Below the pieces are notes generated by a model. That model saw only the letters and a list, made by a program, of their open reading frames with translations. It was not told where the DNA came from and did not search any database. Shown piece after piece: positions 1 through 64,000 of a DNA stretch of 64,000 nt. The DNA comes from an uncultured Eubacteriales bacterium (GTDB lineage Bacteria; Bacillota; Clostridia; Oscillospirales; Acutalibacteraceae), in NCBI GenBank assembly GCA_900316385.1, contig ONCP01000001.1, forward strand, positions 215,431-279,430, given 5' to 3'. Made by a program: the position numbers and the translations under genes. How positions within the stretch are numbered: the first letter of the stretch is position 1; each line of letters opens with the position of its first letter.

Positions 1-17
1 TACTTCGGAGACAAAAA

Positions 18-770
18 ATGAAGTTTATGACCAACGGTCTGATAGTGAAAGAACAGAATATCGGTGAGAAGGACAAGCTAATCACCGCGCTGACCGACAG
101 CCACGGGATCGTCAAGGCGTTCGCTCACGGCGCGAAGGACATCAAAAGCGCCAAGCGCGCGGGCACGGGTCTTTTGGCTTATTCGAGGCTGACCTTGCAC
201 AAAGGCAAGGACAGCTACATAGTCGGCGACGCGAGAACGATAAAGATTTTTTCGGGACTCGGAAAAACAATAGAGGGTATGTACTGCGCCCAGTATTTTT
301 GCGAGCTTGCGGCCTCGCTCTGCCCCAAGGAACAGGAGGCGGGCGAACAGCTCAGGGTCGTGCTCAACGCGCTGTATCTGCTGTCGGAGAACAAACGCGA
401 TATGCGCGTTGTAAAGCCGTGCGTGGAGCTCAGGCTGATGTGCCTGTCGGGCTATATGCCCGATATTATGATGTGCAGGGATTGCGGCGAGTATGAGAAG
501 GAAAGTATGTTTTTTCTGCCGAGGTCGGGTCAGCTTGTGTGCCGCGGCTGTTACGAGGAAAAAAACTGCTCCGAGCACCGAATAGCTCTTAACCGAGCGA
601 CGCTTACCGCGCTGAGACACTGCTGTTACGCGGATATGGAAAAGCTTTTCGGCTTTTCACTGCCCGATCCCGATCTGCGGACGCTGAATTTCTGTTCGGA
701 GGAATATATACGCTTTATTCTTGAAAAGAATTTTAAAACATTAAAATTTCTGAAAGCGCTTGATCTGTAA
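18..770 (+). CDS. recO: DNA repair protein RecO
   Basis: RecO mediates RecA loading onto SSB-coated single-stranded DNA in the RecFOR recombination pathway. The 250-residue protein has the usual RecO length. It has an N-terminal OB-fold segment (about residues 1-80, beginning MKFMTNGLIVKEQNIGEKD) and a C-terminal helical part carrying a zinc-binding set of four cysteines, CRDC at 153-156 and CRGC at 175-178. The ATG at 18 follows a GGAG about ten bases upstream. It precedes mutS2 by 50 bases, and the two repair genes probably share a transcript. Identification rests on the overall pattern and the cysteine pairs. Confidence 0.9.
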   Translation: MKFMTNGLIVKEQNIGEKDKLITALTDSHGIVKAFAHGAKDIKSAKRAGTGLLAYSRLTLHKGKDSYIVGDARTIKIFSGLGKTIEGMYCAQYFCELAASLCPKEQEAGEQLRVVLNALYLLSENKRDMRVVKPCVELRLMCLSGYMPDIMMCRDCGEYEKESMFFLPRSGQLVCRGCYEEKNCSEHRIALNRATLTALRHCCYADMEKLFGFSLPDPDLRTLNFCSEEYIRFILEKNFKTLKFLKALDL

Positions 771-820
771 TGCGGAAAGTGATAATGAAACAGTGAAAAT
801 TTAAGGTCGAGGAGAACAAG

Positions 821-3175
821 ATGGAACACGGAAAAGCGTTGGAGCTTGATAAGATTTTGGGCTTGCTCGCCGAGAAAACCTCGGGAGACGAAAGCAGGGA
901 AGCGGCGCTGTCGCTAAAACCCGAATGCAACCTGAAAAAAGCCCAAATGAACCTGAAAATGACCGACGACGCGTATGTGCTGTCGGGGAAATACGGCGCG
1001 CCCTACTTCGGGCGGCTTCGCAACGTGGCTAATGAGCTGAGACGAGGCGACGCGGGAGGTATCCTTTCTCCCAGAGAGCTGCTCAGGATCGCGGAAACAC
1101 TGCGCGTGATACGCGGCGTGAAGCAGTGGCAGGGAAAATGCGAGAACACCTCGACCTCGCTCGATTTTTTGTTTCAGGGCTTGGTGCCCAACAAATTCCT
1201 TGAAGAAAAAATAACGGGAGCCATTCTTAACGACGAGGAATTTTCGGATAACGCGTCTCCCGCGCTTGCCGATATCAGGAGAAAAATAAGAACGGCGTCG
1301 TCAAAGGCGAGAGAGGTTCTCGACAAGATAATACACAGCTCAACATATCAGAAATATCTGCGCGATACGATCGTGACCCAGCGTGACGGAAGATACGTAG
1401 TGCCCGTCAAGGCGGAGTGCAGGGGAAACGTCCCCGGACTTGTCCACGATACAAGCGCGAGCGGTCAGACCGTTTTTATCGAGCCTATGGGCGTTGTTCA
1501 GGCAAATAACGACATCAGGGTGCTGGTCGCGAAGGAGGAAGCCGAGATCGAGCGGATATTGTTTGAGCTGTCCGCTCTTGCGGGCTCTTACGCCGACGCG
1601 ATAATCGGCTCCTACAAGTGCCTTGTCGAGCTTGACGTCATCTTTGCCAAGGCTGAGTTGGCGTATTCTATGAAGGCGGTCAAGCCGAAGCTCAACGACA
1701 AGGGCGTGATCGACCTCAAAAAAGCGCGTCATCCGCTTATCCCGGCCGACAGGGTCGTGCCCATAGACGTTACCCTCGGCAAGGATTTTGACACGCTTGT
1801 TATCACGGGCCCGAATACGGGAGGTAAAACCGTAACGCTCAAAACCATCGGGCTTCTGACGCTGATGGCGATGTGCGGACTGATGATTCCCGCGGGCGAC
1901 AACAGCGAGCTCAGCGTGTTTAGAAGGGTCCTCGCTGATATAGGAGACGAACAGAGCATAGAGCAGAGCCTGTCGACCTTCTCGGCGCATATGACGAATA
2001 TTATCGATATACTTAAGGTAACAAATTCCTCTACGCTCACGCTCATCGACGAGCTAGGCGCGGGCACGGATCCCGTAGAGGGCGCCGCTCTCGCGATCGC
2101 CATTCTCGAAAGGCTCAGGGAAAAGGGAGCGAAAATCGCCGCGACCACTCATTACGCGGAGCTGAAGGAATTTGCTCTGAGAACAGCAGGGATAGAGAAC
2201 GGCAGCTGTGAGTTTGATATCAAGACGCTTCGTCCGACATACAGACTGCTGATCGGCGTTCCCGGAAAGAGCAACGCCTTCGCAATCAGCCGAAGGCTCG
2301 GTATGGACGTTAACGTGGTAGAGCGGGCTAAGGAGCTTGTCAGCTCCGACAGCCGTCAGTTCGAGGATGTTGTCACAACGCTTGAAAGCCGACGCCAGAG
2401 CCTTGAAAGACAGCTTGAAAGCGCGAAAAGCCTGACCCAAAAGGCTAATACCGAAAAGCAGAAGGCCGAGAACGAGCTTCAAAAGGCGAGACAGCAGGCG
2501 GAATATGAGCTTGAAAAAGCGAGACAAGAGGCGGAAAGGATCGTTTCCCGCACAAGAGCTCAGGCGGATGCCCTTATGGACGAGCTTGAAAAAGCGAGAA
2601 AAGCCAAGAAGGACGACCCCGAGGCGCGCGCCAAGCTGCGCCGTGAGCTGAACAAGATCGAGGACAGCTCGAATCCCGTAAGAAAGAGAGAGGACGCGGA
2701 GAGCTACAAGCTTCCCAGACCGCTCAAGGTCGGCGATAACGTTTTGATCTACGATATCGACAAGGACGCTACGGTGCTCGCGCTTCCCGATAAGGACAAT
2801 ATGGTTTACGTTCAGGCGGGGATAATCAAAACAAGGGTGCCGCTCGATAATCTGAGGCTCAAAAAAGCTTCAAAGCCAGCTGTAAAATACGGAAACAGCC
2901 GCAGAAACGTTCCGTCAAACGTCAATATCCGTCCCGTGACCGAGATCGACGTTCGGGGTATGACGGCGATAGAGGCGATAGCGGCGGTGGATTCGGCGAT
3001 TGATAACGCGCTTCTGACAAAGGTGGAGCAGCTGACCATTATCCACGGCAAGGGCACGGGCGTGCTGAGAGCCGAGATACAAAAGCACCTGAGAACGGTG
3101 AAGTTCGTCAAGAGCTTTCGTCTGGGTGTGTTCGGAGAGGGAGAAAGCGGCGTCACGATCGTCGAGCTGAAGTAG
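821..3175 (+). CDS. mutS2: MutS2 family ATPase/endonuclease
   Basis: MutS2 is a MutS relative lacking the mismatch-recognition domain. It is linked to suppression of recombination and, in Bacillus, to rescue of collided ribosomes. The 784 residues show a core/lever region, a Walker A motif GPNTGGKT near residue 330, a Walker B region LIDELGAGTDP near 408, a long charged coiled coil (about 520-630), and a C-terminal Smr domain from about residue 707 with the DVRG and HGKGTG motifs. All parts of the family are present, so it looks intact. The ATG at 821 has GAGGAGAA just upstream. It lies directly downstream of recO. Confidence 0.95.
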   Translation: MEHGKALELDKILGLLAEKTSGDESREAALSLKPECNLKKAQMNLKMTDDAYVLSGKYGAPYFGRLRNVANELRRGDAGGILSPRELLRIAETLRVIRGVKQWQGKCENTSTSLDFLFQGLVPNKFLEEKITGAILNDEEFSDNASPALADIRRKIRTASSKAREVLDKIIHSSTYQKYLRDTIVTQRDGRYVVPVKAECRGNVPGLVHDTSASGQTVFIEPMGVVQANNDIRVLVAKEEAEIERILFELSALAGSYADAIIGSYKCLVELDVIFAKAELAYSMKAVKPKLNDKGVIDLKKARHPLIPADRVVPIDVTLGKDFDTLVITGPNTGGKTVTLKTIGLLTLMAMCGLMIPAGDNSELSVFRRVLADIGDEQSIEQSLSTFSAHMTNIIDILKVTNSSTLTLIDELGAGTDPVEGAALAIAILERLREKGAKIAATTHYAELKEFALRTAGIENGSCEFDIKTLRPTYRLLIGVPGKSNAFAISRRLGMDVNVVERAKELVSSDSRQFEDVVTTLESRRQSLERQLESAKSLTQKANTEKQKAENELQKARQQAEYELEKARQEAERIVSRTRAQADALMDELEKARKAKKDDPEARAKLRRELNKIEDSSNPVRKREDAESYKLPRPLKVGDNVLIYDIDKDATVLALPDKDNMVYVQAGIIKTRVPLDNLRLKKASKPAVKYGNSRRNVPSNVNIRPVTEIDVRGMTAIEAIAAVDSAIDNALLTKVEQLTIIHGKGTGVLRAEIQKHLRTVKFVKSFRLGVFGEGESGVTIVELK

Positions 3176-3219
3176 CTTTTGACGCGGCCCGATTCAAGAC
3201 GGCGCGAAAGGGCAAAAAA

Positions 3220-3248
3220 TTGCATTTTTTGACAATATATGATACAAT
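3220..3248 (+). promoter_or_regulatory. Sigma-A-type promoter for the DUF1858 gene
   Basis: The -35 box TTGCAT (3220-3225) and -10 box TACAAT (3243-3248) are separated by 17 bases, in the 105-base gap after mutS2. The transcript would start about 25 bases before the RBS of the small gene at 3281, and probably continues into trmK and the NIF3 gene. Confidence 0.6.
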
Positions 3249-3280
3249 GATCACAACTATATATTTATGGAGGTATTACT

Positions 3281-3475
3281 ATGACATTAGACAAGAATTC
3301 AATCATCGGCGATGTGCTTGACGCTTATCCCCAGACCGCTCCCGTATTTATGGCGATCGGTATGCACTGCCTCGGCTGTCCCGCTTCCAGAGGCGAGAGC
3401 ATCGCTGACGCGTGCATGGTTCACGGCGTTAATGTTGACGAGCTTTTAGCCGGGCTCAAAAAGGTTGTCGGCTGA
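3281..3475 (+). CDS. DUF1858 domain small cysteine protein
   Basis: This 64-residue protein matches the DUF1858 family (related to the N-terminal domain of ScdA/RIC proteins), whose members begin with a helical segment and carry a CxxC-type motif. Here the segment is GMHCLGCPASRGESI, with Cys at about 30 and 33. The family is often called hybrid-cluster or disulfide-oxidoreductase associated, but no firm activity is established. The ATG has a strong RBS, GGAGGT, seven bases upstream. It ends three bases before trmK, so the two are likely co-transcribed. Confidence 0.85.
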   Translation: MTLDKNSIIGDVLDAYPQTAPVFMAIGMHCLGCPASRGESIADACMVHGVNVDELLAGLKKVVG

Positions 3476-3478
3476 TAA

Positions 3479-4135
3479 ATGAAGCTTTTTAGTCTTGACG
3501 AAAGACTGACGCTTTGCGCGAGCCTCGTCCGTAACGGAGCGAGGCTTGCCGACATCGGAAGCGACCACGCGTATCTGCCTGTGTGGCTTCTGAAAAACGG
3601 TAAAATCAGCTTTGCTATTGCGTCCGATATCAACGAAAAACCGCTTCAGAGCGGCAGAAGAACCGCCGAAAAATACGGAGCGGACAATATCGAGTTCAGG
3701 CTCGGCGCGGGTCTTTCCACCGTGACCGCCGAGGATCGCGTTACCGACGCGGTCATAGCGGGAATGGGCGGCGAGGTGATCGCCTCGATAATCCGCGACA
3801 GCGAGCTTTCCAAACAGCTTGACCTCATTCTCCAGCCGATGACGCGCTCAAAGGAGCTCGTCGGCTTTTTGTACGAAAACGGCTTTGAAATCACGGAGCA
3901 AAGGGCTTTGACCGCAAAGGGCAAATGCTACACCGCGATGAAGGCGCGCTATACGGGCAAAAAAACGGCGGTGAGCGAGGCTTTCAAGATTATGGGAAAG
4001 CTTGATTTGACGGACGCGGAAAGCGTGAAATATATTGAAAAACAGATCAGAAATCTCGAAAATATGAGCCGCGCGGATCATAGTCTCAAGGCTCTTGTTG
4101 AGGAACTGAGGTCGTTAATAGGTTATGAAAATTAA
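3479..4135 (+). CDS. trmK: tRNA (adenine(22)-N1)-methyltransferase TrmK
   Basis: TrmK is a SAM-dependent enzyme that methylates N1 of A22 in the D arm of bacterial tRNAs. The 218 residues open with the family pattern RLADIGSDHAYLPVWL (SAM motif I, about residues 20-35), followed by the conserved AGMGGEVI segment near 95. The C-terminal part is helical with a charged coiled coil, as in Bacillus YqfN. There is no strong Shine-Dalgarno sequence: the start lies in the tail of the upstream gene and may rely on translational coupling. Its stop overlaps the start of the NIF3-family gene by 11 bases, the classic yqfN-yqfO pairing. Confidence 0.9.
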   Translation: MKLFSLDERLTLCASLVRNGARLADIGSDHAYLPVWLLKNGKISFAIASDINEKPLQSGRRTAEKYGADNIEFRLGAGLSTVTAEDRVTDAVIAGMGGEVIASIIRDSELSKQLDLILQPMTRSKELVGFLYENGFEITEQRALTAKGKCYTAMKARYTGKKTAVSEAFKIMGKLDLTDAESVKYIEKQIRNLENMSRADHSLKALVEELRSLIGYEN

Positions 4136-4877
4136 GACTGTCATAGATTTTTTCGAGGGCTTCGCGCCGCTCGATACCGCGATGAGCTTTGACAATGTCG
4201 GACTTCTCGTCGGAAGCCCCGAGACTGAGGTAGGTACCGTTCTTGTAGCTCTCGATATCACTCCCGAGGTCGTCGAGGAGGCGGAAGCGATCGGAGCAGG
4301 GCTTATCGTCAGCCACCACCCTGTCATTTTTGATCCGCTCAAAAGCATAGCGGACGACAGCGTGGTTTACAGACTGATCAAAAAGAATATCGCGGCGCTT
4401 TGTATGCATACCAACCTTGATTTAAGCCCCGATTTCGGCGTCAACACCTGCCTCGCCGATTCGGTCGGCTTGAAGAATTACGGCTTTGTTGAGGGCGAGT
4501 GCTTGCTCATAGGCGAGCTTGACGAACAGATGACAAACCGCGCGTTTGCCGAAAAGGTAAAGACGGCTCTCGGCTGCGACGGACTTCGTTACACTCTCCC
4601 TGATAAACGTGTCAGAAAAATCGCTCTCTGCTCGGGCTCGGGAGGAGACCTTGTGGAGCTCGCCGAGGAAAACGGCGCGGACGCGCTTCTCACGGGTGAG
4701 ATCAAGCACCACTACATTCTTGAAGCCAATATGCTGGGGCTCGCGGTCATCGACGCGGGGCATTTCAAGACCGAGAACGTCGTGGCGGCGCCTCTTTGCG
4801 ACAGGCTCAAAAGGGAGTTTCCCGAGCTGAATGTCGTAACAAGCGAGCGCTGTACCGACGGAATACATTATCTTTAA
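4125..4877 (+). CDS. NIF3/YqfO-like dinuclear metal centre protein
   Basis: This member of the NIF3 (GTP cyclohydrolase I type 2-like, YqfO) family forms hexameric rings with two metal ions per subunit; the cellular role is unsettled. The 250-residue form lacks the inserted domain found in the longer Bacillus YqfO. Expected metal ligands are visible: SHHP near residue 63, HTNLD near 97, and GHFKTE near 208. The start overlaps the trmK end by 11 bases. Naming beyond the family is not justified. Confidence 0.88.
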   Translation: MKIKTVIDFFEGFAPLDTAMSFDNVGLLVGSPETEVGTVLVALDITPEVVEEAEAIGAGLIVSHHPVIFDPLKSIADDSVVYRLIKKNIAALCMHTNLDLSPDFGVNTCLADSVGLKNYGFVEGECLLIGELDEQMTNRAFAEKVKTALGCDGLRYTLPDKRVRKIALCSGSGGDLVELAEENGADALLTGEIKHHYILEANMLGLAVIDAGHFKTENVVAAPLCDRLKREFPELNVVTSERCTDGIHYL

Positions 4878-4887
4878 GGAGATTCAG

Positions 4888-6600
4888 ATGAAGATTTCCA
4901 ACAGAACATCAAAAATAATCCTCGCCATACTTATTGCGGTGAGTTTGTGCATAAGCACATTTTACATAGCGGGAAAACAGGGCTACCACGAGGATGAGCT
5001 GCTCACCTACAATCTCGCGAATACCCAGAAGCAGCTGAACGTTGACGGCGGCTGGAACACGCCCGACGACTTTAACGAGTACCTGACCGTCAGCGACGAC
5101 GACCGTTTCAATTACGCTCAGGTGATCGAGAATCAGGTCATCGACGCGTCGCACCCGCCTTTTTACTATGCTCTTGTCCACACTGTCTGTTCCTTCTTCC
5201 CGGGACAGTTCAGCCGTTATTTCGCGTATTCGATCAATGTGGTCGCTATGGTCGGGATACTGATTTTGCTGTATCTTATCGGCAAACGTGTGACGGACAA
5301 CAACCTTTACGCGCTGATCGGCGCGGGAGCCTACGCGCTTTCGACAGCGTGCTTCACAACGACTATCTACCTGAGGATGTACGCTACGCTGACATTCTTC
5401 TGTCTGCTGTTTTTGTATATGATACTGAGGTTTTATGACAACGGCGTAAAAATCACCGATTGTCTTGTAATGCTTCCGATCGTTGTTTTCGGAATTTTGA
5501 CCCAGTATTATTTTATCCTTTTCGCGGGACTGGTGGGGCTTGTTTACCTTGTGTTCACGCTCAGGGAAAAGCGGTTTATGGACTTGCTGTTTGTGATCGC
5601 CTCCGCGGTAGTCGGCGCGGGGATCGCAATGCTGATCTATCCGCATATTATCGAGAATGTTCTCGGAGGAAACCGAGGCTTTGGCTCGCTGGAGATATCG
5701 ATCGACCTGATCACTATCGTAACTTATCTCGGATACAAGCTCTTTACTTACTTTGAGGTGCTTGCCAAGGATATGTTCCTCGGTCAGATCTGGCTGCTCG
5801 CGCTCTGCGCCGCGGTCGCCCTCGGATCTTTTATCTACTTCCGCTTTGTAAAGAAGGAGAAGCTCAGCCGAAAGACGGTGTTTATCATTGTGCCGCCCGT
5901 CGCGTTCTTCTTCGGAATATCGCTTCTGTCGCCGTTCAACAGCGACAGATATGTAATGGCTTCGCTTCCGCTGATCGCGATGCTTTTCGCCTTTACGTTC
6001 ATCAGGATTTTCAAGCATTTCAAGTCAGAGAAGCTTGTGCTTGCCGTTCCTGCCTGCATAGTCGCTCTCAGCGTATGCGCGGTCGTTGCCGTCAAGCCCT
6101 ATTACACCTACGGAAAAACCAATCTTTATTCGCCAAAGACGGATAAGGCGGTTTTCGTAGGGACCGCGATGCTTGAGTGGAACAAGGTCATTGATAAGCT
6201 TGAGAAGTATGATGAGGCGATGATCGTTCAGACTGCCGATATGGATCCCAAGCTCGGCGAGGAGCTTGAGGATTTCGCTACCAAGCGCGGTGTTGTGACT
6301 AACGGCAAGATATCTTCCTTCGCCGACTCTTATATGAACAACGGCGACGCAAAGAAGGACTATGTGTCGAGCCTTGAGACGCTCTCCAAGGACGAAAAGC
6401 TAAAGGCGCTGGACGAGGTTACCGTTTACATTTCCCGTCTTGCGGACCGTGAAAAGGTTATGAAATACATTACCGACAACACGGGCTTCAAGCACAGCGA
6501 GCTGATTCAGGCTGACTATGATTTTGAGGATTTCTTTAACTGGTACGATTATTTTGTTGAAACCGAGTCGTACTGCAACGTATACAGGTTTTACAAGTAG
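4888..6600 (+). CDS. GT39-like membrane glycosyltransferase
   Basis: This 570-residue integral membrane protein resembles the PMT/ArnT (GT39, GT-C fold) glycosyltransferases that use polyprenyl-phosphate sugars. After the first membrane helix (residues 10-28) comes the acidic loop motif GYHEDELLTYN with Asp36-Glu37, where the catalytic acid usually lies. About ten further hydrophobic helices follow to about residue 400. The C-terminal 165 residues are soluble and presumably extracellular. The ATG follows AAGGAGATTCAG. Acceptor and sugar cannot be read from the sequence. It stands between the NIF3 gene and a patatin gene without an obvious pathway partner. Confidence 0.7.
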   Translation: MKISNRTSKIILAILIAVSLCISTFYIAGKQGYHEDELLTYNLANTQKQLNVDGGWNTPDDFNEYLTVSDDDRFNYAQVIENQVIDASHPPFYYALVHTVCSFFPGQFSRYFAYSINVVAMVGILILLYLIGKRVTDNNLYALIGAGAYALSTACFTTTIYLRMYATLTFFCLLFLYMILRFYDNGVKITDCLVMLPIVVFGILTQYYFILFAGLVGLVYLVFTLREKRFMDLLFVIASAVVGAGIAMLIYPHIIENVLGGNRGFGSLEISIDLITIVTYLGYKLFTYFEVLAKDMFLGQIWLLALCAAVALGSFIYFRFVKKEKLSRKTVFIIVPPVAFFFGISLLSPFNSDRYVMASLPLIAMLFAFTFIRIFKHFKSEKLVLAVPACIVALSVCAVVAVKPYYTYGKTNLYSPKTDKAVFVGTAMLEWNKVIDKLEKYDEAMIVQTADMDPKLGEELEDFATKRGVVTNGKISSFADSYMNNGDAKKDYVSSLETLSKDEKLKALDEVTVYISRLADREKVMKYITDNTGFKHSELIQADYDFEDFFNWYDYFVETESYCNVYRFYK

Positions 6601-6629
6601 GATATAGAAGAAGTTTTGAGGAAAAGGTT

Positions 6630-7520
6630 ATGAGATTATCACGTGAAGAAAGAAAGAACGCCATCGGCATCGCGATGTCGGGCGGCGGCTTGCAGGGTAT
6701 CGCGCATATCGGAGCGATCAAGGCGCTTTACGAGTTGGGTATCCACCCGCAGTTCGTTTCGGGCACAAGCTCGGGAGCGGCTATGGCCGCGATCACGGCT
6801 ATGGGCTTTACTGCCGAAGAAATGGCGGCGGTCGCCAAGAAACACTGGAAAACTCTCGCGGAGATCGACAACGGTCTTATCTTTAAATCGCTGGCGCAGT
6901 TCATCTTGAGCAAGAATATCGCCCGCGACGGGATCAAGTCGGGCGAGCTGATCTCGGACGTAATACGCGAGATAATGTATATCAAGAATATCCACGGCTT
7001 CTCCGATCTGCCGATTAACCTTTCCATCTGCACTGTTGATACTCTTACGACCGACGAGTGTATTTTTACCACTGAGGAAGAGGAACTCAAAAACGACCAT
7101 ATCCATTACCTGACGGGAGTTCCGCTCGAGACCGCCGTCAGGGCGAGTATGTCGTTCCCCGCTATTTACACAACCTGCACCTATAAAAACTATAACTTTA
7201 TCGACGGAGGCTCAAAGGATAATCTTCCTGTCAAGATCCTTCGCGATATGGGAGTAGGCAAGGTGCTGGCGCTCGGGTTTGATATTATGGACTATGACCC
7301 CACGCCGGGGCTGAACGGTCTGATCAAGGTCATCTGGCGCGCGCTTGACGTTTATTCGATAGACGGCACCAGAAAGTCGATGAAAATGGCGGACTACGCC
7401 GTTGAGATCAAAAACGAAAACACCGCCCTCTTTGACATCAGCAATGTTGACGAGACGATTCAGGAGGGCTATGACGCGATAATGAAGCAAAAAGACAGGA
7501 TTTTGGAGATTTTCGGATGA
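6630..7520 (+). CDS. Patatin-like phospholipase
   Basis: This bacterial patatin family lipid acyl hydrolase uses a Ser-Asp dyad. The oxyanion-hole segment SGGGLQG is at residues 17-23, the nucleophile elbow GTSSG has Ser47, and the catalytic aspartate lies in DGG at 192-194. The 296-residue length fits the small RssA/YchK-type bacterial group. No signal peptide or membrane segment is evident, so it is probably cytoplasmic. Its stop overlaps the rimM start (ATGA at 7517), so it is probably co-transcribed with rimM-trmD. The substrate is unknown. Confidence 0.88.
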   Translation: MRLSREERKNAIGIAMSGGGLQGIAHIGAIKALYELGIHPQFVSGTSSGAAMAAITAMGFTAEEMAAVAKKHWKTLAEIDNGLIFKSLAQFILSKNIARDGIKSGELISDVIREIMYIKNIHGFSDLPINLSICTVDTLTTDECIFTTEEEELKNDHIHYLTGVPLETAVRASMSFPAIYTTCTYKNYNFIDGGSKDNLPVKILRDMGVGKVLALGFDIMDYDPTPGLNGLIKVIWRALDVYSIDGTRKSMKMADYAVEIKNENTALFDISNVDETIQEGYDAIMKQKDRILEIFG

Positions 7521-8032
7521 AAAAACAGTTTTTAGAGGTTGGAAGGATAGTTGGAACCCATGGCGTCCGAGGCGAGCTCAGGGTCGATCCCTGGTGCGAC
7601 AGCCCTGAATTTCTCAGCGGATTTAAAAAGCTGTGGTTTGACAGCGGAAAAACCGAGATAAAGGCGAAATCGCGTCCGCACAAGAACCTTGCGCTCGTTA
7701 AGCTCGAGGGGGTTGACACGATAGACGACGCCGAGAAGCTCAGGGGAAAGATATTGTATATCGACCGCAAGGATATAAAGCTTCCCGAGGGCAGGAATTT
7801 TATTCAGGATCTGATCGGATGCAGAGTGCTCGACGCCGACGACAGAGAGCTTGTCTACGGTGAGATAACCGACGTTTTCAAGACAGGCGCGAACGATGTT
7901 TATACCGTCAGAGATTCCTCGGGCAGGGAGTTTTTGGTGCCTGTTATCGACGAGGTAGTGACAGAAAAAAATGTTGACGAGGGCTTTGTGCTGGTTCGTC
8001 CGATGAAGGGACTTTTCGGCGATGAAGATTGA
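7517..8032 (+). CDS. rimM: Ribosome maturation factor RimM
   Basis: RimM assists 30S subunit maturation by binding the head region and ribosomal protein S19. The 171 residues start with the family signature VGRIVGTHGVRGELRV (about residues 8-23), then the N-terminal beta barrel. The C-terminal PRC-barrel ends with IDEVVTEKNVDEG and a short tail. It overlaps the patatin gene by four bases and trmD by 11. The rimM-trmD order is widely conserved and supports both calls. Confidence 0.95.
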   Translation: MKKQFLEVGRIVGTHGVRGELRVDPWCDSPEFLSGFKKLWFDSGKTEIKAKSRPHKNLALVKLEGVDTIDDAEKLRGKILYIDRKDIKLPEGRNFIQDLIGCRVLDADDRELVYGEITDVFKTGANDVYTVRDSSGREFLVPVIDEVVTEKNVDEGFVLVRPMKGLFGDED

Positions 8033-8750
8033 TTTGATCACGCTGTTTCCCGAGATGTGCGAGGCGGTGCTGAGCGAGAGCATTATCGGCAGGGCGAGAA
8101 AATCCGGCGCGATCGAGCTGAAATGCCGCCAGCTTCGCGATTTTGCCTTTGACAAGCACCGCAGAGTTGACGACACGGTCTACGGCGGCGGAATGGGTAT
8201 GCTGCTCAAATGCGAGCCTATCGCGCTTTGCTACGAGGCTTTGTGCGCCGAGCGCGGCTGTAAGCCGTACTTTGTGTATATGTCGCCTCAGGCGAAGCCT
8301 CTCACTCAGGAAAAGCTCAAGGAGCTGAGCCGAAAGGAGAACATCTGTGTTCTCGCGGGACATTACGAGGGGGTTGACCAAAGGATCATCGACGAGTTTA
8401 TCGACGAGGAGATCTCGATCGGCGACTATGTCCTGACCGGAGGAGAATTGCCCGCTCTTGTGTTCATAGACGCGCTTTCGCGGCTTGTTCCCGGGGTGCT
8501 TTCGAACGACGAATGCTTTACAGAGGAAAGTCATTATAATGGGCTTCTGGAGTATCCGCAATACACAAAACCTCAGAGCTGGCGCGGACTTGAGGTCCCG
8601 CCCGTGCTTTACAGCGGAGACCACAAAAAGGTCGACCGCTGGCGTTTTGAACAGAGCTTGAGGAATACTCTGAAGAAGCGCCCCGATATGCTTGACAACA
8701 GGGAGCTTTCGGATGAGGAAGCACGTCTACTCAAAGAATTTGAATGTTGA
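8022..8750 (+). CDS. trmD: tRNA (guanine(37)-N1)-methyltransferase TrmD
   Basis: TrmD is a SPOUT-fold methyltransferase that makes m1G37 in tRNAs reading CNN codons and prevents +1 frameshifting. The 242-residue protein is full length. It shows the start MKIDLITLFPEMCEAVLSES, the GGGMGM segment near residue 62, the knot motifs HYEGVDQRI and SIGDYVLTGGE (about 115-145), and the C-terminal RPDM region. The start lies inside the end of rimM. No other gene follows for nearly 200 bases. Confidence 0.96.
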   Translation: MKIDLITLFPEMCEAVLSESIIGRARKSGAIELKCRQLRDFAFDKHRRVDDTVYGGGMGMLLKCEPIALCYEALCAERGCKPYFVYMSPQAKPLTQEKLKELSRKENICVLAGHYEGVDQRIIDEFIDEEISIGDYVLTGGELPALVFIDALSRLVPGVLSNDECFTEESHYNGLLEYPQYTKPQSWRGLEVPPVLYSGDHKKVDRWRFEQSLRNTLKKRPDMLDNRELSDEEARLLKEFEC

Positions 8751-8848
8751 CAATGACTATGTGATAATTATTGTTCGTTAAGTTGCACAAACGGAATTTA
8801 TCGAAAAAGCCGTAAAATGTAATTAAAACCAAAAATGAAATTTGAGTG

Positions 8849-8876
8849 TTGACGTTGAGAATAATCGTGTTATAAT
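8849..8876 (+). promoter_or_regulatory. Promoter for ptsH
   Basis: The -35 box TTGACG (8849-8854) and -10 box TATAAT (8871-8876) are spaced by 16 bases, about 70 bases upstream of the HPr start. A GGGCTCGCG-containing leader follows. The near-consensus boxes fit strong expression of HPr as a single-gene transcript ending at the terminator at 9226. Confidence 0.7.
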
Positions 8877-8944
8877 ATAATAAATAATTGGAACGTGAGT
8901 GAGGGCTCGCGTTGCTAGTTTAAGAATTTAGAGAGGTTTTACTT

Positions 8945-9208
8945 ATGTACGTTAAGGAAGTTTTAGTGAAAAACAAGGCCGGCTTGCACGCTCGTCCGGC
9001 AACCTTCTTTATCCAGAAGGCTAACGAGTATAAGTCTACTGTTTGGGTTGAAAAGGAAGAAAGACGAGTTAACGCGAAGAGCCTTCTTGGCGTACTCTCC
9101 TTAGGTATTATCGGCGGTACCAGCATCAAGATCATCGCTGACGGCTCTGACGAAGAGGAGGCCGTTGAGGGTCTGGTTGCTTTGGTAGACAGCGGTTTTG
9201 CCGACTGA
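8945..9208 (+). CDS. ptsH: Phosphocarrier protein HPr
   Basis: HPr is the small phosphocarrier between PTS Enzyme I and the sugar-specific EIIA domains. The 87 residues carry the active-site His15 in AGLHARPA and the regulatory Ser46 in NAKSLLGVLSLG. Ser46 is the site phosphorylated by HPr kinase in Firmicutes for CcpA-linked catabolite repression. Because His15 is present it should be HPr rather than Crh. It has its own promoter and terminator and is not next to ptsI here. Confidence 0.95.
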   Translation: MYVKEVLVKNKAGLHARPATFFIQKANEYKSTVWVEKEERRVNAKSLLGVLSLGIIGGTSIKIIADGSDEEEAVEGLVALVDSGFAD

Positions 9209-9225
9209 TAAGTAAGCTTATATTC

Positions 9226-9250
9226 GGGCGGATTTATCCGCCCTTATTTT
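9226..9250 (+). terminator. Rho-independent terminator after ptsH
   Basis: A perfect 7-bp stem GGGCGGA/TCCGCCC with a four-base loop (TTTA) is followed by TTATTTTTTT. It lies between ptsH and uvrC, and its T-run ends only about 19 bases before the uvrC ATG. Confidence 0.85.
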
Positions 9251-9268
9251 TTTCTGTTGTTGATTGCC

Positions 9269-11098
9269 ATGAATGAAAAGATCCGCGAGCTCCGCAAAAA
9301 GGCTATGGCGCTTCCGCTTTCGCCCGGAGTCTATATTATGCGCGACAAAACCAAAAAAATCATATATATCGGTAAGGCGAAGGCGCTGAAAAACCGCGTG
9401 TCCCAGTATTTCGGCTCACAGAACAATCATCCCGAAAAGGTTCGGAGAATGGTTGAGAACGTCGACTTTTTTGATTATATCATCTGCGACAGCGAGTTTG
9501 AGGCGCTCATTCTAGAGTGCAGCCTGATCAAGCAGCACACCCCTAAGTACAACATTTTGCTAAAGGACGACAAGGGTTACAGCTACATCAGGGTCTCAAA
9601 CGACAAATGGCGCAAGATCACCTATGAGCTGCAAAAGACCGACGACGCTGTTTATATAGGCCCCTACAAGAGCAGCTTCTACGTCAAGCAGAGCGTGGAG
9701 GCGGCGAACAAAATCTTCAGGCTTCCCACCTGTAACAGAAAATTCCCCGAGGATTTCGGCAAAAGCCGTCCCTGCCTGAATTATCATATCAAGCAGTGTA
9801 TGGCTCCGTGTACGGGGAAAGTCAGCTTCAAAGAGTATGACGAGAGCGTAGAGCAGGCGCTGGAGTTTTTGAAGGGCGGCAGCAGCGAGTCGGTAAAAAG
9901 GCTCACGCGAGAAATGGAGCTGGCGGCGGAGAACCTTGAGTTTGAGCGCGCCGCCAAGATCCGCGACAAGATCGCGGCGGTCAGAAAGATGGCGGACAAG
10001 CAAAAGGTTGTTTCGGTCAATGTGCCCGATCAGGATATCATCGCCTATTTTACCGACGGCGACAGAGGCTGTTTTCAGATTTTCAGATTTCGCAACGCCA
10101 GCCTGACCGATCACGAGCATTTTATCATAAATAATCCGATGGACGGACAGGAGGAGCTTTCCCAGTTTATCACGGGTTACTACTCAATGAACCGCGATAT
10201 TCCGCGCAACCTTACTCTGGACAGGCTTCCCGAGGACGTCGACGTGATCGAAAAGTGGCTGTCCGAAAAGCTCGGCAGACGAGTTTATATAACTTGTCCT
10301 CAGCGTGGAGAGCAAGCTCAGCTCGTCGCGATGTGCCGCAATAACGCCGCCGAGGCTCTGGCTCAGATAAAGGGGAGAACCTCGAGGGAATACTCGGTGC
10401 TTGAGGAGCTCAGAGAGCTTTTGGGGCTTGAGAAGCTTCCCGAGTATATCGAGAGCTACGATATATCAAATCTGGCGGGAACAGAAAATGTCGCGGGAAT
10501 GATAGTTTACGAGAACGGCAAGCCGCTTAAGTCGGCTTATAAAAAATTCAAGATAAAATCCTTCGAGGGTCAGGATGACTTTGCCTCAATGGCGGAGGTC
10601 CTCGACAGACGCTTCACCGAGTATGAGAAAAGCAGGGACAGCGGCGAGGGCTTCGGCAGGCTTCCCGATCTGATACTGCTCGACGGAGGAAATGGTCAGG
10701 TCGCCGCGGTCGAGCCGATACTGAGGAAACACAAGGTCAGCGTTCCGCTTTTCGGTATGGTCAAGGATTCATCGCACCGCACCAGAGCCGTTACGGGCTC
10801 GGGCGGAGAGATAGCGATCAATTCCTACCGCTCCGTGTTCACCTTTTTGAGCAAGATGCAGGATGAGGTGCACCGCTTCGCGATCGGTTATCATCATCAG
10901 CGCAGAAAGAACGCGGCGTTTCGAAGCTCGCTTACCGATATCGACGGAGTGGGCGAGGTAAGAGCCAAGGCTCTGCTCAGACATTTCGGAACGATATCAA
11001 ACATCCGCAACGCCGACCTTGAGGAGCTTGAACGCTGTCCCAAAATGACAGCGTATTCGGCGAACGCCGTTTACAATTATTTTCACAAGGATTTGTAA
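9269..11098 (+). CDS. uvrC: Excinuclease ABC subunit UvrC
   Basis: UvrC makes both incisions in nucleotide excision repair, together with UvrA and UvrB. Domains in order: the GIY-YIG nuclease domain (PGVYIMRDK ... IIYIGKAKALKNR, about residues 15-50), a cysteine cluster near 165-180, the UVR UvrB-binding motif (about 200-235), the RNase H-like endonuclease domain with LLDGGNGQ near 470, and a C-terminal helix-hairpin-helix region. The start is unclear: ATG 9269 and an in-frame TTG at 9257 both lack a Shine-Dalgarno sequence because the ptsH terminator lies right before them. I chose the ATG. Length is about 609 residues, normal for the family. Confidence 0.92.
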   Translation: MNEKIRELRKKAMALPLSPGVYIMRDKTKKIIYIGKAKALKNRVSQYFGSQNNHPEKVRRMVENVDFFDYIICDSEFEALILECSLIKQHTPKYNILLKDDKGYSYIRVSNDKWRKITYELQKTDDAVYIGPYKSSFYVKQSVEAANKIFRLPTCNRKFPEDFGKSRPCLNYHIKQCMAPCTGKVSFKEYDESVEQALEFLKGGSSESVKRLTREMELAAENLEFERAAKIRDKIAAVRKMADKQKVVSVNVPDQDIIAYFTDGDRGCFQIFRFRNASLTDHEHFIINNPMDGQEELSQFITGYYSMNRDIPRNLTLDRLPEDVDVIEKWLSEKLGRRVYITCPQRGEQAQLVAMCRNNAAEALAQIKGRTSREYSVLEELRELLGLEKLPEYIESYDISNLAGTENVAGMIVYENGKPLKSAYKKFKIKSFEGQDDFASMAEVLDRRFTEYEKSRDSGEGFGRLPDLILLDGGNGQVAAVEPILRKHKVSVPLFGMVKDSSHRTRAVTGSGGEIAINSYRSVFTFLSKMQDEVHRFAIGYHHQRRKNAAFRSSLTDIDGVGEVRAKALLRHFGTISNIRNADLEELERCPKMTAYSANAVYNYFHKDL

Positions 11099-11121
11099 TT
11101 TTAAGAAAACTGTGTTATACT
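11093..11121 (+). promoter_or_regulatory. Promoter for rsmD-coaD
   Basis: TTGTAA (11093-11098) and TATACT (11116-11121) are separated by 17 bases, and the -35 box overlaps the uvrC stop codon. It would drive rsmD and the tightly linked coaD. Confidence 0.55.
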
Positions 11122-11153
11122 ACTTGAAATAAAAACGATTTGAAGGGAATTAT

Positions 11154-11699
11154 ATGCGAGTAATTACAGGCTCAGCCAGAGGCAGAAGGCTGATAACTCT
11201 TGAGGGCGACGATGTTCGTCCTACGACCGACAAGGTCAAGGAGGCTGTTTTCTCCGCGATCCAGTTTGACATAGAGAACAGAAGCTTTCTCGATCTGTTC
11301 GCGGGCAGCGGCCAGATGGGTATAGAGGCGCTCAGCCGCGGCGCGAAATCGGCGACCTTTGTCGATTCCTCCAGAAAAGCGGTCGAGATCGTCAGGAAGA
11401 ATCTGAACAATGTCGGACTATACGACAAAGGGCGCGTTATCCATGCCGACAGCCTTGCTTTTATCGATACAATTACGGAAAAATTCGACATCGCGTTCCT
11501 CGATCCGCCTTACGGCACGGGGATTTTGCAGGAGGCATTGCCGAAAATTGCCGAAAAAATGAAAAAAACAGGGGTAATTATTGCCGAAAACAGCGAAAAT
11601 GAAGAAATTTTCTCAAATATTGGCGAATTTATGCTTGACAGACAAAAACACTATGGTAAAATAAAGATAACTATGTATCGTCATAGAGATTTTGTTTAA
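11154..11699 (+). CDS. rsmD: 16S rRNA (guanine(966)-N2)-methyltransferase RsmD
   Basis: RsmD methylates N2 of G966 in 16S rRNA. The 181-residue protein begins MRVITGSARGRRL, has the SAM-binding LDLFAGSGQMGIEALSRGA (about residues 45-62) and the catalytic DPPYGTG motif near 119-125. Start ATG 11154 is preceded by GAAGGGAA. The stop lies just before the RBS of coaD, and the rsmD-coaD pairing is standard in Firmicutes. Confidence 0.95.
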   Translation: MRVITGSARGRRLITLEGDDVRPTTDKVKEAVFSAIQFDIENRSFLDLFAGSGQMGIEALSRGAKSATFVDSSRKAVEIVRKNLNNVGLYDKGRVIHADSLAFIDTITEKFDIAFLDPPYGTGILQEALPKIAEKMKKTGVIIAENSENEEIFSNIGEFMLDRQKHYGKIKITMYRHRDFV

Positions 11700-11709
11700 G
11701 GGTAATTTT

Positions 11710-12189
11710 ATGCACACTAAGGTAATTTGTCCGGGAAGCTTTGACCCTGTGACCTTGGGTCACATCGATATCATCACGAGAGCGTCCAAGATGTTCGATT
11801 GTGTTGTTGTCGGCGTGCTCAATAATCTCGCCAAGAGCCCGATGTTCACCACCGCGGAGCGTATAGCGCTTCTTGAGAAGGCGACTCAGGGGCTGCCGAA
11901 TGTCGAGATCGTCGGCTTTGACGGCCTGCTTGCCGATTACGCGCGCGAGCAGGGAATCACCGCCATTGTCAAGGGCTTGAGGGCTGTATCGGACTTTGAA
12001 TATGAATTTCAGCAGGCGCTCACAAACAAAAAGCTCAACCCTGAGCTGGAAACGGTCTTTTTGACCTCGAACTCGGAATTTATGTATCTGAGCTCCAGCA
12101 TGGTGAAGCAGGTCGCATCCCTCGGAGGAGATATCAGTTCATTTGTTCCTGAGTGCGTGCATGATGAAATATTAAACCGCTTAAAATAA
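11710..12189 (+). CDS. coaD: Phosphopantetheine adenylyltransferase
   Basis: CoaD transfers AMP from ATP to 4'-phosphopantetheine, the penultimate step of coenzyme A synthesis. The protein starts MHTKVICPGSFDPVTLGHID with the nucleotidyltransferase TLGH motif, and has the distal SSSMVKQ motif near residue 128. I placed the start at ATG 11710, preceded by AAGGG, rather than an in-frame TTG at 11692 that overlaps rsmD; this gives 159 residues, the family length. Confidence 0.95.
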   Translation: MHTKVICPGSFDPVTLGHIDIITRASKMFDCVVVGVLNNLAKSPMFTTAERIALLEKATQGLPNVEIVGFDGLLADYAREQGITAIVKGLRAVSDFEYEFQQALTNKKLNPELETVFLTSNSEFMYLSSSMVKQVASLGGDISSFVPECVHDEILNRLK

Positions 12190-12214
12190 TTTTTAGAAAA
12201 CGGAGAGGTAAAAA

Positions 12215-12685
12215 ATGGAAAGATTAGATAAGAGAGTAGAGGATTTGATCTTAGAATTACAGGATATGGTCAACGACGCCAAGGCTATGCCTCTTTCGAG
12301 AGATAAGAAGGTTATCATCTCGGGCGACCGTATCTTTGACATTCTCGACGAGATCGAGGACAGCCTTCCCGGCGAAATCAGCGTCGCTAAGAATATCGTA
12401 GCCGATCGTGACGCTATCATCAACGAGGCAAAGAGAAACGCGGAGGAGATCATCCGTCAGGCCGAGGAGCGCCGCAGAATTATGGTAAGCCAGAACGAGA
12501 TCACTCTCGCCGCCGAGGCAAAGGCAAAGGATATCATCTCCGACGCCAAGAAGAAGGCCGCGGATATGCACAAGGCCGCCAACAGCTATGTTGAGGATAT
12601 TATGCGCCGTACCGACGAGAGCATTACATCCTATGCTCAGGAGATCAAAAAGGCTCGCCAAAACCTCAAAAGCTCAATGAAATAA
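12215..12685 (+). CDS. Coiled-coil protein, DivIVA/ATPase-subunit-like
   Basis: This 156-residue, almost wholly helical charged protein has a heptad-like region from about residue 65 onward, rich in Ala, Glu, Lys and Arg (for example AEERRRIM, AKAKDIISDAKKKA). Proteins of this kind after coaD in clostridia are annotated as ATPase or V-type ATPase subunit-like and resemble SepIVA/DivIVA-type scaffold proteins; no enzymatic motif is present. The RBS GGAGAGG is ten bases upstream. A terminator follows at 12714. A role near the division site is possible because the dcw cluster follows, but this is only inference. Confidence 0.6.
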   Translation: MERLDKRVEDLILELQDMVNDAKAMPLSRDKKVIISGDRIFDILDEIEDSLPGEISVAKNIVADRDAIINEAKRNAEEIIRQAEERRRIMVSQNEITLAAEAKAKDIISDAKKKAADMHKAANSYVEDIMRRTDESITSYAQEIKKARQNLKSSMK

Positions 12686-12713
12686 GCCTTAATATACTAA
12701 ATCGTTCACCATT

Positions 12714-12746
12714 GCCCCGAGGATTTTACCTCGGGGCTTTATTTTT
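12714..12746 (+). terminator. Terminator after the coiled-coil gene
   Basis: A 9-bp perfect stem GCCCCGAGG/CCTCGGGGC with a six-base loop is followed by TTTATTTTT. It separates the coaD group from the dcw cluster. Confidence 0.85.
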
Positions 12747-12802
12747 GGCGTATCTTACAAAAAAACAGTTTAAGATTTAGTAAAAATGCTGTAACATTTA
12801 AC

Positions 12803-12831
12803 TTGCATTTTAATGACAAATAATATATAAT
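12803..12831 (+). promoter_or_regulatory. Promoter of the dcw cluster (mraZ)
   Basis: TTGCAT (12803-12808) and a perfect TATAAT (12826-12831) are spaced by 17 bases. Transcription from about 12838 would give an 80-base leader whose first ten bases can pair with 12881-12890 (nine Watson-Crick pairs and one G-U), and GGTGGCA occurs at 12841 and 12912. Whether MraZ binds these repeats is untested. Confidence 0.65.
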
Positions 12832-12920
12832 AGTTACATCGGTGGCATATTGTGTCATTTAGTGAACTTTTTGTGTGTGTTGCCGCCGATTTGGATGAAA
12901 TTTTTGAAGGGGGTGGCAGA

Positions 12921-13337
12921 ATGTTCTCGGGTACAACGTTTCAGACGATCGACGCCAAGGGGAGAATAGTTCTGCCCGCTCGCTTCAGAGAACAGCTTGG
13001 CGAGAGCTTTATTATTTCAAAGGGCTTTTCGGATTGCGCTCAGGTTCTTTCTTTGGATGAGTTTGAAAATCTGCGCGAACAGATAAAGACCCTTCCTGCC
13101 AAGCCCGCTTCGGCGCTGCGGTATAACGTTATCGCCACAGCGGTAGAGGTCAGCCCGAACGCCTCGGGCAGAATTTCCATACCTCAGAGCCTTCGTGAGA
13201 TCGCCTCGCTTGAGAAAGAGGCGGCGGTGCTCGGTATGGACAACCGTATTGAAATCTGGAATAAGGACAAGTTTGACGAGATGATGGCGCAAAGCAAGGA
13301 CGACCTTGACGCGGCGCTCTCAATGCTCAACTTTTAA
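12921..13337 (+). CDS. mraZ: Transcriptional regulator MraZ
   Basis: MraZ is the conserved first gene of dcw clusters, a DNA-binding protein built from two AbrB-like SpoVT/MraZ folds that regulates its own operon. The 138-residue protein begins MFSGTTFQTIDAKGRIVLPA and has the second repeat starting NASGRISIPQSLRE near residue 78. An in-frame start lies 69 bases further upstream, but GAAGGGGGTGG directly before ATG 12921 and the family N terminus decide for the shorter form. rsmH follows after three bases. Confidence 0.93.
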   Translation: MFSGTTFQTIDAKGRIVLPARFREQLGESFIISKGFSDCAQVLSLDEFENLREQIKTLPAKPASALRYNVIATAVEVSPNASGRISIPQSLREIASLEKEAAVLGMDNRIEIWNKDKFDEMMAQSKDDLDAALSMLNF

Positions 13338-13340
13338 GAT

Positions 13341-14276
13341 ATGGAATTTAATCATACACCTGTGTTGCTTAACGAGGCTGTCGACGGTCTTAACATAAAT
13401 CCAAACGGGATCTATGTGGACGGCACAGCGGGCGGCGGCGGACATTCCGCCGAGATACTCAGCCGTCTCAGCTCGGGAAAGCTTATTTCCATCGACCAAG
13501 ACCCCGACGCCATTTGTACGGTTAAGCAAAGATTCAAGGACAACGAAAACTCAATAATCATCAAAGGCAACTTTTCCGATATGAAGGAGCTGCTTTCGGA
13601 GAGGTGCATTCGTCAGGTGGACGGCGTATTGCTCGATATCGGCGTTTCATCTCATCAACTCGATACACCCGAGAGAGGTTTTTCGTTTCACGAGGACGCG
13701 CCTCTCGATATGCGTATGTCTCAGGCGGGAAATACCGCCGCGGATCTGGTTAACACCCTGCCGCAGAGCGAGCTGAGCCGTATCATCTTTAATTACGGCG
13801 AGGAGAAATACGCTAATTCCATCGCGAAGGCAATTGTAAACGCAAGGGAAGAGCAAAAAATCGAAACCACCTTTCAGCTTGCCGAGATAATTCGCAATTC
13901 CGTGCCCGAAAAGGTAAGGCGCGCGGGTCATCCCGCGAGAAAAACCTTTCAAGCGCTCAGGATCGAGGTCAACCACGAGCTCGACGCTCTGAAAAAGGGG
14001 ATAGAGGACGCTTTTGAGCTGCTTTCGGTCGGCGGAAGGCTCGCGATAATCACGTTCCACTCGCTTGAGGACAGGATCGTGAAGCAGAGTATGGCGTCTT
14101 TTTGCCAAGGCTGTACCTGCCCCAAGGATTTCCCCGTTTGTGTTTGCGGAAAGAAACCGAGAGCCAAGCTCATCACCCGAAAGCCTATTGTAGCAAATGA
14201 CCAAGAATTATCCGCAAACCCCCGCGCGAGAAGTGCAAAACTAAGAATTTGCGAAAAAATACTTGAAAATTCTTGA
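13341..14276 (+). CDS. rsmH: 16S rRNA (cytosine(1402)-N4)-methyltransferase RsmH
   Basis: RsmH (MraW) methylates N4 of C1402 in the ribosomal P site. The 311 residues show HTPVLLNEAVDGL, the SAM motif VDGTAGGGGHSAEI (about residues 25-38), the LLDIGVSSHQLD motif near 95-106, and HSLEDRIVK near 238. A cysteine-containing segment (CQGCTCPKDFPVC) near residue 250 is the short insertion typical of Firmicute homologues. It is translationally close to mraZ. Confidence 0.95.
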   Translation: MEFNHTPVLLNEAVDGLNINPNGIYVDGTAGGGGHSAEILSRLSSGKLISIDQDPDAICTVKQRFKDNENSIIIKGNFSDMKELLSERCIRQVDGVLLDIGVSSHQLDTPERGFSFHEDAPLDMRMSQAGNTAADLVNTLPQSELSRIIFNYGEEKYANSIAKAIVNAREEQKIETTFQLAEIIRNSVPEKVRRAGHPARKTFQALRIEVNHELDALKKGIEDAFELLSVGGRLAIITFHSLEDRIVKQSMASFCQGCTCPKDFPVCVCGKKPRAKLITRKPIVANDQELSANPRARSAKLRICEKILENS

Positions 14277-14529
14277 TATGGTATGGACTTTTGTAACTAT
14301 TTGGTGTAAAATATAACAAAGTTGTAAAGAATGACCTGACCACAAGAAATTGTGATTATAAGAAAAAAAGCTACAATATTCTGTATTATTCGAATATAGA
14401 AAATTACAATTTTTCGCTATTTTCCGTAGCGGAAATAAAGAAAATGTTAAAAAATTGTAACATTTTTATCTTAAGGAAATATAACCACGAATTTATGGTG
14501 TACAATAGATAACCGTTGAGGTAATTTAA

Positions 14530-15045
14530 ATGGCATATGAAAATAACGCGGCTTACGACCTGAATCTCTTCAGAGATAACACGGCTCCGAAGCTGCCTGA
14601 GGAAAAAACAAAAACAGAACAAAAACGTGACGATAAAGTAGTAACCATCCCGAAAGAGGAAGTATTCAAAATCAGACGCCGCCGTCATAATCCCTTCAAG
14701 GTGTTTGTCGGTTCTGTGGCGGGTGTGGTTATTACCGCTATCGTTGCCGCGATTATTATCGGGCAGGTTCAGCTCACCGAGCTCAACCAGCAGATTATTA
14801 CCGCTGAGGAAACGCTGAGAAACTCCCAGAGTACATATACTCAGAACCAGATGGCTATTCAGTCAAAGCTCTCGACAAGCGAGATCGAAAAGTACGCTAA
14901 GGAAAACCTGGGTATGAGTAAGGCTGAAAACGCTCAGAAGGAGTTTGTTTCTCTGTCAAAGGGCGATAAGGCCGAGATTTCCGAGGATGCGAACCAAAAC
15001 TTTTTTCAAAAAATCATAAACGCATTTACCGGTCTTTGGTCATAA
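14530..15045 (+). CDS. ftsL: FtsL-like cell division protein
   Basis: This is a small bitopic membrane protein with a basic cytoplasmic N terminus ending FKIRRRRHNPFKV, one membrane helix (about residues 62-80), and an extracellular coiled coil ending SEIEKYAKENLGM, the signature of FtsL/DivIC proteins. Its position between rsmH and the PBP gene is that of ftsL, which forms the FtsL-FtsB/DivIC-FtsQ complex at the septum. The sequence is poorly conserved in the family, so the call uses topology and gene order. The 253 bases upstream are AT-rich and contain no gene. Confidence 0.82.
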   Translation: MAYENNAAYDLNLFRDNTAPKLPEEKTKTEQKRDDKVVTIPKEEVFKIRRRRHNPFKVFVGSVAGVVITAIVAAIIIGQVQLTELNQQIITAEETLRNSQSTYTQNQMAIQSKLSTSEIEKYAKENLGMSKAENAQKEFVSLSKGDKAEISEDANQNFFQKIINAFTGLWS

Positions 15046-15081
15046 CATCAGATTCAATTTAATAAGATATGTTATGGGAAT

Positions 15082-15115
15082 AAGAGTTGAGATGTGTAAT
15101 CTTAACTCTTTCTTT
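15082..15115 (+). terminator. Possible weak terminator or attenuator between ftsL and the PBP gene
   Basis: A 12-bp stem (15082-15093 with 15099-15110, one G-U pair) and a five-base loop are followed by the poor T-run TCTTTG. It could reduce read-through into the PBP gene, which starts 43 bases later, or stabilise the upstream transcript. Confidence 0.4.
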
Positions 15116-15157
15116 GTGTTATGATCAAAGGGTAAATCGAAAGGAGCATAGGGGAGA

Positions 15158-17407
15158 ATGGCAAAAAACCGTGAAAAAAATCCCCAAAAGGGTCGGCTGC
15201 AGCTGCTCCGATTCCGCACTACAATATTAATACTTGTTATCCTTATCGTCGGCTTCGGAGCCGTCGCGGTAAGGTTGTTTTATCTCCAGCTTATACAGGG
15301 TCCTGAGCTTCAGGAGCTTGCTGTTGACCAACAGCTTGTCGATACAAAGCTTACAGCGAAGCGCGGGACTATTTACGACTGTAACGGGAAGATCCTCGCT
15401 CAGTCCGCGTCTGTTTGGCAGGTAGTTATCGCGCCCGCCTATATCGAGACCGATGAGCAGCGTGAGTATATCGCAAAGAACCTCTCAAAGATACTTGATC
15501 TTGATTACGACAACGTGCTTGAAAAGGTCAAGCAGGATTCCTATTATGTAATAGTGAAGAGAAAGATCGAGAGCGACGAAAGAGAGAAAATACTCAAGTT
15601 TTCGGAAAAGCTGAGCGATAAGTACACAAAGCTGTCTAACGTTATCACGCTTTTTGACGATTACAAGCGCTACTATCCCTACAATAAGCTTGCGTCGTCC
15701 GTTATAGGCTTTACCGGTATGGACGATCAGGGACTTGAGGGCGTAGAATATAAGTATGACGATTATCTGACCGGCACGCCCGGGCGTATCATCACCGCCA
15801 GAAACGCGAACCAGACAGATATGCCGTTCCAGTATGAGCAGAACGTTGACGCCAAGGACGGCGACTCGATCAAGCTGACTATCGACGAGACTATACAGTC
15901 GATAGCCGAGAAATATATGGAGCAGGGTGTTATTGACAACGACGTCAAAAACCGCGGCGTTTGTATTATAATGGACGTCAACACCGCCGCGATCAAGGCG
16001 ATGGTGACCACCGACGGCTACGATCTTAACTCGCCTTATGAGCTCTCCGAGGACACTCTCAACGATATAGCTCAGCTTCCCAAAAAGAAGCGCGCGGAGG
16101 CGGAGAGCGCGGCTCTCGGCAAGAAGTGGCGTAACAAGGCTATCGCGGATACATATTATCCCGGTTCGGTATTTAAGATGTGTACCGCTTCAATGGGACT
16201 TAACGAGGGAACTATCTCCGACAACTCCACCTTCTACTGCGCGGGCTCCGTTACGATTTATGACCATACGATCAGCTGTCATGATACGGACGGTCACGGT
16301 ACGCAGACGCTCTTCCAGGCGATCACAAACTCCTGTAACCCCGCGTTTATCGCTATCGGCGATTCGCTGGGTCCCGAGAGATTCTATAAATACTATCAGG
16401 CGTTCGGCTTCTCCGAGCCGACGGGAATCGATCTTCCCGGTGAGTCCGACGACCTTTTCTTTAACGAGGACGGCTCAATGTCAGAGACTGACCTCGCGGT
16501 TGCTTCCTTCGGTCAGAACTTTTCGATCACGCCTATTCAGATGGTCACCGCGTGCGCGGCTGTTGCTAACGGCGGCAAGGTGCTCCAGCCCTACGTCGTA
16601 AGCTCGATCACCGACGCTGACGGAAACGTTGTAAGAACCACGGATTCTATGGTCAAGCGTCAGGTTATCAGCACAGAGGTCTCACGGCAGATGTGCGACT
16701 ACCTCGAGCGAAACACCGCGGCAGGCGGTATGAACAACGGCTACATCGCGGGCTACCGCGTCGGCGGTAAAACAGGTACTTCCGAAAAGCTCACCGATTC
16801 CGAGGGAAGCGAGGACTATATCGCCTCGTTCTGCGGTTTTGCTCCCGCCGATAAGCCTCAGGTCGCTTGTCTGGTGTTCTTTGATACTCCGAAGGGCGAT
16901 TTCTACTACGGCAGTCAGGTTTCGGCGCCTGTGTTTGTAAATATTATGAGCGAGGTGCTTCCTTACCTTGAGGTTCAGGCTGAATACTCGGAGGACGAGA
17001 AGCAGTATGTCGATACTATCGCGGGCTCCTATGTCGGTCTTACAACCGACAAGGCGAAGGAGCAGGCTGAGTCCGACGGCTTTACCGTGACCGTCAAGGG
17101 CGAGGGTAAGAAGGTCGTTTCTCAGATCCCGTCGGCGGCTTCAAAGATCCCGACAGGCGGAAATGTCGTTCTGTATACGGACGAGGCTTCCAAGAAAGAA
17201 AAGGTAACAGTGCCGAGTCTGGTTGGCTACTCGGTATCCACGGTCAACTCGATCGCGTCGTCCTACGGACTAAATGTAAGTATCTCGGGCGTTTCCTCGA
17301 GCGCGTCGTCCGTATCGACCTCACAGAGTATCGCCGAGGGCGAGCAGGTCGACGAGGGTACGGTGATCTCCGTCGAATTCGGCGGTTCAACGGTCGTACA
17401 TGACTAG
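15158..17407 (+). CDS. spoVD: PASTA-containing class B penicillin-binding protein (FtsI/SpoVD type)
   Basis: This transpeptidase cross-links peptidoglycan at the septum or in the spore cortex. Order of parts: an N-terminal membrane anchor (about residues 20-45), a pedestal/dimerisation domain, and a transpeptidase domain with SVFK (catalytic Ser near 335), the SCN motif near 392 and KTGT near 538. Two PASTA repeats follow (about 626-680 and 688-745). In clostridial dcw clusters the PASTA-bearing gene at this position is usually called spoVD, but it may be the only division PBP (FtsI) here. Which role it has cannot be told from sequence. AAAGGAG stands before the ATG. Confidence 0.85.
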   Translation: MAKNREKNPQKGRLQLLRFRTTILILVILIVGFGAVAVRLFYLQLIQGPELQELAVDQQLVDTKLTAKRGTIYDCNGKILAQSASVWQVVIAPAYIETDEQREYIAKNLSKILDLDYDNVLEKVKQDSYYVIVKRKIESDEREKILKFSEKLSDKYTKLSNVITLFDDYKRYYPYNKLASSVIGFTGMDDQGLEGVEYKYDDYLTGTPGRIITARNANQTDMPFQYEQNVDAKDGDSIKLTIDETIQSIAEKYMEQGVIDNDVKNRGVCIIMDVNTAAIKAMVTTDGYDLNSPYELSEDTLNDIAQLPKKKRAEAESAALGKKWRNKAIADTYYPGSVFKMCTASMGLNEGTISDNSTFYCAGSVTIYDHTISCHDTDGHGTQTLFQAITNSCNPAFIAIGDSLGPERFYKYYQAFGFSEPTGIDLPGESDDLFFNEDGSMSETDLAVASFGQNFSITPIQMVTACAAVANGGKVLQPYVVSSITDADGNVVRTTDSMVKRQVISTEVSRQMCDYLERNTAAGGMNNGYIAGYRVGGKTGTSEKLTDSEGSEDYIASFCGFAPADKPQVACLVFFDTPKGDFYYGSQVSAPVFVNIMSEVLPYLEVQAEYSEDEKQYVDTIAGSYVGLTTDKAKEQAESDGFTVTVKGEGKKVVSQIPSAASKIPTGGNVVLYTDEASKKEKVTVPSLVGYSVSTVNSIASSYGLNVSISGVSSSASSVSTSQSIAEGEQVDEGTVISVEFGGSTVVHD

Positions 17408-17488
17408 TCGTAAGCAGAACAACGGATTTATGATAATATGCCGCACTGAGTGCGACGCGGAGAAATAAAAAAGAAGGGAAGATGTGTA

Positions 17489-18514
17489 ATGCCGTTTGGT
17501 ATTTGGTCATTATTAACAGCCGCTGCGGCGTTCGCGATCACCGCGGCGCTCGGAAAGCCGATAATAAAATATCTTCACAAGCTCAACTTCGGTCAGACGA
17601 TACTCGATATCGGACCGTCGTGGCACAAGGATAAGCAGGGCACCCCGACGATGGGCGGTATTATGTTCATTATCGGCACGGTCGTTACGGCTATTATCAG
17701 CGTAACGCTTTATAATATTTTCGGCACGGGTTTTGTGGGCGTGTATCAGGAGGATCCTTACAGGATCTCTACGCTTGTTTTCGCGGGGATCGGTCTCGCG
17801 CTAGCTCACGGAGCTATCGGCTTTATCGATGATTATATCAAGGTTGTCAAAAAGCGCAACCTCGGCCTTACCGCGATCCAGAAGCTTGTGCTCCAGTTCT
17901 CCGCTACCGCGGCTTACCTCGCTGTGCTTGGCTTTACAGGTCACGGAACCGCAACGACGATCCCGTTTGTCGGCAAGGTTGAGCTCGGCTGGTTCTATTA
18001 CATCATTTCCGCGATCGTGATCGTCGGTATAGTCAACGCCGTCAATCTTACGGACGGTATCGACGGCCTTGACGGCTCGATCACCTTCTTTGTCGCGCTG
18101 TTCTTTTTGCTTATCTCAAGCCTTCTCGGCTGTATGGGCGTCACATTTCTTTCCGCGGCGCTCGCGGGCGGCTGTCTCGGCTTTTTGGTTTGGAATTTTC
18201 ACCCCGCAAAGGTGTTTATGGGCGACACGGGCTCGCTGTTTCTGGGCGGTATCGTGTGCGCGCTCGCGTTCGCGGTCGATATGCCGATCCTTCTTCTTCC
18301 GCTCGGGATCGTGTATCTCTGCGAGATGTTCTCCGTAATGCTTCAGGTCAGCTACTTCAAGCTTACCCACGGCAAGCGACTTTTTAAGATGAGCCCGATC
18401 CATCATCATTTTGAGATGAGCGGCTGGTCCGAGGTCAAGATCGTTTCCGTATTCAGCGCGGTTACGGTAGTATTCGGTATTATTTCGTTCTTACTCGTTA
18501 AGTTCGGTGTGTAA
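17489..18514 (+). CDS. mraY: Phospho-N-acetylmuramoyl-pentapeptide-transferase
   Basis: MraY moves phospho-MurNAc-pentapeptide onto undecaprenyl phosphate to make lipid I, at the inner face of the membrane. The protein has about ten membrane helices and the family motifs DDYIKVVKKRNLG, NAVNLTDGIDGLDG, MGDTGSLFLGG and HHHFE. I placed the start at ATG 17489 (341 residues) rather than an upstream in-frame GTG at 17450, since GAAGGGA lies about ten bases before it and MPFGIWSLLTA fits the family N terminus. Confidence 0.94.
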   Translation: MPFGIWSLLTAAAAFAITAALGKPIIKYLHKLNFGQTILDIGPSWHKDKQGTPTMGGIMFIIGTVVTAIISVTLYNIFGTGFVGVYQEDPYRISTLVFAGIGLALAHGAIGFIDDYIKVVKKRNLGLTAIQKLVLQFSATAAYLAVLGFTGHGTATTIPFVGKVELGWFYYIISAIVIVGIVNAVNLTDGIDGLDGSITFFVALFFLLISSLLGCMGVTFLSAALAGGCLGFLVWNFHPAKVFMGDTGSLFLGGIVCALAFAVDMPILLLPLGIVYLCEMFSVMLQVSYFKLTHGKRLFKMSPIHHHFEMSGWSEVKIVSVFSAVTVVFGIISFLLVKFGV

Positions 18515-18536
18515 ATATATAGAAAGCAGGTAAAGT

Positions 18537-19802
18537 ATGGCGCCGTTCGTACAGGTTATGCGTGAGGCCGATATAAATAAGGTCTATGACGAACAATTTA
18601 ATGACCGACGCGACCGCCGTGAAGCGCGTTCCCGTCGCGACGCTCCCGAGAAAAAGAGAAAGCTCAAGCAAAAGCTCTTTGACAGAGGAATGGGCATTGA
18701 TCTGCCGTTCCTTCTGATCGTATTGGTGCTGCTGATAATCGGAATGATAATGATGTTCTCGGCAAGCTTCCCCAACGCTTATTATAACAAGCACGACAGC
18801 TACTATTTTATCAAGCGTCAGTTGCTTTTTGCCGTTATCGGACTGGCGGCGATGATAGGCATTTCTTTCTTTAATTACAACAAGCTTCACAAGCTCGCCA
18901 TTCCCGGTATGGCTGTTGCGTGGGGTTTGCTTGTATTGGTTTTGATAATCCCAAGCCCCGACGGCGTAAAGCGTTGGATCGGTATCGGCTCGTTCAACGT
19001 ACAGCCGTCCGAGATAGCCAAGCTCGCTATCATTCTGTTCCTTGCTCATTGGGGCAGTATGTTCTACGATAAAATGCAGTACGCCAAATACAGCGTATTG
19101 CCGGGCATCGTTATCTTCGGCATAACCGCGGTTCTGTTGATTGCGGAGCCTCATTACTCAGGTATCGTTATTACGGGTATTCTTATTGTCGTAATGCTTT
19201 ATGTCAGCGGTATGAAGGTCAAATATCTGCTTATCGGCGCCGCGCTGTTGGCTGTGCTGATAGCCGTCGCGTGGGTGACGGGAATCCTCACGTACGCCAT
19301 GCAGCGAATGGACGGATGGGGTCAGGCGCTGGTGTACACAAGCTCGGAGAACACCGAAATGTGGAACGCCACATGGCAGACCAGAAACTCGCTGTACGCG
19401 ATCGGCTCGGGCGGTCTTTTCGGACTGGGTCTCGGCAATTCAAGGCAAAAGTATCTTTACCTTCCCGAGTCGCAGAACGACTTTGTTTTCGCGATCGTCT
19501 GTGAGGAGATCGGTTATATAGGAGCTATGATCATTCTTCTGATTTTTGCCCTTCTTGTGTGGAGAGGAATCACCCTCAGCCTGCGTTCAAAGGACAGATT
19601 CGGAAAGCTTCTCGGCATCGGCCTTTCATCACAGATCGGTATACAGGTCGTACTCAACATTCTGGTTATCACGGACTGGCTCCCGAATACGGGTATCAGT
19701 CTTCCGTTCTTCAGCTACGGCGGAAGCTCGCTGATTATGCTGCTTGCTCAGATGGGACTGATACTCTCGATTTCGAGAACAGCTAATATAGAGAAACAGT
19801 AG
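18537..19802 (+). CDS. ftsW: SEDS glycosyltransferase FtsW/SpoVE
   Basis: This SEDS-family peptidoglycan polymerase works with a class B PBP. The 421 residues include an unusually basic cytoplasmic N terminus of about 55 residues (rich in Arg and Lys), then ten membrane helices. SEDS signatures include VQPSEIAK, the WQTRNSLYAIGSGG and QNDFVFAIVCEE loop, and PFFSYGGSSL near the C terminus. It follows mraY by 22 bases and precedes murG, so the partner is probably the PBP at 15158. FtsW and SpoVE cannot be separated by sequence. Confidence 0.9.
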   Translation: MAPFVQVMREADINKVYDEQFNDRRDRREARSRRDAPEKKRKLKQKLFDRGMGIDLPFLLIVLVLLIIGMIMMFSASFPNAYYNKHDSYYFIKRQLLFAVIGLAAMIGISFFNYNKLHKLAIPGMAVAWGLLVLVLIIPSPDGVKRWIGIGSFNVQPSEIAKLAIILFLAHWGSMFYDKMQYAKYSVLPGIVIFGITAVLLIAEPHYSGIVITGILIVVMLYVSGMKVKYLLIGAALLAVLIAVAWVTGILTYAMQRMDGWGQALVYTSSENTEMWNATWQTRNSLYAIGSGGLFGLGLGNSRQKYLYLPESQNDFVFAIVCEEIGYIGAMIILLIFALLVWRGITLSLRSKDRFGKLLGIGLSSQIGIQVVLNILVITDWLPNTGISLPFFSYGGSSLIMLLAQMGLILSISRTANIEKQ

Positions 19803-19811
19803 GTGACGCGT

Positions 19812-20927
19812 ATGAAGGTTTTGTTTGCAGGAGGCGGCACGGCAGGTCACATCAACCCCGCGCTCGCTATCGCAGGCTTCATCAGAAAAAAAGACCCGTC
19901 TGCCGAAATACTTTTTGTCGGCAATAAGGGCGGAATGGAAGAAACTCTTGTCCCGAAGGCGGGCTTTGAGATGAAATTCATCTCGATCAGCGGTTTCAGA
20001 CGTTCGATGAAGCCGAGCGCGTTCGTGCATAACGTCCAAACGTTCAACAAGACGTTTTCGTCCTCAAAGACGGCAAAGACGATAATCGAGGAGTTCGATC
20101 CCGATATCTGCGTCGGAACGGGCGGCTATGTCAGCGGTCCCGTGCTCAGGACTGCCGCAAAGCTCGGATATCCGATCGTGATCCATGAGCAAAACGCTTA
20201 TCCCGGTGTTACCAACAAAATGCTCGCCAGATACGCTAAGCGCGTGATGCTCGCGGTCGGCGACGCCGAAAAGTATTTCGAGGGCAAGGCGAGGTGCGCC
20301 ATTACGGGCAATCCTGTCCGCGCCGAGATCATCGAGGCGGATAAGGCAAAGGCGAGAGCGGAGCTCGGCGTTGACGAACGACCTCTGGTGCTTTCGTTCG
20401 GCGGCTCGCTCGGAGCGCAGAAAATCAACGACACAGTCGCGGGTCTGCTCGCGAGAAGCGGAAACGACGGCGCGTATCAGCATATTCACGGTTACGGACG
20501 TTACGCTCCGCATTATCCCGATCTTTTGAAGGAAAAAGGCGCGGATATCCGCTACTGCGATAACCTTGATATAAGAGAATATATAGATAATATGGCGACC
20601 TGCATGGCGGCATGTGACCTTGTTATCTCAAGAGCGGGCGCGATCACCCTCTCGGAGATCCAGGCTATGGGCAAGCCCGCGGTGCTGATACCTTCACCTA
20701 ATGTCGCCGAAAACCACCAGTACCACAACGCTATGGCGCTTGTCAATAACGGCGCGGCGGAGATCATCGAGGAAAAGGATCTGACAGAGGAGCTTCTTAT
20801 GGAGAAGGTCGACAGCCTGCTCAGAAATCCTCAAAAACTCAGAGAATACTCCGAAAACTCCCGAAAAATGGCGATCGTGGACGCAAACGACAGAATATAC
20901 CATGTGATCAGACAGGTGTTGAAATAG
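19812..20927 (+). CDS. murG: Lipid II synthase MurG
   Basis: MurG adds GlcNAc from UDP-GlcNAc to lipid I, giving lipid II (GT28, GT-B fold, peripheral inner membrane). Motifs: GGGTAGHINPALAI at residues 8-21, GTGGYVSGPVL near 98, HEQNAYPGVTNK near 122, and the C-terminal SRAGAITLSEI donor site near 275. The start at ATG 19812 (371 residues) was preferred over GTG 19803 because TAGGTG is the only RBS and sits over the GTG. Confidence 0.95.
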   Translation: MKVLFAGGGTAGHINPALAIAGFIRKKDPSAEILFVGNKGGMEETLVPKAGFEMKFISISGFRRSMKPSAFVHNVQTFNKTFSSSKTAKTIIEEFDPDICVGTGGYVSGPVLRTAAKLGYPIVIHEQNAYPGVTNKMLARYAKRVMLAVGDAEKYFEGKARCAITGNPVRAEIIEADKAKARAELGVDERPLVLSFGGSLGAQKINDTVAGLLARSGNDGAYQHIHGYGRYAPHYPDLLKEKGADIRYCDNLDIREYIDNMATCMAACDLVISRAGAITLSEIQAMGKPAVLIPSPNVAENHQYHNAMALVNNGAAEIIEEKDLTEELLMEKVDSLLRNPQKLREYSENSRKMAIVDANDRIYHVIRQVLK

Positions 20928-21012
20928 TTTGGCGCGACGGATAAATCCGTCTCACACATTACTTAACTCCCCATAGAATAAATCGGTAAGATTTTTTGAG
21001 GGGGAGCTAAAG

Positions 21013-22266
21013 GTGTCGAAATACTTAGTGAACGGCGGATTCCGCCTCTGCGGCTCGGCGGAGCTTCAGGGTGCAAAAAACAGCGCGCTGCCCATTTTGG
21101 CCGCGTCGCTGATGTGCGGCGGCGAGAGCGTGATTTTTAATTGTCCGAGGTTGTCGGACGTCAGCGCGGCGGCGAATATTCTGCGCTACCTCGGCTGCTC
21201 GGTCAGGCGCGAGGGAGACGCCGTGCTTGTGAATTGCGACGCGGTGTGCCGCGAGGATATTCCCGACAGTCTGATGCGTGAAATGCGCGGCTCGGTTATT
21301 TTTCTCGGAGCGTTGCTATCAAGGAACGGAAGGGCTGTAATGACCTTCCCCGGGGGCTGTGACCTCGGCCCCAGACCGATCGACCTGCATCTCAAGGCGC
21401 TCAAAAGCCTCGGCGCTCAAATCAAGGAACGCTACGGTGTTATTGAGTGTTCCGCTCCGAACGGGCTCAGCGGCGCGAAGATCGCTCTGAGCTTTCCGAG
21501 TGTGGGCGCGACCGAAAACATTATCCTTGCCGCTTCAACGGCAAAGGGAACAACTACACTGACTAACGCCGCCAGAGAGCCCGAGATCGTTGATTTGTGC
21601 GAATTTCTGAATAAAGCAGGCGCGAAGATATACGGAGCAGGCGAAGGCGTTATCGTAATTGACGGAGTGAAAAGCCTGAGCGGAGTCAACCACACAGTGA
21701 TCCCCGACAGGATCGTTGCCGCAACGTTGATGTCCGCGGCTGCCGCGACAGGGTCACAGCTTGTGCTTGAGGGCGTGATCCAGTCTCATTTGAACGCCGT
21801 GATCTCCGTTTTTGAGGAAAGCGGCTGTTATATAAAATGTGAAATGGGTAAAATGCTCATAAAACCGCCCGAAAGGCTGTCGGCAATGCCGATGATTCGG
21901 ACGATGCCTTACCCGGGCTTTCCGACAGACGCGCAGGCAGTGCTGATGTCGGCGGCGTGTTTGGGCAAAGGTACGAGCGTGTTTGTTGAAAATATATTTG
22001 AAAACCGCTATAAGCATGTCGGAGAGCTTCTCAGGCTCGGCGCCGATATAAGGGTCGAGAATAAGGTCGCCGTCGTCAACGGCAGAGAAAAGCTCTACGC
22101 CGCCGAGGTCGAGGCGCGCGATCTGCGCGGAGCCGCGGCGCTTGTTGTGGCAGCGCTCGCCGCTGAAGGCGAAAGCGAAATCAGCGGGATCGAGTATCTC
22201 GAGCGAGGCTACGAGGATTTTGAGCTTCTGCTCAGCTCGCTCGGAGCGAAAGTGAAAAGGATATAG
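21013..22266 (+). CDS. murA: UDP-N-acetylglucosamine 1-carboxyvinyltransferase
   Basis: MurA transfers enolpyruvate from PEP to UDP-GlcNAc, the committed step of peptidoglycan synthesis and the target of fosfomycin. The catalytic loop FPGGCDLGPRPIDLH holds the conserved cysteine (about residue 117), so it should be fosfomycin-sensitive in principle. The N-terminal GAKNSALPILAASL motif and length (417) are typical. It starts with GTG after GGGGGAG. Its place between murG and ftsQ is usual for clostridia. Confidence 0.94.
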   Translation: MSKYLVNGGFRLCGSAELQGAKNSALPILAASLMCGGESVIFNCPRLSDVSAAANILRYLGCSVRREGDAVLVNCDAVCREDIPDSLMREMRGSVIFLGALLSRNGRAVMTFPGGCDLGPRPIDLHLKALKSLGAQIKERYGVIECSAPNGLSGAKIALSFPSVGATENIILAASTAKGTTTLTNAAREPEIVDLCEFLNKAGAKIYGAGEGVIVIDGVKSLSGVNHTVIPDRIVAATLMSAAAATGSQLVLEGVIQSHLNAVISVFEESGCYIKCEMGKMLIKPPERLSAMPMIRTMPYPGFPTDAQAVLMSAACLGKGTSVFVENIFENRYKHVGELLRLGADIRVENKVAVVNGREKLYAAEVEARDLRGAAALVVAALAAEGESEISGIEYLERGYEDFELLLSSLGAKVKRI

Positions 22267-22370
22267 GACTGCAAGCTTTATTTTTGAGTGAACTGATAAT
22301 AAGGAATATAATTGACGACAGAGCCGCATTGAGCGCGGCACGGAAATAAAAAACAAAGGAGGGGAGATAA

Positions 22371-23822
22371 GTGGACGAAAGACCGAAGCACAGACGAGAG
22401 CTGACTGAAAAGGAAAAAAAGAATCTCAGCCGTCAGCAACAGAAGGAAAAGGAGCTTCAGCGCAAAAAGGCGAGACGCGACGCGAAATACCGCGAGCAGG
22501 CGAGAGCCGAGGCGCGCAAGCGCGGACAGGATTCGCATATAGTTGTTGAGATCCCCGCGGCTCCCGAAAAGCGTAAGAAACGCCCGAAAAAGAAAACACT
22601 CCCCGATATTATACAGAAGGAAACAGACAGAAAGGTCCGCGATCTTGACCCGACCGACCATAAGGACGGATACTATGTCAATGAGGTCGGAGTACGCAGA
22701 GCGACCGCCGAAAAGCAAAAAAAGCGCCGCCAAAAGGCTCAGCCTAAGCCGATATCTCCAAAGCAGAGAAGAAGACGCAGAATACTTGTTTATTCTCTGA
22801 TTATTACGGCAGTAATGATAATCGGCGTGGTGCTTTCCATGACCGTCTTATTCAAAACCGAGCGTATCGAGGTAAAGGGCAATAAGTATTACGAGGACAG
22901 CACAGTTATAGATTTGTCGGGCGTTAAAAAGGGCGACAACATCTTTACCGCCACTTTATTCGCCGATACAGACGAGATCACCGACACTCTTCCGTATATC
23001 AAGTCCGCAAGCATCGGTTTTTCAATTCCCGACGGCTTGATCATTACGGTCACGAACCGCTCGCCTTACTATTCGCTGAAGAGCGGCGACGATTACTACC
23101 TTGTCAGCGAGGAAAACAGGATCCTTGAGAAGGTCGATGAAAAGCCGAAGGATCTGATGTTCATTGAAACTCCCAAGCTCAAGAACACCGACGTCGGTAC
23201 CTTTGTAAAGTTTGACAAGGAGCGTTACACAAAGGCTGTTGAGGAGATCATCAATAGCCTTAACCAAAACGGCTATACAGACGTTTCGGGTATAAGTGTA
23301 AAGAATATCAACGATATAACTATCACATACGATAACAGAATATTGATCAAGCTCGGACTTCCCGATGACCTTGATTACAAGATCCGTACCGCGTTTACGA
23401 TCATCACCAAAAATCTTGATCCTAACAACGCTAAGACGATTATGGGTATTCTCAATGTGTCCAACTGCAACAACGGATCAAAGAAGTCGTACTTCAGCGA
23501 GGTCGCGATCACCGAGCCCGAAAAGAAAAAGACAAAGAAGAAGAAAAAAGCCACCGAACCCACGACTGAGCCGACCTCATCGGAGGAAGAGGAGGAAACC
23601 TACGACGATTTCGAGTATTACGACGAAGAATACACCGAGCCCTCGGCGGACGACGAATACTACGAAGATGAAACAGAGGAGACCTACGACTGGAGCGAGG
23701 AATATTCGGAGAATGAATACGATACCGAGGAGACCTACTCCGACACCGAATACGCCGATGAATACTACGATGAGCAGGATTACAGCGACTATGTTGAGGA
23801 TAACAGCGAATATTCAGAGTAA
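22371..23822 (+). CDS. ftsQ: FtsQ/DivIB division protein with long acidic tail
   Basis: This is the bitopic septal protein that binds FtsL and FtsB/DivIC. It has an exceptionally basic cytoplasmic N terminus of about 135 residues (Lys/Arg-rich), a membrane helix near 140-160, a POTRA domain starting TERIEVKGNKYYEDST, and the FtsQ beta domain to about residue 385. After a lysine-rich linker the last 85 residues are almost only Glu, Asp, Tyr, Thr and Ser, which is unusual. It starts with GTG after GGAGGGGAG. Gene order supports the call. Confidence 0.88.
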   Translation: MDERPKHRRELTEKEKKNLSRQQQKEKELQRKKARRDAKYREQARAEARKRGQDSHIVVEIPAAPEKRKKRPKKKTLPDIIQKETDRKVRDLDPTDHKDGYYVNEVGVRRATAEKQKKRRQKAQPKPISPKQRRRRRILVYSLIITAVMIIGVVLSMTVLFKTERIEVKGNKYYEDSTVIDLSGVKKGDNIFTATLFADTDEITDTLPYIKSASIGFSIPDGLIITVTNRSPYYSLKSGDDYYLVSEENRILEKVDEKPKDLMFIETPKLKNTDVGTFVKFDKERYTKAVEEIINSLNQNGYTDVSGISVKNINDITITYDNRILIKLGLPDDLDYKIRTAFTIITKNLDPNNAKTIMGILNVSNCNNGSKKSYFSEVAITEPEKKKTKKKKKATEPTTEPTSSEEEEETYDDFEYYDEEYTEPSADDEYYEDETEETYDWSEEYSENEYDTEETYSDTEYADEYYDEQDYSDYVEDNSEYSE

Positions 23823-23949
23823 TAATCGCCAAATTTGAGGCGGATTCGAGAGAAATTTTCGTTTTTAGGTAAAAGTTTGGATTTTTATATTTACTTTTAA
23901 GAACAAATATGATAATCTAATATGGTAAGTTATTATGCAATAACTGCGT

Positions 23950-23978
23950 TTGAATATTTGTGAATTATCTAATACACT
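23950..23978 (+). promoter_or_regulatory. Possible ftsZ promoter
   Basis: TTGAAT (23950-23955) and TACACT (23973-23978) with a 17-base spacer lie in the 185-base AT-rich gap before ftsZ, 16 bases before the RBS AAGGAGG. The -10 box is weak, and other AT-rich boxes upstream could serve instead. Confidence 0.35.
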
Positions 23979-24007
23979 TAAGATAGTGTTATAAGGAGGA
24001 CGTAAAA

Positions 24008-25072
24008 ATGGCATTTGCATTAGAGTTGGAAAGTGAGTATATGCCGGTTATTAAGGTTATCGGTGTAGGCGGAGGCGGCGGTAACGCCATCAACCGCATG
24101 GTAAGTATGGAAGTAAAGAACGTTGAATTCATCGCTATTAATACCGATGACCACGTTTTGAGATTGTCAAAGGCTTCGCAGACCATTCAGATCGGTGAGA
24201 AGCTTACAAAGGGTAAGGGCGCAGGCTCTATGCCCGAGATCGGCCAGAAGGCCGCCGAGGAAAGCAAGGACGAGATCGCCGCTATCCTCAAGGACACAGA
24301 TATGGTATTCGTTACAGCCGGTATGGGCGGCGGCACAGGTACAGGCGCCGCTCCCGTGATCGCGAAGATCGCCAAGGATATGGGTATCCTCACGGCTGCC
24401 GTTGTTACAAAGCCCTTCGCTTTTGAGGGCAAGAGAAGAATGGCTCAGGCGGAGCAGGGCATTCAGGAGCTCGCCGCCTGCGTAGACTCTCTGATCATCG
24501 TTCCCAACGAGAGGCTTAAGTATGTTTCCGATACTCCCATCACTCTCCAGAACGCTTTCGCGATTGCGGACGACGTTCTCCGTCAGGGTGTTCAGAGTAT
24601 CTCCGACCTCATTCTTGTTCCCGGTATGGTCAACCTTGACTTCGCCGATGTTACATCTGTAATGAAGGACGCGGGCTACGCTCATATGGGTATGGGTTAC
24701 GCCACAGGCAAGGACAAGGCTATCGAGGCCGCGGATTCCGCTATATCCAGCCCGCTTCTCGAGACCTCTATCGACGGCGCTAAGGGTGTTATCATCAATA
24801 TCACCGCTTCACCCGATATCAGCCTCGACGATATCGACGCCGCTTCTACAATGATCAAGGATAAGGTATCCGACGACGCGAACATCATCTGGGGTGCTGT
24901 TATCGACGAGAAAATGGACGACGCTATCAGCGTTACCGTTATCGCAACAGGCTTCAATGCCGACGGTAAGCCCGCCGCCAAGGATGACAACGTTATTGCC
25001 GACAGCAAGGATACTGCCGAGGACGACGAGGACGATACCTTCTACGACATTATGTCTATCTTCAATAAATAA
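24008..25072 (+). CDS. ftsZ: Cell division GTPase FtsZ
   Basis: FtsZ is the tubulin-like GTPase that forms the Z ring. The 354-residue protein has [13 protein letters not shown] near residues 19-31, the tubulin signature [10 protein letters not shown] near 107, and the T7 synergy loop region with NLDFADV near 210. After residue 315 comes a short acidic linker ending [13 protein letters not shown]. This tail is where SepF or FtsA normally docks, though it differs from the common DIPxFLR form. A strong RBS, AAGGAGG, precedes it. Confidence 0.97.
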
Positions 25073-25084
25073 TAATTACATAAT

Positions 25085-25116
25085 AAAAAGCTCCGACTGC
25101 GGTCGGAGCTTTTTTG
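25085..25116. terminator. Bidirectional terminator between ftsZ and proC
   Basis: A 10-bp perfect stem AAGCTCCGAC/GTCGGAGCTT with loop TGCG is flanked by an A-run on the left and a T-run on the right, so it can end both ftsZ (plus strand) and proC (minus strand) transcripts, which converge here. Confidence 0.85.
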
Positions 25117-25142
25117 CGTTTATCGCGCTTGACGGCGCGTGA

Positions 25143-25952
25143 TTACTTTTGTTTTCCCAGCTCGATGTTACGCTTGAACGAAGCGTCAACGGCTTTGGCG
25201 ATAATATCTTCAAGTCCGCTTGCTTCGAGCGATTTTACACCCTCAATCGTGCTTCCGCCCGGGGAGCATACATTTTTGATCAGTGTGTCGGCGTCGATAC
25301 CGCTTTCAATAAGCAGCTTCGCGGAGCCGAGCACTGTCTGAGCCGCGAGTCTGAGCGAGGTTTCGGGGTCGATACCGCAGCCCTCGCCGCCCTTCGCAAG
25401 ACCCTTGATGAACATATACGCGAACGCTGGACCGCAGCCCGATACCGAGCAGCCTGCGTTCATAAGCTCCTCGCCGATAGGCGTAAGGCCGCCTGCGTGC
25501 TTCATGTTTTCAAGGAAGCTCTCAAGCTCTGCTTCGGTTGTGTTTTCGCTTTTGCAGTAGAGTATCTCGCCCTCGCCGACGGAGACGGGAGTATTGGGCA
25601 TAATGCGGATTACCTTGTAGTTTCCGCCTGCCATTTCGCGGATCGTTGTGATCGAAAGCCCTGCCGCCATTGTGACGAGCACAACGCCGTCGCCGCGTTT
25701 GGAGAGAGCTTCACTGATACCCGAGAGCATTTCCGCCATCATCTGAGGCTTAACGCCGAGAAAGATGTAATCGCAGGTCTCGGCGATAGTGTTGTTATCG
25801 GCGGAACCAACGCCGAGCTTATCGGCGAGAGCCTTGGCTTTTTCGGTAAAGAAGTCCGCGATAAGGGCGTTTTTGTTGGCTTTTGAAACGGCAGTCGCGA
25901 GAGCTCCGCCCATATTGCCCGCGCCGATGAAGCCGAATTTTTTATCTGACAT
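25143..25952 (-). CDS. proC: Pyrroline-5-carboxylate reductase
   Basis: ProC reduces 1-pyrroline-5-carboxylate to proline with NAD(P)H, the last step of proline synthesis. The protein starts MSDKKFGFIGAGNMGGALA with the Rossmann GxGxxG motif, has IRIMPNTPVSVGEGE near residue 115 and the signature region near LIKNVCSPGGSTIEG. A longer open frame to 26066 runs into proA, but ATG 25952 gives the family N terminus and 269 residues. It overlaps the end of proA by 11 bases. Confidence 0.94.
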   Translation of the reverse strand: MSDKKFGFIGAGNMGGALATAVSKANKNALIADFFTEKAKALADKLGVGSADNNTIAETCDYIFLGVKPQMMAEMLSGISEALSKRGDGVVLVTMAAGLSITTIREMAGGNYKVIRIMPNTPVSVGEGEILYCKSENTTEAELESFLENMKHAGGLTPIGEELMNAGCSVSGCGPAFAYMFIKGLAKGGEGCGIDPETSLRLAAQTVLGSAKLLIESGIDADTLIKNVCSPGGSTIEGVKSLEASGLEDIIAKAVDASFKRNIELGKQK

Positions 25953-27189
25953 TTCCGTTACCTCTGATGATGTATTTATAGGTCGTGAGCTCCTCAAGCC
26001 CCATCGGACCTCTGGCGTGGAGCTTCTGTGTGGAAATTCCCATCTCACAGCCGAGACCGAACTCACCGCCGTCCGTGAAGCGCGTGCTCGAGTTTACGTA
26101 AACGGACGAGCTGTCTACGCTCTTGGTGAATTTTTCCGCGGCGTTCGGGTCGCTTGTTACGATCGCTTCGCTGTGACCCGTTGAATGAGCGTTGATGTGG
26201 GCGATCGCTTCGTCGTAATTACCGACGATCTTTACCGCGAGAATGTAGTCAAGGAACTCGGTGTCAAAGTCGTTCTCGCCCGCGGGAGTGCCGTCGATCA
26301 TCTTCTGCGCTTCTTCGTCGAGTCTGAGCTCAACGGGATTTATCTTTCTGTCGTCAACAAGCAGCTTTTTGAGCTTCGGAAGAAATTCGCCCGCGATTTC
26401 TCTGTCAACAACAAGCACCTCTTCGGCGTTGCAAACCGAGGGACGGCTTGTCTTGGCGTTTTCAATTATTTTGAGAGCCATATCCTGATCGGCGGTCTTT
26501 TCAACATAAACGTGGCAGATTCCCGTGCCCGTCTGGATACAGGGAACGGTCGCGTTCCTGACGCAGGCTGAGATCAAGCCCTTTCCGCCTCTGGGGATAA
26601 GCAGATCGACGTATCCGTCGGCTGTCATAAGCTCTGTTGAGCTCTGACGCGTGGTGTCCTCGACGAGAAGTACAAAATCCTCGTTAAGACCGACCCTTTT
26701 GAGACCCTTTCTCAATGCCGCGACTATCGCCTCGGCACTCTTGTGAGCTTCTTTTCCTCCGCGAAGCACACAGACGTTTCCGCTCTTGAGCGCAAGCGCC
26801 GCCGCGTCGCTTGTGACGTTAGGACGGCTTTCGTAGATGATCGCCACAACTCCGAGAGCTACGGCGGTTTTCTCGATCACCAGACCGCCCGGACGCTCGG
26901 TCCTCATCAGAACTCTTCCGACGGGAGAGGGCAGAGCCGCGACGTCGCGCACGCCCTGAGCCATTCCCTCGATCCTTTCCTCCGAAAGAGAGAGACGGTC
27001 GAGCATAACCTCGCTGACGGTGCCCCTTGCTTTTTCGATGTCCTCGGCATTTTTGCGGAGGATATCGGCTGTGTCCTCAACCAGACAGTCAGCCATAGCG
27101 AGCAAAGCCTCGTTGATTTTATCTACGGATACAAGACCAAGCTCGGATTTCGCGTTTTTTGCTTTGATAAGTAATTCTTTTGTAGTCAT
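25942..27189 (-). CDS. proA: Glutamate-5-semialdehyde dehydrogenase
   Basis: ProA reduces glutamyl-5-phosphate to the semialdehyde (NADPH), the second step of proline synthesis. The 415 residues include IYESRPNVTSDAAAL near residue 124, and RPSVCNAEEVLV with the catalytic cysteine near 253. The start ATG 27189 follows GGGGAAG and overlaps the proB stop (ATGA), so ProB and ProA, which form a complex, are translationally coupled. Confidence 0.95.
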   Translation of the reverse strand: MTTKELLIKAKNAKSELGLVSVDKINEALLAMADCLVEDTADILRKNAEDIEKARGTVSEVMLDRLSLSEERIEGMAQGVRDVAALPSPVGRVLMRTERPGGLVIEKTAVALGVVAIIYESRPNVTSDAAALALKSGNVCVLRGGKEAHKSAEAIVAALRKGLKRVGLNEDFVLLVEDTTRQSSTELMTADGYVDLLIPRGGKGLISACVRNATVPCIQTGTGICHVYVEKTADQDMALKIIENAKTSRPSVCNAEEVLVVDREIAGEFLPKLKKLLVDDRKINPVELRLDEEAQKMIDGTPAGENDFDTEFLDYILAVKIVGNYDEAIAHINAHSTGHSEAIVTSDPNAAEKFTKSVDSSSVYVNSSTRFTDGGEFGLGCEMGISTQKLHARGPMGLEELTTYKYIIRGNGNVR

Positions 27190-27956
27190 TTTTTCTTCCC
27201 CACAAAGCGAGTGCATACGCCCCCGCCGTTAATAATATCGTACAGTATCTCGGGATTCTTGCCGTTGGCGATCACCATATCGATACCGTTTTTCGCTACA
27301 AGCTTAGCGGCTTTGATTTTTGTGATCATTCCGCCTGTTCCGAGAACCGAGCCGCGGTTGCCCGCGAGAGTTTCGATTTCTTCGGTGATTTCCTCAACAA
27401 CGTCTATCCGTTTGGCGTTGGGGTCCTTGTTCGGGTCGCCAGTAAAGAGACCGTCAATGTCGGAGAGCAGGATCAGCAGATCCGCCTTGACCTCATTTGC
27501 GATGGTCGCGCCGAGGGTATCGTTGTCACCGATAACGATCTCGTCGGTCGTTACGGTGTCGTTTTCGTTGATGATCGGGATGACGCCGAGCTCAAGCAGT
27601 CTGAAAAGTGTGTTTTTGAGGTTCTTTCCGTAATCCTCGATCGTTACGTAGGCTCCGGTCATAAGTATCTGAGCCACGGTGTGGTTGTACTCCGAAAAGA
27701 GCTTGTCGTAGGTGTACATCAGCTCGCACTGTCCGATCGCCGCCGCTGCCTGCTTTGTCGGGATATCCGCGGGCTTGCCAGTCAGTCCGAGCTTTCCCAG
27801 TCCCATTCCGATCGCTCCCGAGGAAACGAGCACTATTTCGTTGCCCGCGTTCTTCAAATCGGAAATCACCTTGCACATTTGCTCGACCCTCTTGATGTTC
27901 AAAAGCCCTGTCGGATGGGCGAGGGTGGAGGTTCCGACCTTTATTACAATTCTCAT
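27186..27956 (-). CDS. proB: Glutamate 5-kinase, short form
   Basis: ProB phosphorylates glutamate with ATP and is normally feedback-inhibited by proline. The 256-residue protein starts MRIVIKVGTSTLAHPTG and has the GTGGMITKIKAA segment near residue 208. It consists of the amino-acid-kinase domain only; the C-terminal PUA domain of the E. coli enzyme is absent, as in many Firmicutes. GGAG lies eight bases before ATG 27956. Confidence 0.94.
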   Translation of the reverse strand: MRIVIKVGTSTLAHPTGLLNIKRVEQMCKVISDLKNAGNEIVLVSSGAIGMGLGKLGLTGKPADIPTKQAAAAIGQCELMYTYDKLFSEYNHTVAQILMTGAYVTIEDYGKNLKNTLFRLLELGVIPIINENDTVTTDEIVIGDNDTLGATIANEVKADLLILLSDIDGLFTGDPNKDPNAKRIDVVEEITEEIETLAGNRGSVLGTGGMITKIKAAKLVAKNGIDMVIANGKNPEILYDIINGGGVCTRFVGKKK

Positions 27957-27986
27957 AGCATTACTCCTGCGCTTTATTGCTTTAAT

Positions 27987-28015
27987 ATATTACCACAAAC
28001 TCGGAAGATAGTCAA
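27987..28015 (-). promoter_or_regulatory. Promoter of proBAC
   Basis: On the minus strand, TTGACT (28015-28010) and TAATAT (27992-27987) are 17 bases apart, about 31 bases before the proB start. No T-box or other leader fits in this short distance. Confidence 0.55.
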
Positions 28016-28071
28016 ATCCGGGTGAGATTATACTTCTGTAAAAGAATTTTATTTATTTCTCACAAAAACAC

Positions 28072-28100
28072 TTGAATTTTTTGTGCAAGTGTGATATAAT
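28072..28100 (+). promoter_or_regulatory. Strong promoter of a short leader or small RNA
   Basis: TTGAAT (28072-28077) and a perfect TATAAT (28095-28100) are spaced by exactly 17 bases, with no coding sequence directly after. Transcription would begin near 28107. Confidence 0.65.
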
Positions 28101-28106
28101 AATCGT

Positions 28107-28235
28107 ACATCAAGAGAATTCCTGCTTATCATATAAGGTATTGAAAAATAGGAACGATGGAAAAGCGTCTGAGGGGGCGCTTTTCGTCGTTTTCGTGAAC
28201 GTTTCGGTAAGAGCTCCGTTTCGGAGCTTTTTTTA
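28107..28235 (+). ncRNA. Probable small structured RNA of about 130 nt
   Basis: The region between the strong promoter and a terminator has no convincing reading frame. It can fold into three hairpins: one with TTCCT near 28119 pairing with AGGAA near 28150 and enclosing CTTAT/ATAAG, one from GAAAAGCG (28160-28167) with CGCTTTTC (28178-28185), and the terminator stem. I do not recognise it as 6S, SRP, tmRNA, RNase P or a known riboswitch. A second promoter at 28298 serves the downstream HAD gene, so this RNA probably stands alone. The rest of the 400-base gap between proB and the HAD gene holds only these promoters. Confidence 0.5.
28212..28235 (+). terminator. Terminator of the small RNA
   Basis: A 7-bp stem AGCTCCG/CGGAGCT with a TTT loop is followed by seven T residues. 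Confidence 0.8.
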
Positions 28236-28297
28236 TTGTCCGCTCGTCAGTACGCTTCGCGAGTTTTTTGTCGAAAATCGTAAAAACAAAAAGAAAT

Positions 28298-28327
28298 TTG
28301 CAAAATACGTGGGATTTATGATATATT
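28298..28327 (+). promoter_or_regulatory. Promoter of the HAD gene
   Basis: TTGCAA (28298-28303) and TATATT (28322-28327) are spaced by 18 bases and lie 32 bases before the ATG at 28359. Confidence 0.5.
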
Positions 28328-28358
28328 AAATAGGTAAAAAATTATAGCGGGGTAAGAT

Positions 28359-29189
28359 ATGCAAATAATAAAGCTGATCGGCATAGACTTAGACGGGACC
28401 GCGCTTGATTCCCAAAAAAGGATTTCCGAGAAAAACCGCGAGGCGTTCAAAAAATGCGAGGAAAGCGGCATTTGTGTCGTGCCTGTTACAGGCAGACCGT
28501 TTTCGGGGCTGTACGACGAATACATCGACGCGATGCGCTGCTCTTACAGTGTGAATACTAACGGAGCGGCGGCGTACTCACTGCCGAAGGGAGAAAAGCT
28601 GATCTCGCATATGATGACGCGGGAGCGGGCTGCCGAGATTGCCGAGATCCTCAATGAATATGATTGCTTTTACGCGGTGTTTATCGACGGCTACGGTTAT
28701 CTTGAGGAAAAATATCTTGATCGTGAGCTGAACGACTGGAGAGGAACTCCGCTGTATAAATATTTGCTTCGCACCCGCAGGGTGACGCAAAGCATACGCG
28801 GTCTTATCGAAGCCTCCGAAGGCTGTGACAACATATATGTCAGTGCGGCGACGACGGAGATCCGTGAAAAGATACGCGACGCGATCGGAGGGGTAAAGGA
28901 TATCTACTTTACTTCGTCGGACGCGCGCGACGTTGAGATCGGCGGAGACTGTTCAAAGGGGACCACGCTTCTTGAACTGGCGGGCAGGCTCGGCATTGAC
29001 AAAAGCGAGGTTATGGCTATCGGCGACAGCGGCAACGATCTGGATATGCTGAGAAAGGCGGGCTATTCCGTCGCTATGGGAAACGCCTCTCAAAAGCTTC
29101 TTGACGAGGCCGATTACGTTACCGATACCTGCGAGAATAACGGCGTCGCCAAAGCGATCGAAAAACTATTGAACGGTGAATTATTATGA
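28359..29189 (+). CDS. Cof-type HAD family phosphatase
   Basis: This is a haloacid dehalogenase superfamily hydrolase of the Cof/YbjI (IIB cap) type, usually acting on sugar phosphates, FMN or related small phosphates. Motif I is GIDLDGTALD (nucleophile Asp near residue 9). The motif II threonine is in VPVTGRPF, the motif III lysine is likely Lys in SKGTTLLEL, and motif IV is GDSGNDLDML near 224. The length of 276 residues is typical. It overlaps the next gene by four bases (ATGA), suggesting coupled expression. The substrate cannot be inferred. Confidence 0.88.
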   Translation: MQIIKLIGIDLDGTALDSQKRISEKNREAFKKCEESGICVVPVTGRPFSGLYDEYIDAMRCSYSVNTNGAAAYSLPKGEKLISHMMTRERAAEIAEILNEYDCFYAVFIDGYGYLEEKYLDRELNDWRGTPLYKYLLRTRRVTQSIRGLIEASEGCDNIYVSAATTEIREKIRDAIGGVKDIYFTSSDARDVEIGGDCSKGTTLLELAGRLGIDKSEVMAIGDSGNDLDMLRKAGYSVAMGNASQKLLDEADYVTDTCENNGVAKAIEKLLNGELL

Positions 29190-30607
29190 AATTTATGACC
29201 GAATTATTATGGACGTTCGTGCTGTTCGGCATGGTGGGCTGGCTTTGCAGAGCCGTTCCCATGGCGATCAAGCAGAAGCGCCTCGTTAACCCGGGCTTTA
29301 TCAACCTTCCGTTCCTTCCGTCGGTAGGCTTGTCGGCGGTAGCGGTGCTTTTGATCACCTACCATATGAAAAATCCGTGGATGATGTTTTTTGGCTCCGC
29401 GATTTTGCTTACGGTAGTTAAATACTTTGTTTCGATGTATTTCGAGAGGGTTTTCAAATTCAAATGGCGTGATTACCGCAACAAAAAGCTTACCTTGAAC
29501 GGATATGTAAGCGTGTGGGAGCCTTTCGCCTACGGCGCGGCGGCGCTTCTGCTGAAGCTTTTGATATTTGATTGGATAAGGGCGCTGGCTTTGTCGATGC
29601 CTTTGTGGCTCTCAATACTGATCCCCGCCGTCATCAGCGGACTTATCCTTACTGACGCGATCCTCAGTTTAGTGGTTATAGCTCGTCTGCGCCGAAATCT
29701 GAGGCAGATGAGCGATATTTACAAGCTGCTTCACCGCAAGGAGGGAAAGCTCACCAACGAACAGCTCAGGCAAGCTTATGAGAAGAAGATGCTCAAGAGC
29801 AAGCACTTCAGGCTCAGATTGGTGAGAGCGTTCCCCGATATGCAGAGCTACGACTACGAAAAACAGCTGCTCGAGATGAAGGATCGCCTCAACGGAGTCA
29901 AGCGGCGTAACGATGAGGTCTACGAGGCTAAAATCGAGAATCCCGAGGATCGCCCGTTCGCGTTCGGGTTGAGCTTTACAAAGCTTTTCTGGCTTTTCGC
30001 GGTCGGCAGTCTTTTCGGAACTATGATGGAAACCGTATGGGCGCTGTTCGCCGAGGGTCACTTTGAAATGCGCGTCGGCGTTGTGTGGGGACCGTTTATC
30101 CCTGTTTACGGCGGCGGAGCCGTGGCGATCACGCTCTGCCTTTATAAGCTGCACAAGGCGAGCGATCTTGTGGTTTATTTGGCTTCATCGGTGATCGGAG
30201 CGACGTTCGAGTATTTCTGCTCATATTTTCAGGAGATGTTCCTCGGCACCGTTAGCTGGGATTACAGCGACACACCGTTCAATATTGACGGCAGAACCAA
30301 CCTGACCTTTGCCCTTATCTGGGGCTTGCTGGGACTTGTGTGGCTGAGATATATCTATCCGACGTTCAGCCGCGTGATCGAGAAGGTGCCCAAGAAGTTC
30401 GGCAAGATCGTGACGATCATTATGGTGATACTGCTCGCCTTTGACGGACTTTGTACTATGACCGCGATCCACCGCTATTCCGAACGAACCAAGGGAGTTA
30501 AGGCGCAGAGCGCTATCGACGAGCTGACGGATAACGTTTTCAACGACGATTATATGAAATTCATTTTCCCGCATATGACGAGCGACGGGATCGTAAAAAA
30601 ACAATAG
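29186..30607 (+). CDS. CmpB-like (PF06541-type) membrane protein with two copies of the domain
   Basis: This 473-residue polytopic membrane protein has a C-terminal half (about residues 265-430) that matches the putative ABC-transporter permease family seen in clostridia, with FGTMMETVWAL and the GPFIPVYGGGA segment. The N-terminal half has a related arrangement (ELLWTFVLFGMVGWLCRAVP near the start and a WEPFAYGAAALLL segment), suggesting an internal duplication. The middle part is a charged cytoplasmic stretch (about 175-250). No ATPase is adjacent, so transport function is unproven. It is coupled to the HAD gene. Confidence 0.6.
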   Translation: MKFMTELLWTFVLFGMVGWLCRAVPMAIKQKRLVNPGFINLPFLPSVGLSAVAVLLITYHMKNPWMMFFGSAILLTVVKYFVSMYFERVFKFKWRDYRNKKLTLNGYVSVWEPFAYGAAALLLKLLIFDWIRALALSMPLWLSILIPAVISGLILTDAILSLVVIARLRRNLRQMSDIYKLLHRKEGKLTNEQLRQAYEKKMLKSKHFRLRLVRAFPDMQSYDYEKQLLEMKDRLNGVKRRNDEVYEAKIENPEDRPFAFGLSFTKLFWLFAVGSLFGTMMETVWALFAEGHFEMRVGVVWGPFIPVYGGGAVAITLCLYKLHKASDLVVYLASSVIGATFEYFCSYFQEMFLGTVSWDYSDTPFNIDGRTNLTFALIWGLLGLVWLRYIYPTFSRVIEKVPKKFGKIVTIIMVILLAFDGLCTMTAIHRYSERTKGVKAQSAIDELTDNVFNDDYMKFIFPHMTSDGIVKKQ

Positions 30608-30627
30608 CAAAGCGTTGAACTCAACGG

Positions 30628-30656
30628 AGCCTTCCTTTCGGGAAGGCTTTTCTTTT
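30628..30656 (+). terminator. Terminator after the CmpB-like gene
   Basis: An 8-bp stem AGCCTTCC/GGAAGGCT with loop TTTCG is followed by TTTCTTTT. Confidence 0.8.
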
Positions 30657-30738
30657 GCCGTGAATAGTCATTTTGCATAAAACGAGAATGCTTCATTTAG
30701 ATAAAGTGTAGAAAAAAAGCGTTTTAAGCCGAAAATCG

Positions 30739-30768
30739 TTGCTTTACAATATATGCGTATGTTATAAT
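30739..30768 (+). promoter_or_regulatory. Promoter of the EamA transporter gene
   Basis: TTGCTT (30739-30744) and TATAAT (30763-30768), 18 bases apart, place the transcript start near 30775. This rules out an upstream in-frame start at 30739 and supports ATG 30799. Confidence 0.65.
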
Positions 30769-30798
30769 TACTCGGTATTTTGGTTTTATGGAGTAATT

Positions 30799-31707
30799 AT
30801 GAAAAACAGACTGAAGGGCAATGTAATTTTGCTTATCACGGCTGTCATTTGGGGAACGTCATTTGTCGCCCAAAGCGAGGGGATGAACCACGTCGAGCCC
30901 TTTACGTTCAACGCGTTGAGAACGCTTGTGGGCGGAGTGGTGCTTGTACCCGTGATCCTGGCGTTTCGTAAGCCGTGGAAAAGAGATAATAAAGCGAAGA
31001 ATTATTCGTTGAAATATACATTGATCGGCGGAGCGCTGTGCGGAACAGCTCTGTGCGTCGCCAGCTCTCTCCAACAGTACGGGATCGTGTACACGACCGC
31101 GGGAAAGTCGGGCTTTATCACGGCGCTTTACGTTATATTCGTACCGTTTCTTGAGCTGATACTCGGCAGAAGGCAGGGCTTGAAGATATGGCTGTGCGCT
31201 CTGACGGCGATAATCGGCTTCGGATTGTTGTGTATCAAGGGCGATTTTTCCGTCGGGGTCGGTGACTGGCTGACGCTTGCCTGCGCTCCCGTTTTCGCGG
31301 TTCAGATCATTCTTGTTGACCGTTTCCTTGAGAGAGGCGCCGACGGAGTGATGATGGCCTGCGCTCAGTTCTTTACGGCAGGGCTGATAATGCTTTTTTG
31401 TATGTTTCTGTTCGAAAGTCCGAGCGCTCAGAGCATCTATGACGCGAGGGTCACGATACTCTACGCGGGCGTTATGTCCTGCGGCGTAGCGTATACGCTT
31501 CAGATCATCGGCCAGCGTTACGCGGCTCCGACGATCGCGACCCTGCTTATGAGTCTTGAGAGCGTTTTCGCGGCGCTTTCGGGCTGGCTTATCCTCGGCG
31601 AGGCGTTGTCGCCGAAGGAGTTTATAGGTTGTTGCCTTGTTTTCGCGGCGGTAGTATTCTCACAGACAGAGCTTCCGGCGCGTAAGGATAAATTGCAAGA
31701 ATTATAA
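30799..31707 (+). CDS. EamA/DMT family transporter
   Basis: This drug/metabolite transporter superfamily protein has ten predicted membrane helices in two EamA repeats. The first repeat begins KGNVILLITAVIWGTSFVAQ and the second starts near residue 152. The conserved proline-glutamate type ending ATLLMSLESVFAALSGWLILGE near 255 is typical of the family. Length 302. DMT exporters handle amino acids, nucleotide sugars or other metabolites; the cargo is not readable. TGGAG lies before the ATG. Confidence 0.85.
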   Translation: MKNRLKGNVILLITAVIWGTSFVAQSEGMNHVEPFTFNALRTLVGGVVLVPVILAFRKPWKRDNKAKNYSLKYTLIGGALCGTALCVASSLQQYGIVYTTAGKSGFITALYVIFVPFLELILGRRQGLKIWLCALTAIIGFGLLCIKGDFSVGVGDWLTLACAPVFAVQIILVDRFLERGADGVMMACAQFFTAGLIMLFCMFLFESPSAQSIYDARVTILYAGVMSCGVAYTLQIIGQRYAAPTIATLLMSLESVFAALSGWLILGEALSPKEFIGCCLVFAAVVFSQTELPARKDKLQEL

Positions 31708-31723
31708 TTTTGGAGGTACAAAA

Positions 31724-33445
31724 ATGACAAAAGCAAAGAAAATCGTGCTTATCGTTTCCGCGCTTGTGATTGTCGGACTGCTTGTGTTCGCGGTTACATC
31801 GGGCGGCTCCCTCGGTACCGTAAAATGCCCCGACTGCGGCGGCAACGGTCAGATCGATAACGCGGCTTGCGAAACCTGCGGCGGCGAAGGCATGGTAAGA
31901 GGTACATGGTGGGCTCTGCTTCCGCCTGTTATCGCGATCGCTCTCGCGCTTATTACAAAAGAGGTTTATTCTTCTCTCGCGATCGGTATTTTCGCTGGCG
32001 GCGTAATCTACGCTACCGAGGCGGGCGGATTGTTCGGAACTCATTTCCATCCGCTCTCTGCTATGAACGAGATCAACAACAACGGCTTGATCGCCGCGGT
32101 CAGCGCTACCGCGGGCGTGTTCATCTTCCTTGTAGAGCTCGGCATTATAGTCGCGCTGGTCAATAAGGCGGGAGGCTCACAGGCGTTCGGACGTTGGGCG
32201 GCAAAGCATATCAAGAGCCGCGCGGGCGCTATGCTCGCGACCTTCGCGCTCGGCGTTTTGATTTTCATCGACGACTATTTCAACTGCCTTACGGTCGGCT
32301 CGGTAATGCGTCCCGTAACTGACGGCCACAAGATCTCGCGTTCAAAATTCGCGTATCTTATCGACGCTACGGCGGCTCCCGTTTGTATGATCGCTCCCGT
32401 ATCCTCATGGGCCGCGGCGGTATCATCTTATGCGGACGAGGGTCAGGGACTCAAGCTTTTTGTAACGGCGATCCCCTATAACTTCTATTCGCTTCTTACC
32501 TTTGTATTCATCATCGCCATCTGCGTTATGGGCTTTGATTACGGTTCAATGGCAATGCACGAGTACAACGCTATGTATAAGGATGACCTCTACACCACAG
32601 GTGAGAGAGTTGACAAGGAGCTTGAGGGCGAAACCCCCAACCCCAACGGTAAAGTTATCGACCTTATTTTACCCGTAATTATCCTTATCGCTGTTTCGGT
32701 ATTCGCGCTGATTTATGTTGGCGGCTTCTTTGACGGCAGCAACAAGGCTGATTATATGAACTTTATTAACGCTTTCGGCGACACTGACGCGACGGTGGCG
32801 CTGCCCTGGGCAGGCGCTATCGCTCTGGTATTCACTATCGCTTACCTTATCGCGCGCAAGATCGTCAGCTTCAAGGAGAGTATGGACGCTGTTCCCAAGG
32901 GCTTTATGGCAATGGTTCCCCCGATCCTTATCCTTACCTTTGCCACGGCGCTTAAGAACATCACAATGGATCTCGGTGCAAAGTACTTTGTCGCCGATCT
33001 TATGAGCAACGCCGCGGGTAATCTCGCTAACTTCCTGCCCGCTATCATCTTCCTTGTAGCCTGCTTCCTCTCCTTCTCAACAGGTACATCATGGGGTACT
33101 TTCGGTATCCTTATCCCGATCGTTCTTTCGATTTTCCCGAACGGCGAGCTTCAGGTCATCGGTATTTCCGCTTGTCTCGCGGGCGCTGTTTGCGGCGACC
33201 ACTGCTCACCGATCTCCGATACAACAATTATGTCCTCCGCGGGCGCTCAGTGCAACCACATCAACCACGTTTCAACTCAGCTGCCGTACGCGCTGACTGT
33301 TGCGAGCGTATCGTTCGTATCATTTATAATCGCGGGCTTTGTACAGACATGGTACATCGTTCTTCCGATCGCCGTTCTTCTTATGCTGGCGACGCTTGTT
33401 ATCATCAAGTATATCAATAAGAACAGAAAATTCGCTGAAAAATAA
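31724..33445 (+). CDS. nhaC: NhaC-type Na+/H+ antiporter with an N-terminal cysteine motif
   Basis: This 573-residue secondary transporter of the NhaC/ArsB-like ion transporter superfamily has about a dozen hydrophobic helices. The core segment SFSTGTSWGTFG near residue 450 and SPISDTTIMSSAG near 495 are typical of NhaC antiporters. Unusual here is the N terminus: after the first helix (5-25) there are two CxxCxGxG-like repeats, CPDCGGNG (35-42) and CETCGGEG (49-56), like half of a DnaJ zinc finger. It would lie in the first extracellular or cytoplasmic loop. The RBS GGAGGT precedes the ATG. Confidence 0.85.
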   Translation: MTKAKKIVLIVSALVIVGLLVFAVTSGGSLGTVKCPDCGGNGQIDNAACETCGGEGMVRGTWWALLPPVIAIALALITKEVYSSLAIGIFAGGVIYATEAGGLFGTHFHPLSAMNEINNNGLIAAVSATAGVFIFLVELGIIVALVNKAGGSQAFGRWAAKHIKSRAGAMLATFALGVLIFIDDYFNCLTVGSVMRPVTDGHKISRSKFAYLIDATAAPVCMIAPVSSWAAAVSSYADEGQGLKLFVTAIPYNFYSLLTFVFIIAICVMGFDYGSMAMHEYNAMYKDDLYTTGERVDKELEGETPNPNGKVIDLILPVIILIAVSVFALIYVGGFFDGSNKADYMNFINAFGDTDATVALPWAGAIALVFTIAYLIARKIVSFKESMDAVPKGFMAMVPPILILTFATALKNITMDLGAKYFVADLMSNAAGNLANFLPAIIFLVACFLSFSTGTSWGTFGILIPIVLSIFPNGELQVIGISACLAGAVCGDHCSPISDTTIMSSAGAQCNHINHVSTQLPYALTVASVSFVSFIIAGFVQTWYIVLPIAVLLMLATLVIIKYINKNRKFAEK

Positions 33446-33465
33446 GAATCAACACTACAAAAAGA

Positions 33466-33496
33466 GAGCCGTCGCAGTTAGCGACGGCTCAATAGT
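33466..33496. terminator. Terminator between nhaC and ttcA
   Basis: A 10-bp perfect stem GAGCCGTCGC/GCGACGGCTC with a five-base loop lies between the two convergent genes and overlaps the ttcA stop codon. The flanking AAAA on the left serves as a T-run for the minus strand; the plus-strand tail AATAGTTTTC is weak. Confidence 0.7.
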
Positions 33497-34322
33497 TTTC
33501 AAGAAAGCTGTGTCGTTCATCGTCATATTTTAGCCCCGGGAAGGTCTCGATGTTGACGTTGTGCAGACTGTTAAAGATGCTGTTCTCGATATTTGGGTTT
33601 GTTTTTTTGAGCTCGCGTATAAGCTCCTTGATCTCCTTCCGCTTGCTTCCGAACTCGGGACTGTCGTCCTCGTTCTTCTCGGTGACGCGGCACGCGCATT
33701 GAATGAACTCAAGCCCGTTATACCTTGACCAAGCGATTATGTCGTCCTCATGAACGCAGTACAGAGGACGTATTAGCTCCATACCCTCGTAGTTTTGACT
33801 TTTCAGCTTGGGGATCATTCCCTGAAGCTGTGAGCCGTAGAACATCGCCATGACCGTGGTTTCGATAACGTCGGAAAAATGGTGCCCGAGCGCTATTTTG
33901 TTGCACCCCAGCTCCTTTGCCTTTTTGTAGAGGTGTCCGCGCCGCATTTTGGCGCAAAGGTAGCAGGGGTATTTTTCCGCTTTTTCGCTGACGGAGAAGA
34001 TGTCCGTCTCAAAAACCGTGATCGGTATCCCGAGCGTTTCGGCGTTGCCCTCGATTTTTTCGCGGTTTCTTTGGTTGTACCCGGGATCCATAACGAGATA
34101 GACCACCTCAAACGGTACCTCGGTGTATTCTTTCAGCAGTTGGATAAGCTTTGCCAGAAGCATACTGTCCTTTCCGCCGGAGATACACACGGCGATCCTA
34201 TCACCTTCCTCGATCAGCCTGTACTGCTTTACGGCTCTGATGAACGGCGCCCAGATTTTTTTGCGGTATTTTTTTGTGATGCTTCGCTCCGCCTTTTCGC
34301 GGAGCGTCAATTCTTTTTCCAT
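33489..34322 (-). CDS. ttcA: TtcA-like tRNA 2-thiolation protein
   Basis: This is a PP-loop ATPase of the TtcA/TtuA group, which activates tRNA C32 (or U54) for sulfur insertion using an iron-sulfur cluster. The PP-loop SGGKDSMLLAK is near residue 48. The cluster cysteines are CYLC near 120 and a Cys in QCACRV near 212. ATG 34322 (277 residues, starting MEKELTLREKAERSI) was preferred to a longer frame reaching 34373 into the ABC gene, as AGGT lies just upstream. Whether it acts on C32 or another position is open. Confidence 0.8.
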   Translation of the reverse strand: MEKELTLREKAERSITKKYRKKIWAPFIRAVKQYRLIEEGDRIAVCISGGKDSMLLAKLIQLLKEYTEVPFEVVYLVMDPGYNQRNREKIEGNAETLGIPITVFETDIFSVSEKAEKYPCYLCAKMRRGHLYKKAKELGCNKIALGHHFSDVIETTVMAMFYGSQLQGMIPKLKSQNYEGMELIRPLYCVHEDDIIAWSRYNGLEFIQCACRVTEKNEDDSPEFGSKRKEIKELIRELKKTNPNIENSIFNSLHNVNIETFPGLKYDDERHSFLENY

Positions 34323-34330
34323 ATTTTTAC

Positions 34331-35140
34331 CTAGCTTCCCGCGCTTTCGTAAGCGCAAACGCCCCTGTGCCAAACCAGCATACCGATCGCCGTAAGCACC
34401 GCGGCGGCGATCACCGTTCCTCCGACATTTATCAGCGCGTTACCGCCGCGTATAAAGTAACTCGCGGGGTAGAACGCCGTGAACGCGAACGGAATGATGA
34501 AGGTGATAACTGAGCGGATAAAGCGGTTGTAGATAGTGGTCGGATATCGGGCGAAATCGTTGACCATATAAAACATATAGATTATATTTCCGCTTCGCTT
34601 TGTCCAGAAAGCGATCGACGACGTGATAAGCTTTACGCCCGTATAGATAAAGGTCGCGAAGAAAACCGCGGCGATGAACAGCGCGATATTGAGCGGACTG
34701 AAATCTAATTTGAGCCGCGGTATGCTTACGCAAAGCAGAGCGATACCGACCACAAGCTCGCCGAACGCGTCGACCTGAAACTTTTCCACCGTTACCGCGA
34801 ACAGCGGGCTGACGGGACGGGTGAGGTACTTGTCAAAGTCGCCCTTTCGGATGATAAAATAACCGATCGCCCAAAGGTTGTCAAAGAAAAGGTGATCGAT
34901 TGCCTTGGGCAGAAGCGCGAAGCCGTAAATAAAGAGTATCTCCTCAAATTTCCAGCCCTTAAGATCGGGGATCTGAGAGAAAATTATCGACAGGAAAAAC
35001 AGGTTGAACGCCTGAGTAAGCAGCATTCCCGCGGCTCCCGTGAGGAAGTCGATCTTGTATTCCATCAGCTTTTTCAGATCCTGCTTGATAAAGATTCTGT
35101 GAAGCTTGAATATTCTGTGAATTTTTTTAAAAAACTTCAT
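34331..35140 (-). CDS. ABC-2 type transporter permease, DUF990 family
   Basis: This 269-residue membrane protein has about six helices and resembles the ABC-2 permeases (PF06182 type) that occur as pairs with an ATPase. Conserved features include the central region DFDKYLTRPVSPLFAVTVEKFQ near residue 98, shared with its partner's KPIRFDLAFLFQELGER. It is the last gene of the three-gene ABC operon and lies two bases after its partner permease. The substrate is unknown. Confidence 0.8.
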   Translation of the reverse strand: MKFFKKIHRIFKLHRIFIKQDLKKLMEYKIDFLTGAAGMLLTQAFNLFFLSIIFSQIPDLKGWKFEEILFIYGFALLPKAIDHLFFDNLWAIGYFIIRKGDFDKYLTRPVSPLFAVTVEKFQVDAFGELVVGIALLCVSIPRLKLDFSPLNIALFIAAVFFATFIYTGVKLITSSIAFWTKRSGNIIYMFYMVNDFARYPTTIYNRFIRSVITFIIPFAFTAFYPASYFIRGGNALINVGGTVIAAAVLTAIGMLVWHRGVCAYESAGS

Positions 35141-35142
35141 AC

Positions 35143-35961
35143 TCAGCCTCCCTGTACGCTCATTCGCTTAACGCTCGCGTTCCAGATAAGCTGCTGGAGC
35201 ACAAAGAAGAACGCCAGCCAGAACAGCTGGAGCCCGAACCTCAGGGCAATGGTCGGCGCGTCGAACATTCCTAGATAGATCATAACGGGAGTGTAAGTCA
35301 GCGACGCGAACGGCAGAAAGCCGAGCACCGTACCGACGGCCGAGGGCATAAAGTTCAGCGGTATGATATTGCCCGACATAAACCCGACGAGCACATCCTT
35401 AAGGAAGTTAGATCCCCAAAGGTTCTTGAGCACGAACGCGGAGTAGCCAAAGCAGACGTTAAAGTAAAAATTGATCAGATATGACAGAACAAGGCTGAGC
35501 AGATATAGCACGAAATTCAGAGGATTGAACGCCAACGCGCCCGTTACGGCGAATTTGTAAATCTCAACTCCGCAAACAAGCGGCAGAAACGCCAGCATCA
35601 GGCTTATTGTTCTTTCGCCCAGCTCCTGAAAAAGGAAAGCGAGGTCAAATCTTATGGGCTTGATCATTCTCATAGCGATGTTTCCGTCGCGTATCTCCTC
35701 GCCGACCGCGTAGGCGCCGTCGGAATAGGCGAGGGTAGAGGTGAGAAAGCTCACGAATATGTAAACGACCATATCGGTCTGTGAAAAGCCCATAAAGGTT
35801 TCCGCTCCGCCCGAGTTGAAAACCGCCTTCCAAAGAAAGAAGTTGATAAAGCACATCAGAATGTCGCCCAGCACAAAGAAAACAAAATTCACCCTGTACT
35901 GCGCCGCAAGCAAAACGCCCGCGTGCGTGAAGGGCTTGTAGATTTTCAGCAGCTTACGCAT
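35143..35961 (-). CDS. ABC-2 type transporter permease, first subunit
   Basis: This 272-residue membrane permease has about six helices. It overlaps the stop of the ATPase gene by eight bases. With the next gene it should form a heterodimeric membrane pair. Similar exporter systems in Firmicutes are linked to export of drugs or cell envelope components, but nothing here fixes the substrate. Confidence 0.8.
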   Translation of the reverse strand: MRKLLKIYKPFTHAGVLLAAQYRVNFVFFVLGDILMCFINFFLWKAVFNSGGAETFMGFSQTDMVVYIFVSFLTSTLAYSDGAYAVGEEIRDGNIAMRMIKPIRFDLAFLFQELGERTISLMLAFLPLVCGVEIYKFAVTGALAFNPLNFVLYLLSLVLSYLINFYFNVCFGYSAFVLKNLWGSNFLKDVLVGFMSGNIIPLNFMPSAVGTVLGFLPFASLTYTPVMIYLGMFDAPTIALRFGLQLFWLAFFFVLQQLIWNASVKRMSVQGG

Positions 35962-36967
35962 CGGGGCTCACCCCGCTTTTGTAAATGCCCTTGATTATTT
36001 CCTCGATATCCGCGTCGGTCACGCTGATGTCTTTGACATGGAGCGTTTTAAGGGTGTAGGACAGGATTTTTTCGACGGACACCTTGTCGTTATTGAAGCG
36101 GACGGAGACGGTGTGACCGTCGTTTTCTACTCTAAGGTCGGATTCGCCGAGGCTGAACTCGCGTCCGTAGTTGAGCTTGTCCGCGTCGGAAACGGCGACG
36201 GGAACGAATCTCAGCTCGCGCGACTGACCGTAGCTTTGCTTGAGAAGGTCGATACCGCCGTCAAAAACCTTTTTGCCCTTGTCTATCATAACGATCCTGT
36301 CGCAAAGGTTCTCAACGTCCTGAAGATCGTGAGTAGTAAGTATCACGGTCGTTTTTTCGTTCTCGTTGATCGATTTTATCGCCTGCCTGATGTTGTCCTT
36401 TACCACAACGTCCAGTCCGATCGTCGGCTCGTCAAGAAAAAGCACCTTCGGACTGTGCAAAAGCGACGCGGCGATGTCCGCCCTCATCCTCTGCCCGAGC
36501 GAGAGCGTTCTTACGGGGCTGGTGATAAAGCTCTCGAGCTCAAGCACCTCGTTGAGGAACGCCATACGTTTTTTGAAGCTTTCGTCATCCACCTCGTATA
36601 TTTCCTTGAGCACGGTGTAGGTTTCCCTGAGAGCCAGATCCCACCAAAGCTGAGTGCGCTGGCCGAACACCACGCCGATCTCCTTAACGTAGCTTTTGCG
36701 GTTTTTGTACGGGATCTTGCCGTTTATCTCACAGCTGCCCGAGGTCGGGGTCAGAATACCCGTCAGCATTTTTATCACGGTCGATTTTCCCGCGCCGTTG
36801 GGCCCGATAAAGCCGAGTATCTCGCCCGCGGAAACATCAAAGCTGATGTCGTCTACGGCGGTTATGATCTCGTTTTTCGGCTTAAAAAATGACTTTATGC
36901 TGCCCTTGAGCCCGGGCTCCTTTACCGTTTTTTTAAATTCTTTTTTCAGGTTTTGTACATGTATCAT
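35954..36967 (-). CDS. ABC transporter ATP-binding protein
   Basis: This 337-residue ATPase subunit of an ABC-2 exporter has Walker A GPNGAGKST near residue 55, the signature LSLGQRM near 157, and Walker B LFLDEPTIG near 176. The C-terminal 90 residues form an extra domain common in DUF990-linked ATPases (for example NatA-like). It is first in the operon, with its own promoter at 36993, and ATG 36967 is preceded by GAGG. Confidence 0.9.
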   Translation of the reverse strand: MIHVQNLKKEFKKTVKEPGLKGSIKSFFKPKNEIITAVDDISFDVSAGEILGFIGPNGAGKSTVIKMLTGILTPTSGSCEINGKIPYKNRKSYVKEIGVVFGQRTQLWWDLALRETYTVLKEIYEVDDESFKKRMAFLNEVLELESFITSPVRTLSLGQRMRADIAASLLHSPKVLFLDEPTIGLDVVVKDNIRQAIKSINENEKTTVILTTHDLQDVENLCDRIVMIDKGKKVFDGGIDLLKQSYGQSRELRFVPVAVSDADKLNYGREFSLGESDLRVENDGHTVSVRFNNDKVSVEKILSYTLKTLHVKDISVTDADIEEIIKGIYKSGVSPDA

Positions 36968-36992
36968 AGCTTACCTCTTATTCGTTATACCT

Positions 36993-37021
36993 TATAATAG
37001 CAAAATACACGTTTTAATTCA
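36993..37021 (-). promoter_or_regulatory. Promoter of the ABC-2 operon
   Basis: On the minus strand, TTGAAT (37021-37016) and TATTAT (36998-36993), 17 bases apart, lie 26 bases before the start of the ATPase gene. Confidence 0.55.
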
Positions 37022-37076
37022 ACCCCGAATAATTGTCTTGATTACAAAAAAATATAAACTTTTTGTAATATTATTG

Positions 37077-37105
37077 TTGATTATTTATAATAAATGTGTT
37101 AGAAT
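37077..37105 (+). promoter_or_regulatory. Promoter of the amylase gene
   Basis: TTGATT (37077-37082) and TAGAAT (37100-37105) have a 17-base spacer, 51 bases before the ATG. I saw no obvious catabolite-responsive element beside it. Confidence 0.5.
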
Positions 37106-37156
37106 AAACGTATATTGGGTTTTTAGTGTACTAAACCCTTAAAGAAGGAGGAAGTT

Positions 37157-40100
37157 ATGAGAAATAACAAGAGCTTCATTTCACTCATTTTATGCGTCGC
37201 GTTGCTGATTACAAGCGTCGCGTCGCTCACAGCGGTTCCCGCGGGCGCGGCTCAGACAAAGGCGGCTCCCACAGCGGCGAACGTTCAGACGGCTTCCACG
37301 GCTGCCGACGTCACAAAGGCTCAGACAGGAGCCGACGTAACAAAGGCAGCGACAGGCAGCTCGGGCAGCGAGCAGGTCATCCTGCACTGCTGGAACTGGC
37401 CTTTCAGCAAGATCATGAGCGAGCTTGATAATATAGCCAACGCGGGTTTTACCGCCGTTCAGACCTGTCCCATTACCAACATTGTCGGTAACGGAGAGAC
37501 ACAGGTCAGTGAATGGTACCAATTCTATCAGCCCACAAGCTACAATATCGGCAACAAGCTCGGAACCGAAGATCAGTTCAAAGAACTTTGTACAGCCGCT
37601 GAGAACAAGGGAATCCACGTTATCGTTGACGTCGTGCTCAACCACGTCGCGAATAATTCATATTTTCCCGTAGGCTCCGACATCTCAAGTATTTCAAATC
37701 CTTATCATACTAACGGTTTGCTTAACAATAGATGGGACAACCGCTGGGCTTGTACTCAGTGCGATTATCCCGATGGTTGCCATGACCTTAATACACAGAA
37801 TTCAGAGATCCAGCAGCTTGCGCTTAAATTCCTCAAAAAGTGCGTAGCCGACGGTGCTTACGGCTTCCGTTTTGACGCGGCAAAGCACATCGAGCTGCCT
37901 TCCGATGATTCCAGCTACGCGTCGAATTTCTGGCCGACAGTCGTTCAAAACGGCTCTCAGTTCCAGTACGGCGAGGTAATAGGCGGCACCAATACTCCTT
38001 ATAAGGCTTATAACAGCTATATGAGACTGAACGCCCTGAATATGCCCGGCAATATTCGTGGTCAGATTCAGAACAACCAGCTCAACGCGGGAGTTGTTTC
38101 CGAGTATGCTTCCGACGGCTTGGGCGGTTCGGATATCGTTGCGTGGGTAGAGTCTCACGACAATTTCTATCACAACGAAAACTGGAAAATGCCTGATGCT
38201 CAGATCAAGCGCGCTTGGGCGGCTATCGCGGCTCAGCCTGTCAACTGCCTCTATCTTGCCCGTCCCTTCGGTTACAGCGACAGCAACAAATCCGCCACCG
38301 GCGATAACGATATCACCAAGGGCGGAAACGGCACATACTACGATCCCGAGGTCGCCGCGGTCAACAAGTTCCACACAGCTATGGACGGCAAGGGCTCCGA
38401 CGTTCAGAACGTAAACGGTAACACTCAGGTTCTCGCCGTAAGAAGATATACTGAGGGAGTAGGCGTTAACGGCATATGCTTTGTAAACGCGGGCTCGTCC
38501 GACATCAACCTCAACGGTTATGACACAGGTATGGCTGACGGAACGTATACGGATACGGCTCACAACGCTACCTTTACCATTTCCAATCATAAGATCACTT
38601 CGGGTACGCTCGGAGCGGGAAATGTTTATACTATTTACAAGACTGCTTCCTCAAGCGAAGTTCAGCTTTCCGACTGCAATCTCTACGGCTGGATCAACGG
38701 TGCCGACTATTACGGCAGCGATTATACGTTTGATTCAAACGGTTCGCTGACAGCTACCTTTACTAAGGACAGCTATGTATATATCAATGCCAACGGTTCG
38801 GATTACCTTGGTAACCAGTATTACAGCGCTTCACCGGGATCATTCTATTCAACAAACACCAATTATGACAACAAGATGAAGGTTCCCGCGGGCACGCACA
38901 CCTTTACGCTGGCAAAGAGCGGAACAGGCTTCAGCCTCAGCTACACCACTCAGCAGACACCGACCAATCCCACCGATCCCACCAATCCTTCCGATCCCAC
39001 CGATCCTACCGATCCCACAAATCCGAGCACTAATGCGGCGCTTTATATCGATGTAAGTCAGGTCAACGCTGATAATCCCGACTGGTACATCTGGACGTGG
39101 GGACAGTCCGACGGCAGAGCGGTGAAGGCTTCGTATGACAGCGCGAGCGGTTATTATGCCTTCGCGGATTGCGATACAAATATCCAGCTGTTCAGAACCA
39201 AGGCTAATACCTACACAGGCTCGGGTTGGGTAGGAGACAACGCGACGGTATGGAATAAAAACACAAATACAAACGCGGTAACAGGCAATCTGTGTACTGT
39301 AACTTGGGGCAGCGGAGACGGACTGAATCTCTCGTTCAGCACCTATACACCTCCCACTGAGCCTACAACTCAGGCGCCCACAGAGCCTCCCACATATGAT
39401 TATAACATTCAGTATTCGTATCAGTATGATGATGTGAGCGGTACGGTAACCAAGAACTACACCGTTAACAATTATCAGTCCACTTCGACGGATTACGCTA
39501 CGATCGCTCAGCTCAACGATCCTTCCGCAAAGCTCGGGAACGCGTACAATACCTATTCCATCGATACGGCAAGCATAAGCTACGACGCGAACACCACGAC
39601 TATCAGCGCTGCTCTGGTCGCTACGCCGAAGACTTACACCGTTACTCTTGACGATGTAGAAGTCGGAAGCGATTATAATTATCTCAATATCGCTACCGTA
39701 ACGACAAATGAGGAAAAGGCTTTCCAAATCAACGGCAAGGTCGTTAAGACAGGCACCGAGTTCAGCTTCTATGTAACAGGCGATATCGACGTTACCACAG
39801 CGGACGTTACCACAGCGCGAACCAATGCTACAACGATCGACCTCACCGCTACCTATGTTTCCGATGATAAGGTAGCTTTGGAGCTTCTAGCGACCGCCAA
39901 TGTTGAAGATTTCGCGAGAATGGGCGTCGCGTTCGGAATGGGCGAGAAGGAAGCCGACGCTATCAAGGATGCTATCAATAATGTCACAACAGGCACAGGC
40001 GTACATAACAAGATCGCTGTACACAATTCTTCCGTAGACGCGGCGAATATCTCGGGACTGTTCCAGTTCACCTACGCTCCTTATATGGCGAAGGCAGTTG

Positions 40101-40201
40101 CTCAGGGCGAGCTGTACTTCTACACCTTCGCGGTCGGCAAGAACGGCGAGATAACGCTCAGCGACCCGCAGGCAGTTAACCTTGACAATCTGATCGCGTA
40201 A
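37157..40201 (+). CDS. Secreted GH13 alpha-amylase with CBM26-type starch-binding domain
   Basis: This 1014-residue secreted enzyme hydrolyses alpha-1,4 bonds in starch. A signal peptide (about 1-30) is followed by a low-complexity Ala/Thr stretch with near-repeats TKAQTGADVTKAATG. The GH13 catalytic domain begins near residue 72. It has DVVLNHVANNS (about 157), GFRFDAAKHIE with the nucleophile Asp near 239, YGEVIGG with the acid Glu near 273, and VESHDN with Asp near 335. An all-beta region follows (about 502-595), then a PTDPTNP linker (601-623) and a CBM26-type domain with DWYIWTWGQSDGR. The last 260 residues are unrecognised. No dockerin is seen. GGAGGAAG precedes the ATG. Confidence 0.9.
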   Translation: MRNNKSFISLILCVALLITSVASLTAVPAGAAQTKAAPTAANVQTASTAADVTKAQTGADVTKAATGSSGSEQVILHCWNWPFSKIMSELDNIANAGFTAVQTCPITNIVGNGETQVSEWYQFYQPTSYNIGNKLGTEDQFKELCTAAENKGIHVIVDVVLNHVANNSYFPVGSDISSISNPYHTNGLLNNRWDNRWACTQCDYPDGCHDLNTQNSEIQQLALKFLKKCVADGAYGFRFDAAKHIELPSDDSSYASNFWPTVVQNGSQFQYGEVIGGTNTPYKAYNSYMRLNALNMPGNIRGQIQNNQLNAGVVSEYASDGLGGSDIVAWVESHDNFYHNENWKMPDAQIKRAWAAIAAQPVNCLYLARPFGYSDSNKSATGDNDITKGGNGTYYDPEVAAVNKFHTAMDGKGSDVQNVNGNTQVLAVRRYTEGVGVNGICFVNAGSSDINLNGYDTGMADGTYTDTAHNATFTISNHKITSGTLGAGNVYTIYKTASSSEVQLSDCNLYGWINGADYYGSDYTFDSNGSLTATFTKDSYVYINANGSDYLGNQYYSASPGSFYSTNTNYDNKMKVPAGTHTFTLAKSGTGFSLSYTTQQTPTNPTDPTNPSDPTDPTDPTNPSTNAALYIDVSQVNADNPDWYIWTWGQSDGRAVKASYDSASGYYAFADCDTNIQLFRTKANTYTGSGWVGDNATVWNKNTNTNAVTGNLCTVTWGSGDGLNLSFSTYTPPTEPTTQAPTEPPTYDYNIQYSYQYDDVSGTVTKNYTVNNYQSTSTDYATIAQLNDPSAKLGNAYNTYSIDTASISYDANTTTISAALVATPKTYTVTLDDVEVGSDYNYLNIATVTTNEEKAFQINGKVVKTGTEFSFYVTGDIDVTTADVTTARTNATTIDLTATYVSDDKVALELLATANVEDFARMGVAFGMGEKEADAIKDAINNVTTGTGVHNKIAVHNSSVDAANISGLFQFTYAPYMAKAVAQGELYFYTFAVGKNGEITLSDPQAVNLDNLIA

Positions 40202-40216
40202 AATTTAAAATTTCTC

Positions 40217-40246
40217 AAAGGCTCTCCGAAAAAGGAGAGCCTTTTT
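40217..40246 (+). terminator. Terminator after the amylase gene
   Basis: An 11-bp perfect stem (40217-40227 with 40234-40244) with a six-base loop ends in TTTTT. Its T-run overlaps the -35 box of the next promoter. Confidence 0.85.
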
Positions 40247-40274
40247 GGCATAGGATCGAAAATTATGATATAAT
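40245..40274 (+). promoter_or_regulatory. Promoter of the sigma factor gene
   Basis: TTGGCA (40245-40250) and TATAAT (40269-40274), 18 bases apart, lie directly after the amylase terminator. It is a housekeeping-type promoter rather than a visible autoregulated ECF promoter. Confidence 0.55.
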
Positions 40275-40333
40275 AATTGTCACAAAACCTATTCCCGAAA
40301 AGTTATGGATATAGAAAGTTTTTTGAGGACAAT

Positions 40334-40873
40334 ATGCTGCAGTTATATTTAACTCTCGCCGAGAGCGGGGAAGAGCGCGGTAAGCTCGAAGAGATATACC
40401 GCGAGTACAAGTCAATAATGCTCGGGTGCGCTTTTTCGATCCTCAGGGACGAGGGTTTGGCTGAGGACGCGGTTCACAACGCTTTCCTGCGTATCCTGAA
40501 GAACCTCGGAAAGATCGGCGACGTAAAAAGCCCCCAAACGCGCGGCTTTGTGATCGTCGTGACCGAGAATGTGGCAAAATCGATGTACACAAAGCGCAGT
40601 CGCACAGCCGCCGCGCCGCTTGAGGAGGATATTCCCGACAGCGGGAGCGTCGAGACTGCCGCCGAGCAAAGGCTTACCGCCGAGCTTATCGCGAAAAAGA
40701 TCGCCGAGCTTCCCGAGAGGTACAGCCGACCGATGATACTGCGCTACCTCAACGATATGTCCGACAGCGAGATTTCCTCGCTGCTCTCGATTTCTCCCGC
40801 CAATGTCCGCAAAAGGCTGGAGCGCGGCAGGAAAAAGCTTTCTACTCTGCTTGGAGGACAAATTGATGGATAA
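40334..40873 (+). CDS. ECF-type RNA polymerase sigma factor
   Basis: This is a sigma-70 family factor of the extracytoplasmic function class. The sigma-2 region (about residues 20-90, with LAEDAVHNAFLRILKNLG) and the sigma-4 region with a helix-turn-helix (SDSEISSLLSISPANVRKRLERG, about 145-168) are present. I chose ATG 40334 (179 residues), preceded by GAGGACA, over an in-frame start at 40277. The stop overlaps the start of the anti-sigma-like gene by eight bases, the usual arrangement. Targets may include the nearby surface genes, but I found no common promoter motif. Confidence 0.8.
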   Translation: MLQLYLTLAESGEERGKLEEIYREYKSIMLGCAFSILRDEGLAEDAVHNAFLRILKNLGKIGDVKSPQTRGFVIVVTENVAKSMYTKRSRTAAAPLEEDIPDSGSVETAAEQRLTAELIAKKIAELPERYSRPMILRYLNDMSDSEISSLLSISPANVRKRLERGRKKLSTLLGGQIDG

Positions 40874-41502
40874 TGTTATTATTCGCGACACGCTTGTCCG
40901 CGCGTTTGAGATTTATTCGGGTTCGCTTGCCGAGAGCTACCCCGAAGCTGTTTTTGAGCCGTCGGAAAAGTTCGAGCGGCAAATGCGAAAATTAATAAAA
41001 TCCGAGAAAAGCGTCTATCACCGCCTGACGCTCACCAAGGCGCGCCGCGCTTCTCGCGGCGACAATGAGCGTTTCGGCGATAAGGGAACGGATTTTCTCA
41101 TTCTTCGTTACGCGCGGTCCTCAGGTCGACGTTACCGAGTACGCGGAAGAAAACGCGCCAAGCGCTGCCGCTAAGCTTGATAAGACCCTTGAGCCCGCGT
41201 ACCTTCCCGAAGGCTACGCGCTTGAGGACAGCTCCGCCGATGAGGAGAGCTCATACCTGCTTTATTCCGACGGCGAGAGCTTTATCACCATTGAGCAGTT
41301 TGCAAAGTCAGCCTACAAATCCGCCACCGACGGCGAGTACAAGACCGAAAAGCGCGTCGCCTCCGACGGCGTTGAGTATATCGTGCGAACCTCGGACGAC
41401 GGCGCGACGCTTCTGGTGTGGGAAAAGGGCGACTGCGTGTTTGAGCTTTTGGGCTTTATTTCCGAGGACGAGCTGATCAAAACAGCCTCGTCGCTGAGTT
41501 GA
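40866..41502 (+). pseudogene. Anti-sigma-like DUF4367 gene, frameshifted
   Basis: The first frame encodes a cytoplasmic part (from MDNVIIRDTLVRAFEIYSG to KARRA) and runs out of register at about 41045. From there the other frame continues with a plausible membrane segment (LLAATMSVSAI) and a typical DUF4367 C-terminal domain (residues EYIVRTSDDGATLLVWE and on to 41502). The shift lies in a GC-repeat tract, GCGCGCCGCGC, where two bases seem to be lost. It is either a real frameshift, phase variation or a sequencing error. It overlaps the sigma factor gene and should control it if intact. Confidence 0.65.
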
Positions 41503-41514
41503 GGAGGCGGTATT

Positions 41515-42654
41515 ATGAAAAAACTTGCTGTTTATCTTATCGCTCTGATGCTCGTTATTCTGAATTGCCCCGCGGCGTCGGCGGAGGACGCTTCTCCTCC
41601 CACCGCGGATTATACCTCCGAAACAGTTTTCCTTGATCCCGACGCCCTCCATTCGCCGTACACTTCGTGGTATGTGTGGACTTGGGGAGTCAGCTCCGGG
41701 CGTTGGGTCAGGGGAGAACTTTCGAACGGTCTGTACAGCTTTGACAATGTTGAGAAAAATGCGGTTTTCGCCTGTATGTACAGAACGGACGCCGCCCCCG
41801 CGTGGGACAGCTCGACAATGTGGAAACAGAGCGTGAATGTTGAGCTCGACGGGGTCAATAATCTATTTGTTATGACCGAGGGCGAGACGGACGGAAAGCT
41901 TACGGGCTACTGGAGCTCGCTCAAAAATGACGTAACCGACCCTACGGAGCCGTATTCAACGACGAATCCGACCGAAGAGCCTCAGAAAACCGAGCCTAAT
42001 CCGCCGTTTGAGCCTGACACAGACCCGACGGGCGCGTGGCTTACAGAGCCTTTGACTCAGGATCCGACGATATTCCCGACATCTCCGACAACTCCGACGG
42101 CTTTTACAAATCCCCCGACAACCGTCGCGCCTACCTTCAGGCCATCGACCGATCCGACGGAGAGCAGCTCCACGGGCGGCAACACCGTGACAGACAAAAC
42201 CGTTTCGCTCAACCTCAAAACCGCGAGCGTAAAATGCGGAAAGATAATCACGCTCAGGGTCAGCAACAGCGGCAACGCGAAGCCGAGGTTTTCCTCGGGC
42301 AACAGCGCGGTCGCCAAGGTAAGCGCGTCGGGCAAGGTTTCGGCGCTCAAAAAGGGCTTCGCGAAAATAACCGTGACTGTCGGAAAGAAAACTCTAGTTT
42401 TTACTATCAAGGTCACTTCCTCGCCTAAGCTCTCAAAAACCGAGCTGACGCTCAAAAAAGGCGGGCGCGGCTACATCGACATCATCGGCAAGGCGAGAAC
42501 CGTAAAGAATAATTACGCGAGCACCTCAACTGCCGTGATCAGCGCCAAGCGAACCGCCTCAAGGCTTAAAATAATCGGCAGGAAAAAGGGCAAAACTACC
42601 CTGAGAGTGAGGGTGAACGGCGTTTTGCTCAAGCTGAGAGTCACGGTGAAATAG
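41515..42654 (+). CDS. Secreted protein with CBM26-type and Ig-like domains
   Basis: This 379-residue exported protein has a signal peptide (about 1-23, ending SAEDA). A starch-binding CBM26-like domain follows (about 35-140, with SWYVWTWGVSSGRWVRGE and two further conserved tryptophans), then a Pro/Thr-rich linker (142-225) and two Ig-like Big_2-type repeats (about 228-300 and 302-379). It has no catalytic domain, so it likely binds starch at the cell surface or supports other enzymes. No sortase motif or dockerin is visible. It starts 12 bases after the anti-sigma gene and may be in the same transcript. Confidence 0.75.
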   Translation: MKKLAVYLIALMLVILNCPAASAEDASPPTADYTSETVFLDPDALHSPYTSWYVWTWGVSSGRWVRGELSNGLYSFDNVEKNAVFACMYRTDAAPAWDSSTMWKQSVNVELDGVNNLFVMTEGETDGKLTGYWSSLKNDVTDPTEPYSTTNPTEEPQKTEPNPPFEPDTDPTGAWLTEPLTQDPTIFPTSPTTPTAFTNPPTTVAPTFRPSTDPTESSSTGGNTVTDKTVSLNLKTASVKCGKIITLRVSNSGNAKPRFSSGNSAVAKVSASGKVSALKKGFAKITVTVGKKTLVFTIKVTSSPKLSKTELTLKKGGRGYIDIIGKARTVKNNYASTSTAVISAKRTASRLKIIGRKKGKTTLRVRVNGVLLKLRVTVK

Positions 42655-42687
42655 CCGATATTCTATTTTGAAAGGATTGAAATCAAC

Positions 42688-45501
42688 GTGAAAAGCACAA
42701 AGAAGTTTTTATCATATCTGCTCGCGCTGACGCTCCTTTTATCATCGTTCTGCGTAAGCGCGTCGGCAGTTGTCTCCGACAACTCGCGTATCGACGCCTC
42801 GGCGAGGATAACAGAGCTACGCCGTACATATTTCGTGCCGGGCACGGAGTACAGCGAGCAAAGCCTGATGAATTGGAGTCTGGCGTATGAGGACGTTGAG
42901 CGTATACTGAATGACTCCGACGATACATACACGGATTCCGACCTGTACGCGGCGCTCGACGGTCTCGAAAAGGCCGCGAAAGCGCTCGTCCCGAAGCCCG
43001 AAAGGGTCACCGTGCTAAACGCGGGCTCGTGTAACAACGGCGACGAAAAGTGGTACGCGTGGACGTGGAACGGCACCCAAAACGGCCGCTGGGTCGCAGC
43101 AGAGATCGGAACAGACGGAAATTTTTATTTTGAAGAGCTCGACGAGAACGTTCTGTTCGCGAGAGTTGACAAGGCAAAGAGCCCCGACTGGGACAACGGC
43201 TCGGTATTCAACCAGACCGAGGACCTCAAAACAAAAACCGACGGCTCTGTATTTGTAATTACTGCGTGGAAAAGTGAGACAAGCGACAAGATGCAGGGGG
43301 ATTGGAGAGAACCCCAGACCTACGCCACCGAGCCCACCACGGCCGCTCCCGACCTGATCCACACTCAGGCGTTCTGCTCCGCGCTAAACGCGTTGCTTGA
43401 TGAGCTTGATTATCATTTTTACAAGGACGGCGAAGACGACTGTATCGTTGTTTCTCCCGAAAACATCGACGAATTGAAAAACCGTTATTTTAAAGTTTTT
43501 ACCGCCGACGAAAGCATTGTCGTTTTCGGGCTCATAGATATGTGGTGCACTGTGGGCGAGGAGGAGATCGCGGGTTATCTTTTCAAAAACCCCAGCTTCT
43601 TCGGTACCGAAAAGACAAAGACGGGAATCGGCGTGTACAAGGATGGCAAGGCATACGAGATCAAGAACGCGATCGACAGCGGAATTATGACAGCCGACGC
43701 CCTCGCCGCCGTTGTGCCGTATACCGAAAAGCTTGAAGCCACCGAGCCGATCACGACTGACCCCTTTACCGACCCGACGACCGACAGCGAGAGTACCGTG
43801 AATAAAAAAATCGCCGAGATACGTTCCGAGATCGAAGCCTTTAACACTAATCATTGGTTTGAGGATGAGGAGTGGTTTTACAGCCAATATACCGAAGCAA
43901 GCTACAACGCCTATATGGACGCGTGTAAGGCGGCGAATAAGGTGTACAACGATCCCGACGCTACCTACGAGGAACTGAAGGCGGCGCTCGACAGTATGCA
44001 GAACGGTTACGACAGTCTTGTCTATGTCGTGTCCGACGACGAGCTCAGAGAGAAGCTCAAGGCAAGATGTGCGCAGATTATCAACAGTATGCCCGTTGGC
44101 GGAACTCCCTATACCAAGGAAAGCGCCGAAAGATTTTGGACAGCTATGAGAAACGCCGAGAAAACCGCGAACGACAGCGAATCCACGCGCCGCGAAATCA
44201 TTTATGCCCGCAATATGCTTGAGGACGCGTACAAAAAGCTTGAGCATTCGACAGCGAACCGCGACAAGATATGGGACGCAATAGAGCTTTTGCTCTTTTA
44301 TCTTGATGACGAGAGCGGAAATAAAAACTATTATGTAAAGGATCGCGAGGCGCTCAAGGAGCTTTACAATGACGCTATGCCGATCGCGTATTACGAGCCC
44401 GAGCAAGAGGTTATCGACGCGATGACAGCGAGGATCTACAAGGGTATCGAAGATAATGTTGTAATTAACGAAACTACTGAAAGTCCCGTGACCGAGCCGC
44501 CCGCAACGGCTCCCGCGACGACCGAAAGCCTCGCTACCGAGCCGCCGACAACGTGCCCGATCGGATCGGAGGGCGATATGCTCTTTGAGGCGGTGAAAAA
44601 ACAATATCCGTCTTTAAAGCTGAAACCTGAGGATCTGCATATTCAGTTAAACGCTCAACTGTCCGAGGATAAGTACCTCGTAAAGTATACGGTCAACGGT
44701 CTTTTTTATCCTCAGGCTATTGATTCCATAGAGATCGGCGGATATATTTACACCGACAGCTATCCTAAGGCGGAGATACTTGACTCAACGACGCTTTATC
44801 AGCTTGAGGATGCCTACGAAAAGAAGATAATCACCGAAAGCGACCTTAAAGCTATCTCAAAGCTTCTGTCCGATTTCAAGCGTTTTGACCCGACAGAACC
44901 CAAGGTCACAGCGCCGCCGATCGAGTACACGACCGAGGCGCCTACACGGTATTGTGATTTCAGCAACAGCTACACTAAAATCAAGGGCATCAAGAACGCG
45001 GTGTACACAGGCAAGCCGATCACCTTGGATATCAGCGTGGTCGTTCCCGTGGATATGTATACAAGAACTGAGACGCTCAGCCCGGAAAACTACACGGTGA
45101 CCTATAAGAACAACAAAAACGTAGGCACGGCAACCGTGATCATCTCGCCGAAAAACGGCGCCGGAGGAATATATAAAACGCTGACCGCCAAGTTTAAAAT
45201 CAAAAAGGCGGCAAACCCGATAAACATCAAAAGCACCGTAAGAAGCGTTAAGTATAAATCGCTGAAAAGGAAGGCTCAAACCGCAGTGCCGCTGAGCGTA
45301 TCAAGGGCACAGGGCGAGCTGAGCTTCTCGAAGCTTTCGGGCGATAAGAGAATCAAGCTGAACGCCAAAACAGGCAAGCTGACATTTAAGAAGGGGATGA
45401 ATAAGGGCAGCTACACCCTCAGGCTCAAGCTGACCGCAAATGGAACGGCAAACTATAAATCATTCTCCAAAGTGTACAAGGTAACAGTAAAAGTAAAATA
45501 A
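42688..45501 (+). CDS. Large secreted surface protein with FIVAR, CBM26-type and Ig-like domains
   Basis: This 937-residue exported protein has a signal peptide (about 1-26), a FIVAR-like helical repeat (about 30-95), and a CBM26-like domain (about 100-210, with KWYAWTWNGTQNGRW). A small alpha/beta domain near 225-345 recurs in diverged form near 630-735; the two copies share YKDGKAYEI-like and AYEKKIITESDL-like endings. Helical FIVAR repeats occupy about 370-600. The last 180 residues hold two Ig-like modules rich in Lys and Tyr. Thr/Pro linkers separate the parts. It starts with GTG after AAAGGA. It is probably a starch-binding surface protein; no enzyme domain is seen. Confidence 0.7.
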   Translation: MKSTKKFLSYLLALTLLLSSFCVSASAVVSDNSRIDASARITELRRTYFVPGTEYSEQSLMNWSLAYEDVERILNDSDDTYTDSDLYAALDGLEKAAKALVPKPERVTVLNAGSCNNGDEKWYAWTWNGTQNGRWVAAEIGTDGNFYFEELDENVLFARVDKAKSPDWDNGSVFNQTEDLKTKTDGSVFVITAWKSETSDKMQGDWREPQTYATEPTTAAPDLIHTQAFCSALNALLDELDYHFYKDGEDDCIVVSPENIDELKNRYFKVFTADESIVVFGLIDMWCTVGEEEIAGYLFKNPSFFGTEKTKTGIGVYKDGKAYEIKNAIDSGIMTADALAAVVPYTEKLEATEPITTDPFTDPTTDSESTVNKKIAEIRSEIEAFNTNHWFEDEEWFYSQYTEASYNAYMDACKAANKVYNDPDATYEELKAALDSMQNGYDSLVYVVSDDELREKLKARCAQIINSMPVGGTPYTKESAERFWTAMRNAEKTANDSESTRREIIYARNMLEDAYKKLEHSTANRDKIWDAIELLLFYLDDESGNKNYYVKDREALKELYNDAMPIAYYEPEQEVIDAMTARIYKGIEDNVVINETTESPVTEPPATAPATTESLATEPPTTCPIGSEGDMLFEAVKKQYPSLKLKPEDLHIQLNAQLSEDKYLVKYTVNGLFYPQAIDSIEIGGYIYTDSYPKAEILDSTTLYQLEDAYEKKIITESDLKAISKLLSDFKRFDPTEPKVTAPPIEYTTEAPTRYCDFSNSYTKIKGIKNAVYTGKPITLDISVVVPVDMYTRTETLSPENYTVTYKNNKNVGTATVIISPKNGAGGIYKTLTAKFKIKKAANPINIKSTVRSVKYKSLKRKAQTAVPLSVSRAQGELSFSKLSGDKRIKLNAKTGKLTFKKGMNKGSYTLRLKLTANGTANYKSFSKVYKVTVKVK

Positions 45502-45507
45502 ATCGGC

Positions 45508-45535
45508 AAAGGGCTGTCCGCGGACAGCCCTTTTT
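45508..45535. terminator. Bidirectional terminator between the surface gene and spoVT
   Basis: A perfect 26-base palindrome (AAAGGGCTGTCCG followed by its complement) with a TTTTT tail on the plus strand can also end the recombinase-spoVT transcript coming from the right. Confidence 0.8.
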
Positions 45536-45545
45536 CATTGCATGG

Positions 45546-45998
45546 CTATTCTTCCATCTGTTTTCCGAGGAACGCCGCCGCGCTCTGCGCGAGCTTGACC
45601 TCTGTTTCGGTAGGCTGTTTGTTGTTCTCGTTTTTGAGCATTACAACCGAGCCCGAAACATCGCCTGCCGCTATGATCGGATAAATCACCGCGGCGCTTC
45701 GCTCGATCCCCTCAACAGGCTCAACGCCCGCCGCTTCGGTTGGTTCCGAGCGGTAGCTTCGCCTGTTTTCCATATAGTTCTCGAGCGCGCTTGTAATGCG
45801 CCGCTCCAGATATTCGCGCTTGGAAACACCCGCCGCCGCTATAACATGGTCGCGGTCGGTGATAATGGTCGGCAAATCGCTGATCCTCGACAGTACGTCC
45901 GCGTATTGCCCCGCAAACACCGACATTTCCCCGACGGGAGAGTATTTTTTGAAAATAACCTCCCCGTCAGTCGCCGTGTAAATCTCCAGCGGGTCACC
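45546..45998 (-). pseudogene. spoVT: 3' part of spoVT (SpoVT without its N terminus)
   Basis: SpoVT is a forespore transcription factor with an AbrB-type N-terminal DNA-binding domain and a C-terminal GAF domain. This fragment starts at GDPLEIY, inside the AbrB domain, and keeps the SPVGEMSVF segment, the whole GAF domain and the C-terminal FLGKQMEE. About 30 N-terminal residues are missing (including the usual VRRIDDLGRVVIP part). They are expected at the other end of the inserted element. It has no start codon of its own and is only translatable as a recombinase fusion. Confidence 0.88.
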
Positions 45999-47669
45999 GT
46001 CACTGATAACACGGACAGCAAACTTCTTATCTTTTGTGTTTTTGCTTTGCTGATTTTGCTCTTTTTCAAGATTGTCGTTGCCAATGTGCAGAATGTGGTC
46101 GATGTCGTCTTTCAGCTTGATATGAATGTGGTCTTCGTAAACCGTTATCGTTTCGATCAGCAGTTCAAGGTCGTTTTTCTCTAACTTTTCCTTGTTCAGT
46201 ATCTCGTCGAATAAGTCGATCGCAAGCTGTGCCGTGCGGTTCGCGTTGACGACGGTGTTGTGTTTGTCGTAGGTCATCTTGATTTGATTTTCAAGCCCTT
46301 CAATCCGTTCGTCGCACTCTGCAATCAGTTCATCGTATGTTTCCTGTATATCGTTTTCCTGATTCGGCTTTCTGGCAATGTCACGCGCGCATTGCCGTAT
46401 GAGAGCCTTTTTTTCTGCCTTGCTGTCGGCAATCATTTCTTCGAGCTGTTCGAGCGTGGTGTTGGTCGTTTTTATATGGCTTTCTTCCTCGGCGATTGTT
46501 TCCTGCAGCTTTTCTATCATTTCCGAGGAAGTGTCGCGTACCATTTGCAGATACGCTTTCACGATCGCGTCGAGCGTGTCCGCGCGAACATGATGGCTGG
46601 TGCAGCCCTTCAGCCCTCGCTTGTGGTATTCCCCGCAGCGGTAGCCCTCTTTGAGGTCGCTTCGTGTAAGCGGAAACATCGGACTGCCGCAGTCGCCGCA
46701 CTTGATTAAGCCGGAGTAAGCGTTCGGATATTTCTTGATACCGCGGTAGTTGTTTCTGGTTCGTTCCTTCATACCGTTTTGTGCTGTGGCAAACACGCGG
46801 TAGTCGATAATCGGCTCGTGATTTTTGAGGAAGATAATGTGGTCGCTCTCGTCGCACTTGATGTCCTGACCGTTGATTTTCTTGCGTGTGTATTTTCCTT
46901 GGCGCAGTGTGCCGATGTAGAAATCATTTGTCAGCATTCCCTGAATCGTGGCAATGCTCCATCGCGGCTTTGCTTTGATATGACATTCCTCTCCGCGCGC
47001 TTCCTTTCGGGCGCGTTCGTTCATTCTCGGTGTGGGAATGTGCTGCTCGGTCAGGTAGTTGGCAATCCGCTTGTAGCCCCAGCCTTGATTATACAATTCA
47101 AACACCTTTCTCACGACTACCGCTTCGGTCGGTTCGATCTCAAACGCCATCGTTTTGGAGTTGGTGATCACATAGCCGTAGGGGACAGAGCAGATCCATT
47201 TGCCGTCCTGCTGGCGGCGGCGTATGACGTTGCGCACCTTTTTGGAAGTGTCGGTGACCGGCATTTCGTTCATGAAGAAGTAGATTTGTATTCGCAGCCA
47301 ATCATCGTTGGTGGGGTAGTCAATGTTGTCACCGATAGCGATGATTCTGATTCCCTCATCGCGCAGGGCTTCCAGCTCCACCAAACCCGCGCCGTTTCTT
47401 CGGGAGAATCGCGAGAGATCTTTGATAATTAGAATGTCATATTGATTTCGGAACAGTTTTCGCCGCATTTTCTGATAGCCCTCGCGCTGTTCAAAGGTGT
47501 AGCCGCTCTTGTCTCTGTCCTCGTAGAAGTCGAGCTCCGCGTTCGGAAAGTTGGTTTTTACATAGTCCTCGATGATCGCCTTTTGGTTTTCGATAGAGGT
47601 GTTTTCCTTGTTCAGCTCGTCATCCACCGAGATGCGGCAGTAGGCAGCAATGTAGAATTTTTCAGTCAT
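45546..47669 (-). CDS. Large serine recombinase fused in frame to the SpoVT C-terminal region
   Basis: The first 557 residues are a large serine integrase. It has a resolvase catalytic domain with the nucleophile Ser14 in YCRIS and the IIKDLSRFSRRN segment, a recombinase domain (GYKRIANYLTE), and a zinc ribbon KCGDCGSPMF...CTSHHV (about 334-370). A coiled coil and a DDIDHILHIGND segment near 530-545 follow. From residue 558 (GDPLEIYTATDGEVIFKKYS) to the end, the protein is instead the C-terminal 150 residues of SpoVT. The fusion is the left junction of the element. Start ATG 47669 follows GGAGACG. A possible promoter, TGGATA (47728-47723) and TACAAT (47705-47700), lies upstream. Confidence 0.9.
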   Translation of the reverse strand: MTEKFYIAAYCRISVDDELNKENTSIENQKAIIEDYVKTNFPNAELDFYEDRDKSGYTFEQREGYQKMRRKLFRNQYDILIIKDLSRFSRRNGAGLVELEALRDEGIRIIAIGDNIDYPTNDDWLRIQIYFFMNEMPVTDTSKKVRNVIRRRQQDGKWICSVPYGYVITNSKTMAFEIEPTEAVVVRKVFELYNQGWGYKRIANYLTEQHIPTPRMNERARKEARGEECHIKAKPRWSIATIQGMLTNDFYIGTLRQGKYTRKKINGQDIKCDESDHIIFLKNHEPIIDYRVFATAQNGMKERTRNNYRGIKKYPNAYSGLIKCGDCGSPMFPLTRSDLKEGYRCGEYHKRGLKGCTSHHVRADTLDAIVKAYLQMVRDTSSEMIEKLQETIAEEESHIKTTNTTLEQLEEMIADSKAEKKALIRQCARDIARKPNQENDIQETYDELIAECDERIEGLENQIKMTYDKHNTVVNANRTAQLAIDLFDEILNKEKLEKNDLELLIETITVYEDHIHIKLKDDIDHILHIGNDNLEKEQNQQSKNTKDKKFAVRVISDGDPLEIYTATDGEVIFKKYSPVGEMSVFAGQYADVLSRISDLPTIITDRDHVIAAAGVSKREYLERRITSALENYMENRRSYRSEPTEAAGVEPVEGIERSAAVIYPIIAAGDVSGSVVMLKNENNKQPTETEVKLAQSAAAFLGKQMEE
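45985..46015. other. Left attachment junction (attL) of the element within spoVT
   Basis: The switch from recombinase to SpoVT similarity occurs at the GGT GAC CCG codons of GDPLEIY, at about 45998. For a serine integrase the crossover is a two-base core in a short common sequence, so the true core is expected in this stretch. It cannot be fixed without the right end or an empty site. Confidence 0.6.
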
Positions 47670-47781
47670 ATAATCGTCTCCGATACCTTTATTGACAACA
47701 TTGTATCACACAGTTTTTTGAATATCCAGACAATAATCGCAGGTAAATAATGGTATGTACTCGGGCGGCTTGCGCCCAAAT

Positions 47782-48024
47782 TTACGCCGAGAGCTTCTCG
47801 GCAACAGCCCTGCGGTTTTGTTTCATCAGACAGTATAAGCTGTCCTTCAAGTCGTCCTCGCCGGATTCCACCACAACAGAAAGATAAGAAAGCAATTTCA
47901 GGGCTTGCGTGCTGTCCTCAATTTCTTTCATTAATTCTCCGTCGGCAGTTTCCTGACGGCTCAGATAAAACAAAACCAGCTTCGGTTTTTCTTTTACCTC
48001 GATTCTGATAGTTTGTCACCTCAT
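47782..48024 (-). pseudogene. Small element gene with an early stop codon
   Basis: An ATG at 48024, well placed before AGG, is followed by an in-frame TGA as third codon. The same frame then reads on to 47782 (QTIRIEVKEKPKLVLFYLSR and so on, about 77 codons). The protein part is compact and plausible, with an EVKEKPKLVLFYLSRQE start, so it appears to be a once-coding small gene inactivated by one nonsense change. A shorter product could begin at a TTG at 47973. No function is known. It precedes the recombinase gene. Confidence 0.45.
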
Positions 48025-48054
48025 GGATATTATTTCCTATAATAATTCAAATAA

Positions 48055-48463
48055 TCACAATCCTTTCTGCCAGTTGTCGGCTTCGTCAAATGTAAATATA
48101 CCGTTCGTTTTCTTGACTTCCTTAACGCACTCGCCACGTAAGGAGTTGAGCACTTGCTTATCTACGCATTGATTGCGGCGACAACATTCATAGTGATGGC
48201 AAGCTCTACCGCAATTTTGAAGAGCAATCTGCTGATTCTGTCATCACTTGCTTTGATTAATTTCTTCAATGTTTCTCTCAAGACAGTGGAGAGAAACGGT
48301 TCGTTCGAATTCATTTCAAATATCCGCAGTAAAAATTCACTGCATTTTCAATGAACTCGCTTTTCTTTTGACAGTTATCTTCGCGGTAGTTCTCCTCGAC
48401 TTTTTCAAATGTGGAGTGTTTCATCCACAAAGTAAACCTTTCCTTTTTGTCCTCGTTGTTCAT
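48055..48463 (-). pseudogene. Small element protein gene broken by two frameshifts
   Basis: ATG 48463 has an excellent RBS, GGAGG, six bases away, and begins MNNEDKKERFTLWMKHST. The frame stops at 48311 after 50 codons. A second frame (48314 to 48162) continues with EPFLSTVLRETLKKLIK and a helical part, then stops. A third frame to 48055 gives CVKEVKKTNGIFTFDEADNW. Together they read like one protein of about 133 residues. From memory, such proteins (possibly ribbon-helix-helix type) precede serine recombinases in clostridial elements. The ATGA at the first junction could also mean two coupled genes, but the second break argues for decay. Confidence 0.55.
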
Positions 48464-48828
48464 TCAAAACCTCCATTTCTTGCGTTTACGTCAGCCAAAG
48501 CGCTGTCTGCTTTCGGCTTAATTGCTGAGTTATTCGGCGTTTTTTTTCTTGTAAAGCGCCGACAAAAGCGTTAAGCCCCATAATTGACGCACAGTTTTTC
48601 AAAATCCAAAACCCCGAAAAACGGCTTAACAGTCGGCATTGCCGGCTGATGTGATTCGTCCGGCGCCCCAAATAGGCGTCGGGCTTTCTCCTGCTTACTT
48701 TTCGACCAAGCAGGTATACGCTGGATTTTGAAAAAATAAACTATGCTTTTCTCTTCTTCTGCTGTACCCATGTATAGTTCTATGGGTATAGTTATTTGTT
48801 AAGCAGAGTTTACAGTAGGTGCAGTAAT
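48464..48828. other. 365-base stretch with no recognised gene
   Basis: This gap between the decayed gene and the HTH gene has an open frame of 66 codons on the minus strand (48771 to 48571, containing KPFFGVLDFEKLCVNYGA), which I do not recognise and which lacks a good RBS. Short inverted repeats occur near 48635-48650 and 48768-48790. It may be remnant DNA or regulatory sequence of the element. Confidence 0.3.
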
Positions 48829-49128
48829 CTATGCAGCATTCTCCAAGAGCACAGTGACCTTATAAAGATTGGTTGTGTTGCTGCCGTTCATTCTTTTTCT
48901 GTTCTGCAAGTCAATCAAACTAAGATTTTGCAAACTCGCCAATGCTTTGTCGACCGTTCTCAATGTGATACAGCATTCCTTCGCAATCAACTTGCGCGAT
49001 GGAAAACAAGTGTGCGTTTCGTTGTCCTTATGCCGCACCAGACAACTGTACACAATGAAGTCGCGCGGCTTCAATTCTAAATCAAAAATCTTATTCGGTA
49101 ACATAAAATAGTCCTTATGCTTTTTCAC
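48829..49128 (-). CDS. Helix-turn-helix protein, replication-initiator-like
   Basis: This 99-residue protein has a winged-helix or HTH_36-type pattern. FMLPNKIFDLELKPRDFIVYSCL resembles the N terminus of plasmid and phage replication proteins. THTCFPSRKLIAKECCITLRTVDKALASL (about 40-68) is the helix-turn-helix. It has no other domain, so it may be a regulator or a truncated initiator. It starts with GTG after GAGGTG and diverges from the DUF6076 gene, with overlapping promoters. Confidence 0.65.
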   Translation of the reverse strand: MKKHKDYFMLPNKIFDLELKPRDFIVYSCLVRHKDNETHTCFPSRKLIAKECCITLRTVDKALASLQNLSLIDLQNRKRMNGSNTTNLYKVTVLLENAA

Positions 49129-49169
49129 TTCAACACCTCATTCATATATTTTCGAACGTCCGTATTATC

Positions 49170-49197
49170 ATTATAACGGGGATTGACAGAATTTCAA
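49170..49197 (-). promoter_or_regulatory. Promoter of the HTH gene
   Basis: On the minus strand, TTGAAA (49197-49192) and TATAAT (49175-49170) have a 16-base spacer and overlap the divergent promoter at 49183. Confidence 0.6.
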
Positions 49198-49211
49198 TAG
49201 TTTTGTACAAT
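49183..49211 (+). promoter_or_regulatory. Promoter of the DUF6076 gene
   Basis: A consensus TTGACA (49183-49188) and TACAAT (49206-49211) have a 17-base spacer, 66 bases before the ATG. It shares about 15 bases with the opposing promoter, so the HTH protein could control both. Confidence 0.7.
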
Positions 49212-49277
49212 ATAAATTAGACACAGTTAAATTGTTAATTTATCAAAGAATTTGCATTGTACAAAAGAGGTGCGCTG

Positions 49278-50630
49278 ATGGATTTGAATAACTACGAATT
49301 ATCCGACTACGAAGAGTATTTGCTAAAGAGAACCGGAACGGAAAATGTTTCGTTTACAGATGGTATGGTTTACGCGACCTACCATCCGGAAAACAACACA
49401 ACCGAGTTGATGAAAACCAATGATGATGAATTTGTCGCTCTCTATATCGAAGCAGAGGAGCAGGTGAAGCCTTTGCAGATAAACAGTACTGATGATAATT
49501 CGGAATGGTTGGATTGTATTCGATTTTCTGTCAATTCAACAGAGATTGACGAGTTTGAAAAAGTATTCTACGAACACCACTCCGACATTAAACCACAGCA
49601 GAAAAACAATCCGCTGAGCGGTAGCGTAGTTGCTGTTCCGTTAGGCGAGGCTCTGTTTGAATTTATGTACGCCGATTTCGACTCGCTGTATGATGAGGTA
49701 AAATTCAGATTGTACAAATATGATGAGGTTGAACTGCCGGATGTTGACAGCGATATGCTGGACAACATCAACCGGTTCCTACCTTACCGCGCGTATAAGG
49801 AATTGATAAATAATCTTGCGTTCGGTTCAACCGCTTCCGCGTTGTTTCCTCCAAGCATAAAAAACGGCGTTGATATTTTAGAAGCGATGGATGACTATTA
49901 TCAATATTTGAAAACGCTGCAACAGGAATATAAGGAGGTTTTGGAGTTTTGTTTTGATACCAAGTTCCATCCTGATGTGTTAGGGGAGATGAACCCTGCC
50001 GTGCGTTATTATCTCTACCGCAAGATAAAGAAAATGCCGCCCTTCGTTGAGTTCAACGAAGAGCAGCGATTGATTATGGGAGATAAGAAAACCTCAGCAG
50101 ATTATGATCCGCTCGTGCTTGCCGATTTTGCTCGCGAGCATAACATCGACGCGTACACCTTGATGTATTTCCACAACTACGACCATAATCCGGTTATCCG
50201 TTACCGTTGCGAGAGCTTGCACGAGTTTTTGGAGTTAGAGCTTAACAAACTGATCGAGTATGGCGTAAATCTGAAACGCTGCGAACGCTGCGGACAGTTC
50301 TTTATAATCAAAGGTAACTATGACGCGCGGTATTGTAATCGTATACATTTCGGTGAGATACGCACCTGCCGCGACCTCGCTGCCGAGGAAAACTATAAAA
50401 ATAAAATGGCAGAGGACAAAGCCCTGCCAATTTATCGAAAATATTACCGCCGCTATTCCGCACGAGTGAAGGTCAATCAAATCAAGCAGCCTGACTTTAA
50501 GAAATGGAAATACGCAGCCCTAACCATGCGCGACGACTGCTCCAACGGCAAAATCACGGTCGAGGAATATATCGACTGGAACGAGACGTATTTCCCCAAC
50601 CGAAAGCGAAAGGGCGAGCAAAATACATAA
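49278..50630 (+). CDS. DUF6076 family protein with a C-terminal zinc motif
   Basis: This 450-residue protein of mobile elements is of unknown function. The N-terminal 300 residues are acidic and have no recognised motif. The C-terminal 120 residues have a likely zinc site, CERCGQFFIIKGNYDARYC followed by RTCRDLAAEEN, then a basic helical tail ending KWKYAALTMRDDCSNGK and a WNETYFPNRK segment. The start is taken at ATG 49278, with AGAGG seven bases upstream; an in-frame TTG at 49257 has no RBS. The family assignment is from memory. It could be an accessory or regulatory gene of the element. Confidence 0.6.
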   Translation: MDLNNYELSDYEEYLLKRTGTENVSFTDGMVYATYHPENNTTELMKTNDDEFVALYIEAEEQVKPLQINSTDDNSEWLDCIRFSVNSTEIDEFEKVFYEHHSDIKPQQKNNPLSGSVVAVPLGEALFEFMYADFDSLYDEVKFRLYKYDEVELPDVDSDMLDNINRFLPYRAYKELINNLAFGSTASALFPPSIKNGVDILEAMDDYYQYLKTLQQEYKEVLEFCFDTKFHPDVLGEMNPAVRYYLYRKIKKMPPFVEFNEEQRLIMGDKKTSADYDPLVLADFAREHNIDAYTLMYFHNYDHNPVIRYRCESLHEFLELELNKLIEYGVNLKRCERCGQFFIIKGNYDARYCNRIHFGEIRTCRDLAAEENYKNKMAEDKALPIYRKYYRRYSARVKVNQIKQPDFKKWKYAALTMRDDCSNGKITVEEYIDWNETYFPNRKRKGEQNT

Positions 50631-51229
50631 CGACCGCAAATCCGCCCCTCTCGCCGCCACAAACCGCCAACACCCGATTTTCATTGCTTCCAGCAGTACG
50701 AATACGCCAATCCAAAACGCGCCACACAGCCCATTTCTCGCGATTTGTAGGTGGAGCAGATTTTGCACATAGTTATTGAAGGATTACAGGAAAAACAACA
50801 AGCAGACAGTGAGCGATTGGGGTTCCAAATCACTGCTGCAAGTTTCGTAATGTAATAACGAATTATATACTCGTATGCTTTAGCATAATTACTTCCGTTA
50901 TCAATAGTAATTTCATGAGATATAGTTTTAGTATTATAACTTTTCAAAAATGCTCGTTGTGCTCACCGTTATGTCAAGCGATACATAATATCATTAGTTA
51001 TTTACAGAGTCCATTAGACACTATTCTTTGTTAGTTGTTTCTGAATAAAATGGAAAATAATGGGATATTGTATTGAATTAGCACTATAAAAATGATAAAA
51101 TAGTAAGTGGTAATGTCTTAGGTATTAATCCTACTAGCAAAATCAAGTCAGAATTTTTTTTATTGTCGTTGGGTTTTGTTTTGGCTAGAAATGTTATGAA
51201 TAATTAATCTCGTAATTTGGAGGTAGAAT
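50631..51229. other. 600-base gap before the defence locus
   Basis: The gap holds no clear gene. A 34-codon frame (50751 to 50855, with HIVIEGLQEKQQADSERLGF) looks coding-like but has no RBS and may be a gene remnant. The GC content drops across the gap, and the last part contains the dptF promoter. It marks the border between the recombinase part and the AT-rich defence cargo. Confidence 0.4.
51073..51101 (+). promoter_or_regulatory. Promoter of dptFGH
   Basis: TTGAAT (51073-51078) and TAAAAT (51096-51101), 17 bases apart, lie about 130 bases before dptF. Confidence 0.5.
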
Positions 51230-52978
51230 ATGGTTTGTAGTTTTGTTGAAGAACTTAGTAAACTAAGAAAGCTATCAGTCGAGTCTGTCGAAAATATAGA
51301 CTCATTCAGTTCATTTAAGGAATACCTTCATGTAGTGCGTCCGGTAGAGGATGAATTGCGCTTGCTGTTGAAAAGAGTGAACGAAGAAAATAAAAAGTGT
51401 TTAGTTTTGCTTTGTGGCAGTGCTGGTGATGGAAAGTCGCACTTGATGTCTTATTTGAGCCATGTTGATCCAGAAGGTTTGCTCAATTCGTTTGAGGTAT
51501 ACAATGATGCGACTGAGAGTAGTGCTCCGACGCTGACTTCGATTGATACATTATCTGAGAAACTAGCTCCGTTTAACGACGCAAATGCGTTAATTGATGA
51601 CGGCTACAAAATGATTTTAGCAATTAACCTGGGAACACTAAATAATTTCATAGAATCAGAAAAAGGAAAGGCATTTTCAAGCCTTAAGAAATATGTGGAG
51701 ACAAACGAAATATTCTCTTCTTATACCCAACGGTACGCTTACCAGGAAAATAGCGTATTTCAGCATGTTAGCTTTGCTGATTATCAGGTTTTTACGCTAA
51801 AGGAAAATGGAGTAGGTACTGATTTTCTAGTAAAGCTTATTGGAAAAATCTTTTTACCTGTTGATGAGAATCCTTTTTATCAGGCGTATAAAAAGAATGA
51901 AAACTGTTCTCTTTGTCAAAGATGTCCTGTTAGACATAATTACGAGTTTTTGTCGCATCCGGAACATCAAAATGCGGTTATTCGTAAAATTGTAGAGACC
52001 GTTATTAAAGATAAAGCAATAGTATCTACACGCGATATCCTCAATCTGATTTATGATATTATGGTACACCCTGAATTTGACTTTAATATCATGTGTGCAA
52101 CCGCTGCATCCGAAGTAAAATTTATAACTAAGTATATCCAGTACACAACACCGATGCTCTTATATGAGTTTAATGATATTTCTCCTCTTATTAATTGTAT
52201 TCGACAACACGATATCTTGAAAGATAGGCAGGAGGAGATGGACGTTTCAACAACCCGATTCCATTCTCTTGAAAACATATATGAGACTTTTTCCGAAGCG
52301 ACAAAGAATACGTCATATGAAAGGCTAAATGAAATAACAAGAATCGCTGTCTTGGGAGGTATTAAACCTGACTTAAAAAAACTCGTTTATAGGTTTATAG
52401 TTAGAACTAAAGAGTTTATAGGAGATTATGAATTAAGTCAATATAAACAACGATTTGCTGAGTATATCAAGTATTTATATTATCAGCATAGCGGACAGGA
52501 GAAACAACTGAAAAAGCTATATGAATCTACCAAAAAAGCAATTATGTCTTGGGATGGTCAGTTCGATAGTGATAGCGTTTGTATTGACGATTCAAACGAG
52601 AGTTTTTGGATCACTGAACAACTGATGCTGCAACCTTCTATATTCAAACCCAAATCAGTAAATGAAGAAGAAATACAACGGTTCTCGACAAATATCAGAA
52701 TTAGGTTGAAAAAGAAAGATGGTAGTGATCTTGAAACCGCAGAGATCGATATGGACTATGCATTGTTTGAAATGATTGCTGATATGCGTGAAGGATATCG
52801 TCCGACTGTTCAGGATAAAAATAGGCATACAGATTTCGTTAGTTTTGTACAGCGATTAATAGAGTTCGGTAATAAAGGAACTCGGATTGAACTTATACCT
52901 AAAGACTGTGAGAAAAATATAAAGATTGTATTTGAGCAGAATGATTTCGGCTATGAATTTAGGGTGGTGCGAGCATGA
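51230..52978 (+). CDS. dptF: Phosphorothioation-dependent restriction protein DptF
   Basis: DptF (DndF) is one of three proteins that restrict DNA lacking phosphorothioate marks. The 582 residues include a Walker A motif CGSAGDGKSHL near residue 65, an N-terminal DSFSSFKEYLHVVRPVEDEL segment typical of DptF, and a CSLCQRCP cysteine motif near 225, perhaps for zinc. It is probably a P-loop ATPase acting on DNA with DptG and DptH. The start has GGAGGT seven bases upstream. It overlaps dptG by four bases (ATGA). Confidence 0.9.
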   Translation: MVCSFVEELSKLRKLSVESVENIDSFSSFKEYLHVVRPVEDELRLLLKRVNEENKKCLVLLCGSAGDGKSHLMSYLSHVDPEGLLNSFEVYNDATESSAPTLTSIDTLSEKLAPFNDANALIDDGYKMILAINLGTLNNFIESEKGKAFSSLKKYVETNEIFSSYTQRYAYQENSVFQHVSFADYQVFTLKENGVGTDFLVKLIGKIFLPVDENPFYQAYKKNENCSLCQRCPVRHNYEFLSHPEHQNAVIRKIVETVIKDKAIVSTRDILNLIYDIMVHPEFDFNIMCATAASEVKFITKYIQYTTPMLLYEFNDISPLINCIRQHDILKDRQEEMDVSTTRFHSLENIYETFSEATKNTSYERLNEITRIAVLGGIKPDLKKLVYRFIVRTKEFIGDYELSQYKQRFAEYIKYLYYQHSGQEKQLKKLYESTKKAIMSWDGQFDSDSVCIDDSNESFWITEQLMLQPSIFKPKSVNEEEIQRFSTNIRIRLKKKDGSDLETAEIDMDYALFEMIADMREGYRPTVQDKNRHTDFVSFVQRLIEFGNKGTRIELIPKDCEKNIKIVFEQNDFGYEFRVVRA

Positions 52979-54366
52979 AATATAGACTAAGTATAGAATC
53001 CTTTGATAAATCTTTTGCGGTTAAAGAGGATGGGAGAAAGCTCACTCATTATAGCGGAAATCGTTTCAAGCTGTTCCCGTTTATTGCGAACAACAATAGC
53101 GTTCCGGTATATGATTTGGGTTCAATAGTAGGTAGATATATAAGTCAAGTCGAAAAGATCAATCCTCAACAGATTACAGTTGAAGAACTAACTGCAAGAC
53201 TTATGGAAGATACGGAAATTGCTCCAGGAGCGGAGGAGTTGTTTCAACAAGTTGTAAAGAGTAATTGCTTTGATCGGAACGGAAAAATTCGTTCTAATAA
53301 CTTAAGAATGATTACGCAGATTCCTTGCGAAGAGTCCAGTGCTCGTAAAGTTGCCGATTATTTAGTTGACGTTCTTGGTGATGAGGAGATCCTTAAGATC
53401 AGTGTTGATCGCGCAACTGCTATACTAGAAGAACAAAGCAACGTGTTGGAAAAGTTCATTATTTCAAAACTTGATCCAAAACCATTACCTCCAAGAGATA
53501 CAGCGACTTATCAACGGATTACCAATGCATTACACAAAAAATACGAAGAAGACTTTGAGTACGTTCTTGGGTCAAGAAACAGAATAAGTGATTATTTAAT
53601 ACCATTATTGGAGTTTTATTACTTTACGTATACAGCTCAAGCAATTCTACAACTTAATCGTTTCCTTGCAGGTGATCGTGATAATTGTATACCTCTCTAT
53701 TTTTGTTTGGACTGGGAAAAGACAAGCTTAAATCGTCTCTGCTACACACAAGGCTGGGGAATGCTTCAGGAAAAAACAAAAAGCATTTTTGCTCATGCTA
53801 TGGTGCATAAAATTTTAAATCAAACTGAAGAAGATTATGGTCCTGTTGATTATATCACACTTGACGAATTAGCACAAGAAGAGGGTGAGGATCATCGCAT
53901 TGCTGAGGAGATTAAAGTGTTAACTGAACGATATCGTAACGCTATCCCAGATTGCCCTAAAATGAAAGAACTTAGAAGACAATATTCAGCTAAAAGTGAA
54001 ACAGCAGCAGAAGTGCGGTTTCTTTTTGAGAGTGTCAGAACGCAATTTGAAAACACATCTCGAAATCGAGTCTATACCGCATATGCAGATAAATTCTCGG
54101 AGTACGTTAAGAAGTATTTAAAACGTCGCGGAAGAAGCGGAATGATGTTGAATCTTACTGAAGAAACTCTGATATTCTTAACTAAAGTTTGTATTAAGGA
54201 TCAAGAGATGATGCGCTTGAATGATGTTTTTAATGAGTTTGAGTTGCGCGGAGTATACTTGGATAATATATCCAAGGAGCAAGTAATGCGTTATTATGAG
54301 AAGCTTAATTTAATCGAAAAGAAGAGCGACAGTGGGGATGCACAATATGTTAAACGAATTCTATAA
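52975..54366 (+). CDS. dptG: Phosphorothioation-dependent restriction protein DptG
   Basis: DptG (DndG) is required with DptF and DptH for restriction; its biochemical role is not known. The 463-residue protein starts MKYRLSIESFDKSFAVKEDG and shows no classic enzyme motif. A basic and helical C-terminal half (for example FSEYVKKYLKRRGRSGMM near 380) may bind DNA or partners. The call rests on the family-like N terminus and its fixed place between dptF and dptH. Both ends overlap neighbours, so the three genes are translationally coupled. Confidence 0.88.
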   Translation: MKYRLSIESFDKSFAVKEDGRKLTHYSGNRFKLFPFIANNNSVPVYDLGSIVGRYISQVEKINPQQITVEELTARLMEDTEIAPGAEELFQQVVKSNCFDRNGKIRSNNLRMITQIPCEESSARKVADYLVDVLGDEEILKISVDRATAILEEQSNVLEKFIISKLDPKPLPPRDTATYQRITNALHKKYEEDFEYVLGSRNRISDYLIPLLEFYYFTYTAQAILQLNRFLAGDRDNCIPLYFCLDWEKTSLNRLCYTQGWGMLQEKTKSIFAHAMVHKILNQTEEDYGPVDYITLDELAQEEGEDHRIAEEIKVLTERYRNAIPDCPKMKELRRQYSAKSETAAEVRFLFESVRTQFENTSRNRVYTAYADKFSEYVKKYLKRRGRSGMMLNLTEETLIFLTKVCIKDQEMMRLNDVFNEFELRGVYLDNISKEQVMRYYEKLNLIEKKSDSGDAQYVKRIL

Positions 54367-57300
54367 ATATATCGCAGACAGCATTGTTGGATTCTTTCAG
54401 GAAAGAATTCAAATTATTCATCCTGGAGATCGATATTGCCTAAGATTAGATACTGCTGAAATGGTTTCTGGCGTTGATAATGCACTGAGGAAGAGAACGG
54501 AAATCGATCAAATTCAGGGTGAGTATCAGTATAATGACGTGTATAATACATTTACGATCAAGTTATCTTCAGCTATTGAGATTGTAATCGCATCAAAAAT
54601 CAATGGGATGACCGATGATTTTCTTGCGACTTTACGTAATGCGGAACATACTGAAAAACACTTTCCAATCTTGATGATTACGCACTCTCCTATCGATACG
54701 ATTACAAGTGGAACAGGAGATTTATCAGCAAATGGAATGCCTTTCCATGCTGAGTCTATAGTAAAAAAGATAAAGGATGAGATAAAAACAGCAGAACTGT
54801 CAGATGCAGATCGAATTCTTTTGGAAATGGAACTGGAGAGAAAGCAAAGTGATCGTTTCAGCGATAAATCATCTTTATTCGAGTACAGTGATTTACTGAC
54901 TGTTTTAGGTAGAGGATACGTGATTGATAGTGATTATGCAGGATTTTCATTGCTTGTTGATGATCGGTTAACCAGTATTCCCAGAGAAAAGATTCGAGAT
55001 CGAATAAACGAAAACCATAGAATTTTCGACAGAATTGATCATGTGTTCAAGCATGGTAATATTGAAAACGATCTTGATAAGGAGTATGATACTCGCTTTA
55101 TTCGCCAATTAATTGATGCAAAGAAAAAAGGATCACCGTGGTATGAGAATTGTACATTTGAAATGGTGAAAAGTTCTCATGATAAGTTAAGACGTAAATT
55201 AGATAATCCTTTGAGTATAAAAGATGAAGATATTGAAAGTTATTCAGGTTCTGCTATTGAATACACGTTTCCTGCTGATTCATTGATGTTTATTCGCAAT
55301 GATGGTGAAAAAGGAGCGAAACAGCGCAAAAAGAATATACTGATTTTTAACCCGGATCAACGTTCAAGTGTAACGGTACGAATTATTTCAAATATCTCAG
55401 TAAGGGACACGTGGGTGGATTGCCGTGGTGCAACATCAACTTGTTCCGGTAAAGAAATATCAATTGAAATGTTGGTTAATAGTTGTTCTTTCTCGCGAAC
55501 GGAAATAAAAGATCCAAATAGCAATATTTCTTATCGAATAAAAATTTGTGTACTAAATCTTTCTCCAAATTTCTTGGAGAATATAATCACGTGTTATTTT
55601 CTTGATGTTCCGAAAGGAAATACGACACGCTCTAGTATTCAAGCTATGGGTTTAAAGCGCGAGCTGGTTATTAATCCCGGTCAACAAGAGACAATTAACA
55701 CAAATGTGCATTCGGATATCACTTATGATTGTAACTATAACCAAACTCTTGATTTGAATTTAGATGAAGAAGCTTTTGAAATAGAAACAGGAACAATCTC
55801 TTTCAAAGTTAAGTGCGGTGCAGTAACAATCCCACTTCAGATAAAAGATGAACCTGTTAAACCTATTGAGCTTACCGGGATCAAAGCACTGAAAAAGAAG
55901 TATTCAGAAAGACGAGGAATAGAATACCGCAACGAAAAACTAGTGTTGGGAACGAAAGAGTATTATGCAAAGCCTCCGTTTAAGGATAGCCTTTCTTTAG
56001 AAAAAGTGATTGTAGATAACGGTTGGCTTGCTGTTCGTGAAACTATCAATGGGTTTGAGGAATACAAGCTAAAAGTAACTGACCCAATCAGGAATGCATA
56101 TTCTGAATTGGTTTCCGAATACAAGCGATTACGGCAATTGCCAAGTCTTGCTTATTTGTCAGGAAAGTTAAAAAGTTTAGCTGAACATTATATCTGTTCA
56201 GTGAGAGAAGCATTGGATAATTTACCGGTTGGTCAGTCTTTATCTGATTCACAAAATGATTTACTGTTGTTGGGAGCAGTTATTCAAAAAAGTGGAGAGC
56301 ACACGATTAAATTTAGTCCGCTTCATCCGTTAAGTATTCTTTATCAGTTGATGTTAATAGAAGAAGATCAGGTTGGAGAGATAAGAGATGATCTTGTAGA
56401 AAAACTAACATCTCTAAATCTGATGCCATATATAAAGGATTCTGAGAAGAGACTGTATTATGCGGTTGAACAAAGGCATTCCCCTGAATGGCACACGTAT
56501 GCCCGTATTACCAATAAACGGTTTCAGGGCGCGAGAAACTATGTACAGAAACTGGTTTGTGATAAAATTACTCAATACATTGATCACTTCACATTTTTGT
56601 TTGATGACATCGGAAATGATAAGCTCTATATTAATCTTATTAATATGGGAGATTGTAGAGAAGTACTGCAAGGTTTGATACGTTATTATGCAAAAGAGCT
56701 CCATGAAGAAAAGGTTCCTGAGTGTTTAATGCGATTTGTATTGAACATTTATTGTGAGTCGGGTTCGTATAATGAGTTTTCTGTATTATCCGATCAAAAA
56801 AGACTGAAGGATTATCTAACAACATACGGAAAGAATGTTGATGATATGAGCGAAATGGCGCTTATCCTCAGCAGTCGTATCAAGTGTTTCTACAGAAGCT
56901 CTATGGAAGAAAAGTATGAGTATGCCCATTTGACTTTCTATGAAATGGAATCTTCTGATAATGATGGGGATAGTCGTATGGATTCCATTGCTACAGGAGT
57001 TTCAATGGGTGGCTTGATTTCCGGTACTCCATCAGTGCTCAACTCAGGGTGGTATAAGACTGGATTTGGGACAAAATATGCAACAGATAATTGTCTTATA
57101 AAAATGGCAAAACGCTATAATGCGCTTTCCCGTGTGGCGTTTTCCGGTAGTTCTTATGAACCTGAATCGGCGATCTTTACAGAGGTTTCTAATAGCGGAG
57201 AAGGTCAGCTTAATAAAATCTATGATTCTTCTAATTGGGTTGTTTTTATAGATCCTAAAGTGGATTTATCCTTTTTTAAGTCCAGTGATTTGGGCGATCG

Positions 57301-59653
57301 AGATTTGATGATTATCCATTACAGCGACCAATATACCTCTGCTAGCGGATATGATGATATTACAGTTACCCGAAAATCCGAACAATATGAAGAAATCATA
57401 AAAGATCAACTTAAACAAAAAGGTGTTAATGCATCAAAACAACAAGTTCATGATATTATTAGCCTATTTAATGCATTTAACGGTGCGTGGATGTTGAGAT
57501 TAATCTCTGCAAAAAAGCTGGCAGGTGCAGTTGACAGTTATTTTAGCCGTGAAAAGATGAGTATTCTTTCCGCAGTCAAGCTATGTATGGCATATTATGC
57601 ACATGATAATATTGTATGGGTTCCGATTTCTCTGGAAGAGATGCTTCGTGTATCCGGGGGTGCTGGATACTCTCAAAAGGATAGTCTGCTTTCGGCAAAG
57701 AATCTAAACTTTGAAAAAGGAGTGACCAGTGATGATGTTCTTTTAATTGGAATAGAGGGACCGGTTGAGGACATAAAACTATATCTTCATCCCGTTGAAG
57801 TTAAAATCGGACAAAATCCAAGCGGAGTAATAGCCAAAGCGTATGAACAGATAAGGCATACATATAGTGGCTTTTGGAATGCACTTTGGCCGAAAAAGAA
57901 TCGTAACGCGTTAGAATGCAAGCTTTCCAGAAATTTCTTGATGCAATTGGTGATTGTGAGTTGCGAAAAATTACAGTTGTATGATGTTTATCCAAATGAA
58001 ACATGGGACAAAGTGACAGATGAATATCGAGAGGCGTTGCTTAATGAAAAATATCGCTTCTCTTCAGCACTTGATGAAATGATCGGTAAAGGAACGGTTA
58101 TCTCTTTTAAAACTGATGCTTTGAACAAGAGCGGACAAATAAATGATGATGTATGTTTGCTGGAACTTCCGGAAAAAATGGGATCGGAGTATATGATCAA
58201 ATCTGCTGCAGAGATCGAAGCAGATTTGGATCGTTCTCAGGTGTATCTTCCTGAGCGGATAAAATACACATATCATTCATCCAATACGGTTCAACTATCT
58301 ACACAGCATTTCGAAAACGAAAATGAGACAGTACCAGATAGAGATGAAGATCAGTCAATAGCAGAAGCTAAAGGAAATAGTCTTAACGAAAGTATCGAAA
58401 TGCTTTCAACGGTTAATGTCAATCCTGTTGAAACAAAGGATGACGGAACTTCTGTACCAATTGAGGAAGAATCAGAAAAACGTAAAAGTATGCAAATCCT
58501 TTTTGGAACTGATGTTTCTAATGGAAAAATGTTGTACTGGTACCCAAATGATACCAATAGGGTTTTTCATACGAATACTGGTATAATCGGAACAATGGGT
58601 ACCGGTAAAACTCAGTTTACAAAATCTTTGATTACCCAGCTTTATCGCGATCAAGCACATAATTTCGATGGGTCTCCTCTTGGAATTTTGATTTTTGATT
58701 ACAAAGGCGATTATAATGAGGGAAAAGAGGATTTTGTAAACGCTACAGAAGCAAAAGTGATCAAACCGTTTCATCTTCCGTTTAATCCTTTGTCGCTGAC
58801 TCGGTCTAGTGTTTTTAAGCCGCTTTTGCCGATTCATACCGCAAATTCATTTAAGGATACTTTGTCAAAGGTATACGGTTTGGGAGCTAAACAGCAAAAT
58901 ACTTTGTTTTCATGTATTACGCAGGCATATGCTGCACGGGGAATAGTTCCGCATGACTCTTCTACATGGGATCGTACTCCTCCGACTTTTGAGATGGTTT
59001 ATAATATATATACCGAAAACGAAGAAATCAAGAAGAATGATTCGCTTGCTGCGGCAATGGAAAAGCTGCATCAATTTCAAATTTTTGAAAGCGATCCGAA
59101 TCAGACAGTATCGCTTTTTGACCTCTTGAATGGTGTTGTGGTAATTGATCTTTCAGGATATGATTCGGATATTCAAAGCTTAATTGTGGCGATTACGCTT
59201 GATTTATTTTACGCCCAGATGCAGGCGGCTGGTTCAAGCAAAATGGATCATCGCTATCGCCAGTTAACAAAAATGATATTGGTGGATGAAGCTGATAATT
59301 TTATGAGCGAAGGATTTCCTGCTTTGAAAAAAATCTTGAAAGAAGGACGTGAATTTGGTGTCGGTGTGATTCTGTCTACACAGTTCCTGAAACATTTCGG
59401 AGCATCGGACGATGACTACGCTAAATACATTATGACTTGGGTTGTCCATAATGTCGCTGATCTCAAGCAATCGGATATCGAGTTTGTCTTTAAAACAGGC
59501 TCCAAGAGCGACGAAACACAACGATTGTTTGATGACATAAAAAAGTTGGAAATACACCACAGTATTGTAAAAACTGGTACTTCTAAGCCCTGTTATATCA
59601 TTGATAAAGCCTTCTGGCAGTTATATCAGGAAATTCAAGAGGAACAGGGCTGA
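54347..59653 (+). CDS. dptH: Phosphorothioation-dependent restriction protein DptH
   Basis: DptH (DndH) is the large HerA-like subunit. The 1768 residues are mostly unassigned up to about 1400. A HerA/FtsK-like ATPase domain follows, with Walker A GTMGTGKT near 1415 and Walker B MILVDEADNF near 1643. A segment EDIKLYLHPVEVKIGQ near 1145 resembles the D...ExK pattern of PD-(D/E)XK nucleases. It is the only candidate nuclease motif I noticed in the three restriction proteins. Three possible starts overlap dptG: GTG 54332, ATG 54338 and ATG 54347. I chose the last because GGGG lies nine bases before it. Confidence 0.88.
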   Translation: MLNEFYKYIADSIVGFFQERIQIIHPGDRYCLRLDTAEMVSGVDNALRKRTEIDQIQGEYQYNDVYNTFTIKLSSAIEIVIASKINGMTDDFLATLRNAEHTEKHFPILMITHSPIDTITSGTGDLSANGMPFHAESIVKKIKDEIKTAELSDADRILLEMELERKQSDRFSDKSSLFEYSDLLTVLGRGYVIDSDYAGFSLLVDDRLTSIPREKIRDRINENHRIFDRIDHVFKHGNIENDLDKEYDTRFIRQLIDAKKKGSPWYENCTFEMVKSSHDKLRRKLDNPLSIKDEDIESYSGSAIEYTFPADSLMFIRNDGEKGAKQRKKNILIFNPDQRSSVTVRIISNISVRDTWVDCRGATSTCSGKEISIEMLVNSCSFSRTEIKDPNSNISYRIKICVLNLSPNFLENIITCYFLDVPKGNTTRSSIQAMGLKRELVINPGQQETINTNVHSDITYDCNYNQTLDLNLDEEAFEIETGTISFKVKCGAVTIPLQIKDEPVKPIELTGIKALKKKYSERRGIEYRNEKLVLGTKEYYAKPPFKDSLSLEKVIVDNGWLAVRETINGFEEYKLKVTDPIRNAYSELVSEYKRLRQLPSLAYLSGKLKSLAEHYICSVREALDNLPVGQSLSDSQNDLLLLGAVIQKSGEHTIKFSPLHPLSILYQLMLIEEDQVGEIRDDLVEKLTSLNLMPYIKDSEKRLYYAVEQRHSPEWHTYARITNKRFQGARNYVQKLVCDKITQYIDHFTFLFDDIGNDKLYINLINMGDCREVLQGLIRYYAKELHEEKVPECLMRFVLNIYCESGSYNEFSVLSDQKRLKDYLTTYGKNVDDMSEMALILSSRIKCFYRSSMEEKYEYAHLTFYEMESSDNDGDSRMDSIATGVSMGGLISGTPSVLNSGWYKTGFGTKYATDNCLIKMAKRYNALSRVAFSGSSYEPESAIFTEVSNSGEGQLNKIYDSSNWVVFIDPKVDLSFFKSSDLGDRDLMIIHYSDQYTSASGYDDITVTRKSEQYEEIIKDQLKQKGVNASKQQVHDIISLFNAFNGAWMLRLISAKKLAGAVDSYFSREKMSILSAVKLCMAYYAHDNIVWVPISLEEMLRVSGGAGYSQKDSLLSAKNLNFEKGVTSDDVLLIGIEGPVEDIKLYLHPVEVKIGQNPSGVIAKAYEQIRHTYSGFWNALWPKKNRNALECKLSRNFLMQLVIVSCEKLQLYDVYPNETWDKVTDEYREALLNEKYRFSSALDEMIGKGTVISFKTDALNKSGQINDDVCLLELPEKMGSEYMIKSAAEIEADLDRSQVYLPERIKYTYHSSNTVQLSTQHFENENETVPDRDEDQSIAEAKGNSLNESIEMLSTVNVNPVETKDDGTSVPIEEESEKRKSMQILFGTDVSNGKMLYWYPNDTNRVFHTNTGIIGTMGTGKTQFTKSLITQLYRDQAHNFDGSPLGILIFDYKGDYNEGKEDFVNATEAKVIKPFHLPFNPLSLTRSSVFKPLLPIHTANSFKDTLSKVYGLGAKQQNTLFSCITQAYAARGIVPHDSSTWDRTPPTFEMVYNIYTENEEIKKNDSLAAAMEKLHQFQIFESDPNQTVSLFDLLNGVVVIDLSGYDSDIQSLIVAITLDLFYAQMQAAGSSKMDHRYRQLTKMILVDEADNFMSEGFPALKKILKEGREFGVGVILSTQFLKHFGASDDDYAKYIMTWVVHNVADLKQSDIEFVFKTGSKSDETQRLFDDIKKLEIHHSIVKTGTSKPCYIIDKAFWQLYQEIQEEQG

Positions 59654-59668
59654 TTGCATCAACTTTAG

Positions 59669-59697
59669 TTGACTTTCACGCCAAGAGATGGTATACT
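59669..59697 (+). promoter_or_regulatory. Promoter of dndBCD
   Basis: TTGACT (59669-59674) and TATACT (59692-59697) have a 17-base spacer. Transcription would begin near 59704, in the middle of the palindrome described next. The -35 box is itself the right part of a 14-base palindrome TCAACTTTAGTTGA (59659-59672). Confidence 0.7.
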
Positions 59698-59727
59698 TAC
59701 GTAGTATACGTAAGTATACCATCTCTT
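59683..59727. promoter_or_regulatory. 45-bp palindromic operator candidate before dndB
   Basis: Two perfect 21-bp arms (59683-59703 and 59707-59727) flank the three bases GTA. GTATAC occurs three times, at 59691, 59704 and 59714. The palindrome covers the -10 box and start site of the dndB promoter and ends 21 bases before the ATG. This is the expected position for a repressor site; DndB is a known repressor of dnd genes in Salmonella. In RNA it could also form a hairpin, but no T-run follows. Confidence 0.65.
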
Positions 59728-59748
59728 AATGTTTTATGGAGGTGTGGT

Positions 59749-60822
59749 ATGAATTTTGCTTATCGGTTTCCTGTTGTGAGAGGCATTCAAGCAGGCAGAG
59801 AATATTATATTGCGATGGTACCACTTAAATTGATTCCAAGATTATTTCCGGCAGATGATGAGTATGTTCCTCCGGAATTTCGAGCTCAAAGAAAGCTTAA
59901 TGAATCACGAATTCCGGTTATCAGTAAATACATTCTGAATAACAGAGAAAACTATGTGTTTTCAGCCTTAGCTGCTTCGATTGATGGTCATTTTGAATTT
60001 ATCCCTAGCGAGTTTTCGGATGTTGGTATTTTGGAAATTGCTATGGATGCAAAGATATTAATCAATGATGGTCAGCATAGAAAAGCGGCAATTCTTGAAG
60101 CAATCAATGAAGATGAAACTTTGTTGAATGAAACAATTTCAATTGTATTTTTTGAAGATCAGGGATTGGCGCGTAGCCAGCAAATGTTTACTGATTTAAA
60201 CAAGCACGCTGTTAAGACCTCAAATTCTATTGCTGAACTATATGATTCCAGAGATATGCTTGCGGTTTCCACCAGAAAAGTAATATCAGAAATTGATTTT
60301 CTAAATACATATACGGATAAAGAAAAAGACAACCTCGGCAAGTATTCCTCAAAGCTGTTTACGTTGAATACATTTTATGTAGCAAATAAAAAAATACTTT
60401 CCGGGAGAACGATTACTGCTGAAACATCCGAGTTTCTCGTAAACTTTTGGCAGAATGTTACCAAGAATATTGTGCAGTGGAATGAATTGCAAAATAAAGA
60501 GATTAGCAAGGTTGACTTGAGAGAAACTTATATCGTAACACAAGCAATTGTTATACAAGCTTTTGGTCGTGTTGGAAATGTTTTCCTTCGTCAACCGGAA
60601 CTTGATATGGATAATGTCTTACTTGGTCTCAAAAAAATTGACTGGAGAAGAAACGCTGATTGCTGGCAGCTGAGAGCAATTAGAGCAAATGGACGCATGA
60701 TCAGCGGAGAAACAGCGGTTTTGTTAACAGCAAATGTTATAAAAAAGGAATTGGGAATGCAATTGGATTCTGACGAGACCTTGAGGGAAGAGAAATTTCT
60801 CCGAGAAAACAGATTAATATAG
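59749..60822 (+). CDS. dndB: DndB, DGQHR-domain regulator of phosphorothioation
   Basis: DndB is the DGQHR-family protein of phosphorothioation loci; in Salmonella it limits expression and modification. The 357 residues carry the DGQHRKAAILEAI signature near residue 107, and the SQQMFTDLNKHAVKTSNS segment near 143. The RBS GGAGGT is six bases before the ATG. It is the first gene of the modification part and is separated from dptH by the palindrome and promoter. Self-repression through the palindrome is plausible but inferred. Confidence 0.9.
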   Translation: MNFAYRFPVVRGIQAGREYYIAMVPLKLIPRLFPADDEYVPPEFRAQRKLNESRIPVISKYILNNRENYVFSALAASIDGHFEFIPSEFSDVGILEIAMDAKILINDGQHRKAAILEAINEDETLLNETISIVFFEDQGLARSQQMFTDLNKHAVKTSNSIAELYDSRDMLAVSTRKVISEIDFLNTYTDKEKDNLGKYSSKLFTLNTFYVANKKILSGRTITAETSEFLVNFWQNVTKNIVQWNELQNKEISKVDLRETYIVTQAIVIQAFGRVGNVFLRQPELDMDNVLLGLKKIDWRRNADCWQLRAIRANGRMISGETAVLLTANVIKKELGMQLDSDETLREEKFLRENRLI

Positions 60823-60835
60823 TGGAAGTGAGAAA

Positions 60836-62368
60836 ATGGTCACACATGAGCAGATAGAAGGACTCATGGAAACTGTTCGGAATCTTTATTTATCTGATGA
60901 TATTCCGTGGGTGATTGGCTACTCCGGTGGAAAAGACAGCACGGCAACTTTACAGCTTGTCTGGTTGGCTTTGCAAGGTTTGTCTGCCGATCAGTTGAAA
61001 AAAACAGTTCATATTATTAACACAGATACCCTTGTTGAGTCACCTGTGGTTGCTAAATGGGCTCAGAAATCTCTGAAAAAGATGGACGAAGCAGCGAATG
61101 TTCAAAAACTGCCGTTTGTACCACATCGCCTTACTCCTGATTTTAACAACACATTTTGGGTCAATCTGATCGGACGAGGATATCCGTTCCCTCGAAAAAA
61201 ATTCAGATGGTGCACAGATCGCTTGAAAATTCAACCGGTCAATAAGTTCATTAAAGAGAAACTGGCAGAACATGGTGAAATCATTATGGTGTTGGGAACG
61301 CGAAAAGCTGAGAGTGTCAATCGTGCCAAAACGATGGCTCACTATGAAAAAAAGCGTGTGAGAGAATTATTGAGCCCAAATCCTACACTTGTAAATGAGT
61401 TGGTTTTTTCTCCTCTTGCGGAGTGGACAGATGATGATGTATGGATTTTTTTAATGCAATACAAGAATCCTTGGGGGTACTCAAACCAGGAACTTTTAAC
61501 ATTATACAAGGGTGCTACACCGGATAACGAGTGTCCGTTAATGGTTGAGAAAGATTTACCGAGTTGTGGAAGAAGTCGTTTTGGGTGTTGGGTTTGTACA
61601 ATGGTTGAGCAGGATCGATCTATGGAAGCCATGATCTCAAATGATGATGAAAAAGTTTGGATGACTCCTTTGCTTGAGTTTCGCAATGAGTTTGGAGATG
61701 AAGACGGAGATAGGGAACGCAGAAGCTTCCGAAGAATGGGAGGATATTTGCAGGGAAGCTATGGCAAGCTTTACCATGGTCCGTACAAAAAAGAAGTCAG
61801 AGAAAAATGGCTTGGAAGATTATTGGAGATTCAAACGGAAATAAATCAAAACGGACCTGATGAGTTTTCAAATTTGGAATTGATTACACTCCCTGAGTTG
61901 CGCGCAATTCGACGCATTTGGGTCAACGAAAAACATGAATTTGACGATTCACTTCCACGTATCTACGAAGAGAAGATCGGAAAGACTTTTGATGATCCGG
62001 AATGGATAAACGCAGGCGTATTTGGTTGTGAAGAATGGGAGATTTTAAAGCAGGTTTGCCAAGATATAAATCCCGAAGAAGAGTTGAACTTCGAAATGAT
62101 GTACACCCTGATTGACGTTGAAAACCGTGCAAATAATTTGAATCAGCGGAAAGGTATTTTAGATGCCTTGGAAGCGTGTATTAAGCATACATTCTACAAA
62201 AATGAACAAGATGCGCTTCAGTTTTACAGGGATCGACTTGACCGAAAGAAAGAATTGGGCGGAAAATATTACGAAAAGTTCTTTGCTGAAACGAAAGACA
62301 ATGGAGAGGAATTTGAACAAGAGGAAAATGTGGAAGATACAGATTTGATCGGAGATGAAACAGAATGA
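60836..62368 (+). CDS. dndC: DndC, PAPS-reductase-like sulfur transfer protein
   Basis: DndC is an iron-sulfur ATP pyrophosphatase resembling PAPS reductase, which takes sulfur from a cysteine desulfurase (DndA or IscS) for backbone modification. The 510 residues have the PP-loop GYSGGKDSTATL near residue 28. Conserved cysteines (CPLM near 233, SCGRSRFGCWVC at about 243-253) are expected to hold the 4Fe-4S cluster. The C-terminal 170 residues are a helical acidic part. It starts 14 bases after dndB and overlaps dndD by four bases. Confidence 0.92.
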   Translation: MVTHEQIEGLMETVRNLYLSDDIPWVIGYSGGKDSTATLQLVWLALQGLSADQLKKTVHIINTDTLVESPVVAKWAQKSLKKMDEAANVQKLPFVPHRLTPDFNNTFWVNLIGRGYPFPRKKFRWCTDRLKIQPVNKFIKEKLAEHGEIIMVLGTRKAESVNRAKTMAHYEKKRVRELLSPNPTLVNELVFSPLAEWTDDDVWIFLMQYKNPWGYSNQELLTLYKGATPDNECPLMVEKDLPSCGRSRFGCWVCTMVEQDRSMEAMISNDDEKVWMTPLLEFRNEFGDEDGDRERRSFRRMGGYLQGSYGKLYHGPYKKEVREKWLGRLLEIQTEINQNGPDEFSNLELITLPELRAIRRIWVNEKHEFDDSLPRIYEEKIGKTFDDPEWINAGVFGCEEWEILKQVCQDINPEEELNFEMMYTLIDVENRANNLNQRKGILDALEACIKHTFYKNEQDALQFYRDRLDRKKELGGKYYEKFFAETKDNGEEFEQEENVEDTDLIGDETE

Positions 62369-64000
62369 TCATTTCAAGACTTACGTTGTATAATTTTGGT
62401 GTATACGCAGGGGAAAATACATTTGAGTTTCATAATGAGAAGCCGATTGTATTGATTGGCGGTTTGAATGGAAGAGGGAAAACTACTTTTTTAGAGGCTG
62501 TTCTAATTGCACTATATGGCATAAACTCTTTTGCATTTAATGAAAGCGAATACAAATCGTATGGACAGTATTTGAAATCTTTCGTAAATAAAGCTGACGG
62601 AACCCTGAACACCTATGTCGAACTTGAAATTAAGCTTGATCGACAACCCGAAGAAGTATATGTAGTCAATCGGAAGTGGTCAGGGGCTGGGCATCGTATC
62701 CGTGAAAAGATCACTGTTTATCGGAATGGCGAGCATAATACATTTTTGACAGATAACTGGTCAATGTTTATTGAGAATATTTTACCCAGCGGACTTTCCA
62801 GTTTCTTCTTTTTTGATGGAGAAAAAATCGCAGAGCTTGCATTGGATCAAACAAATTCTCAAATGAAAGAATCGATCAAAGCATTACTGGGAATATCCAT
62901 ACTTGATGTATTGGAGAATGATATAACCCGTATCATCTCCCGCATTGCAAAAAAGTCGGAGCAGAATCAAGATATAAAAATGTTGGCTGAATTTAGGGAA
63001 AAGAAAAAGCAAGTTGAAACTAAGCTTCGGGAAATAGATGAACAAATTGATTCGCTTTCCTTGCAGTTGGATAAAACAAAGAGACGACTACAAAGAGCAA
63101 AAGTAGATTATACAAATCACGGTGGTGATATTGTTTCTCAACAGCAAGAGTTGTTTAATCAGCGTGCGTATCTTTCTGCAGCTATAATACAGCAGCAAGA
63201 GCATTTAGTTAGCTTAGCAGGTGGAGAATTACCGTTAAGATTGGTTGTCGATTTGTTGCAAAAAGTCCAATTACAGGCTCAAAAGGAACACGAATCAAAA
63301 ATGTTGAGTTTTGCACTGAAAAAAGTATCTGATATTTTTAGCGATTATTCCTTGTCACACTCGGAGGATCAGGTATCAGTTGAGAATTTTGTAAGTTATA
63401 TAGCAAATAGAGCAGAGGAAGAAAAGACTGTATCGTTATATAATTTGTCTGATAAATCGCTCTTTCAGATTGACAATCTCCTTTCAGGTGAACTTAATGT
63501 AGTACAACAGCAAACAAACAAAATCATAAAAGAGCGTGATAATAATAGAACAAAAATCGACCAAATCGATCATTATCTAAGTATTGATATTGATGAAAAG
63601 AGTTTGGCGAAAACCTATAAGAAAATAAAATCTCTTGAGCAGAAAATAATAGATATCAAAACTGATATTGACGTTCTGCAAAAACAACGCGCCACTGCTC
63701 ATGGCGAAGTGCTACGAGTTAATTCTGAGTATAAGAAATGTGTTGAAACACTTCTTGAGGGTCTTGAATCAAACGATGATCAGGATAGAGTTTTGAACTA
63801 TGCACATCAGGCGATAGATCTTTTGACTGAATACAGAATCCGCCTTCAAAGGCAAAAAATTGATGTTTTGGCAGCAACGATGACGCGTTGCTATAAAATG
63901 ATAGCTAATAAGAAGAATCTTATAAAGCGTATTGAAATGGATGATGTTACACTGGATTTTTCTTATTATGATTATCACGGGAACATTATTCCAAACAGTT
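62365..64000 (+). CDS. dndD: DndD, SMC/Rad50-like ATPase, cut by the window edge
   Basis: DndD is an SMC-like ATPase thought to provide DNA nicking or strand-opening in phosphorothioation. The first 545 codons are present, without a stop. They begin MIISRLTLYNFGVYAGENTF and have Walker A GLNGRGKTTFLEA near residue 34, a FFFFDGEKIAELA segment near 150, and a long coiled coil (about 200-500). About 100-120 codons are missing, including the signature and Walker B motifs. The start ATGA overlaps the dndC stop. dndE is expected just beyond the edge. Confidence 0.9.
   Translation, partial: MIISRLTLYNFGVYAGENTFEFHNEKPIVLIGGLNGRGKTTFLEAVLIALYGINSFAFNESEYKSYGQYLKSFVNKADGTLNTYVELEIKLDRQPEEVYVVNRKWSGAGHRIREKITVYRNGEHNTFLTDNWSMFIENILPSGLSSFFFFDGEKIAELALDQTNSQMKESIKALLGISILDVLENDITRIISRIAKKSEQNQDIKMLAEFREKKKQVETKLREIDEQIDSLSLQLDKTKRRLQRAKVDYTNHGGDIVSQQQELFNQRAYLSAAIIQQQEHLVSLAGGELPLRLVVDLLQKVQLQAQKEHESKMLSFALKKVSDIFSDYSLSHSEDQVSVENFVSYIANRAEEEKTVSLYNLSDKSLFQIDNLLSGELNVVQQQTNKIIKERDNNRTKIDQIDHYLSIDIDEKSLAKTYKKIKSLEQKIIDIKTDIDVLQKQRATAHGEVLRVNSEYKKCVETLLEGLESNDDQDRVLNYAHQAIDLLTEYRIRLQRQKIDVLAATMTRCYKMIANKKNLIKRIEMDDVTLDFSYYDYHGNIIPNS

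Follow-up and report, generated by a model that had tools for sequence, protein, structure and literature searches.

What does a long palindrome do in the short interval between the last restriction gene and the first modification gene of a DNA phosphorothioation locus? In the window (the whole 64-kb stretch of DNA analysed here), dptF, dptG and dptH are found upstream of such an element and dndB, dndC and dndD downstream of it. On the + strand, dptH (54332–59653; TIGR03237, 649.6 bits) ends 30 nt 5′ of the palindrome, and is followed by the probable autorepressor gene dndB (59749–60822; TIGR03233, 413 bits against a curated cut-off of 328; PF14072, 394 bits), dndC (60836–62368; TIGR03183, 622 bits) and dndD (62365–63999; TIGR03185, 302 bits), the latter running off the window. 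A preliminary description had taken the palindrome for an operator controlling dndBCD separately from dptFGH, with DndB as the obvious candidate for its binder.

The palindrome and its conserved unit

The element (59683–59727, not assigned to a strand) is indeed the perfect 21-bp inverted repeat described earlier: 45 nt in length, with arms (59683–59703 and 59707–59727) that are 100% complementary around a loop of 3 nt. No other perfect inverted repeat in the window with a loop of up to 10 nt is as long, the runner-up having arms of 13, and no inverted repeat with arms of 11 or more was present in three shuffled windows. The 1.83-Mb source genome contains the site a single time, and a second copy of the paired pattern elsewhere in that genome was accordingly rejected; a second operator before dptF was also discarded, as no dyad with one mismatch or fewer is present nearby.

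Three copies of GTATAC are found in the element (59691–59696, 59704–59709 and 59714–59719) and had been put forward as the sign of a multimeric binder. This triplet was rejected as a functional unit, since the loop that its middle copy spans is variable, as is the G in the two outer ones. Judged by sequence comparison, the conserved unit is instead a 10-bp dyad with the family consensus TACTTAAGTA, represented in the window by operator unit 1 (59694–59703; TACTTACGTA) and operator unit 2 (59707–59716; TACGTAAGTA), neither of which has a strand and which lie 13 bp apart from centre to centre. The two units are flanked by a left outer arm (59683–59693, + strand), which pairs with 59717–59727 and covaries in sequence among loci, and by the right outer arm at the latter position (+ strand), which is T-rich at its end in most relatives.

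For comparison, 81 dndB loci were assembled, consisting of the window and 80 loci fetched from other genomes. The paired dyad TACTTAAGTA was identified just upstream of dndB in 70 of them with at most two mismatches in total, 39 being exact. No sequence reached this threshold among 1620 Markov shuffles or among 243 coding stretches drawn from these loci. The search upstream of other dndB genes that had been proposed earlier thus recovered the core in most loci, window included. Spacing between the dyads is 2–3 nt in 61 loci and 11–14 nt in 12, with none at 4–10 nt, which places the dyad centres approximately 12–13 or 21–24 bp apart, close to one turn of the helix or two. Only two changes on the DndB tree are needed to account for the spacing classes (and three for 2 nt versus 3 nt), so that the helical phasing rests on few independent events and is not strong after correction for descent. 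The conservation of two dyads in helical phase makes a multimeric binder plausible.

Several loci depart from this arrangement. At −55 of dndB, locus L063 carries the dyad in three tandem copies, each 12 bp from the next (TACTTAAGTA gc TACTTACGTA ac TACTTAAGTA), which suggests a ladder of binding units, and in L135 the two dyads are about 32 bp apart. A relative with the dptH-dndB arrangement and a DndB 66% identical (L009, 2418) has lost the dyad pair and retains a half-site. The same operator, at 12-nt spacing and between dptH and dndB, is present in a contig from human faeces filed as “Bacteriophage sp.” (L088; MT836308.1), which is probably bacterial DNA. Seven loci (L082, L091, L151, L152, L154, L157 and L158) have no TACTTAAGTA pair in the 160 nt upstream of dndB and contain between two and four (G)ACTTCC repeats, often 21–22 bp apart; the dndB genes in question come from alphaproteobacterial plasmids, a plasmid of Chloroflexota and an archaeon. 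These repeats may represent a second type of dndB operator, possibly also helically phased.

Overlap with the dndB promoter

The dndB promoter combines a −35 box TTGACT (59669–59674, + strand), a 17-nt spacer and a −10 box TATACT (59692–59697, + strand), and constitutes a good sigma-70-type promoter. By coordinates its −35 box ends 8 bases before the palindrome, rather than the 9 given previously. The −10 box overlaps operator unit 1 and transcription would start at approximately 59704, and both positions fall within the palindrome, as the preliminary description had stated.

This overlap is shared by the relatives. Among the 77 loci with a dyad pair, the best sigma-70 −10 box was located inside the element in 73; counted from the first dyad, its register is −2 in 55 loci, +8 in 13 and +10 in 5. 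In most cases it is preceded at 16–18 nt by a −35 box of the TTGAC type. Promoter scores of at least 10 out of 12 were obtained for 67 of the 77 loci, compared to 70 of 1540 shuffles. The score partly reflects the dyad itself, with which TATACT overlaps, the −35 box being its independent part. That the −10 box is nearly always inside despite shifts of register is the pattern expected of an operator that blocks the polymerase.

Genome-wide specificity and gene neighbourhood

Within the class, the exact paired pattern was present in one of 391 genomes, where it precedes dndB, and a dndB above the cut-off was present in four. The other three dndB genomes carry the variant of the window, a wider-spaced pair (L135), and one good plus one degraded dyad (L138), respectively. 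Since dptH was seen in the upstream stretch of only 17 of the 81 fetched loci, the site tracks dndB rather than dptFGH. An operator for dndBCD apart from dptFGH, as claimed earlier, is therefore well supported by the conserved core, the embedded −10 box and the limited presence of dptH.

Where dptH is missing, dndB is preceded by a gene for an AAA/SMC-like ATPase of 650–670 aa with a partner of 165–190 aa, or alternatively by a pair of proteins of 730–750 aa and 220 aa without a Pfam match (examples of such pairs are L013, 444–2926, and L027, 1–2863); these pairs are possibly other phosphorothioation-linked defence modules. Viral contigs (L094–L133) contain 40 exact TACTTAAGTA pairs, many with the dyads 2 nt apart and some arrayed in tandem, and none of the 40 adjoins a dnd gene. 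Among 59 genomes related by genus, dndB was found only in that of the window itself (G000), and the closest DndB, at 82%, belongs to a Blautia MAG. The dnd region (51230–63999 of the window) was probably acquired horizontally.

Covarying outer arms and the hairpin

The outer arms show a different kind of conservation from that of the dyads. In loci with 0–3 nt between the dyads, the arms remain complementary to about 9–10 positions while their sequence changes. For positions 1–9, none of 1000 arm-swaps paired as well, and the covariation score of the 26 loci at 3-nt spacing amounted to 0.657, compared to 0.230 when shuffled and 0.10–0.22 when the partners were slid. Even among loci whose DndB proteins are 90–98% identical (L035 and L038, for example) the outer arms differ yet pair, and the dyads hardly change, which speaks against DndB specificity as the reason for it.

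This last observation bears on whether the element is a plain DndB operator, with the outer arms forming an extended recognition site for a symmetrical DndB multimer and playing no role at the RNA level. Covarying arms would equally be expected from a homodimer that reads the two in the same way, and the core is kept in some loci with few outer pairs. Nevertheless, arms that change together under a nearly constant DndB and nearly constant dyads do not fit it well, and neither does the distribution of outer pairing, which is absent at dyad spacings of 11–14 nt and mostly missing without a nearby codirectional gene end. At least five outer pairs were counted in 45 of the 52 loci that have the end of a codirectional gene no more than 60 nt away, compared to one of nine otherwise (Fisher 1.7e-5); as only three phylogenetically independent pairs were available (on average 1.4 in favour, 0 against), the association between orientation and outer pairing is to be read as suggestive only. 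Overall, we regard the plain operator as unlikely.

Covarying arms might alternatively be mutational in origin. Long palindromes are prone to self-correction, and template switching of this kind could keep the palindrome perfect and its arms covarying without any selection on them. Such a process leaves the sequence-conserved dyads and the embedded promoter unexplained, as well as the lack of outer pairing where the upstream gene is divergent or distant, and we consider it very improbable.

At the RNA level, the palindrome of the window would fold into a hairpin of −30.5 kcal/mol (z −11.3), the only terminator-like site on the + strand between 50400 and 64000 (13.6 kb). Across relatives the end of the right arm is rich in T (0.61–0.70 at positions 8–11 after the right unit), and in the window a weak U-tract (AATGTTTTAT) comes right after the stem. 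The combination of covarying complementary arms and a T-rich end points to an element that probably also acts, between dptH and dndB, as a terminator-like hairpin, a probable role of the outer arms that is proposed here from the sequences and that the earlier reading had missed. The long hairpin, its T-rich right end in relatives and its being the sole candidate in 13.6 kb would also suit an element that is mainly an intrinsic terminator for dptFGH and overlaps the promoter by accident. A terminator, however, requires no fixed sequence, yet the dyads are near-invariant and kept at helical spacing, and they persist next to divergent upstream genes and in the absence of outer pairing. We find this explanation hardly credible.

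DndB as the candidate binder

DndB is the best candidate for the protein that binds the operator, by analogy with Salmonella-type sites, with which the half-site TAC(G/T)T is shared, though the geometry differs. The window contains TACGN7CGTA at 59698–59712 and not the exact Salmonella motif TACGN10CGTA, which is present in an E. coli record (L086), while in Salmonella Infantis and Pseudoalteromonas TACGTA occurs in clusters.

The predicted structure of DndB (mean pLDDT 84.8) aligns over residues ~15–148 with the structures of Srx, ParB, Noc and KorB, at modest Z-scores of 4.3–5.9 and Foldseek E-values above 0.001. By these modest scores the model appears to have a ParB/Srx-like N-domain, in agreement with the assignment of DndB to the ParB/Srx superfamily (PMC11662687). 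A search by sequence for a solved DndB structure returned none. Cys29, which is conserved in characterised DndB proteins and important in that of Salmonella, aligns to Val24 of the window protein; cysteine is not the consensus at this position among 75 sequences of the clade, nor is it a defining feature of the curated DndB models. The missing cysteine weighs against the autoregulatory reading proposed below, as do the N7 spacer and the weak U-tract.

The earlier proposal of DndB as binder is thus favoured by the Salmonella analogy and by the genome-wide specificity of the site. Co-occurrence alone does not single out DndB, as DndB and DndC exceed their cut-offs in the same four of 391 genomes, every dndC genome also having dndB. 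That same lack of discrimination is what an operator read by another protein, such as a regulator of the host or a different Dnd protein, would have in its favour, together with the inverted repeat of the Streptomyces lividans dndB promoter, which is thought to be read by a protein other than DndB (PMC6186775). Against it, the site adjoins dndB across many families, the predicted DndB appears to have a ParB-like N-domain, and Salmonella DndB recognises comparable half-sites in the promoter of its own operon (PMC4507180). Another binder appears quite improbable to us.

Proposed mechanism and implications

Given its conserved, dndB-specific sequence, its overlap with the promoter and its covarying arms, we think it fairly likely that the palindrome serves as an autoregulatory operator of dndBCD(E), acting through DndB, and carries in addition a probable hairpin against read-through from dptFGH. 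In this mechanism, the −10 box and the start region are overlapped by the two TACTTAAGTA-type dyads of 10 bp, which lie about a turn of the helix from each other; DndB bound there would block RNA polymerase and so keep DNA-sulfur modification low. In RNA read through from dptH, the outer complementary arms would form the long hairpin, and the same 45 bp would terminate or reduce dptFGH read-through, so that dndBCD would rely on its own promoter. More tentatively, one 45-bp element may combine the functions of a DndB operator, a promoter core and a terminator of the upstream restriction genes, a threefold role that we put at a little under an even chance.

If this threefold role holds, the covarying arms would insulate the modification genes from read-through of the restriction genes, allowing modification and restriction to be set separately, and DndB occupancy would tune both initiation and read-through. 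Such an element would be unusual in that the same bases would serve as an operator in DNA and as a hairpin in RNA. The near-invariant operator in many gut clostridia offers a precise site, and suggests autorepression of modification as a general feature. Our literature search for TACTTAAGTA returned no dnd paper, and no account of phosphorothioation autoregulated by a clostridial DndB was found in the literature searched.

Comparison with known systems

The closest parallel is the DndB/DptB operator of Salmonella enterica Cerro 87, for which Cheng et al. 2015 is reportedly the source. Salmonella DndB was shown by DNase I footprinting and EMSA to bind two regions in its own promoter, each with TACGN10CGTA, and to repress the operon (PMC4507180). 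In both systems palindromes with TACG/CGTA-like half-sites are located in the dndB promoter and DndB belongs to the same family, the window protein being 40% identical to a Salmonella Infantis homologue. Unlike the Cerro 87 operator, the window has two adjacent 10-bp dyads one turn apart with an embedded −10 box, an N7 instead of an N10 spacer, arms that extend to a 21-bp hairpin, and a DndB without Cys29.

In Streptomyces lividans, the R repeat near the −10 region of dndB is reported as a positive element that is probably not read by DndB (PMC6186775); it resembles the palindrome as an inverted repeat in a similar position. The N-domain of the DndB model is likened to the palindrome-binding proteins ParB, KorB and Noc through the modest structural alignments given above. 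Finally, the element shares with intrinsic terminators a stable hairpin just past a codirectional gene and, in most relatives, a T-rich 3′ side, but differs from them in that the core is AT-rich, the U-tract in the window is weak and the hairpin overlaps the next promoter.
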